DNA of 47,847 nt. It comes from Bacteroides sp. (GTDB lineage Bacteria; Bacteroidota; Bacteroidia; Bacteroidales; Bacteroidaceae). A model generated the notes under the pieces. It was not told the origin of the DNA. It was given only the letters and a program-made list of their open reading frames with translations, and ran no database searches. The DNA lies in NCBI GenBank assembly GCA_017630035.1, contig JAGBWA010000036.1, positions 1 through 47,847 of the forward strand, given 5' to 3'. Every line of letters starts with the position of its first letter. The first letter of the stretch is position 1. The position numbers were made by a program, and so were the translations under genes. Positions 1 to 47,847 of this stretch are shown one piece after another.

Positions 1-1
1 A

Positions 2-1726
2 CGCGACAATAACATTTTCTTGATAAAGACGCACTTTGGCAATAGCGAAAGCCAAGTGACCGAGGATGGTAAATTCAACCAAGTGCTGAACGGTATCCCC
101 GACTGGGTATATGAAGAGGAGTTTGCCTTCAATAGCGCCATCGAGTTTAGTGCAGATAGCAAGATGTTGGCCTTTATCCGTTGGGATGAATCGGAAGTGC
201 CTTCATACAGTTTCCCTCTCTATGCCGGTGAACGTCCGCGCCTCACCGAATTCGAAAAGTATCCGGGTGCCTATACGTATAAATATCCCAAAACAGGTGA
301 AGTAAATTCGAAGGTATCGGTACATACGTTCGACATACAGACACGTGTTACACGCCAAATGGATGTTCCATTGGATAAGGATGGATACATTCCGCGCATT
401 CGCTTTACCAAAGACCCTGAGAAGTTGGCCATCATGACGCTGAATCGTCACCAAAACCGCTTCGACCTTTACTTCTGCAACCCTCGTAGCAAGGTGTGCA
501 AACTGGTGTTGCGCGACGAAACGGACACTTACATCAAAGAGCGCATCTTCGACGAGATTCACTTCTACGACCAAAACTTCAGCTTCGTAAGCGAAAAGAG
601 TGGATTCAACCATCTCTATTGGTACAACATGAATGGCACGTTGGTGAAACAAATCACTTCCGGCAACTATGAGTTGAAGGAGTTCTTGGGATATGACGAA
701 GCCGATGGTAGTTTCTACTATAGCAGCAACGAGGAGAGCCCCTTGCAACAGGCTATCTATAAGGTTGACCGCAAAGGAAAGAAGACCAAACTATCTGCCA
801 ACGCGGGTACAAACAGTGCGCAATTCAGTAGCAACATGAAGTATTACCTAAACCGTTTCAGCAACACCACTACCCCCACCGTGGTGACACTGAACGACAA
901 TAGCGGCAAGGTGCTGACCACCCTCATAGACAATGCCGCACTGAAGGAGAAACTATCGGCACGCCAATTGCCACAAACCGAGTTCTTCAGTTTTACTACC
1001 GAAAGGGGTACCGAACTGAACGGCTGGATGATGAAACCAACCAACTTCCAAGCATCGAAAAAATATCCGGTATTGATGTATCAATATAGTGGCCCAGGCT
1101 CGCAAGAGGTGCTCGACCACTATAGCGTGAGCTGGGAAACCTATATGGCCTCGCAAGGATTCATCGTGGTGTGCGTAGATGGTAGAGGTACCGGCGGACG
1201 CGGTGCCGAGTTTGAGAAATGCACATACCTTAACCTCGGAGTGAAAGAGGCGGAAGACCAAGTATCTGCCGCTAAGTATGTGAGCGAACTGCCCTATGTA
1301 GATAAAAATCGCATTGGTATTTGGGGATGGAGCTTTGGTGGATACATGACACTGATGGCCATGAGCGAAGGTACACCTATCTTCAAAGCCGGTGTAGCCG
1401 TGGCGGCCGTGACCGATTGGAACTACTACGACACCATTTATGGCGAACGCTTTATGCGCACACCACAAGAGAACCACGATGGCTACCAAGCAAGCTCGGC
1501 CTTTACACGCGCCGACAAGCTTCATGGCAAGTTGTTGTTGGTACATGGCATGGCGGACGACAATGTACACTACCAAAACTGTGCCGAGTATGCCGAACAC
1601 TTGGTGCAACTGGGCAAGCAATTCGACATGCAAATATATACCAACCGCAACCATAGCATTTTTGGTGGCTACACACGCATGCACCTCTACACCAAGCTGA
1701 CCAACTTCTTTAAAGAAAACTTATAA
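2..1726 (+). CDS. Dipeptidyl peptidase IV (S9 serine peptidase), 3' part
   Basis: This is the C-terminal part of a prolyl dipeptidyl peptidase; the reading frame is open from base 2, so the start lies outside the window. The visible part begins in the beta-propeller, with the family motif DWVYEEEF near the start, which in DPP4 supplies the Glu pair that anchors the substrate N-terminus. The alpha/beta-hydrolase domain follows. The nucleophile is the Ser of GWSFGGYM (codon 1331-1333), the acid lies in ADDNVHY (about 1553-1570) and the His in NRNHSI (codon 1652-1654). All triad motifs are intact. Family members remove X-Pro or X-Ala dipeptides in the periplasm; the signal peptide is not visible here. 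The neighbouring genes give no operon clue. Confidence 0.93.
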   Translation, partial: RDNNIFLIKTHFGNSESQVTEDGKFNQVLNGIPDWVYEEEFAFNSAIEFSADSKMLAFIRWDESEVPSYSFPLYAGERPRLTEFEKYPGAYTYKYPKTGEVNSKVSVHTFDIQTRVTRQMDVPLDKDGYIPRIRFTKDPEKLAIMTLNRHQNRFDLYFCNPRSKVCKLVLRDETDTYIKERIFDEIHFYDQNFSFVSEKSGFNHLYWYNMNGTLVKQITSGNYELKEFLGYDEADGSFYYSSNEESPLQQAIYKVDRKGKKTKLSANAGTNSAQFSSNMKYYLNRFSNTTTPTVVTLNDNSGKVLTTLIDNAALKEKLSARQLPQTEFFSFTTERGTELNGWMMKPTNFQASKKYPVLMYQYSGPGSQEVLDHYSVSWETYMASQGFIVVCVDGRGTGGRGAEFEKCTYLNLGVKEAEDQVSAAKYVSELPYVDKNRIGIWGWSFGGYMTLMAMSEGTPIFKAGVAVAAVTDWNYYDTIYGERFMRTPQENHDGYQASSAFTRADKLHGKLLLVHGMADDNVHYQNCAEYAEHLVQLGKQFDMQIYTNRNHSIFGGYTRMHLYTKLTNFFKENL

Positions 1727-1755
1727 TCAGCCAAAATTTTCTAAAAAATTCAAAA

Positions 1756-1814
1756 CATTAGTAGGTGCTTGGTTGTTACCAAGGTAGAAATAACCAATCA
1801 AGCACTTACTAATG
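1756..1814 (+). repeat. Long inverted repeat covering the next start codon
   Basis: The arms are about 1756-1772 and 1798-1814 and pair for about 16 bp with one G-U, then continue imperfectly towards a loop around 1779-1790. The right arm ends in the ATG (1812-1814) of the downstream gene, so in a read-through transcript the start codon would be buried. There is no T-tract after the right arm, so it is not a standard intrinsic terminator. It could be a translational switch, a processing site or an mRNA end. Confidence 0.6.
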
Positions 1815-2942
1815 ACACATCTTGATACCCATTTATCGCTACGCTTCAATCTGGCATTGGGACTTATCCCTGGATTGTTGGCTATCTTGCTTGCGTTCTT
1901 CATTCCACACGAGCAAGCTATCTACATCGGCACGCTAATCGGTGTGTTGGCATCGGTATTTGTATGGATTCGCCTACAGAAAGAGCCAAAGCAGGTATTG
2001 CTTTTTAGTGCCACCTTTATGTTGATGTTAATGTCGCTAAGTCATAGCATCAGCTTTTGTCATTGTCCCGATAGCTATCAATCGCTTGTGATAGAGATAG
2101 CCGTAACGCTACCCGCCGTCCTCGTTATCTTTGTTCAGAAAGGATTGCGCACGCATCGGCCCACCAATGCCGAGAAGAAGCATCGCTATCGCATTACTTT
2201 TGAGACATTGATGGCCTCATCGAAAATCATTTTCGTTTTATTGATTATTCAAGCATTTATCACTTTGCTCTGTTGGCTATTTGCCGGCACAAGTAACAAG
2301 CGGATGAATTATTGGTTGTTTGCTATCTTACCGGGTATTGTCTTGCTTGCTACGATGATAGTGAACCAATTATCACTACGCTACTTCAACCGCATGATGC
2401 GAAAGGTGATTGTATTGCCCATTGTGAATACGCGAGGCGATGTTATTGGGAAATGCTTGTCGGGCGATAGTCGGAAGAAGTATATCCACCCGATGATTCG
2501 CATCAGCGTGATACAAAATGGGATGGAGTGGCTACACGAGCGATCGGACAGATACTCTTACGACAAGGGTAAGCAGGACGTATTGATAGAGGGGCACCTC
2601 TTTTTCAAAGAGAGCTTAGAACAAGGGGCTTACCGCATGCTTAGAGAGCGTTTTCCGCATTTGCCGAATGATAACCTAAAGTTTGTCAGCCGCTACTACA
2701 TGGAGTATGGCGGATACAAACGGCTGACCTACCTCTTCGTTTTAGAGCTGGCAAAAGAAGAGAAGCCATTACTGCCCCATGAGTTAAAAACCAAGCCGTG
2801 GACATGGAAGCAGATAGATGACAACATAGGAAAAGGGGTGTTCAGTTACTATTTTGAATACGAATATAACGAGCACATGAAGATTCTTTCCGACTCAAAA
2901 TTGCGGAATAAGGAAAGAATGCGCTATCTTTGCAAAAAATAG
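1812..2942 (+). CDS. Membrane protein with degenerate Nudix-like C-terminal domain
   Basis: No named family is recognised with certainty. The 376-residue protein has about five hydrophobic segments: residues 14-31, 35-53, 62-80, 92-108 and 137-157, with a further one near 166-185. A soluble C-terminal domain runs from about 198 to 315. That domain starts like a Nudix fold (VLPIVNTRGDVIGK) and contains G261, E267 and R275 spaced as in the GX5EX7R half of a Nudix box. The following REUXEE part is broken: M276 replaces a Glu, E279 is kept and R280 replaces another Glu. Catalysis is therefore doubtful, and a binding or structural role is more likely. The start codon lies in a long RNA stem. The Nudix reading is inference. 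Confidence 0.6.
   Translation: MTHLDTHLSLRFNLALGLIPGLLAILLAFFIPHEQAIYIGTLIGVLASVFVWIRLQKEPKQVLLFSATFMLMLMSLSHSISFCHCPDSYQSLVIEIAVTLPAVLVIFVQKGLRTHRPTNAEKKHRYRITFETLMASSKIIFVLLIIQAFITLLCWLFAGTSNKRMNYWLFAILPGIVLLATMIVNQLSLRYFNRMMRKVIVLPIVNTRGDVIGKCLSGDSRKKYIHPMIRISVIQNGMEWLHERSDRYSYDKGKQDVLIEGHLFFKESLEQGAYRMLRERFPHLPNDNLKFVSRYYMEYGGYKRLTYLFVLELAKEEKPLLPHELKTKPWTWKQIDDNIGKGVFSYYFEYEYNEHMKILSDSKLRNKERMRYLCKK
2901..2932 (+). promoter_or_regulatory. Bacteroidetes-type promoter for lplA
   Basis: TATCTTTG at 2925-2932 matches the TAnnTTTG -7 box exactly, with ATTG/TTG at 2900-2903 as a weak -33 element 21 bp upstream. It lies inside the end of the preceding gene and about 21 bp before the ATG at 2954. 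Confidence 0.5.
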
Positions 2943-2953
2943 TTTTTGTTTGT

Positions 2954-3934
2954 ATGCGCTACCTGCTTAATCCACATACCGACCCTTACTTCAACATGGC
3001 TTTCGATGAGTATTGCTTGGAGCACGACATCGCCAACGAGCCGTTTTTCTACTTATGGCAAAACCGGCCATCGGTTATCATAGGCGCCAATCAGCAAGTA
3101 CACACGGAGGTGAATGTGCCTTACTTGAAGGCGCACAACATTACGTTGGCAAGGCGCGTTACGGGCGGTGGTGCCGTGTATCACGATTGGGGAAACCTGA
3201 ACTACACCATCGTGGGGGCAACAAAGGAGATGGAAAGCGACTATCCCGAATATGCGCGTATGATGCAACAAGCATTGCAACAATTGGGTGTACCGGCTAC
3301 GCTATCGGGAAGAAACGACATCTTAGTGAACGGCTTGAAGGTATCTGGATTTGCCAAACGAGTAGCAAAGAACAGGATGATGGTGCATGGCACATTGATG
3401 TACGACGTGGATGTGGAGGTACTATCACAAGTATTAACTCCACCCGCCATTAAGTTGGAAGCCAAGGGTATTGCATCGGTGCGAAGCAGAGTGGGCAACC
3501 TGAAGGATTTCTTACCGCAATTTGCGGATATCCATGCATTTCGTTCAGCGCTTCTACGCACTTTGTCCGGTGGATGCACCGAACAGCTTCCGTGCATGAG
3601 CGAAAAGATGTTGGCAGAAATAAAGCAACTGGCCGAACAGAAGTTTGCCGACTGGCATTGGATTTATGGGCACGCGCCACAAGCCACTCTTACACAAACG
3701 GCCAAGCTATCGTGCGGCACTGTTACCATACACCTATGTATAAACAAAGGTATGATTGAGCAATGCTGCTTCGAAGGCGATTTCTTAGGAAATCTTCCCA
3801 TTGCTCAGCTCGAAGATTCGCTTGCAGGCATTGCATACGAACGCGATGCCATCGCCCTGCAATTGGCAAAGCACTACATTGCCGCTTACCTGGATGGTGT
3901 AACGGCCGAAGAATTGCTGAAAGTGATGATTTAA
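2954..3934 (+). CDS. lplA: Lipoate-protein ligase A
   Basis: The enzyme activates free lipoate with ATP and attaches it to lysines of 2-oxoacid dehydrogenase E2 subunits and glycine-cleavage H protein. The catalytic-domain motifs are present: NMAFDEYCLE, the nucleotide-binding ARRVTGGGAVYHDWGNLNYT, and NGLKVSGFAKR with its conserved Lys. A C-terminal accessory domain follows from about residue 250. ATG 2954 is chosen, giving 326 residues that begin MRYLLNPHTDPYFN. An in-frame TTG at 2930 overlaps the promoter-like TATCTTTG and would add unconserved residues. The gene lies downstream of the membrane protein but seems to have its own promoter. Confidence 0.92.
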   Translation: MRYLLNPHTDPYFNMAFDEYCLEHDIANEPFFYLWQNRPSVIIGANQQVHTEVNVPYLKAHNITLARRVTGGGAVYHDWGNLNYTIVGATKEMESDYPEYARMMQQALQQLGVPATLSGRNDILVNGLKVSGFAKRVAKNRMMVHGTLMYDVDVEVLSQVLTPPAIKLEAKGIASVRSRVGNLKDFLPQFADIHAFRSALLRTLSGGCTEQLPCMSEKMLAEIKQLAEQKFADWHWIYGHAPQATLTQTAKLSCGTVTIHLCINKGMIEQCCFEGDFLGNLPIAQLEDSLAGIAYERDAIALQLAKHYIAAYLDGVTAEELLKVMI

Positions 3935-3938
3935 ATCT

Positions 3939-4643
3939 TTATTTATATAGCAAAAAGATGCAAGGAATCTTGTTCAAATCGGGCAACTTTCCCTTCCACT
4001 CTTTAATGGTGCGCGTACAGATGTATTCATCCTCGCACGTCACATTTGCCGCAATGCAAAGTTTGGTTTGTGGGCGACAATTGTGCATGATATCTTCGAG
4101 CATTTTGTTGTTGCGATAGGGTGTTTCGATGAACAATTGCGTTTGATGTTCGGTATAGACACGTTGCTCTAATAGCTTCAATTTCTTAGCTCGTTCGGGA
4201 GGTTCGATAGGCAGATAGCCGTTGAAAGCAAAGCTTTGTCCGTTGAAACCTGAGCCCATTACCGACAATAGGATAGACGACGGGCCTACCAACGGCACCA
4301 CCTTCAAACCTTTCTGTTGTGCTATGGCCACCACGTCGGCACCCGGATCGGCCACCGCCGGACATCCGGCTTCGCTTATCACACCCATCGGCTCGCCCTT
4401 TTGCAAGGGTTGCAAGTAGCTTGCTACCGCCTCCATAGGCGTGTGCTTGTTCAACGGATAGAACGTAAGGGCATCAATGTCGATAGACGAATCGACCTTC
4501 TTCAAAAAACGACGCGCCGAACGAATATCTTCCACAATAAAATGGCGGATACCCTGAATCACCGCTTTGTTGTATGCCGGCAACACTCTTTCGATGGTAG
4601 TATCGCCCAACGTTACCGGAATCAAATACAATGCAACATCCAT
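3939..4643 (-). CDS. RsmI-like SAM-dependent methyltransferase (tetrapyrrole methylase fold)
   Basis: The protein belongs to the COG0313/RsmI group, which 2'-O-methylates ribose of 16S rRNA C1402 using S-adenosylmethionine. The start LYLIPVTLGD corresponds to the substrate loop of RsmI, and GVISEAGCPAVADPGADVV is the SAM-binding motif. FIETPYRNN is also family-typical. At 234 residues it is shorter than classical RsmI (about 270-290), lacking the C-terminal extension. Bacteroidetes often carry such a short paralogue beside a full-length RsmI, so the exact target is uncertain. It is convergent with lplA (4-bp gap) and divergent from the MFS gene. Confidence 0.85.
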   Translation of the reverse strand: MDVALYLIPVTLGDTTIERVLPAYNKAVIQGIRHFIVEDIRSARRFLKKVDSSIDIDALTFYPLNKHTPMEAVASYLQPLQKGEPMGVISEAGCPAVADPGADVVAIAQQKGLKVVPLVGPSSILLSVMGSGFNGQSFAFNGYLPIEPPERAKKLKLLEQRVYTEHQTQLFIETPYRNNKMLEDIMHNCRPQTKLCIAANVTCEDEYICTRTIKEWKGKLPDLNKIPCIFLLYK

Positions 4644-4666
4644 AGCTAATTGAATTTATCGAGCGA

Positions 4667-4674
4667 CAAAGATA
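4667..4674 (-). promoter_or_regulatory. -7 box for the RsmI-like gene
   Basis: On the minus strand this reads TATCTTTG, an exact TAnnTTTG match 23 bp before the start codon at 4643. No good -33 element is visible. Confidence 0.5.
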
Positions 4675-4744
4675 ATAAAAACATCCTATCCACGCATATT
4701 TCGTGTGCGATAACAATCGAAAAACCTCTTTTTCCATTTTTTTA

Positions 4745-4775
4745 TTTGAATAATGCGGAAAAGATTCTATATTTG
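4745..4775 (+). promoter_or_regulatory. Promoter for the MFS transporter gene
   Basis: TTTG at 4745-4748, a 19-bp spacer, then TATATTTG at 4768-4775: a full match to the Bacteroidetes sigma-ABfr promoter. It predicts transcription from about 4782 and a leader of about 60 nt. Confidence 0.7.
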
Positions 4776-4840
4776 AGCCGATTTTCACTCCATATACACA
4801 GGAGTATAAGCCTACGGATTAAAATAAAAACCTAAATAAC

Positions 4841-6283
4841 ATGAATCAAATGACAAAAAAAACTAATTGGCGTTGGTGGATTTGCCTACTCTTGTTTGTA
4901 GCAACTACTATCAACTACATGGACCGCCAAGTACTTTCGTTGACTTGGAAAGACTACATTGCACCCGAATTTCATTGGACAGATTCCGACTATGGTACCA
5001 TTACCGGATTCTTCTCCATCTTCTATGCCGTAGCAAGTTTGTTTGCCGGCCGTTTCGTGGATTGGATGGGTACTAAGAAGGGTTACCTCTGGGCCATCTT
5101 CGTATGGTCGGTAGGTGCTTGTATGCATGCCGGATGCGGCTGGGCAACCATGCACATCGAAGGTATTGAATCTATCGAAGCATTGAAAGCACTCGAAGCC
5201 GGTTCGCAAGTGGCTCTCGCCGTAGCCACCGTTAGCGTATGGTTGTTCTTGGTTTGCCGCGCCATCTTGGCATTGGGCGAAGCCGGTAACTTCCCCGCTG
5301 CTATCAAAGTGACCGCCGAATATTTTCCGAAGAAAGACCGCGCCTATGCCACTTCGCTCTTCAACGCCGGTTCATCGGTAGGTGCGTTGGCCGCTCCCCT
5401 TTCTATTCCTATCCTTGCCGATGCTTTCGGTTGGGAAATGGCCTTCATCATTATTGGTGTATTAGGCTTTGCTTGGATGTTCTTCTGGATTTACATGTAC
5501 GAAAAGCCTCAGCAATCAAAGCATGTAAGTGCCGCCGAACTTGAATACATCCTTCAAGACGAAAAGAATAGCGCCGCCGAAGAGAAGAAAGATGTAGAGA
5601 AGAAGGAAAAGACCATTCCTTTCTTCCAATGCTTCCGCTATCGCCAAACATGGTCGTTCATCAGCGGTAAGTTCTTCACCGATGGTGTATGGTGGTTCTA
5701 TCTATTCTGGGCTCCGGCCTACTTCTCGGAATGTGGTTACTCCATGCAAACCACTACCGGTAAGATGTTGGTATTTGTACTCTACTTAATCGTAACCATT
5801 GTTTCTATTGGCGGTGGATACTTGCCTAAGTTGTTCGTTGAAAAGCGAGGCATGGAGCCATACGCAGGTCGTATGTTGGCCATGTTGATTTTCGCCTTCT
5901 TCCCCTTGTTCGCATTGTTTGCGCAACCACTTCAAGGCATCTCTGTATGGTTCCCTGCAATCATCATTGGTTTGGCAGGTGCCGGACACCAAGCATGGTC
6001 GGCCAACCTGTTCTCGACCATTGGCGATATGTTCCCAAAATCGACCATTGCCACCATTACTGGTATCGGTACTATGGCGGGCGGTATTGCATCGTTCCTT
6101 ATTAATAAAGGTGCCGGTGTATTGTTCGATTATGCAGCCGAAAGCCAAATGAGCTTTATGGGATTCGTAGGCAAGCCAGCCGGTTACTTCATTATCTTCT
6201 GTATCTGTGCCGTTGCATACCTCATTGCATGGACAGTAATGAAGACATTGGTACCGAAGCACAAACCTATCGTTTTGGATTGA
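4841..6283 (+). CDS. MFS transporter, ACS family (hexuronate-transporter-like)
   Basis: This 480-residue inner-membrane protein has about 12 hydrophobic segments and resembles ExuT/GudP-type anion:cation symporters. The N-terminal TTINYMDRQVLSLTWKDY is the ACS-family first helix with its conserved Asp-Arg. GRFVDWMGTKKG is the MFS loop 2-3 motif and RAILALGEAGNFPAAIKVTAEYFPKKDRA is the ACS signature in helices 4-5. A charged EEKKDVEKKEK stretch (about residues 247-257) is the central cytoplasmic loop. An insertion of about 25 residues (GWATMHIEGIESIEALKALEAGSQ) extends the loop near residue 105. Substrates in the family are hexuronates or aldarates; no catabolic gene lies alongside to fix the substrate. 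It has its own promoter and terminator. Confidence 0.88.
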   Translation: MNQMTKKTNWRWWICLLLFVATTINYMDRQVLSLTWKDYIAPEFHWTDSDYGTITGFFSIFYAVASLFAGRFVDWMGTKKGYLWAIFVWSVGACMHAGCGWATMHIEGIESIEALKALEAGSQVALAVATVSVWLFLVCRAILALGEAGNFPAAIKVTAEYFPKKDRAYATSLFNAGSSVGALAAPLSIPILADAFGWEMAFIIIGVLGFAWMFFWIYMYEKPQQSKHVSAAELEYILQDEKNSAAEEKKDVEKKEKTIPFFQCFRYRQTWSFISGKFFTDGVWWFYLFWAPAYFSECGYSMQTTTGKMLVFVLYLIVTIVSIGGGYLPKLFVEKRGMEPYAGRMLAMLIFAFFPLFALFAQPLQGISVWFPAIIIGLAGAGHQAWSANLFSTIGDMFPKSTIATITGIGTMAGGIASFLINKGAGVLFDYAAESQMSFMGFVGKPAGYFIIFCICAVAYLIAWTVMKTLVPKHKPIVLD

Positions 6284-6305
6284 TAAACTGCTTCATTCAT
6301 AGCAT

Positions 6306-6333
6306 AAAGCCGTGGCATTGCGTCGCGGCTTTT
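6306..6333 (+). terminator. Intrinsic terminator after the MFS gene
   Basis: A 9-bp stem (6306-6314 with 6324-6332, one G-U pair) with a 9-nt loop, ending in TTT. It lies 22 bp after the stop codon. Confidence 0.7.
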
Positions 6334-6391
6334 CTATTTATATTATACTGAATCCACCTCTACTTATATCTATCATCTCCCTCTCTTATTA

Positions 6392-6486
6392 CTTACGCCA
6401 CTTACATATATCATGTAAGCAGGCTTACATCCTATTGTAAGTACACTTACATCCTATACGTAAGTAGGCTTACATCTATATGTAAA
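6392..6486. repeat. Array of GTAAG-N4-CTTAC palindromes with about 22-bp spacing
   Basis: Three full palindromes GTAAG-N4-CTTAC lie at 6415-6428, 6437-6450 and 6460-6473. A half-site GTAAA follows at 6482-6486, and isolated CTTAC half-sites precede at 6392-6396 and 6401-6405. The left ends are 22, 23 and 22 bp apart, about two helical turns, so a dimeric DNA-binding protein would meet all copies on one face. The array lies between the MFS terminator and the promoter of the small RNA at 6602. It could be an operator cluster or a spreading palindromic repeat. Confidence 0.75.
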
Positions 6487-6563
6487 TGAACAAGAGAATA
6501 GTTTGAAGAGCGGACAAACACTGATATGCTTTACAACAGTATAGAAAGAAATATTCGTAAAAG

Positions 6564-6596
6564 TTTGCTTTATATAATTTTAATTTCCTATTTTTG
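6564..6596 (+). promoter_or_regulatory. Promoter for the structured small RNA
   Basis: TTTG at 6564-6567, a 21-bp spacer, then TATTTTTG at 6589-6596, matching TTTG/TAnnTTTG. It predicts a start near 6603, just before the first helix of the folded RNA. Confidence 0.65.
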
Positions 6597-6601
6597 TGGG
6601 T

Positions 6602-6826
6602 GAAAGCTACCGAAGCGTTGGTGGCCGACATTTTATGGAAAAATATTAGCGTTTGCTATTATTCTATATCGTCGTTGGAACTTAGGAACTTTCAAGAATA
6701 TACGATAAGAATAAGATGGCAGATGCCTACGTATAGCGTAGGTGCATCTTGTTTCTTTGTATATTCAGGTATCCTAAGACCTCAACGACGAAGGACATAA
6801 AAGATGACACCTGCGTTTCTTTTTGT
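6602..6826 (+). ncRNA. Structured small RNA, rod-like (6S-RNA-like candidate)
   Basis: Seven nested helices can be read by eye: 6612-6623/6808-6819, 6629-6637/6796-6806, 6669-6677/6783-6791, 6681-6687/6772-6778, 6696-6703/6759-6766, 6713-6718/6745-6750 and 6726-6731/6737-6742. Together they make one long rod about 220 nt long. It has a matched promoter upstream and a T-rich tract (6816-6825) just after the closing stem. One large asymmetric bubble (6638-6668, with a small TAGC-GTTT-GCTA hairpin) sits between the closing stems and the terminal arm. A closing stem, central bubble and long arm are the architecture of 6S RNA, which binds RNA polymerase. The match is structural only, so 6S is a hypothesis; the existence of a folded RNA is better supported. 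An ORF in this stretch is not credible. Confidence 0.6.
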
Positions 6827-6905
6827 CTTGGGGCTTAGGGTACAGCACATTCTTTTATCTTTCCAGTTTAAGACGATATTTATTAACCCTTAAAACTTTA
6901 AGCAT

Positions 6906-9900
6906 ATGAGAAAAACATTATCTTTTATCGCTTTAGTGATGATGCTACTATTGGTTGGATGTAGCAAAGAGTATGACGACTCCGCATTGATGGGGCGTGT
7001 TGACAATCTTGAAAACCGTGTTCTTAAACTTGAACAGCTTTGTAACCAAATGAACAGCAACATTTCATCCTTGCAAACCATTGTTACGGCTTTGCAGAAG
7101 AATGACTATGTAACCGGCGTAACGCCTGTTACAGAAGATGGTGTGACTATTGGTTATACCATTACATTTGCCAAAGCAGAAGCTATTACCATCTATCATG
7201 GTAAGAATGGTGTTGATGGGAAAGATGGTGCAGATGGTTACACACCGGTGATTGGTGTAAAGCAAGATAGCGACGGAATCTATTATTGGATTTTGGATGG
7301 TGAATGGTTGACCGATGAGAAGGGAAATAAAATCAAAGCTGTTGGCATTGACGGCAAAGATGGTGTTGATGGGAAAGACGGAGAGGATGGTGTTGATGGC
7401 AAGGATGGCGTTGATGGGAAAGACGGGATTACGCCAATACTGAAGATTGAAAACGATTATTGGTATATCTCATACGATAATGGTGTTACTTGGACGCAAC
7501 TCGGCAAAGCAATCGGCGAGGATGGTAAGGACGGAACTGACGGAAAGGATGGTGAAAATGGAGATTCTTTCTTCAGCGAAGTAACAGAAGACGAAGAGAA
7601 TGTTTATTTTACTTTGGTCGACGGAACAATCATCACCCTTCCGAAAGCTCAACCTTTAAGCATTGCTTTCAATGATGCTGATTTAGTAGTGATGTCGCCC
7701 AACTCCACTCGAAGCATTGGTTACACGGTAACAACATCAGTAGAAACAGCTACTGTAGAAGTCGTTTCGTCTGCTGATATAAAAGCAAAGGTGGTTGCTG
7801 ACGATGAAAGCGGCTTGACTGGCAAAATAGAAATAAAGACCGGTGCAACAATCGACGAATATAGCAAGCTGATTGTTCTTGTATCCGATGGCTATAAGGT
7901 TATTATGCATAGCATCACCTTCGAGGAAGCAGGTTTACAAGTGGAAGAGGATGCCGCACAGAAGAATGCAACAGCCGAAGGTGGCGAAATGACCTTGGAA
8001 TTCTTGTCGAATGTGGCATGCGAAGCAGTGATTCCCGAAGAAGCAAAGAGTTGGATTTCGGTAGTACCCGCAACTCGTGCAATGGAGAAACAGACAATCA
8101 CGCTACTACTTGAGCCGAACACGGGCTACTATCGTAGCGCAACAGTAACCGTTCAATCTCCCGATGGAACATTAAAGTTGGAATATAAAGTAGAACAAGA
8201 AGGAAATTTGGGCATACAGATTGACCCTACGGCTATACCGGATAATGAGATTTGGTATAAAACAACTGACGGACAAACAATATCTTTAGCTTCAGATGCC
8301 AATGACTGGCCATTTAATGCAAATATTATATCCAATGAATATAAAAATGGGAAAGGTTTAATTAAATTTGATGCTCCTGTTACTAAAATAGGCAAACAGT
8401 CTTTTGCAGATAAGACAAATCTGGCATCAATATACTTGCCTAAAACGATAAACAGAATAGGATTGTATGCTTTTTGGAATTGTAGCAATCTAGAAGAAGT
8501 GTTTATAAATAGTACTAATTTATTAATCGAAGAAGAGTCTGATATAAGTTCTGCAAATAACCCTTTTACGCACTGCTCGAAATTATCAAAGTTTTTTGGT
8601 CCATTATCAAGTGACGATGGAAGATGTTTGATTATTGACAATGCAATTCATAGTTTTGCGCCCTATGGAATAACTGAATATAGTATACCACAAGGTGTAA
8701 AACAAATCCGAGGCAATGCTTTTGCATACAATACTTTAAACACAATAACTATCAGCGAAGGCGTTGAATATGTCGGTTTTAAAGCCTTTATGGGATATAG
8801 CGACAAGGATGATAATCTTGAATATGTGTACTTGCCAAGTACATTAATTAACATTGAAGGCTATCCATTTTTGAATGCTTCTGAGAATATTAAAGCTTTT
8901 AGGGGTGATTGCAATTATATATCTGACGATGGATATGGTCTTATCGTTGATGACTATAGAGGATTAGGGAAACGTTTTATGATAAGTTTTGCTTCTGGTG
9001 CAGGACTAACTTCATATGCTATTCCTAACGATGTAGAAGGCATTGAATCTTACTGTTTTTACAATGCTGAAACATTAAAAGAAATTACATTCCCCCAATC
9101 ATTAGTAGATATAGCATCACAAGAATCCTTTACCGGAAGCTATAATATAGAAAAAATCTATGGAGAAAATGTTTTGGAAGATAATCGTAGTTTGGTTATT
9201 GATGGAACATTAATATATGTAGCTCCAAAAAGTCTAACAAATTACACAACTCCAAAAGGTGTGACAAAACTAAGTTATGGAGTTCTCGCTCAAAAGCCAG
9301 AATTGGAAAATGTTGTTATTTCTGATGATGTACTAACCGTTGGAGACGCAATAAGTTGCCGACCATATGAAATTCCTTTGGGATATATTTTATGGAACAA
9401 CCCCAATCTCAAGACTATAACTATTTCTGCAAATATGAGAATAATAGGAGTTGATCCATTTGACGGATGTGAAAAATTAGAAACTGTATATTTGCGTGCC
9501 CCTATTCCTCCTGTAATTGGTCATAATTCTCCCGATGAAAAACCATCATTATTCCCTCATTTAACAATTTATGTTCCCAAACAATCATTAGAAGCATATA
9601 TGGGTTCACCTGATTGGACTCCATATAGAGGATATATTAAAGGGTATAATTACACAGATTTACCTGAAATAGACACATACATTTCCTCCGACTACTCTAA
9701 CGATGGTAAAGTGATAACCCTACAAACTGCCACAAAGGGTAATGGAATTGATATAGTGCTAATGGGCGATGCCTATTCCGATCGTCAAATTGCTGATGGT
9801 ACATACAAAGCTGATATGGAAAATCTATACGAAAACCTCTTTACTGAAGAACCGTATAAATCGTTTAAGGAACTCTTTAATGTACATTATATAAATGTAG

Positions 9901-10694
9901 TATCTGCAACAGAGGGATATGAATATGGAAATACCGCTTTGGACGGATTCTTTGGCGACGGTACTTATGTAGGCGGAAACGATGATGCAGCCTTTGACTA
10001 TGCACTAAAAGCAATAAGCGAAGAAAGAATGGACGAAGCGTTGTTAATCGTTGCCATGAACTCGGACAATTATGCCGGAACTTGCTATATGTATTATCCT
10101 ACAGATGCAACAAGTACATATGGTAGCGGTCCTTCGGTTGCATATTTCCCCAAAGGTGGTGATGCCGAAACCTTTGCACAATTGCTTCATCACGAAGCAT
10201 GCGGACATGGCTTTGCAAAACTCGCGGACGAATATGCTTACGAGGATATGGGTGAAGTGCCATCTGACTATGTAACCCAAACAAAAGAACAACAAGCCAA
10301 TTGGGGGTGGTGGAAGAATGTTGACTTCACAGACAACTTGAACACAATCCGTTGGAGCAAGTTCATTAATGATACCCGTTATGCAAACGATGGTCTTGGC
10401 GCATACGAAGGTGGCTTGACCTATTGGACGGGTGTTTGGCGACCAACCGAAAACAGCATTATGCGTTACAACACGGGTGGCTTCAATGCACCAAGTCGCG
10501 AAGCTATTTATTATCGCATTCATAAGTTAGCTTATGGCGACAGTTGGGAATATGATTACGAAGATTTCGTGGAATACGATGCCATCAATCGTAAAGCGGC
10601 TGCTTCTGCCCGTACTAAATCGTATAAGCCATCGAACTACAAACCTACACATCCACCTGTAATAATGAATAAATCTTGGAAAGATGCAGAATAG
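6906..10694 (+). CDS. Mosaic surface lipoprotein: coiled coil, collagen-like, BACON, BspA-like repeats, M64 peptidase
   Basis: A 1262-residue lipoprotein; the signal peptide ends LLLVGC and CSKEYDD after the Cys has the acidic residues expected of a Bacteroidetes surface-export signal. In order: a heptad coiled coil (about 28-65) in a DUF4988-like region; collagen-like GKDG repeats at about 100-112, 148-175 and 205-218; a BACON domain (about 354-432); BspA-type leucine-rich repeats (about 460-900; units such as LEEVFINSTN, LKEITFPQSL and LKTITISANM); and an M64 (IgA-peptidase-like) domain from about 945. The zinc motif is HEACGHGFAKLADEY starting at H1096. Only the LRR stretch (about 8230-9650) is clearly AT-richer, which suggests domain shuffling. 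BACON and LRR domains suggest binding to mucin or host protein, with cleavage by the M64 domain. The small lipoprotein downstream overlaps it and shares its tail motif. Confidence 0.85.
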   Translation: MRKTLSFIALVMMLLLVGCSKEYDDSALMGRVDNLENRVLKLEQLCNQMNSNISSLQTIVTALQKNDYVTGVTPVTEDGVTIGYTITFAKAEAITIYHGKNGVDGKDGADGYTPVIGVKQDSDGIYYWILDGEWLTDEKGNKIKAVGIDGKDGVDGKDGEDGVDGKDGVDGKDGITPILKIENDYWYISYDNGVTWTQLGKAIGEDGKDGTDGKDGENGDSFFSEVTEDEENVYFTLVDGTIITLPKAQPLSIAFNDADLVVMSPNSTRSIGYTVTTSVETATVEVVSSADIKAKVVADDESGLTGKIEIKTGATIDEYSKLIVLVSDGYKVIMHSITFEEAGLQVEEDAAQKNATAEGGEMTLEFLSNVACEAVIPEEAKSWISVVPATRAMEKQTITLLLEPNTGYYRSATVTVQSPDGTLKLEYKVEQEGNLGIQIDPTAIPDNEIWYKTTDGQTISLASDANDWPFNANIISNEYKNGKGLIKFDAPVTKIGKQSFADKTNLASIYLPKTINRIGLYAFWNCSNLEEVFINSTNLLIEEESDISSANNPFTHCSKLSKFFGPLSSDDGRCLIIDNAIHSFAPYGITEYSIPQGVKQIRGNAFAYNTLNTITISEGVEYVGFKAFMGYSDKDDNLEYVYLPSTLINIEGYPFLNASENIKAFRGDCNYISDDGYGLIVDDYRGLGKRFMISFASGAGLTSYAIPNDVEGIESYCFYNAETLKEITFPQSLVDIASQESFTGSYNIEKIYGENVLEDNRSLVIDGTLIYVAPKSLTNYTTPKGVTKLSYGVLAQKPELENVVISDDVLTVGDAISCRPYEIPLGYILWNNPNLKTITISANMRIIGVDPFDGCEKLETVYLRAPIPPVIGHNSPDEKPSLFPHLTIYVPKQSLEAYMGSPDWTPYRGYIKGYNYTDLPEIDTYISSDYSNDGKVITLQTATKGNGIDIVLMGDAYSDRQIADGTYKADMENLYENLFTEEPYKSFKELFNVHYINVVSATEGYEYGNTALDGFFGDGTYVGGNDDAAFDYALKAISEERMDEALLIVAMNSDNYAGTCYMYYPTDATSTYGSGPSVAYFPKGGDAETFAQLLHHEACGHGFAKLADEYAYEDMGEVPSDYVTQTKEQQANWGWWKNVDFTDNLNTIRWSKFINDTRYANDGLGAYEGGLTYWTGVWRPTENSIMRYNTGGFNAPSREAIYYRIHKLAYGDSWEYDYEDFVEYDAINRKAAASARTKSYKPSNYKPTHPPVIMNKSWKDAE

Positions 10695-10887
10695 AAACAA
10701 ACATTTCATAATCATTCCGACGGCAGCTATCATGCTGTCGTTGGTAATGCTCTGTTCGTGCAGGACAACAAAGAACGAGCCAACTAAACCCATAGAACAA
10801 ACAGAACCTACCGATACGGTAAAAGAGTTTGTTCCCACTCATCCACCCGTTGTAGTTCCACACAAATGGAACGAAAAGGAACAATAA
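10684..10887 (+). CDS. Small lipoprotein sharing the tail motif of the M64 protein
   Basis: A 67-residue protein with a hydrophobic signal and lipobox LCSC (Cys about 26). It is then short, polar and Pro/Thr-rich. Its start overlaps the end of the M64 gene by 11 bp, so the two are likely co-translated. It ends PTHPPVVVPHKWNEKEQ, while the upstream protein ends PTHPPVIMNKSWKDAE. The shared THPPV-x4-W motif is unlikely to be chance and suggests a common partner or a duplicated C-terminus. No known family is recognised. Confidence 0.6.
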   Translation: MQNRNKHFIIIPTAAIMLSLVMLCSCRTTKNEPTKPIEQTEPTDTVKEFVPTHPPVVVPHKWNEKEQ

Positions 10888-10897
10888 TGAGACATAA

Positions 10898-10945
10898 ATA
10901 TATATGCCGATGATAGCACTACGCTTATCACCGGCATATATATTT
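10898..10945 (+). terminator. Terminator after the lipoprotein pair
   Basis: A long hairpin with arms about 10898-10916 and 10925-10943, including ATATATATGCCG paired with CGGCATATATAT, followed by T-rich sequence. It lies just after the small lipoprotein gene. Confidence 0.75.
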
Positions 10946-11001
10946 TATAGGGTTATTAAACAAAACCATCCAGCAAACAAAAAGTTATTTTATCCAAACT
11001 G

Positions 11002-11031
11002 TTTGATTAAAAAATTTTATTAATACCTTTG
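11002..11031 (+). promoter_or_regulatory. Promoter for the esterase gene
   Basis: TTTG at 11002-11005, an 18-bp spacer, then TACCTTTG at 11024-11031. This predicts a leader of about 55 nt before ATG 11094. Confidence 0.6.
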
Positions 11032-11093
11032 CAGTCGGACAACAAACACAATTGTTGTATTATGAAAAACATTAATTATTAAAAACAACATTT

Positions 11094-12566
11094 ATGAAAA
11101 AATGGTTATTGGCATTGCCATTGTTGGCATTGTTGGGTTGCACTTCGGTAGTGGACAATCCTGTATTAACAATTGAAGGCGGTCAAGTACAAGGCGTATT
11201 GGCCGACAATCCTGGTGTGTATGTTTATCGCGGCATCCCTTATGCTGCAGCTCCTATCGGCGATTTGCGTTGGAAGGCTCCACAACCTGTAGTTGCTTGG
11301 GAAGGTGTGAAGATTGCCGACACTTTCGGTCATCCAGGCTATCAAGCTGTTCACTATCCTGGTGGATATGCAACCGAATGGGGATATGGTAAGGAAGCTC
11401 CTTATAGCGAAGATTGCTTGTATTTGAACGTATGGACAAAAGCTCCCGGACAAGTAGATAAGAAATTACCTGTAGCATTGTGGATTCATGGTGGTGGTTA
11501 CCGCGAAGGTTGGGGCTCGGAACCTGAATTCGACGGACAAGAATGGGCAAGCAAAGATGTAGTGCTCGTATCGATCAACTATCGCTTGGGCGTATTCGGT
11601 TTCCTCACTCACCCAGAGTTGGCAGCAGAAAGTCCTCAAGGTGTATCGGGTAACTATGGTATCCTTGACCAAATTGAATCATTGAAATGGATTAAGAAAA
11701 ATATTGAACAATTCGGTGGTGACCCTAACAACGTAACCATCTTTGGACAAAGTGCTGGTGCAGGTAGCGTGAAGACTATCTGCGAATCTCCACTTGCTCG
11801 TGGTCTTTTCCACAAAGCCGTTATCATGAGTGGCGGTGGTATCAACATCCCTGCTGCTGAAAACCAACAAGCTGTTGCTGCTATGCCTGCACGTTCTTTA
11901 TTCGGTGGCCCTCAAACATTGAAGGAAGCCGAATTGGAAACTAAGAAAGTAATGGATTGGGCTGGCTTTACCGACTTGGCTAAAATGCGTAGAGCTTCTA
12001 CCGAAATGATTTACACTGCTGGTAACTTCTACAATGCAGCTAGTGGCGACCGTGCATTTATCACTGCTCGTCCGATGATCGATGGTTATGTTAGCTTGGA
12101 ATCGTTCGACGATGCCACTCGCGATGGTTCGTTGGCCGATGTTCCTTATATGATTGGTTACACATTGAACGACATGGGTTCTATGGCTCCTGGCATTGCA
12201 GAATTCTGTAAGGTTCGCGCTGAAAAGGGTGGCAAAGCATGGGCTTACGAATTTGCTCGTCCATTGCCAGACGATGGCTCACATCCTGAAGTGACTGCAC
12301 GCTTGAAGGGTGCTTTCCACTCTTCTGACTTGTGGTATGTATTCAAGTCGTTGAAGCACTGTTGGCGTCCTTGGACACAAGGCGACTGGGACTTGGCTGA
12401 AAAGATGTTGACCGCTTGGACAAACTTTGCTAAGTATAGCAATCCGAATGGCGCAGAAGATGGCGAATGGACTCCTTGCACTGCAGAAAATCCAAACTTC
12501 ATGCTCTTCAAATTGGATGAAAACAATGTAGAAAACTCTGAAATGGGTGAACCTATTCTTCCATAA
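11094..12566 (+). CDS. Carboxylesterase type B family lipoprotein
   Basis: A 490-residue secreted alpha/beta hydrolase. The signal peptide ends LALLGC, a lipobox, so it is membrane-anchored. Family motifs are clear: YRGIPYAAAPIGDLRWKAPQP near the N-terminus, EDCLYLNVWTK, the oxyanion-hole WIHGGGY, and the nucleophile elbow FGQSAGAGSV with Ser220. GAFHSSDLWYVF carries the catalytic His (H409). Such enzymes hydrolyse carboxylic esters; in gut Bacteroidales they often deacylate plant glycans or drugs, but nothing here fixes the substrate. It has its own promoter and terminator, so it is monocistronic. Confidence 0.9.
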   Translation: MKKWLLALPLLALLGCTSVVDNPVLTIEGGQVQGVLADNPGVYVYRGIPYAAAPIGDLRWKAPQPVVAWEGVKIADTFGHPGYQAVHYPGGYATEWGYGKEAPYSEDCLYLNVWTKAPGQVDKKLPVALWIHGGGYREGWGSEPEFDGQEWASKDVVLVSINYRLGVFGFLTHPELAAESPQGVSGNYGILDQIESLKWIKKNIEQFGGDPNNVTIFGQSAGAGSVKTICESPLARGLFHKAVIMSGGGINIPAAENQQAVAAMPARSLFGGPQTLKEAELETKKVMDWAGFTDLAKMRRASTEMIYTAGNFYNAASGDRAFITARPMIDGYVSLESFDDATRDGSLADVPYMIGYTLNDMGSMAPGIAEFCKVRAEKGGKAWAYEFARPLPDDGSHPEVTARLKGAFHSSDLWYVFKSLKHCWRPWTQGDWDLAEKMLTAWTNFAKYSNPNGAEDGEWTPCTAENPNFMLFKLDENNVENSEMGEPILP

Positions 12567-12589
12567 AGAGAACTTAAAAATACAATCAT

Positions 12590-12623
12590 AACATGGCAGC
12601 CTTTACGGGTTGCCATGTTTCGT
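12590..12623 (+). terminator. Terminator after the esterase gene
   Basis: The arms AACATGGCA (12590-12598) and TGCCATGTT (12611-12619) pair perfectly with a 12-nt loop, then TCGTTT follows. It lies 23 bp after the stop codon. Confidence 0.7.
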
Positions 12624-12696
12624 TTAAGATGGTTGCAAATATTTACAAAACCACCTATTTACGCACGCGTACTTATAAAAAAAGAAGCTCACTAAT

Positions 12697-12727
12697 TTTG
12701 TTCTCTAATAAGATTGCATTATTTTTG
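12697..12727 (+). promoter_or_regulatory. Promoter for purM and the following operon
   Basis: TTTG at 12697-12700, a 19-bp spacer, then TATTTTTG at 12720-12727: a full consensus match 39 bp before the purM start. It may drive the long purM-prfA-pyrF run. Confidence 0.7.
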
Positions 12728-12765
12728 CATACTCAAAATGAATAAAAACTAACTCAATATATCCC

Positions 12766-13938
12766 ATGAGCAATCAGCGATACATGATGCGCGGTGTGAG
12801 CGCATCGAAAGAAGATGTGCACAATGCCATCAAAAACATTGATAAAGGTCTTTATCCACAAGCCTTCTGTAAGATAATCCCCGACATCTTGGGCGGTGAC
12901 CCTGAGTATTGCAACATTATGCATGCCGATGGTGCCGGAACAAAATCGTCGTTGGCCTACATGTATTGGAAGGAAACTGGCGACTTGAGTGTATGGAAAG
13001 GCATTGCACAAGATGCACTTATCATGAACATTGACGACCTGCTTTGTGTGGGTGCGGTAGATAATATCTTGGTTTCTTCGACCATTGGCCGTAACAAACT
13101 GCTTGTGCCTGGCGAAGTAATCAGTGCCATCATCAATGGTACAGACGAGTTGCTTGCCGAATTGCGCGAAATGGGCGTAGGCGTTTATGCAACCGGTGGC
13201 GAAACTGCCGACGTAGGCGACTTGGTGCGCACTATCATCGTGGATAGTACCGTGACTTGTCGCATGAAACGTAGCGATGTTATCAACAACGCAAACATCC
13301 GTCCGGGTGATGTGATTGTAGGTTTGGCATCGTATGGACAAGCAACTTACGAAAAGGAATACAATGGTGGTATGGGTAGCAATGGTTTGACCAGCGCTCG
13401 TCACGATGTATTCAGCAAATACTTGGCAGAGAAATATCCCGAAAGCTACGATGCTGGTGTACCCGAAGAGTTGGTATATAGCGGTGGTTTGAAGTTGACT
13501 GATGCCGTAGAAGGCTCTCCTATTGATGCCGGCAAATTGGTTCTCTCTCCTACCCGTACTTACGCACCAGTAGTGAAGAAGTTGCTCGATGCACTTCGCC
13601 CTGAAATCCACGGTATGGTACACTGCTCGGGGGGTGCGCAAACCAAAGTACTTCACTTTGTTGGCGACAATTGCCGTGTTATCAAAGATAATCTTTTCCC
13701 AGTGCCTCCTTTGTTCAAGACTATCAAGGAGCAAAGCAACACCGATTGGGCCGAAATGTACAAGGTGTTCAACATGGGACATCGTTTGGAAGTATATCTC
13801 TCGCCCGAACATGCCGAAGAGGTTATCGCCATCTCGAAGAGTTTCGGTATCGATGCACAAATCATCGGCCGCATCGAAGAGAGCGAAGGCAAGAAGGAAT
13901 TGATTATCCAAAGTGAATTTGGTGAATTTACCTACTAA
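12766..13938 (+). CDS. purM: Phosphoribosylformylglycinamidine cyclo-ligase (AIR synthase)
   Basis: PurM closes the imidazole ring in purine synthesis, turning FGAM into AIR with ATP. The 390-residue protein has the PurM order: the N-terminal half contains MHADGAGTKSSLAYMYW and the DALIMNIDDLLCVGA metal/ATP motif, then GVYATGGETADVGD and the glycine-rich GLASYGQATYE. GMVHCSGGAQTKVLHF lies in the second half. It is longer than the E. coli enzyme (345), as usual in Bacteroidetes. It is the first gene of a plus-strand series with prfA 25 bp downstream. Confidence 0.9.
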   Translation: MSNQRYMMRGVSASKEDVHNAIKNIDKGLYPQAFCKIIPDILGGDPEYCNIMHADGAGTKSSLAYMYWKETGDLSVWKGIAQDALIMNIDDLLCVGAVDNILVSSTIGRNKLLVPGEVISAIINGTDELLAELREMGVGVYATGGETADVGDLVRTIIVDSTVTCRMKRSDVINNANIRPGDVIVGLASYGQATYEKEYNGGMGSNGLTSARHDVFSKYLAEKYPESYDAGVPEELVYSGGLKLTDAVEGSPIDAGKLVLSPTRTYAPVVKKLLDALRPEIHGMVHCSGGAQTKVLHFVGDNCRVIKDNLFPVPPLFKTIKEQSNTDWAEMYKVFNMGHRLEVYLSPEHAEEVIAISKSFGIDAQIIGRIEESEGKKELIIQSEFGEFTY

Positions 13939-13963
13939 TAGTCCCTTTGGCTGAATAATAAGT

Positions 13964-15076
13964 ATGGCAGATAACAATACACTATTAGAAAAATTGGAAG
14001 GGCTTGTAGCGCGCTTCGAAGAGGTATCTACACTGATTACCGACCCTGCGGTGATTAGTGACCAAAAGCGCTACGTAAAGTTGACAAAGGAATACAAAGA
14101 GTTGGGCGACTTGATGAATGCCCGCAAGGAATACATACAAGTATTGAACGGCATTGAGGAGGCCAAAGAGATTATAGCCAACGAAAGTGATGCCGAAATG
14201 CGCGAAATGGCTCGTGAAGAGCTTGATGCATGCCAAACTCGTCAGCCTCAATTGGAAGAGGAGATTAAGCTACTGCTCATCCCTGCCGACCCTCAAGATG
14301 GCCGCAATGCTATCCTTGAAATTCGTGGTGGTACAGGTGGCGATGAAGCAGCAATCTTTGCCGGCGACCTTTTCCGTATGTACACCAAGTATTGCGAGCA
14401 GAAAGGTTGGCGTTTAGAGGTATCAAGTGCCAGTGAAGGAGCAGTCGGTGGTTATAAGGAAATCATCTGTTCGGTTACGGGTGATGGTGTGTATGGCACA
14501 CTGAAATACGAATCGGGCGTTCACCGCGTGCAACGTGTACCGGCAACCGAGACACAAGGCCGCGTACATACATCTGCCGCATCGGTTGCTGTACTTCCCG
14601 AAGCCGAAGAGTTTGACGTTGTTATCAACGAAGGCGAAATAAAATGGGATACTTTCCGAAGCAGTGGTGCAGGTGGTCAGAACGTGAACAAGGTAGAATC
14701 GGGTGTCCGCTTGCGCTATAACTGGAAGAACCCGCTTACTGGTGCTGTAGAAGAGATTCTTATTGAGTGTACCGAAACACGCGACCAACCAAAGAACAAG
14801 GAGCGTGCCCTGAGCCGTTTGCGTACCTTTATCTACGACAAAGAGCATCAAAAATACATCGACGACATTGCCAGCAAGCGTAAGACAATGGTTTCGACAG
14901 GCGACCGTTCGGCTAAAATCCGTACTTACAACTACCCACAAGGACGCATCACCGATCATCGCATTAACTACACTATCTACAACCTTGCCTCGTTTATGGA
15001 TGGCAACATTCAAGATTGCATCGACCACCTTATCGTAGCCGAAAATGCAGAACGATTGAAAGAAAGCGAATTGTAA
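13964..15076 (+). CDS. prfA: Peptide chain release factor 1
   Basis: RF1 recognises UAA and UAG in the ribosomal A site and triggers peptide release. The GGQ loop is intact in [18 protein letters not shown], and the codon-recognition tripeptide is PAT in [16 protein letters not shown], the PxT type that marks RF1 rather than RF2 (SPF). The 370 residues match the family. An N-terminal helical domain (about 1-100) is followed by [19 protein letters not shown]. It lies between purM and pyrF in the same direction. Confidence 0.96.
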
Positions 15077-15090
15077 AAAACATCAAAGAT

Positions 15091-15915
15091 ATGACTAAAG
15101 AACAATTATTCGAAAACATCAAGCGCAAGCAATCATTTCTTTGCGTAGGACTTGATACTGATATAAAGAAAATTCCCGAACACCTTTTGAAAGAAGAAGA
15201 CCCAATCTTTGCTTTCAATAAGGCCATTATTGATGCTACAGCTGACCTCTGCATCGCATACAAGCCCAACCTCGCTTTCTATGAAAGCATGGGCGTAAAG
15301 GGTTGGATTTCGTTTGAAAAGACTGTAGAATACATTAAGAAGAATTATCCAGATCAATTCATTATTGCCGATGCTAAACGCGGTGATATTGGTAATACAT
15401 CGCAAATGTATGCGCGTACCTTCTTCGAAGAGATGGATATCGACTCTGTTACCGTAGCTCCTTACATGGGCGAAGATTCTGTAACTCCGTTCTTGACCTA
15501 CGAAGGTAAGTGGGTTATCCTATTGGCACTGACAAGCAACAAAGGCTCGCACGACTTCCAACTAACCGAAGACCCACAAGGCGAACGCTTGTTTGAAAAG
15601 GTGCTCCGCAAAAGCCAAGAATGGGCCAACGACGAGCAAATGATGTATGTAGTAGGCGCAACACAAGGACGTGCGTTTGAAGATATTCGCAAGATTGTGC
15701 CCAATCACTTCTTATTGGTACCAGGCGTAGGTGCACAAGGTGGTTCGTTAGAAGAAGTTTGTAAATATGGCATGAACAAAACTTGCGGTTTGATTGTTAA
15801 CTCAAGCCGAGGAATCATCTATGTGGACAAAACCGAAAACTTTGCGCAAGCTGCCCGCCAAGCCGCTAAAGAAGTGCAAGCACAAATGGCCGAGCAGTTG
15901 AAAGCCATTCTCTAA
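15091..15915 (+). CDS. pyrF: Orotidine 5'-phosphate decarboxylase
   Basis: PyrF makes UMP from OMP, the last step of pyrimidine synthesis. The catalytic motif is [15 protein letters not shown] (Asp-Lys of the DxKxxD type), with FLCVGLDTD near the N-terminus and [11 protein letters not shown] as the phosphate-binding loop. At 274 residues it is the longer subgroup-2 form. ATG 15091 is used because it lies 14 bp after the prfA stop; an upstream in-frame start at 15016 would run inside prfA and add a non-homologous peptide. The next gene starts one base after its stop. Confidence 0.93.
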
Positions 15916-15916
15916 T

Positions 15917-17143
15917 ATGCAAGCAAGCAAGATTATCAATGACCCCGTATTCGGGTTCATCAACATACCAAGAGGATTGCTGTACGACATTGTACGGCAT
16001 CCTCTTTTGCAACGTTTAAACCGCATCAAGCAAGTGGGACTTTCGTCGGTGGTGTACCCCGGTGCACAACACACGCGTTTCCAACACTCGCTCGGTGCTT
16101 TTTATTTAATGAGCGAAGCGATACAACACCTTCGTGCTAAAGGAAATTTCATCTTTGACAGTGAAGCTGAGGCCGTAAAAGCAGCTATATTGATGCATGA
16201 TATTGGACATGGCCCTTTTTCACACGTCTTGGAAAATACTATTGTACAAGGTATCAGCCATGAAGAGATTTCGTTGATGTTGATGGAATGTATCAATCGC
16301 GAGGTGGGCGGCCAATTGACATTGGCCATCCAAATATTCAAAGACGAATATCCAAAGCGTTTCTTGCATCAATTAGTAAGTGGGCAACTTGATATGGACA
16401 GATTGGATTACCTCAGCCGCGATAGCTTTTACACAGGCGTATCGGAAGGTAATATTGGCGCTGCACGTATCATAAAAATGCTCGATGTAAAGGATGACCA
16501 ATTAGTGGTAGAGTCGAAAGGAATCTACTCGATAGAGAACTTCCTTGTTGCCAGACGATTGATGTATTGGCAAGTTTACCTGCACAAAACATCGGTGGCC
16601 TACGAAAACATGCTGGTTAGCGCTTTGCTTCGTGCTAAGGAACTTGCAAGCAAAGGAGTAGAATTGTTTGCATCGCCCGCATTGAAGTTTTTCCTTTATA
16701 ACGACATCAATCGAGAGCGTTTTAAGAGCGACCCAAAATGTTTGGAAAACTTTATACTATTAGATGACAACGACATTTGGACAGCATTAAAGGTTTGGTG
16801 TAACCATAACGACATAATCTTAGCAACGCTCAGCCAAGGCATGGTGAATCGTGAGATTTTCAAGGTTGAAGTATCGCCTACACCTTGTACCGAAGAACGC
16901 TTAAACGCCATTAGCGAACGTATTGCTAAACAGCTACATATAAGCAAAGAAGATACGCGATACTTCATTTCCACACCAAGCATTGAAAAGAACATGTATA
17001 ACCCTGCCGACGATAGCATAGACATCCTCTACAATGACGGAAGTACAACTAATATCGCCGAGGCATCGGACATGCTACACCTTTCCGTCCTCTCCAAGAA
17101 GGTAAAAAAGTATTATATCTGTTATTTACGTGAAAAGAAGTAA
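15917..17143 (+). CDS. HD-domain phosphohydrolase
   Basis: A 408-residue HD-superfamily metal-dependent phosphohydrolase of the YdhJ/dNTPase-like type. H56 in RFQHSLG, H94-D95 in LMHDIGHGPFSH and the later Asp in GQLDMDRLDYLSRDSFYTG make the H...HD...D metal site. The natural substrate is not known for this family branch; nucleotide triphosphates are likely. It begins one base after pyrF, so it is probably translationally coupled. The C-terminal third (after about 280) has no recognised motif. Confidence 0.85.
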   Translation: MQASKIINDPVFGFINIPRGLLYDIVRHPLLQRLNRIKQVGLSSVVYPGAQHTRFQHSLGAFYLMSEAIQHLRAKGNFIFDSEAEAVKAAILMHDIGHGPFSHVLENTIVQGISHEEISLMLMECINREVGGQLTLAIQIFKDEYPKRFLHQLVSGQLDMDRLDYLSRDSFYTGVSEGNIGAARIIKMLDVKDDQLVVESKGIYSIENFLVARRLMYWQVYLHKTSVAYENMLVSALLRAKELASKGVELFASPALKFFLYNDINRERFKSDPKCLENFILLDDNDIWTALKVWCNHNDIILATLSQGMVNREIFKVEVSPTPCTEERLNAISERIAKQLHISKEDTRYFISTPSIEKNMYNPADDSIDILYNDGSTTNIAEASDMLHLSVLSKKVKKYYICYLREKK

Positions 17144-17230
17144 TTATAAAATAATTAACGTTGCGTAAGGCTATATCAAAAAAAAGTTGTTAATTTGTAA
17201 TTTGAAATCAACTAACTAACAAAAACTAGT

Positions 17231-18271
17231 ATGGAATTTTCAGCAAAACAGATAGCCGCATTTGTCCAAGGAGAAATTGTTGGCGACGAAAACGCAACCG
17301 TACATACCTTCGCAAAGATTGAAGAAGGAGTGCCTGGCGCACTATCATTCCTTTCCAATCCGAAGTACACTCCCTATATCTACGAAACCAAATCGTCCAT
17401 CGTACTGGTTAACAAAGATTTTATTCCCGAACAACCCATTAGCGCAACCCTCATCAAAGTGAACAATGCTTATGAGAGTTTGGCGAAATTGATGACTTTA
17501 TACGAACAAAGCCACCCAAAACGTGTTGGTATAGATCCATTGGCTTATGTTGCGCCAACTGCACAAATCGGTAAGGATGTTTATCTTGCACCTTTTGCTT
17601 GTGTAGGTGACGGAGCTATTGTTGGCGATGGCACAGAATTACACCCACATGCAACAGTGGGCCGCAATGCGAAAGTAGGCGCAAATTGCATCCTTTATGC
17701 ACATGCTACTGTTTATCACGATTGCATTGTGGGCAACAATTGCATTATGCATGCCGGCAGTGTGGTAGGTGCTGATGGTTTTGGCTTTGCCCCTACACCC
17801 GATGGATACGAAAAGATTCCTCAAATTGGCATCGCTATTTTAGAGGACAACGTAGAAATTGGTGCAAATACTTGTATTGACCGTGCTACTATGGGTGCTA
17901 CCATTATCCACAAAGGCGTTAAACTTGACAACTTGGTGCAAATAGCTCACAACGTAGAGGTTGGTGCAAATACAGTAATGGCTTCACAAGCAGGCATTGC
18001 AGGTTCGACTAAGATTGGCGAATGGTGTATGTTTGGCGGACAAGTTGGAGTAGCCGGACACATCACAATTGGCGACAAGGTGAATTTAGGCGCACAATCG
18101 GGTGCTCCTGGAAGCATCAAGGCAAATCAACAACTGATTGGTACACCCCCGATGGAAATGAAACCATACTTCAAATCGCAAGCTGTCTTCCGCAAATTGC
18201 CTGATATGTACAAAGAGATAGATGCATTGCGCAAAGAATTAAACGAACTAAAAGAACAATTAAATAAATAG
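17231..18271 (+). CDS. lpxD: UDP-3-O-(3-hydroxyacyl)glucosamine N-acyltransferase
   Basis: LpxD adds the second hydroxyacyl chain in lipid A synthesis. The 346-residue protein has an N-terminal uridine-binding domain (about 1-100) and then a left-handed beta-helix made of hexapeptide repeats (from about 105; for example [20 protein letters not shown]). The catalytic His is expected in [17 protein letters not shown] (about residue 240). A short C-terminal coiled helix ([15 protein letters not shown]) follows. It starts the lpxD-lpxC/fabZ-lpxA block, with a 3-bp gap to the next gene. Confidence 0.95.
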
Positions 18272-18274
18272 CCC

Positions 18275-19660
18275 ATGCTAAAACAAAAAACTTTGAAGGA
18301 AGCCTTCTCATTAAAGGGAAAGGGTCTTCATACCGGACTTGACTTGACAGTAACATTCAATCCTGCTCCCGATAACCACGGCTACAAAATTCAACGTGTC
18401 GATTTAGAAGGACAACCCATCATTGATGCCATTGCCGACAATGTAGGCGAAACAACTCGTGGCACAGTGTTGGTGAAAAATGGAATTAAGGTAAGTACTA
18501 TTGAACATGGATTGGCTGCGCTATATGCATTTGGCATTGACAACTGCCTTATCCAGGTAGATGGCCCTGAATTTCCAATCCTTGACGGTAGTGCAAAATA
18601 CTACGTTAGCGAAATTGAACGCGTAGGCATTGTGGAGCAAGAAGCCATTAAAGATTTCTATATCATTAAGCATAAAATTGAATTCCGCGACGAAGCAACC
18701 GGTTCATTCATCACAGTATTGCCCGACGATAATTTCAGTTTGAATGTATTGGTATCATACGACTCGACCATCATTCCTAACCAATTTGCCACCCTCGAGG
18801 ATATGAGCAAATTTAAGGAAGAAGTATCAGCTAGCCGTACATTCGTATTCGTTCGCGAAATAGAACCATTGCTCAATGCCGGCCTTATCAAAGGTGGTGA
18901 TTTGGACAATGCCGTTGTTATCTACGAACGTGAAATGTCGCAAGACAATCTTGATAAATTGGCCGACCTACTTGGCGTCCCCCATATGGATGCAAAGCAT
19001 TTAGGCTACATCCAACACACTCCATTGGTATGGCCCAATGAATGTGCCCGTCATAAGTTGCTTGATGTTATTGGCGACTTAGCCTTGGTTGGTAAACCTA
19101 TCAAAGGTCGCATCATTGCTACCCGTCCAGGACACACTATCAACAATAAGTTTGCACGCCAATTACGCAAAGAGATTCGTCAACACGAAATCCAAGCGCC
19201 CAACTACGATTGCAATGTTGCACCTATAATGGATGTTAACCGCATTCGCGAATTGCTTCCACACCGCTACCCATTCCAATTGGTAGATAAGGTGATTGAA
19301 ATCGGTGCAAACTACATTGTCGGTGTAAAGAACGTTACCAGCAACGAACCTTTCTTCCAAGGACACTTTCCACAAGAGCCCGTTATGCCAGGTGTATTGC
19401 AAGTGGAAGCTATGGCACAAGTTGGTGGTTTGTTCGTGCTTAGCTCTGTAGATGACCCTGAACGCTATTCAACCTACTTCATGAAGATTGATGGAGTTAA
19501 ATTCCGTCAAAAGGTTGTACCTGGCGATACCTTAGTATTCCGTGTAGAATTACTTACTCCAATCCGTCGTGGTATAGCTACCATGAAGGGATATGTATTC
19601 GTAGGAGAAAAGGTGGTATGCGAAGCCGAATTTATGGCACAAATAGTTAAGAATAAGTAA
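18275..19660 (+). CDS. lpxC/fabZ: LpxC deacetylase fused to FabZ dehydratase
   Basis: A two-enzyme fusion characteristic of Bacteroidetes. The N-terminal part (about 1-305) is UDP-3-O-acyl-GlcNAc deacetylase, the committed lipid A step; zinc-ligand motifs appear as VSTIEHGLAALYAFG and HKLLDVIGDLAL, with KGRIIATRPGHTINNKFAR near the end of the domain. The C-terminal part (about 318-461) is 3-hydroxyacyl-ACP dehydratase, with LLPHRYPFQLVDKV (catalytic His) and GHFPQEPVMPGVLQVEAMAQ (catalytic Glu). The fusion joins a lipid A enzyme with a fatty-acid enzyme competing for the same hydroxyacyl-ACP pool. Confidence 0.96.
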   Translation: MLKQKTLKEAFSLKGKGLHTGLDLTVTFNPAPDNHGYKIQRVDLEGQPIIDAIADNVGETTRGTVLVKNGIKVSTIEHGLAALYAFGIDNCLIQVDGPEFPILDGSAKYYVSEIERVGIVEQEAIKDFYIIKHKIEFRDEATGSFITVLPDDNFSLNVLVSYDSTIIPNQFATLEDMSKFKEEVSASRTFVFVREIEPLLNAGLIKGGDLDNAVVIYEREMSQDNLDKLADLLGVPHMDAKHLGYIQHTPLVWPNECARHKLLDVIGDLALVGKPIKGRIIATRPGHTINNKFARQLRKEIRQHEIQAPNYDCNVAPIMDVNRIRELLPHRYPFQLVDKVIEIGANYIVGVKNVTSNEPFFQGHFPQEPVMPGVLQVEAMAQVGGLFVLSSVDDPERYSTYFMKIDGVKFRQKVVPGDTLVFRVELLTPIRRGIATMKGYVFVGEKVVCEAEFMAQIVKNK

Positions 19661-19701
19661 TGCTTATATCAAACAAAAACATTACCTAAATAATAAACAA
19701 T

Positions 19702-20478
19702 ATGATTAGTCCATTAGCTTACATTCATCCCGAAGCAAAAATCGGTGAAAATTGCGAGATTGCCCCATTCGTTTACATTGACAAGAATGTTGTGATTGGC
19801 GACAATAATAAAATAATGTCTAACGCAAGTATTCTTTACGGAGCTCGTATAGGAAACGGGAATACGATATTCCCAGGCGCTGTTATCGGTGCTATTCCTC
19901 AAGACTTGAAGTTCCGTGGCGAAGAGACAACCGCAGAAGTGGGCAATAACAACCTTATCCGCGAAAATGTAACCATCAATCGAGGTACTGCAGCAAAAGG
20001 TAAAACAGTAGTTGGAAGTAACAACTTATTGATGGAAGGTGTGCATGTTGCACACGATGCTATCGTAGGAAATGGTTGCATCATTGGCAACTCTACCAAA
20101 TTGGCTGGTGAAATTGTTATTGACGACAACACTATTATCAGTGCTTCTGTTTTGTTACACCAATTCTGTCGTATCGGTGGATATGGTATGGTACAAGGTG
20201 GTTGCCGTTGTAGCAAGGATATTCCTCCTTATATTATTGCTGCCCGCGAACCTGTATGCTATGCAGGCATCAATATCGTAGGACTTCGTCGTCGTGGTTT
20301 CTCTAACGAAACAATCGAGAATATCCATAATGCCTATCGCATCATCTACCAAAGTGGTTTGAATACAACCAATGCTTTGAAAAAGATTGAAGACGAATTG
20401 GAAATGACACCTGAAATTCAATATATCGTAGAGTTTATTCGTGAATCACCTCGTGGTATAATCCCAGCAAATAAATAA
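19702..20478 (+). CDS. lpxA: Acyl-ACP:UDP-N-acetylglucosamine O-acyltransferase
   Basis: LpxA transfers the first 3-hydroxyacyl chain to UDP-GlcNAc. The 258-residue protein has a left-handed beta-helix of hexapeptide repeats from residue 1 (IHPEAKIGENCEIAPFVYIDKNVVIG) and the catalytic His in MEGVHVAHDAIVGNG. A C-terminal helical domain has GLRRRGFSNETIENIHNAYRIIYQSGL. It completes the lipid A block with lpxD and lpxC/fabZ; lpxB lies separately at 38352. Confidence 0.96.
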   Translation: MISPLAYIHPEAKIGENCEIAPFVYIDKNVVIGDNNKIMSNASILYGARIGNGNTIFPGAVIGAIPQDLKFRGEETTAEVGNNNLIRENVTINRGTAAKGKTVVGSNNLLMEGVHVAHDAIVGNGCIIGNSTKLAGEIVIDDNTIISASVLLHQFCRIGGYGMVQGGCRCSKDIPPYIIAAREPVCYAGINIVGLRRRGFSNETIENIHNAYRIIYQSGLNTTNALKKIEDELEMTPEIQYIVEFIRESPRGIIPANK

Positions 20479-20482
20479 TTGT

Positions 20483-21040
20483 ATGATTTATCGTTTTACC
20501 ATTATCTCTGACGAAGTAGATGACTTTGTACGCGAGATACAAATAGACCCAGATGCTACATTCTATGACTTTCATAAAGCCATTTTGAAATGTGCAGGCT
20601 ATACTGACGACCAAATGACTTCGTTCTTCATCTGCGATGAGGATTGGGAAAAGGAAAAGGAAGTAACATTGGAAGAAATGGATGATAATCCTGAAATCGA
20701 TAGTTGGGTAATGGACGAAACACCCATTAGCGAGTTGGTAGAAGATGAGAAGCAAAAACTTCTTTATGTATTCGACTATTTAACCGAGCGTTGTTTCTTC
20801 ATCGAATTGTCTGAGATTATCACCGGTAAGAACATCGATAAAGCTGTCTGCACTAAGAAATCAGGTGAAGCACCTCAACAAACAATCGATTTTGAGGAGT
20901 TTGATGCTAAAGGAAATGCCTCTTTCGATTTAGGCGAAGACTTCTATGGCGACCAAGATTTCGACATGGACGAATTCGACAAAGATGGCTTTAGCGGCTT
21001 TGATGAAGGTATGGGCAATCCATACGATGAGCAATATTAA
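20483..21040 (+). CDS. pRiA4b ORF-3-like protein
   Basis: A 185-residue acidic cytoplasmic protein. The N-terminal half (about 1-110) matches the pRiA4b ORF-3 / IS1096 TnpR-like fold by its pattern: [39 protein letters not shown], followed by [15 protein letters not shown] and [18 protein letters not shown]. The C-terminal third is a low-complexity acidic tail rich in Asp, Glu, Phe and Gly. No biochemical role is known. It sits 4 bp after lpxA and 26 bp before miaA, a plain housekeeping context, so a transposon role is unlikely here. Confidence 0.7.
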
Positions 21041-21066
21041 TAATAGAAGCTCCCACACAACATTCA

Positions 21067-21966
21067 TTGAAAACGTTAATCGTACTGATAGGGCCTACGG
21101 GCGTAGGAAAAACAGCGTTGAGTCTTCGGATTGCCGAAGCGCTCAACGCTTGTATTGTATCAGCCGATTCACGACAATTGTATGCCGATTTAAAGATAGG
21201 CACAGCTGCACCCACCGAAGAACAGATGCAACAAGCAACGCACTACATGGTAGGAACACTAAAATTGACCGACTATTATAGTGCAGCACAATACGAAACA
21301 GAGGTTATGGCTTTACTCGATAAGCTATTCCTTGAGCGAGATAATGTGGTGCTCACTGGCGGTTCTATGATGTACATTGATGCTGTATGCAAAGGAATAG
21401 ACGACATTCCTACGGTAGATGCTGAAACGCGCCAGTTTGTCATGCAAAAGTACGAAAACGAAGGCTTGGAGCAATTAACCTCAGAATTGAAGCTACTTGA
21501 CCCTGAATATTACAATATAGTAGATTTAAAAAATCCGAAACGCGTGATGCATGCCCTTGAAATATGCTACATGACGGGCAAAACCTATACATCTTTCCGC
21601 ACACAACAGAAGAAAACACGTCCTTTTCGCATTATCAAAATCGGACTTACCCGCCCACGCGAAGAGTTGTATGAACGCATTAACCAACGAGTATTGCAAA
21701 TGATTGACGATGGATTGGAAGCCGAAGCACGAAATGTTTATGCTTACCGACACCTCAATTCACTAAATACGGTTGGCTACAAAGAGATGTTTAAATACTT
21801 GGATGGAGAATGGAGCCTTCCCTTTGCCATTGAAAAGATTCAGCAAAACTCACGCATCTACTCGCGCAAGCAGATGACATGGTTTAAGCGCGACGAAGAG
21901 ATTCGTTGGTTTCATCCCGATGAGGAAGAGGAAATTATGCGATATCTAAAGCAATCGTTACAATAA
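21067..21966 (+). CDS. miaA: tRNA dimethylallyltransferase
   Basis: MiaA prenylates A37 of tRNAs that read codons starting with U. The P-loop is [12 protein letters not shown], followed by [21 protein letters not shown], the family signature, and later [19 protein letters not shown] and [18 protein letters not shown]. The start is a TTG at 21067: no in-frame ATG or GTG lies between the previous stop and the P-loop, and the protein must start here to keep the first strand ([11 protein letters not shown]). Length is 299 residues. Confidence 0.93.
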
Positions 21967-21968
21967 GA

Positions 21969-21998
21969 AATCCCCTATATTTGGAAATATAGGGGATT
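21969..21998. terminator. Bidirectional terminator between miaA and glnA
   Basis: Perfect 14-bp arms AATCCCCTATATTT and AAATATAGGGGATT are separated by GG, with an A-rich left and T-rich right flank. It serves both miaA (plus) and glnA (minus), which converge here. Confidence 0.85.
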
Positions 21999-22021
21999 AT
22001 TTATGATATTTCTATTATCAA

Positions 22022-23524
22022 TTATCCGCAGTGGAAGTATTTACGAACCATGTTCAACATAGCTTCTGGATTAAGTTCCACTTCTGCACGAAGGTATGAA
22101 TCATCGTAATCTTTCAATTTCTTGATGATACCATCGATCATAGCAGGACTGAATACATTGTATTTTTCATATACGGCACGTTGTTTTTCCAAACATTCGG
22201 CCGATTCAGTACAGCTAACAGGAAGTTGTGCCAACTTAGCTAACTTATCAGCATTTTCTGCCTTGTGGATATTTACATCAACGTAAGTATTCGATGCTAC
22301 TTCGAGCGCATTGTTAATTTCAAAACCATGACGACAAGCTACACACAAACCGGCAATCAATTGATAAATATCAGCCGAACCATCAGGAGAACGCATTTCT
22401 ACAGTTTGTTTTTGTGTAGTATCCAATGTCTTTGGTTCTTCCAATGGATTGGCAAGCGCACACATATCGGTCTTAGCTGTCCATCCCAATGGCACACGTA
22501 CCAATACCGAACGGTTACGATCGCCCCAGCAGATATTGGTTGGAGCTTCTTGGTGTGGTACCAAACGGAAATATGAAGTAGGATTAGTATTACCAAAAGC
22601 GGTAATAGATGGTGCAAGTGTCATCATTCCGGCAATAGCCTTGCGTGCTGTGTCAGAGAGGATGCCACCGGCCAACATTTGATTAGCTCCATCCTTCATT
22701 ATACGCATGTGGATGTGCAAACCTGAACCAGCCTTTCCTGCTGTAATCTTAGGTGCAAATGTCACATCGTATCCATATTCATAGCCCAAGTTACGAATAA
22801 TCCACTTGGCAATCATCAATTGCTCAGCAGCTTGTTCGGCATTGATAGGCAAGAATTCTATTTCGTTTTGTTCGTAGATATTACCTTCAAGAGTGAAGTT
22901 ACCTACTTCCGAGTGACCATATTTAATCATACCACCAGCCTTAGCAATATAAGTCATACACTCCTTGCGGAAAGCATTGAACTTAGCATAAGGACCAGAT
23001 TCGTGATAACCCTTTTGATCGACTGCCGGGAACAAACCTGCATCGGGAGCAATAACGTAATACTCCAACTCGCCCATTGCTTGGAATTCCATGCCTGTTA
23101 CTTCGGTAAATGCCTTACATGCTTTGTGCAAGGTATATTCTGGCGAACTTTCCAATGGTTGGCCATCTTTATTGAAGAATGAGCACAACATAGAGAGGGT
23201 TGGTTCGTTTGCAAACGGATCAACAAAAGCGGTACGGAAGCGAGGTACTACATACAAGTCGCTACTACCTGCTTCGATAAACGAAAAGAGGCTTGAACCA
23301 TCTACACGCTCACCACATGTAAGGATGGTTTCCAAATACTCTAAGTTATTAATTACAAAGTTCAATGTCTTCAAGCGGCCATCACCTGCCGGATACATGA
23401 AGTTGACCATGGTAATCTCATTTTCCTGAATGTAGGAAATAATGTCGGCTTTCGTAAATTGTGTAGCCGGCTTCTTCAAGAATGCCACAAGAGGATTGGC
23501 ATTCATAATAAGTTCTTGGCTCAT
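22022..23524 (-). CDS. glnA: Glutamine synthetase (type I-like)
   Basis: The enzyme makes glutamine from glutamate, ammonia and ATP. The 500-residue length fits GSI rather than the longer GSIII (about 700) also found in Bacteroidetes. Motifs: MGELEYYVI (metal Glu), GSGLHIHMRI (metal His), NPTSYFRLVPHQEAPTNICWGDRNRSVLVRVP (ATP/Glu site) and EMRSPDGSADIYQLIAGL (catalytic Arg region). The C-terminal adenylylation Tyr signature is not obvious. It has its own promoter at 23565-23572 and ends at the shared terminator. Confidence 0.88.
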   Translation of the reverse strand: MSQELIMNANPLVAFLKKPATQFTKADIISYIQENEITMVNFMYPAGDGRLKTLNFVINNLEYLETILTCGERVDGSSLFSFIEAGSSDLYVVPRFRTAFVDPFANEPTLSMLCSFFNKDGQPLESSPEYTLHKACKAFTEVTGMEFQAMGELEYYVIAPDAGLFPAVDQKGYHESGPYAKFNAFRKECMTYIAKAGGMIKYGHSEVGNFTLEGNIYEQNEIEFLPINAEQAAEQLMIAKWIIRNLGYEYGYDVTFAPKITAGKAGSGLHIHMRIMKDGANQMLAGGILSDTARKAIAGMMTLAPSITAFGNTNPTSYFRLVPHQEAPTNICWGDRNRSVLVRVPLGWTAKTDMCALANPLEEPKTLDTTQKQTVEMRSPDGSADIYQLIAGLCVACRHGFEINNALEVASNTYVDVNIHKAENADKLAKLAQLPVSCTESAECLEKQRAVYEKYNVFSPAMIDGIIKKLKDYDDSYLRAEVELNPEAMLNMVRKYFHCG

Positions 23525-23564
23525 TGTATTAAAGTTTTAATTAATTCAAAACAAAATGTTGCCA

Positions 23565-23572
23565 CAAAGATA
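23565..23572 (-). promoter_or_regulatory. -7 box for glnA
   Basis: The minus strand reads TATCTTTG, an exact TAnnTTTG match 40 bp before the start at 23524; CTTG lies 19 bp further upstream as a weak -33. Confidence 0.5.
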
Positions 23573-23610
23573 GTAAAAGGAATAAAAAGTACAAGAAAGA
23601 TTTTAATATT

Positions 23611-26592
23611 TTACGTTTTGTCTTGCAAACTATTCAATAAAGTGGCATAAATAGGGTTCTGCTCAAGCAATTTAGGCACACCCGTTAAGAACATTTGCTT
23701 GCGAGCGCGGGTAAGTGCGACGTTCAGTTTGCGATCGACGAGCACACCATCTTCCTCGGTTAGGTTGGAGAGAAATTTCAGTTGCGATGGATGATTCACA
23801 CAAAACGAATAGATAATAACATCGCGCTCACTACCTTGAAAACGCTCCACCGTATCTACATGAATGCGGCAAAGAGCATCGATGCCGGTATTGGCCAACT
23901 CGCGACGAATCAGTGCTATCTGATTACGATAGGGAGCAATGATTCCTAAGGTAGTATCGGGGAAGAAACCTCCGCAAGCAGTGGTATAATGATGATAGAT
24001 TGCCTGCGCCATCCTTGCCGTCCAAACGGCTTCACTTCGATTGTATTTCAATGGTAATTGTTGAGCTTCGGGAGTAGACGGATGAAAAGCTATTCGCTTG
24101 CTAAGATAAATAGCCAACTCATCATCGACTAATGACGTTTGCACAGGCGGCAACTCCTCGCATTGATGAGGCAATCCTACAATTTGCAGCTTACCACCAT
24201 AGAAGTTTTCATTGGGGAAATAGGCCACATGCGGATTCATACGCCCTTGACGACAAAGTATATCAACCGCTCGCGATGAGCTATGAGGCGAACGATACAA
24301 ACGTTCGAAAAGTGAGTGTCGCAAGTTGACGAAACCCATCTTTCGCAACGCTTCGTTGCACACCTCGGTTTGTTCATCGGGTTGTAACACTACGGCAGGT
24401 AGTTGCTTATGGTCGCCAATCATCACAAACTTATCTATAGCATTTCCACCTACTTCATCTCGTTGACAAAACAATCCCAATAATTGCGGCTCTAATATTT
24501 GCGAAGCCTCATCGATGATTGCAACATCGAAATGTTTCAAGCGAAACAACTCTGGCTTATTGGAAAGAGTAGCTACCGTACCAACAAACAATTGGCAACT
24601 AGACAAGCGCTCTTGTACCTGCTTGCGTGTAGTACAATCAGCCAACACCTCTTCCACTAAATAAGCGCGATACTGCTCATCACAGGCCAATTCACTCCCC
24701 ATACGGATAAAGTTAATACGGTGAGTGGACGATGTTAATGCCTTGCAAATCTCATCTACGGCCCTATTGGTATAAGCCATCAATAGTATTTGCTTACCTT
24801 CGGCTTGAAACGTTTCTACCATCTGCCGTAACGCACGCGAAGTTTTTCCAGTACCTGGAGGGCCTACCAACAAGAAGTAATCTTTAGCCGCCTTCGCTTT
24901 CAATGCTACACGCGTAAAGTCATCCGAAGCAGCAGCGATATCGCTATCCAACGACTCGTCGAATTCGGGAGGACGTACACCTAACAACAAATCGCGACGA
25001 TTGCTCGTTGCATTCATAAAGATGGCCAATCCTTGATACATGCTACGGAAAGCTGTATCCATGTAATCGTGCTCGATGGCATAAAGACTATCGTCTGGTA
25101 GCACACGCAAGTTGCGTTGGGGAGAACGCAAACGCACACGCACCTCGCTATCGGAGAGGGTTTCGATATTGCCTTTGAACACCTGCTTATTGGTTACATT
25201 ATCGTTCGGATTGTTACGCTGATACAACACTACGGCATCGCCCAAACGGAAATTGGATAGCCATTCACCGGTAGCCTCATCAACACTTCGCCGTAGCAAC
25301 AAATAAGGTTTATGCATCCTAGCAGCTTGATTGTCCACCAATTGCAAATCGTAAAGTATTTCGCCGGCTACGCATTTTTGTTCCCACGAAGCCAACCATA
25401 AAGCCGAAGCACTAGCATAACGTTCATAATCAGATTCGCCCGCTTTAGTCAAGTACAATTCGCGTGTAATGAAGTTATAAAGTGCACACAAGTAGCTGTA
25501 TTCCAACGAAGTAAGCGCTTGCAATTGCGCATTAAATTTTGCTATTTGAGGCGCTTGATAGCGTTGCCATAAAATGCTATTTATGCCTCGATGATTCAAC
25601 GTATCGGGCGTTATTTCCTTTAGCTTTTGGGCTACATATTCAGGATTATTCCTCAACTGAATGCCATATTCATTCGCTACGATTGCATTACGCACATCGA
25701 GTACCTGGCACAACTTTTTCCATGATACACGCGCTGGATAAAGCATTGGATAACGCGTATAAAGCAAGTAAGCATCGACCGCTTCGAGTGGACGATTCAT
25801 TGAATAGTGAAGCACGGCTTGATATAGTAACATTTGCACTTCATTGTTCTCTTTCGGCAAAACCTTACCGCGAATAGAGAACTCATCGGCTTTTCCCGAT
25901 TTCATTTCAATGAATGCACTCATGTCGCGTTGCATATAATCCAAACGACCTTGTAAACCCAATGCTTCGCAGATATATGAGGGCTCTAAAAGCGCATCCG
26001 ATTTATCCAATTGATACCCTGATGCGATAAAAGTTTCGTTTACCGTTTGACGAATATGCTCAAAATGCATTTTGCATGCTTGGAAAAAATCTTTTTCCTT
26101 AACACTATTTTTCAAATCGGCACAAGCGGCCAATTCGATTGGATAGGTACGGAAAGCTTTTTGCATCACCGCTAAGTAATTAGGTTGCTCTTCGCTATGA
26201 ATCCATTCGTCAAGGAAGAGGTTGGCAATATTACCAAGCAGCAATGGTAGGGTATTTTCGGAAGGTTGCAAACGTGCATGCATATAGTTGGCCGGATGAT
26301 GTCCATACTCACGAAAACATTCGGCCAATGAACTGATGTCTAATAAGTAATCGGGCTCTAAAATAAACAAACGAGGTGTAAGAATGCCCTGTTCATCCAC
26401 CGTCACATCGAGTAAGTTCAACGTAGCACCAGACCATAACAAATCGCACGTTGGTGCAAACGCATCGTTCACACCAACTACATTATAGCGTACAGACAAG
26501 CGTGTAGCCGTGTCATCGTCTTTACGCGATACATATAAATAGGTATTGTCTGCCTCGTGATAGCAAACCCGAAGTCGTTTGATGGTTTCCAT
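23611..26592 (-). CDS. Dna2-like nuclease-helicase
   Basis: A 993-residue protein joining a PD-(D/E)XK nuclease to an SF1 helicase. The nuclease signature is GLQGRLDYM...FIEMKSGK, giving D218, E229 and K231. The helicase part starts near residue 560: Walker A GPPGTGKT (about 575), IIDEASQILEPQ (motif II, about 690), FVMIGDHKQLPAV (motif III), RFQGSERDVIIYSF (motif V) and LNVALTRARKQMF (motif VI). The order matches Dna2 and related single-strand nuclease-helicases. The N-terminal 190 residues are not recognised. A role in DNA repair or replication is inferred. It lies 2 bp after tatC, in the same direction. Confidence 0.8.
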   Translation of the reverse strand: METIKRLRVCYHEADNTYLYVSRKDDDTATRLSVRYNVVGVNDAFAPTCDLLWSGATLNLLDVTVDEQGILTPRLFILEPDYLLDISSLAECFREYGHHPANYMHARLQPSENTLPLLLGNIANLFLDEWIHSEEQPNYLAVMQKAFRTYPIELAACADLKNSVKEKDFFQACKMHFEHIRQTVNETFIASGYQLDKSDALLEPSYICEALGLQGRLDYMQRDMSAFIEMKSGKADEFSIRGKVLPKENNEVQMLLYQAVLHYSMNRPLEAVDAYLLYTRYPMLYPARVSWKKLCQVLDVRNAIVANEYGIQLRNNPEYVAQKLKEITPDTLNHRGINSILWQRYQAPQIAKFNAQLQALTSLEYSYLCALYNFITRELYLTKAGESDYERYASASALWLASWEQKCVAGEILYDLQLVDNQAARMHKPYLLLRRSVDEATGEWLSNFRLGDAVVLYQRNNPNDNVTNKQVFKGNIETLSDSEVRVRLRSPQRNLRVLPDDSLYAIEHDYMDTAFRSMYQGLAIFMNATSNRRDLLLGVRPPEFDESLDSDIAAASDDFTRVALKAKAAKDYFLLVGPPGTGKTSRALRQMVETFQAEGKQILLMAYTNRAVDEICKALTSSTHRINFIRMGSELACDEQYRAYLVEEVLADCTTRKQVQERLSSCQLFVGTVATLSNKPELFRLKHFDVAIIDEASQILEPQLLGLFCQRDEVGGNAIDKFVMIGDHKQLPAVVLQPDEQTEVCNEALRKMGFVNLRHSLFERLYRSPHSSSRAVDILCRQGRMNPHVAYFPNENFYGGKLQIVGLPHQCEELPPVQTSLVDDELAIYLSKRIAFHPSTPEAQQLPLKYNRSEAVWTARMAQAIYHHYTTACGGFFPDTTLGIIAPYRNQIALIRRELANTGIDALCRIHVDTVERFQGSERDVIIYSFCVNHPSQLKFLSNLTEEDGVLVDRKLNVALTRARKQMFLTGVPKLLEQNPIYATLLNSLQDKT

Positions 26593-26594
26593 CG

Positions 26595-27386
26595 TTAAGT
26601 GGTTGGTTTACTTTTCACCATCCGAATACTGAACTCATAGAGCAAATACAATGGTATAGCTACAATGGTCAGCGTAAAAGGATCGCCCGTAGGTGTAATC
26701 ACCGCCGCAAGAATAACAAGCAACACAATGGCATGGCGACGGTATTTCTTCAAGAGGTCTTTGTGTACTATCCCCAACAAGGAGAGCAACCAAGTGACTA
26801 ATGGCAATTCGAAAGCCAATCCCAAGCAAAGCACCAACATCATAAAGTTGTCGATGTACGAGTTCAAGGATATTTGATTTTCGATGGCAATGCTAAGTTG
26901 ATAGGAAGATAGGAAACGAAGTGTCAACGGATAAACCATGAAATAGCCCACCGCTACACCGATGAAAAACATCACCGAGCCTAAGCACAATGCTTTCTTC
27001 ACTCCCTTTCGCTCGTTAGGATAGAGAGCGGGGCTGACGAATTTCCACAATTCATAGAAAAGATAAGGTGTAGCCGTTACCACCGACATCCAAAAGGCGG
27101 TGGACATGTGAATAAAGAAAGGAGCGGCAAGGTTAATGTTTATCAGTTTAACGCTGAATGTTTGCGTAAAGAAATCGCCCGACAGATTGAAATAGGCACC
27201 AACATCGCGCAATAACTGATAGAAAATAAAGTCGTTATGACATGGAGCAAGAATCACTTGGTCGAACAGATAGGGCATAGCAATGAAATAGCCTACGGCC
27301 AAAACCAGCCATACGCCCAATACACGAAACAGCACTTGGCGCAACACGTCCAAGTGATCCCAAAAACTCATCTCCGATGTAGCCAT
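26595..27386 (-). CDS. tatC: Sec-independent protein translocase TatC
   Basis: TatC is the membrane receptor for twin-arginine signal peptides. The 263-residue protein has the six-helix pattern and the hallmarks MSFWDHLDVLRQVLFRVL at the N-terminus (consensus MSFxxHLxELRxRL), LYPNERKGVKKALCLGSVMFFIGVAVGYF and AFELPLVTWLLSLLGIV. It forms a tat pair with tatA just upstream (6-bp gap), enough for a minimal TatAC translocase. Confidence 0.95.
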   Translation of the reverse strand: MATSEMSFWDHLDVLRQVLFRVLGVWLVLAVGYFIAMPYLFDQVILAPCHNDFIFYQLLRDVGAYFNLSGDFFTQTFSVKLININLAAPFFIHMSTAFWMSVVTATPYLFYELWKFVSPALYPNERKGVKKALCLGSVMFFIGVAVGYFMVYPLTLRFLSSYQLSIAIENQISLNSYIDNFMMLVLCLGLAFELPLVTWLLSLLGIVHKDLLKKYRRHAIVLLVILAAVITPTGDPFTLTIVAIPLYLLYEFSIRMVKSKPTT

Positions 27387-27392
27387 GACGAG

Positions 27393-27605
27393 TTACTTCT
27401 CTACGTCTTCCTTAATCTCGTCCTTAGCCTTATTGATTTCTTCTTTTGCTTCGTTTACGCCCTCTTTAAAGCTTTTCACTCCTTTACCCAATCCCTTCAT
27501 CAGTTCAGGAATCTTCTTACCACCAAATAACAATAAGATTACCAATAGGATAATAATCCACTCTGAGCCGCTGGGCAAAAAACTAAACGGAATAAAACTA
27601 TTCAT
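27393..27605 (-). CDS. tatA: Twin-arginine translocase TatA subunit
   Basis: A 70-residue protein with a single N-terminal membrane helix, the FGGKKIPEL hinge that marks TatA/E, and a charged amphipathic tail rich in Lys and Glu. TatA oligomers form the pore-like part of the Tat system. First gene of the tatA-tatC-helicase operon; a TATATTTG box lies upstream at 27634-27641. Confidence 0.93.
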
Positions 27606-27633
27606 ATACTTATGACTTTAAGATTTTTGTTTG

Positions 27634-27641
27634 CAAATATA
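27634..27641 (-). promoter_or_regulatory. -7 box for tatA operon
   Basis: The minus strand reads TATATTTG, an exact TAnnTTTG match about 29 bp before the tatA start; no clear -33. Confidence 0.45.
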
Positions 27642-27667
27642 ATAAATTACTGCTTCAACACCAATAT

Positions 27668-30154
27668 TTATCCTTGAAAATAGACACGCTTCACTCGATT
27701 AGAGATAGTAGTCAGCACTTCGTAAGGAATGGTGTTCAAAGCATCGGAAAGCACGGTAATGGGTAAGTTATCACCAAATATTTCCACCATATCGCCTTCG
27801 CGACAATCAATATCGGTAACATCTATCATACATACATCCATGCAGATATTGCCAACATAATATGCCTTTTGTCCGTTCACCAAGCAATAAGCGCCACCAT
27901 TTCCAAGATGGCGATTCAAACCATCGGCATATCCAATGGGTAGTGCGGCAATGCGCGAAGGACGCTTCAGCACTCCTTTACGACTATACCCCACCGTATC
28001 GGCACTTGCTACATCGCGTATCTGCAAGATGGTTGTCTTCAGCGTGCTTACATTGTGCAAGATTGCATTATCAATCGGACTGATGCCATACAATCCTAAT
28101 CCTAAGCGCACCATGTCGTAATGTGCTTCGGGGAAGCGCTCGATACCCGCCGTATTACAGATGTGTCGCAAGATTTTATGCGGACAAGCAGCTTGCAAAG
28201 CCGATGATGCTTGTTCGAACAATGCAATCTGTTCGCGCGAGAAGGCATCGAATTGCGGCGAATCGCTACCCACAAAATGCGAGAATACCGAACGTACTAT
28301 CACGGCACGTTGTGTGTGCAAACGTTCAATTAAGCGAGGCATCTCTTCGGGAGCAAAACCTAACCGATGCATGCCGGTATCTATCTTCACATGGATAGGC
28401 AGATTGTTCACACCCTCTTTCTCGGCTGCTTTTATCAAAGCTTCGAGCAAGTGGAAGCTATATACTTCCGGCTCGAGTTTATAATCGAATATGGTTTTAA
28501 AGGCGGTTAGTTCAGGATCCATCACGATGATATTAGCCGTAATGCCGGCTCGTCTCAACTCGGCACCTTCGTCGGCAACGGCAACGGCCAAATAGTCAGC
28601 ACGATGTTCTTGCAATGTCTTTGCCACCTCGTAAGAACCTGCACCATAAGCAAATGCCTTTACCATACATGTCACCTTTGTATCGGCGGGCAAGAACGAG
28701 CGATAGCGATTCAAGTTATCCACCATTGCTTGAAGATTTACCTCAAGAATTGTTTCGTGTACTTTCTTCTCCAGCACTTCGGTCAGTTCGTCAAAGCCAA
28801 ACTTTCTTGCGCCTTTTATCAAGATTATCTCATCGCGTAGCTTCACCTCGCCTTTGTCGATAGCCAGAAGCAAATCGTCGGTAGTGGGGAAGAATTGTTT
28901 CTCCACCTCAAAGCGGTCGGCACAAAGCGCTATTTCATTACCCACACCTATGATACGTTCAATGCCGCGACTATGTACCAATTGTGCCACCTGTCGGTAG
29001 AGTGTAGGGATGTTCTTACCCGTTTGCAAAATATCGGATAGGATTAGTGTACGCTTCAATCCCTTGCTCAACGAGCGACGATAGAGGAAGTCGAGCGCAA
29101 TATCGAGCGAAGCCAAATCGCTATTGTAACTATCGTTTATCAGCAAGCATCCTCGCTTACCCTCTTTCACTTCCAATCGCATAGCCACCGGCTCGAGGTG
29201 CGCCATTCGTTCGGTAATCACTTCGGATGGTAGCATCAGGTAAAGACAAGCCGCCAAGCAATGCAACGAATTTTCAATGGATGCATCGTCTATATAAGGT
29301 AGCTTGTAGCTATTCTCCATACCTAGGTAGGTATAGGTGATATGGGTATATTCATCGAACTTCTCGATGCGTCGGATGTATAGCGGACGTTCGGCATCGC
29401 GCTTACTCCAAGCTATCTCGCGAGCAGGCAACATACTCTTTTGCACACAATTGGCAATAAACTCATTGTCGGCATCGTAGATTACCACATCGCAATCTTT
29501 GAAGAGCGTCAACTTCTCATAGCACTTTTCTTGCAACGAGAAGAAATTCTCTTGATGCGCCCCACCAATGTTTGTCAATATACCGATAGATGGTTTCAAG
29601 ATAGCTTGCAAAGCATCCATCTCGCCCGGCTCGGAGATTCCTGCTTCGAAAATACCTACTTCGGCATGTTCATCGAGTTGCCAAACCGATAGTGGCACAC
29701 CCACTTGCGAGTTGTAGCTTCGTGGCGAACGAACAACAAAGCGATGGCCGCTAAGCAATTGGTGCAACCACTCTTTTACAATGGTCTTACCATTGCTTCC
29801 CGTAATGCCTACGATGGGCAGATTGAACGACGAGCGATGCCATTTAGCCAATTGTTGCAACGCCTTTAGCGGTGAATCCACCACCAGGTAGTTCAATGTC
29901 GCTTGTTCGGGTAAGGAGGCTTTTTCTTTGTTGTATGCCGGGAGACTGATGACGAAGTTTCGCACACCTCGCTCTATCAAGTCGGGTATATATTTCACGC
30001 CGCTATTGCGCTTGCTTTCCAACGCAAAAAAGAGTGTCTCTTCCGGAAAACTGAGCGAACGGCTATCCGTTAAAAGCCAAGCAATGTTTGCCGTAGCCTC
30101 TCCTATTCGGGTTGCGCCGATTACTTTTGCAAGTTGTTCAATCGTGTATGACAT
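27668..30154 (-). CDS. murF/alr: MurF-alanine racemase fusion
   Basis: A two-domain fusion typical of Bacteroidetes that joins D-Ala supply to its use. The N-terminal half (1 to about 450) is MurF, which adds D-Ala-D-Ala to UDP-MurNAc-tripeptide; the ATP loop is GITGSNGKTIVKEW and LLINDSYNSDLASL is a Mur ligase motif. The C-terminal half (from about 465) is a PLP alanine racemase: CMVKAFAYGAGSYEVA holds the PLP Lys and VRLGLGLYGISP lies near the second active-site region. ATG 30154 is chosen (828 residues, MSYTIEQLAK); an open frame continues upstream inside the neighbour but without family similarity. Confidence 0.93.
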   Translation of the reverse strand: MSYTIEQLAKVIGATRIGEATANIAWLLTDSRSLSFPEETLFFALESKRNSGVKYIPDLIERGVRNFVISLPAYNKEKASLPEQATLNYLVVDSPLKALQQLAKWHRSSFNLPIVGITGSNGKTIVKEWLHQLLSGHRFVVRSPRSYNSQVGVPLSVWQLDEHAEVGIFEAGISEPGEMDALQAILKPSIGILTNIGGAHQENFFSLQEKCYEKLTLFKDCDVVIYDADNEFIANCVQKSMLPAREIAWSKRDAERPLYIRRIEKFDEYTHITYTYLGMENSYKLPYIDDASIENSLHCLAACLYLMLPSEVITERMAHLEPVAMRLEVKEGKRGCLLINDSYNSDLASLDIALDFLYRRSLSKGLKRTLILSDILQTGKNIPTLYRQVAQLVHSRGIERIIGVGNEIALCADRFEVEKQFFPTTDDLLLAIDKGEVKLRDEIILIKGARKFGFDELTEVLEKKVHETILEVNLQAMVDNLNRYRSFLPADTKVTCMVKAFAYGAGSYEVAKTLQEHRADYLAVAVADEGAELRRAGITANIIVMDPELTAFKTIFDYKLEPEVYSFHLLEALIKAAEKEGVNNLPIHVKIDTGMHRLGFAPEEMPRLIERLHTQRAVIVRSVFSHFVGSDSPQFDAFSREQIALFEQASSALQAACPHKILRHICNTAGIERFPEAHYDMVRLGLGLYGISPIDNAILHNVSTLKTTILQIRDVASADTVGYSRKGVLKRPSRIAALPIGYADGLNRHLGNGGAYCLVNGQKAYYVGNICMDVCMIDVTDIDCREGDMVEIFGDNLPITVLSDALNTIPYEVLTTISNRVKRVYFQG

Positions 30155-31119
30155 AGTGCTTTCTCGTTTTGGAAGTCTAAGTTCGGATATTTTTCTGAAA
30201 GTTCCTCTATTTTTAACATTATTTGTTGCAAAAAGCGGCAATTTTCTTCACTTTGGGGTTGTAATGGGCGATGATTCAATGCTTGTGCAAGGTTATTGCA
30301 TTGTTTCATCAATTGTTGAGTATCGGCATTCATAGCTACTTGCACAAAGCGTTGCCATACCATTTCGACGGCTTTTGCCGAAGGATGCACCAAGTCATCG
30401 GCATAGAAACGATAGTCGCGGAGTTCGTCCATCAACAGCTCATAGGCAGGGAAATAAAACACCCTACCGGAGAAAGATTGTTGCAACTGGTCGATAGCTA
30501 ATAGCAAAGTAGCTTTGCTCAATTGATTGTTGTGCAAGCCATCGCGCACATGGCGGATGGGGCTGACGGTGAGAACGATTTTCAACTTTGGATTACGCGC
30601 CATCATGCCGGTGAATAACGAGGTGTATTCGCTTACAATTTCTTCGACGGACAATCGTCTGCGCAGGAAATTTCGTTCGGGTAGTTTATGACAATTGCCC
30701 ACTATGCGATGCGTATCTTTCTCCTCGTACACCCAAGCCGTGCCGAAAGTAAGCAACAAGCAATCGAGCGATTGCAATGCCTCGTGAGCCATAGCAATGC
30801 GATGGTTAATGGTTTGCAACGCCTCATCGACGGTTGGTACCGAGAAGTCGCCATGATGCATCGGGCTATGCCAATAATCGGCATGCTGAAACAAATCGGT
30901 TGGTGTATAAACTTTTCCCGAAAGCATCTCCTTCAAAGCTTGCGAAATGGAGAGGGGATTGTACAATACACCATAGGGGTTTACATCGCAAGCAAACTTG
31001 GCGCGTTGCAATCGTTCGCCCATCTCGGTGGCAAAGCAAGAGCCTATCAGCATCAGCTTATCGCTATGCGTCAAGGAGGGCAAGGATGGTATATCGATGG
31101 TGGTAAACAGATTCATCAT
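30121..31119 (-). CDS. GSCFA domain protein
   Basis: A family named after the motif seen here, LIGSCFATEMGERL (about residue 24). It is related to SGNH/GDSL-type hydrolases; LLTFGTAWVYEEK, KIVLTVSPIRHVRDG and YADDLVHPSAKAVEMVW look like the oxyanion, mid and Asp/His blocks, but the substrate is unknown. The start is 31119 or 31116 (adjacent ATGs) because a TATCTTTG promoter box lies at 31141-31148; a longer TTG start would overlap it. The 3' end overlaps the murF-alr start by 34 bp, implying coupled translation. Confidence 0.8.
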   Translation of the reverse strand: MMNLFTTIDIPSLPSLTHSDKLMLIGSCFATEMGERLQRAKFACDVNPYGVLYNPLSISQALKEMLSGKVYTPTDLFQHADYWHSPMHHGDFSVPTVDEALQTINHRIAMAHEALQSLDCLLLTFGTAWVYEEKDTHRIVGNCHKLPERNFLRRRLSVEEIVSEYTSLFTGMMARNPKLKIVLTVSPIRHVRDGLHNNQLSKATLLLAIDQLQQSFSGRVFYFPAYELLMDELRDYRFYADDLVHPSAKAVEMVWQRFVQVAMNADTQQLMKQCNNLAQALNHRPLQPQSEENCRFLQQIMLKIEELSEKYPNLDFQNEKALCHTRLNNLQK

Positions 31120-31140
31120 TACAATCTTTTTTGTAGATTG

Positions 31141-31148
31141 CAAAGATA
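31141..31148 (-). promoter_or_regulatory. -7 box for GSCFA-murF/alr
   Basis: The minus strand reads TATCTTTG, 22 bp before the ATG at 31119; this settles the start against a longer TTG frame. -33 is weak. Confidence 0.5.
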
Positions 31149-31200
31149 CATTTAATTTATGGTAACGGATAATAATCGGGCGATTTTTATCGCACGCTTG

Positions 31201-31533
31201 CTATTCTTTCAACAAGCCTTCTTTCAATAATTCCTGCTTTAATTCCCGATACGCATCCAACATTAATTGTCGTTCGGCTTCCACATCGTGAAAATCTCTA
31301 ACGGAGATAGGTTTGGATACCTTCAATTCGTCAATATCACCAAAAGTGATTGTTATTTCATCGCCAATATGCAATTCAGACTTCAGCCAAGTATAGGATA
31401 AAGCTTGCTCATCCATACCGTTTACGAGGAGAGGAGAATGTCCCTCCTTGTTCGTGATGATTATCCCCACCGAACCTTTTTCCAATGCTGCACAAGTGGT
31501 GTTTCCGGCTATTTCTATTACAAACCCTTTCAT
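31201..31533 (-). CDS. Small protein, paralogue of upstream gene
   Basis: A 110-residue protein with no recognised family. It begins MKGFVIEIAG, has a central TWLKSELHIGDEITITFGD beta-rich part and ends with a charged helix (AERQLMLDAYRELKQELLKEGLLKE). The upstream gene has the same plan: MKAFEITLNG, TWHESLPINEGNVIKIKVVD and ending in RFYRLENLLKQEGLI. The two overlap by 4 bp (ATGA). No signal peptide. Function unknown. Confidence 0.65.
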   Translation of the reverse strand: MKGFVIEIAGNTTCAALEKGSVGIIITNKEGHSPLLVNGMDEQALSYTWLKSELHIGDEITITFGDIDELKVSKPISVRDFHDVEAERQLMLDAYRELKQELLKEGLLKE

Positions 31534-31865
31534 ATCAGTCCCTCCTGTTTTAATAAGTTTTCCAACCGATAGAATCTTTCTAATTTTGATTCGGGACGTT
31601 TGATTTTTTCATCGCGAATGCTTTTTACAGGAGGAGTGATATTTTCGGCATCAACAACTTTAATCTTTATCACATTGCCTTCGTTAATCGGAAGAGACTC
31701 ATGCCACGTATTCTTTGTATTAGAGCCATATTCCACCGTACTCGAATGTATAAAAGAATCTTTTCTTCCATTCGCATTAAGCGTATTAATTAAGATAGTC
31801 AGCAGGCCATCCTCTGCACCGACAATTGTTTTCTTTCCGTTAAGGGTAATTTCGAATGCTTTCAT
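31530..31865 (-). CDS. Small protein, first of a paralogous pair
   Basis: A 111-residue protein of unknown family, starting at ATG 31865; an in-frame start 27 bp further upstream lies next to the promoter box and is less likely. It shares start, central TW motif and C-terminal LLKxEGL with the downstream gene, so the pair arose by duplication. A TAACTTTG box at 31890-31897 and CAAA at 31916-31919 provide a promoter. Possibly immunity-like or regulatory; nothing fixes it. Confidence 0.6.
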   Translation of the reverse strand: MKAFEITLNGKKTIVGAEDGLLTILINTLNANGRKDSFIHSSTVEYGSNTKNTWHESLPINEGNVIKIKVVDAENITPPVKSIRDEKIKRPESKLERFYRLENLLKQEGLI

Positions 31866-31889
31866 AGCTAATTTGTTATCAACTCGATG

Positions 31890-31919
31890 CAAAGTTAGAA
31901 ATAATATCTATACACCAAA
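31890..31919 (-). promoter_or_regulatory. Promoter for the small paralogue pair
   Basis: On the minus strand: TTTG (31916-31919), 18-bp spacer, TAACTTTG (31890-31897). Predicts transcription from about 31883 and a leader of about 18 nt. Confidence 0.55.
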
Positions 31920-31992
31920 ATAAAATCTTTAACTATCGCATTATGTTATAAACATAGAGGAATAAAGGTGATGATTTCATGCCCCATCTATG

Positions 31993-32112
31993 TAGGATGT
32001 TTGGCACCTCTGTATAGGATGTTTTATGCGGCCAACTGAAGTTGGCGATTCGGCTCACTGAAGTTGGCGGTTTGGCTAACTATAGTTGGCGATTCGGCCA
32101 ACTTGAGTTAGC
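31993..32112. repeat. 22-bp-period tandem palindromic array upstream of dxs
   Basis: Four palindromes of the form GCCAACT-N2-AGTTGGC start at 32031, 32053, 32075 and 32097, exactly 22 bp apart, joined by 6-bp linkers (GATTCG, GGTTTG, GATTCG). Two earlier copies of TAGGATGTTT at 31993 and 32015 continue the same 22-bp phase. Apart from this array, the promoters and a short AGAGTG/CACTCT inverted repeat, nothing else is seen in the 434-bp gap before dxs. Iteron-like, operator-like or a spreading repeat are all possible. Confidence 0.85.
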
Positions 32113-32266
32113 CGCCACAACAAACCTACAGGGAGAGTGCCTTAAGCCTAAATAAAAAGGGTAAACATATAGCGCAGAGAGACACTCTATCATACATACA
32201 AAAACGAAATATCGGAGAAAAAGCGGAAAAAGAGACAAAAAAGGTAGGAATTACAAGGAGATTTAC

Positions 32267-32274
32267 TACTTTTG
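32267..32274 (+). promoter_or_regulatory. -7 box for dxs
   Basis: TACTTTTG matches TAnnTTTG 25 bp before the dxs ATG; no good -33 element. Confidence 0.45.
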
Positions 32275-32299
32275 TATTTGAATAGGTTGACTATATAAT

Positions 32300-34204
32300 A
32301 TGGAACAAGAGATATTAAAACATAGTTTACTTGACACACTACACAACCCCGAAGAGCTTAGGAAGCTGAATATGGAGCAGTTACCCGAGGTGTGCAAGGA
32401 GCTAAGAGAAGACATCATAAAGCAAGTGTCGTGCAACCCAGGACACTTTGCCGCCAGCTTGGGCACCGTGGAGTTGACCGTAGCCTTACACTATGTTTAC
32501 AACACACCCTACGACCGCATTGTGTGGGACGTGGGACACCAAGCATACGGACACAAAATATTGACCGGCCGCAAAGATTCATTCTCTACCAACCGAAAGC
32601 TGGGAGGTATCAAACCTTTCCCCTCGCCCGAAGAGAGTGAATACGATACCTTTGCGTGCGGACATGCCTCGAACTCTATCTCGGCAGCACTCGGTATGGC
32701 CGTTGCCGCCAAGCATAAAGGCGAAACGGACAGACACATCGTGGCGGTGATTGGCGATGGAAGTATGAGCGGTGGATTGGCTTTCGAAGGATTGAACAAT
32801 GCATCGTCCACGCCAAACAACATGCTTATTATTCTGAACGACAATGACATGTCCATCGACCGTAGCGTAGGTGGCATGAAGCAATACTTGCTGAACCTTA
32901 CTACCTCGAACCGTTACAACCAATTGCGTTTCAAGGCGTATAAAGCGCTTTGCAAAGTGGGCATCATGAACGAGAAACGACGCAAAACCATGCTTCGTTT
33001 CAACAACAGCTTGAAGTCGATTGTAGCCCACCAACAAAACATTTTCGAGGGAATGAACATCCGCTACTTCGGTCCTATCGACGGACATAACGTGAAGAAG
33101 CTGGCGCAAGTATTGCGCGACATCAAAGATTTGGATGGCCCAAAGATATTGCATCTACACACCACCAAAGGCAAAGGTTTTGAACCTGCCGAGAAGAACC
33201 CCGGCGTGTGGCATGCACCAGGTAAGTTCGATCCTGATACCGGCGAACGCATCGTATCGGATACAAGCGGCTTACCTCCACGTTACCAAGATGTATTTGG
33301 CGAAACGTTGCTCGAATTGGCGCAACAAAACCCGAAAGTGGTAGGCGTTACACCCGCTATGCCATCGGGATGCTCCATGAACATTTTGATGAACGAAATG
33401 CCCGACCGTGCCTACGATGTAGGTATAGCCGAAGGACATGCAGCTACCTTTAGCGGTGGATTGGCCAAAGAGGGATTGCTACCCTTCTGCAACATCTACT
33501 CAAGCTTTATGCAACGTGCCTACGACCATGTGATTCACGACATCGCATTGCTCAACCTCCCCGTAGTGCTTTGCTTGGACAGAGCCGGATTGGTGGGCGA
33601 AGATGGTCCTACGCATCATGGCGCCTTCGACTTGGCCTACTTCCGCACCATTCCCAATATGACCATTGCTTCGCCAATGAACGAACACGAGTTGCGCCGG
33701 TTGATGTACACCGCCCAACTACCCGACAAGGGGCCATTCGTTATTCGCTATCCACGCGGACGCGGTGTGCTGACCGATTGGAAATGCCCGCTCGAAGAGT
33801 TACCCATCGGCAAAGGTCGCAAGTTGAAAGAGGGCAAGGATATGGCCGTTATCACCTTAGGTCCTATCGGAAACCTTGCCGCAAAAGCAATTGAACGTGC
33901 CGAGCAAGCAAGCGGAAAGAGCATAGCGCACTACGACTTACGCTTCTTGAAACCGCTCGACGAAGCTATGCTACACGAAATAGGCAAGCAATTCAAGCAA
34001 GTAATCACCATAGAAGATGGCGCATTGAACGGTGGTATGGGTAGTGCCGTATTGGAATTTATGGCAGACAACAGCTACCAACCCAACATAAGCCGCATAG
34101 GCATACCCGACAAGTTTATAGAGCACGGCACTGTACCCGAGCTATATAAAATTTGCGGAATGGATGAAGAGAGCATAGTAAACAAGATATTGGCCAATCT
34201 GTAA
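32300..34204 (+). CDS. dxs: 1-deoxy-D-xylulose-5-phosphate synthase
   Basis: DXS condenses pyruvate and glyceraldehyde 3-phosphate in the first step of the MEP isoprenoid pathway, using thiamine diphosphate. Motifs: [21 protein letters not shown] (N-terminal), the ThDP site [48 protein letters not shown] with the catalytic Glu region, and RYPRGRG in the C-terminal transketolase domain. The 634 residues match the family. It starts the dxs-trkA-trkH run downstream of the 22-bp array. Confidence 0.95.
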
Positions 34205-34218
34205 AACGAATTATAGCT

Positions 34219-35559
34219 ATGAAAATAATTATTGCAGGTGCCGGAGCCGTAGGCACACACTTGGCAAAATTGTTGTCGCAAGAGAAGCAAGACATCATCC
34301 TAATGGATGAAGACGAAAGCAAGTTGAATGCATTGAGCAACAACTTCGACTTGATGACTACCGTAGCATCGCCCACCTCCATCAAAGATTTGAAAGAGGT
34401 GATGGGTGGACATGCCGACCTCTTCATAGCCGTTACTCCCGACGAAAGCCGAAACATGACTGCTTGTTTGCTTGCCGCTAACTTGGGAGCAAAGAAAACG
34501 GTTGCACGTATCGATAACTATGAATACTTGCAACCCAAAAACAAAGAATTTTTCCAAGAGTTAGGCATCCACTCGCTTATCTATCCAGAGATGCTTGCCG
34601 CCAAAGAGATTGCATCATCCATCCGCATGAGTTGGATTCGCCAATGGTGGGAGTTTTGCGGAGGCGCCTTGGTATTGCTTGGCGTAAAGATGCGCCACGA
34701 AGCAGAGATATTAAACATTCCTTTCCATCAGTTGGGTGGACCGGAGTTACCCTATCACATCGTAGCCATCAAACGTGGAAACGAAACCATCATCCCACGA
34801 GGTGATGATATGATAAAGCTGAACGACATTGTCTATTTCACCACCACACAAAAGTATGTACCTTACATCCGTAAGATAACCGGCAAAGAGAAGTATCCCG
34901 ATGTAAAGAAGGTAATGATTATGGGAGGAAGCCGCATATCGGTTCGTGCCGCCCAATACATGCCCGAAGACATACAAGTGAAAATCGTAGAGAATGATTT
35001 GAACAGATGCAACAGACTGACCGAATTGGTGGATGGCGACGTAATGGTAATCAACGGCGATGGACGCGACATGGATTTGCTATTGGAAGAGGGTATCAAG
35101 AATACCGAAGCATTCGTTGCATTGACCGATAGCTCGGAAACAAATATCTTGGCTTGTCTTGCCGCCAAACGCATGGGCGTAGAGAAAACCGTTGCCGAAG
35201 TGGAGAACATCGACTATATCGGTATGGCCGAGAGTTTGGACATTGGTACCGTTATCAACAAGAAGATGATTGCCGCCAACCATATCTACCAAATGATGCT
35301 CGATGCCGACGTGAGCAACGTAAAGAGCTTAACCTTTGCCAATGCCGACGTAGCGGAATTTGTTGTAAAAGAGGGCTCTACCATTACCAAACGCTTGGTG
35401 AAAGACTTAGGATTACCGAAAGGAACAAGCATCGGTGGTTTGGTGCGCAATGGCGAAGGTATTGTGGTAACCGGTAATACACAGATACAAGCAGGCGACC
35501 ACGTCATTGTATTCTGTTTGAACATGATGATTAAGAAAGTAGAAAAATACTTTAACTAA
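34219..35559 (+). CDS. trkA: Trk potassium uptake protein TrkA
   Basis: The cytoplasmic NAD-binding regulator of the Trk K+ uptake system. The 446-residue protein has two RCK (TrkA-N/TrkA-C) units: the first Rossmann motif is IIIAGAGAVGTHLAKLL with DEDES at the end of the second strand, and the second is VMIMGGSRISVRAAQYM with VENDLNR. The TrkA-C part ends in GDHVIVFCLNM. It lies 14 bp after dxs and 2 bp before trkH, its membrane partner. Confidence 0.95.
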   Translation: MKIIIAGAGAVGTHLAKLLSQEKQDIILMDEDESKLNALSNNFDLMTTVASPTSIKDLKEVMGGHADLFIAVTPDESRNMTACLLAANLGAKKTVARIDNYEYLQPKNKEFFQELGIHSLIYPEMLAAKEIASSIRMSWIRQWWEFCGGALVLLGVKMRHEAEILNIPFHQLGGPELPYHIVAIKRGNETIIPRGDDMIKLNDIVYFTTTQKYVPYIRKITGKEKYPDVKKVMIMGGSRISVRAAQYMPEDIQVKIVENDLNRCNRLTELVDGDVMVINGDGRDMDLLLEEGIKNTEAFVALTDSSETNILACLAAKRMGVEKTVAEVENIDYIGMAESLDIGTVINKKMIAANHIYQMMLDADVSNVKSLTFANADVAEFVVKEGSTITKRLVKDLGLPKGTSIGGLVRNGEGIVVTGNTQIQAGDHVIVFCLNMMIKKVEKYFN

Positions 35560-35561
35560 GT

Positions 35562-37013
35562 ATGATACAAAAGAAGATGACCTTCCGAATATTGGGGCTA
35601 TTGCTTTGGCTACTGACGGGCATGATGCTACTATGCCTCGTCTTCCCCATCTATTATGGCGAAGACGACCTCAACGGCTTTGCTATTACGGCAGGTATCA
35701 CCTTCGTTGTAGGTAGCATACTGTTATACTTTGGACGGGGAGCAGAGAGAAAGCTAACCAAAAGAAACGGTTACCTTATTGTAGCATTAGCATGGATTAT
35801 CTTCTCCATCTTCGGCATGCTACCGTTCACCATTAGCGGATACATCCCCAACATAGCCGATGCTTTTTTCGAAACCATGTCGGGCGTAAGTAGCACCGGC
35901 GCAACCATACTCGACAACATCGAATCATTGCCGCACGGATTGCTCTTTTGGCGTAGTCTGACGCAATGGATTGGCGGTTTGGGAATCATTCTGTTCACCA
36001 TAGCCGTATTGCCTATCTTCGGTTTCAATGGCGTGCAGATGTTTGCGGCCGAAGCTACCGGACCACTACACGATAAAGTACATCCACGCATTGGCGTAAC
36101 CGCTCGTTGGGTGTGGACACTCTACGCTAGTCTTACCGTTATTCTATTCTTCCTGCTCTTGCTGGGCGATATGAATTGGTTCGATAGCATCTGTCATGCA
36201 CTTACCGCTACCGGTACAGGCGGATTTTCTACCAAACAAGCCAGCATTGCCTACTTCAATTCGCCTTATATAGAATATGTATTGTCTATCTTCATGTTTA
36301 TTTCCGGCATCAACTTTATCTTGATGCTTACGTTTATCAAAGGTAGATACCGCAAGGTGGTGGCCGATAGCGAGTTGAAGTTTTATGTTAGCTGCGTCAC
36401 TCTATTTACGTTGTTCATTGCCGTAGTGCTCTTCTTCAATACTACGATGAATGCCGAAACCGCCTTCCGCACGTCCCTCTTCCAAGTGATATCCATCCAA
36501 ACATCTACCGGATTCATTACGAGCGACTACATGACATGGCCTGCCGTAGCATGGGGAATTATGCCTATTTTGATGTTGATTGGAGCTTGTGCGGGAAGTA
36601 CTACGGGAGGTATGAAATGCATCCGCTTGGTGATATTGGCCAAGTGTACAAAAGCAGAATTTAAGCGTTTGCTCCACCCCAATGCGGTGTTGCCGGTACG
36701 CGCCAATCAGCAAGCAATAGCGCCCAGTTTGCGCTTCACGGTGTTAGCATTCACCATGCTGTTTATCTTCATCAGCTTCCTAAGCATTCTTATCATGCTT
36801 GCACTTGGTTTGCCGTTTATGGAAGCAGTAGGAGTAGTCTTCTCGAGCATGGGAAATACCGGTCCGGCATTGGGCGCATATGGTCCGGCATATTCATGGA
36901 GTGCGTTGCCCGACTTAGCTAAGTGGATTTCGTCTATCTTGATGTTGATGGGACGTTTGGAATTCTTCACCATCATCTTGATATTTACACCAGCATTCTG
37001 GAAGAAGAACTAA
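35562..37013 (+). CDS. trkH: Trk potassium uptake protein TrkH
   Basis: The K+-translocating membrane subunit. The 483-residue protein has about 10 hydrophobic segments and pore-loop regions of the TrkH type: SGVSSTGATIL, ALTATGTGGFSTK, SIQTSTGFIT and SMGNTGPALG, each with the conserved filter Gly. Paired with trkA, it gives a full Trk system. Its 3' end overlaps the convergent DUF456 gene by 4 bp. Confidence 0.95.
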   Translation: MIQKKMTFRILGLLLWLLTGMMLLCLVFPIYYGEDDLNGFAITAGITFVVGSILLYFGRGAERKLTKRNGYLIVALAWIIFSIFGMLPFTISGYIPNIADAFFETMSGVSSTGATILDNIESLPHGLLFWRSLTQWIGGLGIILFTIAVLPIFGFNGVQMFAAEATGPLHDKVHPRIGVTARWVWTLYASLTVILFFLLLLGDMNWFDSICHALTATGTGGFSTKQASIAYFNSPYIEYVLSIFMFISGINFILMLTFIKGRYRKVVADSELKFYVSCVTLFTLFIAVVLFFNTTMNAETAFRTSLFQVISIQTSTGFITSDYMTWPAVAWGIMPILMLIGACAGSTTGGMKCIRLVILAKCTKAEFKRLLHPNAVLPVRANQQAIAPSLRFTVLAFTMLFIFISFLSILIMLALGLPFMEAVGVVFSSMGNTGPALGAYGPAYSWSALPDLAKWISSILMLMGRLEFFTIILIFTPAFWKKN

Positions 37014-37486
37014 CCCAACCAACCGGTAAAGAATTGCCATGCAAAGTAACCGCATAGCATACACTTAAGCAAGGTGCCAAAGAGGAAACCGAGCAACGAA
37101 CCTATACCCGATTTCAACGCAAAGGTAGTATCGTTACCACCCAACAACTCGCCTATCACTGCTCCTAAGAACGGTCCTAAAATGATGCCATACGGCATAA
37201 AGAAAAGACCTACGATGGTACCCAACAAGCATCCACGCGCTCCCCAACTGCTACCACCGATGTATTTACTTCCCCACATCGGTACGAAGTAGTCCAATAG
37301 TTGCACAATGATTACCAACACCAACCAGATGGTAAGTTGCGATACCGTAAACTCGGCTTGCGAAGTAAAATGCAGCAATATAAGCGACACGTAAGCAACG
37401 GGAGGACCTGGAAGCATCGGCAAGATGCACCCTGCTAATCCAAAAACCAAACAGATAATTCCTATGATTACAAGTAAAATTTCCAT
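37010..37486 (-). CDS. DUF456 family membrane protein
   Basis: A 158-residue protein with several membrane helices; ILPMLPGPPVAYVSLILLH near the N-terminus and GARGCLLGTIVGLFFMPYGIILGPFLGAVIGELL are family-typical glycine-rich helices. Function unknown. It is divergent from surE, sharing a 101-bp intergenic region with promoter boxes in both directions. Confidence 0.8.
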   Translation of the reverse strand: MEILLVIIGIICLVFGLAGCILPMLPGPPVAYVSLILLHFTSQAEFTVSQLTIWLVLVIIVQLLDYFVPMWGSKYIGGSSWGARGCLLGTIVGLFFMPYGIILGPFLGAVIGELLGGNDTTFALKSGIGSLLGFLFGTLLKCMLCGYFAWQFFTGWLG

Positions 37487-37509
37487 AAATTTAGTCTATT
37501 ATTTGGGCG

Positions 37510-37517
37510 CAAAAATA
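37510..37517 (-). promoter_or_regulatory. -7 box for the DUF456 gene
   Basis: The minus strand reads TATTTTTG (TAnnTTTG) 24 bp before the start at 37486. Confidence 0.45.
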
Positions 37518-37559
37518 GGCTTTTATTTCATACAAGCTATTATGTTTAACCTTTTTTAC

Positions 37560-37567
37560 TAACTTTG
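37560..37567 (+). promoter_or_regulatory. -7 box for surE-lpxB
   Basis: TAACTTTG matches TAnnTTTG 20 bp before the surE ATG at 37588. Confidence 0.45.
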
Positions 37568-37587
37568 CCATCGTAAAACAGAAGAAA

Positions 37588-38355
37588 ATGAATACAAACA
37601 GACCTTTAATACTTATCTCGAACGACGATGGCTTCTTCTCGAAGGGGCTTAGCGAACTGATAAAATTCCTTCGTCCGATAGGCGAGCTTGTAGTGGTAGC
37701 GCCCGATAGCGCACGCTCTGGCTACTCGTCGGCAATGACAACCAACATCCCCATCCACTACCAGTTAGTGAACCGCGAAGTAGGTGTAACCATCTACAAA
37801 TGCTCCGGCACACCCACCGATTGCATTAAGTTGGCCATGCACACCATCCTCGACCGCAAACCCGATTTGGTGATTGGCGGCATTAACCACGGCGATAACT
37901 CGGCGGTAAACGTACACTACTCGGGAACCATGGGCGTGGTTATCGAAGGAGCATTAAAGGGTATCCCATCCATCGGCTACTCCATCACTACCCACGACTT
38001 GAATGTAGAATTCGGAGCATGCGGTCCCTACATCCAACAAATCACACGCATGGTATTGGAGAAGGGATTGCCTGCACTCACTTGCTTGAACGTAAACTTC
38101 CCCACCACCCCTTCCTTCAAAGGTGTGCGCATTTGCGAACAATCCAAAGGACAATGGGTAAACGAGTGGGAAACTATCACACGCAAAGGCGGTAGCACTC
38201 ACTATTGGTTGACGGGAAACTTCGAAGATAGCGAACCGAACAACGAGAAAAGCGACCATTGGGCACTGGCCAACGGCTACGTAGCTATCACACCCGTAAC
38301 GGTGGATGTAACGGCATACTCACTTATTGACGAACTTAAAACGTGGTTTAAATGA
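37588..38355 (+). CDS. surE: 5'-nucleotidase SurE
   Basis: SurE dephosphorylates nucleoside 5'-monophosphates and is linked to stationary-phase survival. The metal-site motif [13 protein letters not shown] (two Asp) is at the N-terminus, followed by [28 protein letters not shown] and [28 protein letters not shown], all family-specific. Length 255. Its stop overlaps the lpxB start by 4 bp, so the two are coupled. Confidence 0.95.
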
Positions 38356-39488
38356 AATACTACTTGATTGTTGGCGAAGCGTCGGGCGACTTGCACGCCT
38401 CTCACTTGATGGCGGCATTGAAAGCCGAAGATGCAGATGCATCGTTCCGCTTCTTTGGTGGCGACTTAATGAAAGCCGTAGGCGGCACTATGGTGAAGCA
38501 CTACAAAGAGTTGGCCTATATGGGATTTGTACCTGTATTGATGCACCTACGCACCATCTTTGCCAACATGAAGCGTTGTAAGCAAGACATTGTAGCATGG
38601 CAACCCGATGTGCTAATCCTTGTCGATTACCCCGGCTTCAATCTCAACATCGCAAAGTATATTCATCAGCACACACAAATACCTGTCTATTACTACATCT
38701 CGCCCAAGATATGGGCGTGGAAAGAGTATCGCATCAAGAACATTAAACGCGATGTGGACGAGCTCTTCTCTATCCTCCCCTTCGAGCAAGAGTTTTTCCA
38801 AGACAAGCACCACTACCCCATCCACTACGTGGGCAACCCTACGATGGACGAGGTAACCGCTTTCAAGCAAAGCTACACCGAGGATGCAGACACCTTCAAG
38901 CAAAAGAACAACTTGAACGAGAAACCTATCATCGCACTGCTTGCCGGAAGCCGTAAGCAAGAGATAAAAGACAACCTACCCGATATGCTGAAGGCGGCAG
39001 CTACGTTCACCGACCACCAATTAGTATTAGCTGGTGCACCCGGTATAGACCCCACCTATTATAAGGAGTATATCGGCAACTACCCCGTTCAGATAGTGTT
39101 CGGACAAACCTATCCGTTGCTATCGCACGCCAAGGCGGCATTGGTAACCTCGGGTACTGCTACGTTGGAAACCGCCCTGTTCCGTGTGCCGCAAACCGTA
39201 TGCTATCACACCCCCATCGGTAAGGTGATAGCTTTCTTAAAGAAGCACATCCTAACGGTGAAATACATCTCGCTGGTAAATCTCATTGCCAATCGCGAGG
39301 TGGTACGCGAGTTGGTGGCCGACACCATGACCATCGGCAACATCCAACACGAATTGAACCTACTGCTGAACAATAAAAAATATCGTCAAGCCATGCTCGA
39401 TGGATACGACTACATGGCTCAACGATTAGGTGAAGCAGGCGCACCACAAAATGCCGCCCGCCAAATGATTCAATTACTTAAAAAGTAG
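38352..39488 (+). CDS. lpxB: Lipid-A-disaccharide synthase
   Basis: LpxB joins UDP-diacylglucosamine and lipid X to make the lipid A disaccharide. The 378-residue GT-B enzyme begins [20 protein letters not shown] (signature GExSGD), then [41 protein letters not shown] and [29 protein letters not shown] and [16 protein letters not shown] mark the C-terminal nucleotide domain. Its 3' end overlaps the convergent cdsA by 11 bp. It completes the lipid A set started by lpxD-lpxC-lpxA. Confidence 0.95.
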
Positions 39489-40311
39489 CGATGAAGTAGA
39501 GGTAGGCCACCGCAGCTGGGATAGCCATCAACGCACTATCGAAACGATCCAGCCAACCGCCATGTCCCGGCAAGATGCTGCCCGAATCCTTGATACCTAT
39601 TTGGCGTTTCATCAACGACTCGCACAAGTCGCCCCAGGTGCCAAACACCACTACCACCAGCGCCAATCCTGCCCATTGCCACATCGCCATAATGGGGAAC
39701 AGATGTGCAAACACAAGCGAAGAGGCGATAGAAAGCAGCGCACCGCCTATGCTACCTTCCCACGATTTCTTAGGCGAGATACGCTCGAACAAGCGGTTCT
39801 TTCCGATGAGCGAACCCACCATATAAGCACCCGTATCGCTCAACCAAATAAAGACAAATACCGATAGCGGCAGAATGGGGTTATAGCTGATTTGTCCATC
39901 GGCATCTTGGTGGAAAGCAAGCACATTGAGCAAAGCGAAAGGCAACGCCACGTAGAGCTGACTCAAGGCGGTAAACGCCCAATTACCCAACGGATTTTCG
40001 CGTTTTAAGTAAAGTTCGGCTATAATCAGGTAGAGCCAAATCAACACGTATGGCAAGAACACCACCGAGCTTGCTGCCGAGGTGCAATAGCTTGTAAAAG
40101 CCAACACCAAATATGCACCAGCCAATGACGAGATGGTGCGGTTTATGGTTACACCGGCATAGCCATTTGCCAAGGTGGCAAACTCGTGTACCGTAAGCGC
40201 TGCTATCAGCGTAAACAACAAGCTAAACGATAGTGGTGCATACAGAATTGCTCCCACCAACACTGCTACAAACAAGATGCCGGTAATGGCTCTTACAAAG
40301 AAATTCTTCAT
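39478..40311 (-). CDS. cdsA: Phosphatidate cytidylyltransferase
   Basis: CdsA makes CDP-diacylglycerol for phospholipid synthesis. The 277-residue membrane protein has several hydrophobic segments and the family block WLSDTGAYMVGSLIGKNRLFERISPKKSWEGSIGG, then the C-terminal signature MKRQIGIKDSGSILPGHGGWLDRFDS. Third of the rsfS-ftsH-cdsA group, 6 bp after ftsH. Confidence 0.94.
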   Translation of the reverse strand: MKNFFVRAITGILFVAVLVGAILYAPLSFSLLFTLIAALTVHEFATLANGYAGVTINRTISSLAGAYLVLAFTSYCTSAASSVVFLPYVLIWLYLIIAELYLKRENPLGNWAFTALSQLYVALPFALLNVLAFHQDADGQISYNPILPLSVFVFIWLSDTGAYMVGSLIGKNRLFERISPKKSWEGSIGGALLSIASSLVFAHLFPIMAMWQWAGLALVVVVFGTWGDLCESLMKRQIGIKDSGSILPGHGGWLDRFDSALMAIPAAVAYLYFIATF

Positions 40312-40317
40312 AGTCTA

Positions 40318-42345
40318 TTATTTTGATTCTTCATTATCCTCAGCGTGTTCTCTCACCTCTCTTTCAGCTTCTTCGGCCAGTTGTTCCTCTTTTTGTTCCA
40401 ACTGCTTCAGCTCTGCCGATTGTTGCTTCGCCTTCATAATCTCTTCCGAGCGCGACGCCCAAGGACGCTTACCAAAGATATTTTCCACATCTTCGGCAAA
40501 GATAACCTCCTTCTCAATCAAGAGATTAGATAGTTTGTTGTGTCCCGCGCTATTCTCCAGCAAAATCTTCTTTGCACGTTCGTATTGCTCGTTCACGATG
40601 CGCTTCACTTCCGAGTCGATTAGCTCGGCAGTCTTTTCGCTATAGGGACTGCGATAGGAATATTCGTTGTTGTCGTAGTAGCACAAGTTGGGCAGCGCCT
40701 CGCTCATGCCGAGGTAGGCCACCATGCCAAATGCCTGCTTGGTTACGCGCTCCAAGTCGTTCATGGCACCGGTAGAGATGCGTCCCAAGAAGAGGTCTTC
40801 GGCAGCACGTCCGCCCAAGGTAGCACACATCTCGTCCAGCATCTGCTCTTTGGTGGTGATTTGTCGCTCTTCCGGTAGGTACCAGGCAGCGCCCAGCGCA
40901 CGACCGCGCGGCACGATGGTCACCTTAATCAGCGGATTGGCATGCTCCAGCAACCACGATATGCTGGCATGTCCCGCTTCGTGAATAGCAATCGAGCGTC
41001 TTTCCGCTTCGGTTGTAATCTTTGTCTTCTTCTCCAAGCCACCCACGATACGGTCCACCGCGTTCAAGAAGTCTTGCTTACCCACAAACTTCTTGCCATG
41101 ACGTGCAGCAATCAACGCCGCCTCGTTACATACGTTGGCAATATCTGCGCCCGAGAAACCCGGTGTTTGGCGTGCAAGCAAATCCACATCCACCGTCTCG
41201 TCAATCTTGATTGGACGCAGATGCACCCCGAACACCTCTTTGCGTTCGTTCAAGTCGGGCAAATCCACATGAATCTGACGGTCGAAACGTCCGGCACGCA
41301 GCAGCGCCTTGTCCAGCACATCCACGCGGTTGGTCGCCGCCAATATAATGATACCGCTGTTCGAGCCGAAACCATCCATCTCGGTGAGCAATTGGTTCAA
41401 CGTGCTTTCGCGTTCGTCGTTGCCACCCATCGCAGCCGCCTTGGAGCGTGCACGACCCACGGCATCAATCTCGTCGATAAACACAATGCAAGGCGCCTTC
41501 TCCTTAGCTTGGCGGAAGAGGTCGCGCACACGCGATGCACCCACGCCTACGAACATCTCCACGAAGTCGCTACCCGCCAGCGAGAAGAACGGCACGTCAG
41601 CTTCGCCCGCTACCGCCTTGGCAAGCAATGTCTTACCGGTTCCCGGAGGGCCTACAAGCAATGCGCCCTTAGGAATCTTACCACCCAGCTCGGTGTATCG
41701 TCCCGGATGCTTCAAGAACTCTACAATCTCTTCCACCTCTTGCTTGGCGCCCGCCAATCCGGCTACATCCTTAAAGGTGACACGCGCATGGCTACCATCC
41801 TTATCGAAGAGTTGCGCTTTCGACTTGCCCACATTGAAGATGCCGCCACCTGCGCCACCGCTCATGCGGCGCGAGATGAACATAAAGAAGCCGATGATAA
41901 AGATAAACGGCAACACCTGCCACAAGAACATGGAGAACCAGTTGCCCTTCTTTTCATATTCTATGGTACCATCGTAGGCATTTGCCTCCTTCTCCTTTTC
42001 CAAGAAGTCGCCCAAGCTTTCGCGCGAAGGCGCTTCGGTAAAAATCATAGGCGACTGTCCCACACGCGTAGAGTCTGCGCCAAATACCTGCGCCACACTT
42101 TCGCGTTTCACGGTTGCCTCTACCGAGTTGTCGTCGTAGCCCACCACCTGTTCGATGTATCCGCTACGCACATACTTTTGAAATTCGTCGTACGACACCT
42201 TTTTCGTGCTGCCACCCATACCACTTTCGTTGGCAAACCACAGCGTCAGCAACGTCAATCCGATGCCCCAATACAGCCAGCTTAAGTTGAAGCGTGGTCG
42301 TAGCTTTTTGGGGTCTTTATTTCCTTGATTATTATTTGTTTCCAT
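40318..42345 (-). CDS. ftsH: ATP-dependent zinc metalloprotease FtsH
   Basis: A membrane-bound AAA+ protease that degrades misfolded membrane and regulatory proteins. Two membrane helices (about 21-38 and 138-157) flank a periplasmic domain; the AAA domain has Walker A GPPGTGKT (232-239), Walker [11 protein letters not shown] and the arginine finger region in [19 protein letters not shown]. The zinc motif HEAGH is near residue 455. The C-terminal tail is Glu- and Lys-rich. The 675 residues match the family. Confidence 0.97.
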
Positions 42346-42358
42346 TTCGGTAAGTTGT

Positions 42359-42715
42359 TTAGTTTTCAGCTATTTCTTCCAATTTTGCATCCGCCCACAA
42401 GTGTTCCAAGTCGTAGAACGCTCTCACTTCCGGCAAGAAGACATGCACCAGCACGTCGGCATAGTCCATCGCCACCCATTCGGCGTTTCGCAAGCCATCC
42501 ACTGCAATGGGTTTCACGCCCAGTTGTTCGCGCGTCACCTCGCGCACCTCGTCCACAATGGCGGCAATCTGCGTAGGCGAATTACCTTGACAAATCACAA
42601 AATACTTGCAAATAGTATCGCCAATCTCGGTCAAGTCGGCAATAACAATTCGCTCTCCCTTTCTATTTTGAATACCTTCTACTATCTGTTCTACTAATAC
42701 TTTTGTTTCGTTCAT
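42359..42715 (-). CDS. rsfS: Ribosomal silencing factor RsfS
   Basis: RsfS binds ribosomal protein uL14 and blocks subunit joining under starvation. The 118-residue protein has the family core KGERIVIADLTEIGDTICKYFVICQGNSPTQIAAIVDEV, then GLRNAEWVAMDYADVLVHVFLPEVRAFYDLEHLW. First gene of the operon, 13 bp before ftsH, with a TATATTTG box upstream. Confidence 0.93.
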   Translation of the reverse strand: MNETKVLVEQIVEGIQNRKGERIVIADLTEIGDTICKYFVICQGNSPTQIAAIVDEVREVTREQLGVKPIAVDGLRNAEWVAMDYADVLVHVFLPEVRAFYDLEHLWADAKLEEIAEN

Positions 42716-42741
42716 TCTACATTATTATATAATACAATTTG

Positions 42742-42749
42742 CAAATATA
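42742..42749 (-). promoter_or_regulatory. -7 box for rsfS-ftsH-cdsA
   Basis: The minus strand reads TATATTTG (TAnnTTTG), 27 bp before the rsfS start; no clear -33. Confidence 0.45.
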
Positions 42750-42819
42750 CACCGATTTATTCTATCTAAACACATAAAACCGAAAAAGTCTTTCATTTTT
42801 TTATTTTTTTTTGCCATCA

Positions 42820-42851
42820 GGCGCACCATTCATAAAAACTTCGTATCTTTG
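42820..42851 (+). promoter_or_regulatory. Promoter for tRNA-Gln
   Basis: TTTG at 42820-42823, a 20-bp spacer and TATCTTTG at 42844-42851, 16 bp before the tRNA. Confidence 0.65.
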
Positions 42852-42866
42852 TCGCACAATAGCGAT

Positions 42867-42937
42867 TGGAGTATGGTGTAATGGTAACACTACAGATTCT
42901 GGTCCTGTCATTCTAGGTTCGAATCCTAGTACTCCAA
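42867..42937 (+). tRNA. tRNA-Gln (anticodon CTG)
   Basis: A full cloverleaf: acceptor 42867-42873 with 42930-42936, D-arm 42876-42890, anticodon stem 42892-42896 with 42904-42908, anticodon CTG at 42899-42901, T-arm 42913-42929 (TTCGAAT loop), discriminator A 42937. The last anticodon-stem pair (A-C) is a mismatch. CCA is not encoded. The CTG anticodon reads CAG (Gln). A strong terminator follows, and the accessory region starts just beyond. Confidence 0.92.
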
Positions 42938-42942
42938 CAAAA

Positions 42943-42976
42943 AAAACGGTCGTCAGTTTCTGCTAACGGCCGTTTT
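42943..42976 (+). terminator. Terminator after tRNA-Gln
   Basis: Arms AAAACGGTCGT (42943-42953) and ACGGCCGTTTT (42966-42976) pair with one G-U, followed by CTTTT. Confidence 0.75.
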
Positions 42977-42992
42977 CTTTTATGGTATCATC

Positions 42993-43430
42993 CTAATAAA
43001 ACGCCAGCAACCAACCTTTATCTATGTCGTCGCGAGGCACTTTGTCCATCGTGATGCCATTCTCCACGCAAGTCATGGCGGCGATGATTTCGGTCAGCAC
43101 GCGGCGCCCCTCTTTCGTGTCGGGCGCAGGGAGGTTTTGCTGTCCGCAGATATTGTAACCCGTTAGGCGGATAACGCTACGCACATACTCCGAGGTGTTG
43201 TTCTCGGTGGGTGGCGCCCATCGCGCAATGATGTTGTTCAGGCAAAACTGCTGCCCATTGTTGCGAAAGCGGAGCATGTAGCTATAGAATAGTTTCCACG
43301 CTGCTCGGTAGCCCATGGCTTTGTTTATGAAGCATACAAACTCGGGGTCGGTTTGCTTGTTTGCTTTTCCCTCCCAACGACTATAGCCGTTGCGTATATT
43401 CAGAGGGTTGTTGTTTCGTAAACCACGCAT
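42993..43430 (-). CDS. P5 structural protein/muramidase-like
   Basis: A 145-residue protein beginning MRGLRNNNPLNIRNGYSRWEGK, the motif of phage-type proteins annotated in Bacteroidales as structural protein P5 or a lysozyme-like domain. GYRAAWKLFYSYM and IIARWAPPTENNTSEYVRSVIRLTG follow the same pattern. No signal peptide. It may be a peptidoglycan hydrolase of a mobile element. It lies 31 bp after the DUF3987 gene. Confidence 0.65.
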   Translation of the reverse strand: MRGLRNNNPLNIRNGYSRWEGKANKQTDPEFVCFINKAMGYRAAWKLFYSYMLRFRNNGQQFCLNNIIARWAPPTENNTSEYVRSVIRLTGYNICGQQNLPAPDTKEGRRVLTEIIAAMTCVENGITMDKVPRDDIDKGWLLAFY

Positions 43431-43461
43431 AAAAATAACTGTGAACTGAGATAACTGTGAA

Positions 43462-45705
43462 CTATTTTTTCTGTTTTACATACAAACCTTCGTCATTCAG
43501 ATAGATATACTTTCTGTTCTTCCACATTGATAATATGTGTGATGGCGTAGATTTCTTTCCGTTTTGCTTGATCACTTCTTCCGCTTGCTTTTTGGTAAAA
43601 GTATCGGGAAGTTGCTCCAACAAGTTTCGTGGACCGCGATGCACGCTGATGTACTCCTGATTGATTTTTGCATTCAGCTCCTCGCCAAAGAAGTGCATCT
43701 TGCACCAAAGGTCATACTCTTCGCTCCAGCGGATGAACGCCTCAATCTCTTTTGTCCACTTACCTTCTGCAATAAACAAGGTCATCGCTTTCAAGTAGGC
43801 TATGACGTTGGCTCTTCGGGATAACACCTCGAACGCTTCATCATCGCTCAGTGCTGCTGTTTCAGCATTTTTCTTCGCCAAAAGCTTTGCCAAGTTCACC
43901 GCTTTGTCACACTCCACCAAGCCAGTGGCTACGTTTAGGCGGTCGATGTAGGGTTTCAACTGAGCAGCAAAATCCTCGTCGTACGTACCGTAAACGGGTA
44001 TTTCGTCGTTTACGTTGGGCGAAATGGTGCAGAAGTTAATGCGACTCAGTGTACCATTTGTGAGCGACTTGCGGAAGAACTCGCGTCCATTTTGGATGGT
44101 GCTACTGGCGTTCCAATTCCATCGCAAGCGCACTTGTGCGGTGACCGATTGCGAACCAACGCGCTCTTGTCCGTACAATCCGCAATCGAATGCCAAGCGA
44201 ATAATCTGACTCACATTGTTTCCCTTTCCGGTTGTTTTTAGTTGGTCCAGCAACTCAATTTCGTCCATCTGCGTGTAGAGAAACTTGCCCTTTGCATCCG
44301 CCAATCGTTGCACAAAAGCAGCGTTAGTCATGTCTGCAGAAAGAATTTGTATGCACAAATCGTCCGGTCGCTTTGGCTTTTCCTTGTTGGAACCTTTCGA
44401 ATTTAGCGAATCTTTCCATGCCTGTTCGCGTTCGCGGTTGTACGCATCGCGCTCGCGAATGTCTGCCAGAATGTACTCAATTGGTTTGTTTACAGCACTC
44501 TTTCCGCTACTCTGCTTCGCCAGGAGCACACACATAAAGGTGGCTTCGTGCTCCACATTGTCCACGTAGCGGAAGCGGACACCGTTCAAGTGAGCGCCCA
44601 GCGCGGGGAAGATGGCGTGCGCCACGGCTGCTTTCATATCGTCGGGCACGTTCTTTGTGAGCAGCTTAATTAATGATGGAAGCTTTGTAGGCATCTTTGG
44701 CGGTATCTCATTTTCTCCCTCTAAGTTAGAGGGAGTGCCCCCTTGTGGGGCGAGGGCGTTTGTCCCTATTTTTAATTTAGCGAAAGCGTTTTGCAGCACT
44801 TTCGTCGTTCCATACTTCAACCCATCTTTGCACGCATTTGCGATAGTCTTCTTCCACTCCTCTTCGGGCAAGCCGTAGGTGGGGATGATTTCCATCAACC
44901 ACTCGGCGTTGTTGTCGCAGATGTGGCGTAGCGAGCTGGCCATGCGTAGCACCTTGGCGTTGCGTTCTCCTTCTTCGGGTTCGCCACCAAGCTCTTCGGC
45001 TATTGCCGCAAGAATTTCCGAATACGCTACACCCTTGTAAGTCGTTGGAAATGTAGGGACGCGGCATGACGCGTCCGTATGATTATCAACACATTGCGGT
45101 TCTCCGGACGCATCATGCTGCGTCCCTACTTGTTGCGGTTCACATTTACCAAACAACCTTTCCTCATTCACAAACAACACATACTCCCGTGGCACCAGGA
45201 ACGACGAACGCGCATAATCCTTTACACACACATCGTAGGTGGTGTCTCCCAACTGCTTCGCCATCCATGCTTGCGCCTCGCCAAGCGACATGCCTTGCGG
45301 CATCACGAAGAACAGGCGCAATCCCTCGGTGCTGGGCGTGATGTGTGCCAACACAATGCCCAGTTCCTCTTTGCGCGGTGCTATCTCCGCCCAACGCTCC
45401 TGCGGATTGGGGATATGATCCAAATCGTACATGGACATGCCGCTGGGTATCGCCTCCGCGTTCAGTCGTCGCTCGTTCCTGAACGTGGCGTGTGGCGTAA
45501 GGATGGGTAGGCGTTTCTTCAGCTCCGCCTTCTTGGTTTCGAACTCCTCTTTCGTTAGCTCGCCACGCAGATACATCTCGCGTGCATCTACTATATCTGC
45601 ACAAACTTGTGCTACTTTTCTCGAATCCACCGCTTGGTGGAAGAGTTCGGGGGTGCATGTACGCACCACCCGACTCTTTACGTTATTTCCAATACCAAAC
45701 TTCAT
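43462..45705 (-). CDS. BT4734-like/DUF3987 primase-helicase-like protein with repeat insertions
   Basis: A 747-residue protein frequent on Bacteroidales mobile elements. The N-terminal part (about 1-190) is the BT4734/VirE_N-like domain, with YDLDHIPNPQERW, LAHITPSTEGLRLFF and KDYARSSFLVPREYVLF. A helical middle (about 225-310) is followed by the DUF3987 ATPase: P-loop VLLAKQSSGKSAV (about 395-402) and a Walker B-like LYTQMDEIELL. The middle is flanked by two palindromic sequences in frame (45053-45129 and 44715-44751), encoding peptide stretches rich in polar residues and Pro/Gly/Asn. Its role is likely replication initiation or mobilisation of the element. The previous gene ends 3 bp upstream. 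Confidence 0.75.
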   Translation of the reverse strand: MKFGIGNNVKSRVVRTCTPELFHQAVDSRKVAQVCADIVDAREMYLRGELTKEEFETKKAELKKRLPILTPHATFRNERRLNAEAIPSGMSMYDLDHIPNPQERWAEIAPRKEELGIVLAHITPSTEGLRLFFVMPQGMSLGEAQAWMAKQLGDTTYDVCVKDYARSSFLVPREYVLFVNEERLFGKCEPQQVGTQHDASGEPQCVDNHTDASCRVPTFPTTYKGVAYSEILAAIAEELGGEPEEGERNAKVLRMASSLRHICDNNAEWLMEIIPTYGLPEEEWKKTIANACKDGLKYGTTKVLQNAFAKLKIGTNALAPQGGTPSNLEGENEIPPKMPTKLPSLIKLLTKNVPDDMKAAVAHAIFPALGAHLNGVRFRYVDNVEHEATFMCVLLAKQSSGKSAVNKPIEYILADIRERDAYNREREQAWKDSLNSKGSNKEKPKRPDDLCIQILSADMTNAAFVQRLADAKGKFLYTQMDEIELLDQLKTTGKGNNVSQIIRLAFDCGLYGQERVGSQSVTAQVRLRWNWNASSTIQNGREFFRKSLTNGTLSRINFCTISPNVNDEIPVYGTYDEDFAAQLKPYIDRLNVATGLVECDKAVNLAKLLAKKNAETAALSDDEAFEVLSRRANVIAYLKAMTLFIAEGKWTKEIEAFIRWSEEYDLWCKMHFFGEELNAKINQEYISVHRGPRNLLEQLPDTFTKKQAEEVIKQNGKKSTPSHILSMWKNRKYIYLNDEGLYVKQKK
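44715..44751. repeat. Palindromic repeat inside the DUF3987 gene (two stems)
   Basis: A perfect inverted repeat CTCCCTCTAA-G-TTAGAGGGAG (44715-44735) is followed by GCCCC-N5-GGGGC (44737-44751). On the coding (minus) strand it gives the in-frame peptide ALAPQGGTPSNLEGEN at a domain boundary. The sequence resembles spreading REP-like elements of Bacteroidetes. Confidence 0.65.
45053..45129. repeat. 77-bp palindromic element inside the DUF3987 gene
   Basis: 25-nt arms (45053-45077 and 45105-45129), complementary except for two positions, surround a 27-nt loop. The left arm begins GTAGGGACGCGGCATG. A direct repeat TTGCGGTTC (45094-45102, 45133-45141) spans the loop and outer flank, 39 bp (13 codons) apart. 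The reading frame stays open and the element encodes residues about 193-218 between domains. Confidence 0.75.
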
Positions 45706-45708
45706 ACC

Positions 45709-46017
45709 TTATTCTCCATCTAAAACTAAATCAACAAAATCCCCGGCTTGACAACTCTCATCCACAATGGCTTGCGACGGAACAATATTCGCCTCCATCA
45801 ACCCTACACGGAGCGTCAGACGCACATCTTCCGTGTTCACGCTCACCCGTCCGTGTGGCAACTTAATATACTTTGTACCTGGTCTTTCGCGCACTCTGCG
45901 ATGCGCATTAAAATTACCCTCAGTTGGACTAACCAAACCGATACTACCTTGAATACGAGCATTTCCGCTCAACAATGATGCGTAAACCGCATCAGAAATT
46001 TGCAATGTAATTGTCAT
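45709..46017 (-). CDS. Unknown small protein of the accessory operon
   Basis: A 102-residue protein with no recognised family. It is mainly beta-strand by pattern (MTITLQISDAVYASLLSGNARIQGSIGLVS, HGRVSVNTEDVRLTLRVGL). The stop lies 3 bp before the DUF3987 start, so the two are likely co-translated. No signal peptide or Cys clusters. It may be a structural or DNA-associated protein of the element. Confidence 0.6.
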   Translation of the reverse strand: MTITLQISDAVYASLLSGNARIQGSIGLVSPTEGNFNAHRRVRERPGTKYIKLPHGRVSVNTEDVRLTLRVGLMEANIVPSQAIVDESCQAGDFVDLVLDGE

Positions 46018-46133
46018 ACTTCGAATAATGATTTTGAGTTTGGCGTTTGTGTGAGGATTGCGCGCTTTTCACTTCGAAGACTCGCCCACCCAAAGAACCA
46101 TTACTCGGGTTAAAAAATAGTTTGTTTTTCTGT

Positions 46134-46158
46134 AGAGACGTCGCATTGGGGCGTCTCT
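46134..46158. repeat. REP-like hairpin and 7-bp tandem repeats
   Basis: Arms AGAGACG (46134-46140) and CGTCTCT (46152-46158) enclose 11 nt. The unit, GTAGAGACGTCGCAT from 46132, matches the left arm of the intragenic element (GTAGGGACGCGGCAT) at most positions. Four 7-bp units follow (TAGTCAC, TAGTAGC, TAGTAGC, TAATCAC at 46161-46188), running into the stop of the next gene. Confidence 0.55.
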
Positions 46159-46184
46159 TCTAGTCACTAGTAGCTAGTAGCTAA

Positions 46185-46457
46185 TCACTTATTTAGCTTA
46201 ATCACGTCTCTTGCCGAAATCTCTTGATACATATTCCCATTATACTCATGCACCGTGAAATAGAGCACCGCATACACCAACTCGTCCTTGTAGAACTTAC
46301 ATCCGGCAAGGTTGCCCAGAAGATTCACCGCGAAGGTGTTCTCATATTGTCCACCCACCTCTTGCAATACCAAGGTACATTTCTTAATCGTACCCCCATC
46401 TTTCTTTGTCACGTCATAGGCCTCGCCTTGACTCACTACTTTTAGAATTTTCTTCAT
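46185..46457 (-). CDS. OB-fold/SSB-like small protein
   Basis: A 90-residue protein whose strand pattern (ILKVVSQGEAYDVTKKDGGTIKKCTLVLQEVGGQYENTFAVNLLGN ... DELVYAVLYFTVHEYNGNMYQEISARDVIKL) resembles the DUF3127/SSB-type OB fold: a short N-terminal strand, FAVNLLGN and an EYNGNMYQ turn before the last strand. It could bind single-stranded DNA in replication of the element. Family assignment is by pattern only. It is the most upstream gene before the DUF3987 run; a CATCTTTG sequence (46528-46535, minus strand) one base off the -7 consensus lies about 70 bp upstream. Confidence 0.5.
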   Translation of the reverse strand: MKKILKVVSQGEAYDVTKKDGGTIKKCTLVLQEVGGQYENTFAVNLLGNLAGCKFYKDELVYAVLYFTVHEYNGNMYQEISARDVIKLNK

Positions 46458-46554
46458 CTCGTTTAAATTTTAAATATGAATAATAGATTTATTTCACAAC
46501 CGATGCGTTTATCGTTCGATTGTGACGCAAAGATGGAGGGATTTCGTAGGGTGC

Positions 46555-46597
46555 AGAAAAAAGAAAAGCCCCAATATGCGGAATGGCATATTGAGGC
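46555..46597 (-). terminator. Minus-strand terminator after the HNH gene
   Basis: An 8-bp stem CAATATGC/GCATATTG (46572-46579 with 46586-46593) is extended by GCC/GGC across one mismatch. On the minus strand it is followed by a T-rich run (46555-46567), so it ends transcripts from the HNH side. A second short hairpin ACCGC/GCGGT lies at 46614-46628. Confidence 0.65.
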
Positions 46598-46644
46598 ATA
46601 TAATTAAGTAAGAACCGCCTATTGCGGTGGCATATTACGGCCTA

Positions 46645-47460
46645 TTATTCCTCTTCGGGATATATATAATTAAACTCGTCTAATAACTCTTTTAATCCAC
46701 CCTTGCTAAAATTCTTACGATGGGTTGCATCCACGCGCGAGTGGCAACGGATACACAAGCATCTTAAATTGCTTTCATTGTTATTTGTTTTATCCTTATC
46801 TTTATGATGAACATGTATGTAGAAGCGATCCAAGGGCTCTACTTCTATTTTGCACTTTTCGCATATATAGTTTTTCTTTTCTCGATAGGCTTCGCTTATA
46901 GTATCCCAATCCCACGTATAGCCAAACATATCTACATCAGTTGTCTCCTCTTTTTTGGCTTCTTGCAATATCTTTACGAAGTCGGATGAAGTTCTCCTGG
47001 TATAATTATTTAAAGTCTTCATACAATATTGACACAAAAGCATACCCGATATAGTTCTCTCTCTGTATGCATTGTCCATATCTATTACATTAACAGGTTC
47101 AGAATTTGCCCTACGATATTCAATTTCAAATGTTCCGGCATTTATATAATCGTCGATAACTTTACATCTACATATATGAAAACGTGGATAATTTTCATTT
47201 TCAGTTTTATACTTATATCTGTATTTAGTTAAATGATACTTACGCTTATACAAGAATATCTGTTGTTTATCCCCTTCGGGAGTCTTTAAGAAAATGCCTT
47301 CATTGGTAAACTCAATGTTGTTTCGTAAATCGTTGATGTCAACATCCACGTTTTCGATTGGGCGATAAGCCTCGGCCTTGCCCACATGCATACCTCTCGA
47401 TTCAAGAAAGCGTTTCAAGCGATTAAAATCATATATTGGTTCCTCTTCCATGCTATTCAT
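46645..47460 (-). CDS. HNH endonuclease, possible ZorE-like
   Basis: A 271-residue protein with a C-terminal HNH domain: C200xxC203 (YICEKC), HVHHKDKDKTNNNESNL with H218/H219 and N231, then LCIRCH (C236, C239, H240), a complete zinc-finger HNH site. The N-terminal 140 residues are not recognised; HICRC (about 95-99) and CQYC (143-146) add further Cys. AT-rich compared with the DUF3987 gene. Its start overlaps the OmpA-like gene by 8 bp, the order of type II Zorya systems, where an HNH protein (ZorE) follows ZorB. The link is inference; HNH genes also occur in other mobile elements. Confidence 0.75.
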   Translation of the reverse strand: MNSMEEEPIYDFNRLKRFLESRGMHVGKAEAYRPIENVDVDINDLRNNIEFTNEGIFLKTPEGDKQQIFLYKRKYHLTKYRYKYKTENENYPRFHICRCKVIDDYINAGTFEIEYRRANSEPVNVIDMDNAYRERTISGMLLCQYCMKTLNNYTRRTSSDFVKILQEAKKEETTDVDMFGYTWDWDTISEAYREKKNYICEKCKIEVEPLDRFYIHVHHKDKDKTNNNESNLRCLCIRCHSRVDATHRKNFSKGGLKELLDEFNYIYPEEE

Positions 47461-47847
47461 TGTTTTTATTCACAAAGTTTTCCAACAATTCATCGCCACT
47501 TGTAACTATTCGGAACTCCACACGTCGCGACTTGGCTTGGTCTCTCGCCTTTTTGGATTTGAATATATATTCACCATCCTTATCCAACGCCTTACCATAC
47601 GACAAACCATTCGCCGTAAACCAAAACTCCAACATTTGTTTTTGCGCTTCGGTGTATCTTTGGTAAGAAGGCATACTCTTAATGTAGCGCAACACATTTA
47701 ATGCACGCATTTGCGAAAGTTTGATATTGGCCAGATAAGGGTCGGGATCAAACGTAGGAAAAGGAACATTATCGGTATGCCCCTCGATACGAATTTCATT
47801 AATCCTCGAACGTAGTGAATCCGTTAGAAGAATATTCAGATAGCGTG
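47453..47847 (-). CDS. OmpA/MotB-type protein, C-terminal part (partial)
   Basis: The gene runs off the window; the visible 131 residues are an OmpA-like peptidoglycan-binding domain. Translation from the edge gives INEIRIEGHTDNVPFPTF, then YLANIKLSQMRALNVLRYI, ANGLSYGKALDKDGEYI and RRVEFRIV, the full family order (EGHTD, LSxxRA, SRRVEF). Such domains occur in MotB and in ZorB, the stator partner of the Zorya defence system. The next gene on the same strand, overlapping by 8 bp, is an HNH nuclease. Internal start sites in the visible part are not the true start. Confidence 0.75.
   Translation of the reverse strand, partial: RYLNILLTDSLRSRINEIRIEGHTDNVPFPTFDPDPYLANIKLSQMRALNVLRYIKSMPSYQRYTEAQKQMLEFWFTANGLSYGKALDKDGEYIFKSKKARDQAKSRRVEFRIVTSGDELLENFVNKNNE

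Follow-up and report, generated by a model that had tools for sequence, protein, structure and literature searches.

This locus raises the question of what a strongly folding segment of about 220 nt is, standing upstream of a lipoprotein gene in Bacteroides sp., within the window (the whole 47,847-nt stretch of DNA that was analysed). The original prediction had taken it for a structured RNA in an otherwise empty gap, 6S-like by its shape, with a leader of the M64 lipoprotein as an alternative reading. RNAfold gave −77.8 kcal/mol for positions 6602-6826 (+), against −47.3 (sd 4.3) for shuffled sequences (z −7.15), and with none of 200 shuffles as good the pairing does go beyond chance. The reverse strand also folds strongly (z −6.31), as is expected of a long inverted repeat. 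The nested helices and a terminal hairpin near 6726-6742 were recovered, and the predicted promoter boxes (TTTG at 6564-6567, TAnnTTTG at 6589-6596) and the T-rich tract after the structure (6816-6824) are present. Two parts of the rod read differently from the prediction. The outermost closing stem (6612-6623 with 6808-6819) can pair, but it is the least supported part, with z 2.7 over 106 copies in the own-versus-crossed test described below; it was too weak to be kept as a P1 helix of the family, and the window copy and the six copies nearest to it, among them the sister copy in the same genome, can form a local 5′ hairpin in its place. The proposed one-sided bubble (6638-6668) includes stretches that rank among the best conserved in the seven nearest copies, and also one strand of a covarying pseudoknot (PK1). 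Coordinates are collected in Table 1. Just 5′ of the promoter, at 6399-6488, lie two 42-nt direct repeats (74% alike) of TTACAT/ATGTAA palindromes, possibly an operator or the end of a transporter transcript.

Table 1. Positions in the window of the leader RNA, its pairing strands and the gene behind it, with the basis of each assignment.
Feature	Position	Strand	Basis
Promoter boxes TTTG / TAnnTTTG, Bacteroidota-type	6564-6596	+	Sequence; transcription start expected near 6602
Structured leader RNA, expected start to end of T-tract	6602-6824	+	Fold z −7.15; R1 match 6630-6792 and R2 match 6648-6823 (window copy included in building both models)
5′ hairpin GCUACC..GGUGGC, alternative to closing stem	6606-6625	+	Local hairpin, window and six nearest copies
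Small conserved hairpin UAGC-GUUU-GCUA	6647-6658	+	Conserved in A8; own-versus-crossed z 6.2
PK1 5′ strand UUAUUCU, partner 6708-6714	6659-6665	+	89.7% of cells paired; 7/7 pairs changed on both sides, 46 copies
P2 5′ strand, partner 6783-6790	6670-6677	+	Own-versus-crossed z 42.5
P3 5′ strand CUUAGGA, partner 6772-6778, flanks GAA(A)..UUUC	6681-6687	+	99.7% paired
P4 5′ strand, partner 6759-6766	6696-6703	+	Own-versus-crossed z 50.2
PK1 3′ strand AGAAUAA	6708-6714	+	Covariation, 46 copies
Apical hairpin GAUGCCUACG / CGUAGGUGC	6722-6745	+	98.1% of cells paired, 46 copies
Exchange strand: 3′ arm of apical hairpin, also complementary to 6808-6815 (PK2)	6737-6744	+	PK2 at −7 kcal/mol or better in 105/106; covaries
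P4 3′ strand	6759-6766	+	Own-versus-crossed test
P3 3′ strand UCCUAAG, flanks GGU..ACC; 6769-6778 also complementary to 6834-6843	6772-6778	+	Covariation, pairing test
P2 3′ strand	6783-6790	+	Own-versus-crossed test, covariation
PK2 3′ strand CACCUGCG, immediately 5′ of T-tract	6808-6815	+	Covariation
T-tract TTTCTTTTT, candidate termination point	6816-6824	+	At least 6 T in 9 nt after PK2 strand, 94/106 copies
Downstream strand CTTAGGGTAC, alternative partner of 6769-6778	6834-6843	+	Pairing test
Gene behind leader: lipoprotein with DUF4988, BACON, LRR_5 and Peptidase M64 domains	6906-10694	+	Domain matches

Relatives of the segment were sought by DNA search in 198 related genomes, of which 12, the own genome counted, gave matches. 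The own genome (78% complete) holds two copies of the RNA, the sister copy having 86% identity; matches elsewhere are near full-length in five genomes of the genus and short in a further six, and unrelated genes adjoin the six copies whose flanks were inspected. One of the short matches (L095, around 9581-9619, genome G106) covers the first hairpin region of the RNA only and may be a leader remnant. Seven copies yielded a consensus of 55 pairs, 16 of them changed on both sides, and from this a model (R1) was built, which had matches at E ≤ 0.01 in 62 of the 158 genomes from the genus and in 70 of 393 from the order. From 149 listed R1 matches the 145 on the same strand were kept (four reverse-strand matches removed), corresponding to 143 distinct places. 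Alignment A8 consists of 106 diverse copies from 118 eligible non-redundant ones, 12 having been omitted when listing; alignment A9 retains 46 of 60 chosen copies, 14 divergent or odd rows having been dropped by eye. A second model, R2, built from 46 copies including the window, spans 168 positions and at E ≤ 0.001 matched 139 of the 158 genomes of the genus, at up to 16 places per genome (at most 17 candidates were scored). At E ≤ 1e-6 it matched 74 of 198 genomes of the order; 20 of 198 genomes of the phylum also gave matches, and the genomes of loci L001 and L062 hold 16 and 17 places. No match was obtained among 149 genomes in the phylum of an Erysipelotrichaceae record, the twenty listed being mostly small genomes. 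The window RNA is thus one copy of a conserved, Bacteroidota-wide structured RNA family, a covarying RNA found at no fewer than ten places in 20 of 158 genomes of the genus (counts per genome being lower bounds) and yet without an Rfam 15 match in the loci scanned.

Compensatory changes in relatives, proposed in the original prediction as a check on the fold, were abundant. Of the 20 pairs predicted by RNAalifold from A8, 18 are changed on both sides; one example is C-G in 45 copies, U-A in 41 and G-C in 16, and is broken in 1 of 106. In A9 the nested core is 94.9% paired against 72.1% after shuffling, with 198 double-change cells against 48.7, values that are flattered by the removal of 14 divergent copies by eye; sliding the partner by one to three columns lowers the pairing to 33-45%. 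The P3 helix CUUAGGA/UCCUAAG is nearly always paired in the same alignment (99.7%), all seven pairs being changed on both sides. Two further alignments take in all R2 matches listed but are fitted to the model: A10 (60 copies, 58 distinct), with 97.7% of the core paired against 68.7% shuffled, and A13 (47 copies, 45 distinct, from M64/DUF4988 loci), with 97.7% against 66.5%.

The pairings were also examined by setting each copy's strand against its own partner or against the strands of other copies (own versus crossed; 106 copies). This gave z values of 31.0 for P3, 12.4 for the apical hairpin, 13.7 for PK2 and 10.2 for PK1, in addition to those of P2 and P4 in Table 1, whereas two control pairings gave 2.1 and −1.3. 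GU cells far exceed AC cells (78:16, 78:3, 50:1, 56:3 and 28:5), which identifies the + strand as the folded RNA. Next to P3, the flanks GGY/RCC covary (z 8.4) and GAAA/UUUC do so weakly (z 3.1), so a kissing-loop form may stand beside the nested P3. As in a riboswitch, a conserved folded core with covariation is present, and we model it as P2, P3, P4 and the apical hairpin, tied by the pseudoknot PK1.

The position of the copies relative to genes is that of a 5′ leader. In a first set of 121 distinct copies, 104 are followed by a gene on their own strand and 7 by one on the opposite strand, no next gene being found for 10, with a median gap of 88 nt from the R1 match; in a second set the counts were 53 same-strand and 4 opposite (one copy without a gene and two duplicates being set aside), with a median gap of 75 nt from the R2 match. 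The gap was under 100 nt for 34 of these 53 and above 100 nt, up to 924 nt, for 19; the gene calls in both sets are our own ORF scans and not annotation. In the 140 nt 5′ of the conserved hairpin, 75 of 105 copies have a TAnnTTTG box, compared with 43 of 621 control blocks, and 47 of the 75 boxes end at a distance of 42-61 nt from the hairpin. Between T-tract and start codon only 3 of 96 copies have such a box. Homologues of the window M64/DUF4988 lipoprotein (57 whose start was matched and which have 260 nt or more of upstream sequence, many matching the N-terminal part only) were examined in the same way. BLAST with the window RNA gave no convincing match at these loci; R2 later placed the RNA upstream of 44 of the 57, leaving 13 with none. 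Of the 44 leaders, 39 lie 29-94 nt before the gene and five 360-642 nt, and all 47 R2 matches at M64/DUF4988 loci are on the strand of the gene. Hence the idea of a leader of this lipoprotein, raised as an alternative in the original prediction, holds, and the gap is not an empty one, the RNA lying most likely within the transcript of the gene that starts at 6906. Judged by position only, the riboswitch feature of a 5′ mRNA leader is likewise present. Altogether, the RNA is very probably a structured mRNA leader. Mini-ORFs of the form ATG-NNN-stop are in excess over the 70 nt leading up to the conserved hairpin, occurring in 23 of 105 copies where shuffling gives 10.2 (L131, L142, L145, L150 and L152 are among the carriers); this excess is suggestive only.

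Behind the leader stand unrelated surface, restriction and other accessory genes of Bacteroidota. Among 124 downstream proteins of the first set, DNA methyltransferase Pfam families were found in 14, 10 and 9 (overlapping), BspA repeats in 7, acyltransferases in 4 and T9SS tails in 4, and the PADLOC mad2 methyltransferase model matched 21. The upstream neighbours (124 of 159, a control that mixes loci of both sets) gave no methyltransferase among the 25 of 144 Pfam families and 25 of 97 PADLOC models listed. In the second set (53 proteins) the TonB plug (7), carboxypeptidase-regulatory-like domain (7), DUF3575 (4) and beta-barrels (3) lead. Restriction-modification genes were considered as a general theme and abandoned, no methyltransferase being found among the 25 of 34 Pfam families listed for the second set. 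As the gene sets differ, no one theme indicates a signal, and the genes downstream of the leader in both sets gave no hint of a ligand. By a simple signal-peptide rule of our own, 88 of 146 downstream proteins qualified against 39 of 159 upstream ones. In the distant members L246 and L249 the gene behind the RNA resembles a sigma-70 factor; 2 of the 53 second-set proteins match sigma-70 region families, their assignment to these two loci being by sequence.

The 3′ part of the leader offers two exclusive pairings. Two partners are available to CGUAGGUG (window 6737-6744), which reads GCGUGGGC in many members: the 5′ arm of the apical hairpin and the PK2 3′ strand (6808-6815), itself GUCCCACGC in many members. 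The two are predicted to be of similar mean strength (PK2 −13.1, apical hairpin −14.2 kcal/mol) and reach −7 kcal/mol or better in 105 and 104 of 106 copies. PK2 has 28 double-change cells against 7.9 shuffled; since it shares a strand with the apical hairpin, part of the covariation of either may be carried over from the other. Of the 106 copies, 94 have a T-rich stretch (at least 6 T in 9 nt) right after the PK2 strand and 12 have none as counted; among control 9-mers, 214 of 5300 are as T-rich. Furthermore, in part of the members a strand 3′ of the T-tract covaries with the 3′ strand of PK2 (P5; UCAGCUCC/GGAGCUGA in L001, UCAACUCC/GGAGUUGA in L062). P5 gave z values of 2.4, 5.2 and 7.3 in three sets and, separately, 7.3 in A8, its pairing score reached 15 in 15 of 46, 30 of 60 and 29 of 47 copies, and it is clear in part of the members only. 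In the window's form of this exchange, 6769-6778 can give up P3 for a pairing with 6834-6843.

Riboswitches have mutually exclusive pairings at their expression platform, and pairing potential and covariation support such pairings here; intrinsic terminators have a G+C-rich stem directly before a U-run, an arrangement that the PK2 strand and the T-tract share. An intrinsic terminator also has a short loop, whereas 63 nt (6745-6807) separate the PK2 strands in the window. With its 5′ position, conserved core, pseudoknot and exclusive pairings before a T-tract, the leader resembles orphan riboswitch candidates and attenuators, and it differs from them in standing, in several to many copies per genome, before unrelated genes, in having no ligand assigned and in this long loop.

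The following mechanism would be consistent with these features. Transcription would begin behind the TTTG / TAnnTTTG boxes, near 6602. If PK2 formed beside the U-run, RNA polymerase would stop and only a short RNA of about 200 nt would be made; if the apical hairpin stayed closed, transcription would continue into the gene, and in the read-through state of part of the members the freed strand would pair with the downstream strand (P5). The balance would depend on a putative signal (metabolite, protein or RNA) that the P2/P3/P4 core reads, and the switch would control surface lipoproteins, TonB-dependent receptors, restriction-modification and other accessory genes. That the modelled leader is a two-state attenuator seems to us evenly poised; alternatively, PK2 could serve as a tertiary contact or affect translation. 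For the reading as a whole, a Bacteroidota-wide leader family working as an attenuator-like switch, we are slightly in favour.

A constitutive leader, which does not switch but whose stable fold shields the mRNA 5′ end or sets translation, and in which the two exclusive pairings are a trace of folding during transcription, would accord with the firm leader position and with the lack of a common function among the genes behind. We regard it as unlikely, as two equal exclusive pairings kept beside a T-tract go beyond the needs of a stabiliser.

The same T-tract, the many copies per genome and the shared unit seen in several locus pairs, which runs from near the transcription start to the T-tract, would also suit a separate small RNA that ends there and acts in trans, with the gene behind as a mere neighbour. 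The strong same-strand bias and short gaps, the near lack of promoter boxes between RNA and gene and the retention of the RNA before most M64/DUF4988 homologues speak against this, and we give it a low probability. The leader does share with the FopS and GibS sRNA families that it is a multicopy Bacteroides RNA family with sigma-ABfr promoters (parts of PMC11697453). FopS sRNAs, as described in parts of the same article, are trans-acting and about 65-70 nt long, unlike the leader of about 220 nt that heads genes and for which R2 alone spans 168 positions; the two are told apart here by that description.

The attenuator-like leader is also found with exchanged neighbours. Among 776 locus pairs that share the RNA by BLAST, 702 have nothing but the RNA in common; the upstream side is shared as well in 28, the gene behind in 34 and both in 8, and 4 are the same locus; the junctions displayed lie near the edges of the RNA. 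L281 and L297 have 1174 nt of upstream sequence and RNA that are identical, and are unrelated directly after GTTCCACGCTT. L114, L116 and L117 have the upstream gene and RNA in common with L119, the identity stopping in the T-tract, and differ in the gene behind. At the 5′ side, the similarity of L277 and L278 starts just behind the promoter box, and that of L224 and L227 includes it. Between the window copy and its sister, the shared stretch (417 nt, 6514-6920, 79.6%) begins ahead of the promoter and reaches the start codon. By contrast, L001, whose gene is the closest homologue (76% protein identity) of the window gene, has a leader so diverged that R2 alone found it (34.9 bits).

Similar DNA is present on mobile elements. 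An exact-pattern scan of viral contigs and BLAST of phages and plasmids with the window copy gave none; BLAST with a copy from another genome of the genus gave three phage-labelled records (78%, 29% and 15% of the query) and seven plasmid-collection records (52-100% of the query). Such DNA stands before blaMUN-1 on pBUN1 of B. uniformis and, in a plasmid record, before a DUF4433 gene in P. distasonis. The leader-like DNA lies 3′ of a toprim-domain protein in both L296 (2501-3655, pBUN1) and L297 (2501-3966), and also 3′ of a MobV relaxase in the former and of a hypothetical protein in the latter; other genes stand behind it in each case.

Exchange at the edges and the presence on plasmids and phage-labelled contigs would be expected of a DNA recombination site, integron-like or other, whose inverted repeats had been mistaken for RNA. 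An integron-like site, however, is a structure of single-stranded DNA and is not known to prefer G-U over A-C, and the GU cells counted above strongly exceed the AC cells on the + strand; moreover, promoter box and T-tract give the element a direction. Recombination or conversion between RNA copies explains the edge swaps, would produce the same edges and needs no special enzyme. A recombination site is therefore very improbable.

Rfam families did not account for the leader in the loci scanned. Scanned with Rfam 15 at gathering scores, the window had no match apart from a tRNA, and 40 further loci no family apart from two tRNAs. A loose scan of 6280-6910 returned ten matches, all far below gathering scores and mostly eukaryotic microRNAs, and two further loose scans one match, again far below. 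Among structured RNAs of Bacteroidales found by comparison, Bacteroidales-1 (RF01693) and Bacteroides-1 (RF01694) carry Rfam numbers in a table of PMC2864571, and Bacteroides-2 is listed there without one; the RF01693 and RF01694 models had no match in the loci scanned. No description of this RNA family was recognised in the literature covered, most subscription papers and preprints, which may hold one, lying outside that scope.

The rod of about 200 nt, the bubble and the promoter-like boxes are what the leader shares with 6S RNA (RF00013) and 6S-Flavo (RF01685). 6S RNA is a lone gene outside mRNAs; it binds RNA polymerase and templates product RNAs. The RF00013 model matched none of five genomes searched and 5 of 14 control genomes; RF01685 matched neither the one genome searched nor any control genome. 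That this is the 6S RNA of the organism can practically be dismissed, for although rod shape, internal bubble and T-tract recall it, the window has no Rfam 6S match, there are up to 16 matches per genome of the genus, the copies head genes as mRNA leaders and not as lone genes (104 of 111 and 53 of 57 are followed by a same-strand gene), and a separate 6S RNA of B. thetaiotaomicron is described in its own right in part of PMC7366714.

If the attenuator-like leader is indeed a switch, restriction systems, nutrient receptors and surface proteins would come under one common layer of control in a phylum that is prominent in the gut, and the nature of the signal could be tested directly. The edge swaps suggest how accessory genes could be inserted behind a leader that is already in place. 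Tentatively, one may go further and picture a single phylum-wide leader switch with a single signal and rotating surface, defence and resistance genes, the RNA acting as a homology anchor for swapping in newly arrived genes and putting foreign genes under host control at once; this remains doubtful, though conceivable. At the far end of the window gene, within 10640-10887, the M64 lipoprotein (PTHPPVIMNKSW) and a small lipoprotein-like ORF that overlaps its end (PTHPPVVVPHKW) have a C-terminal motif in common.
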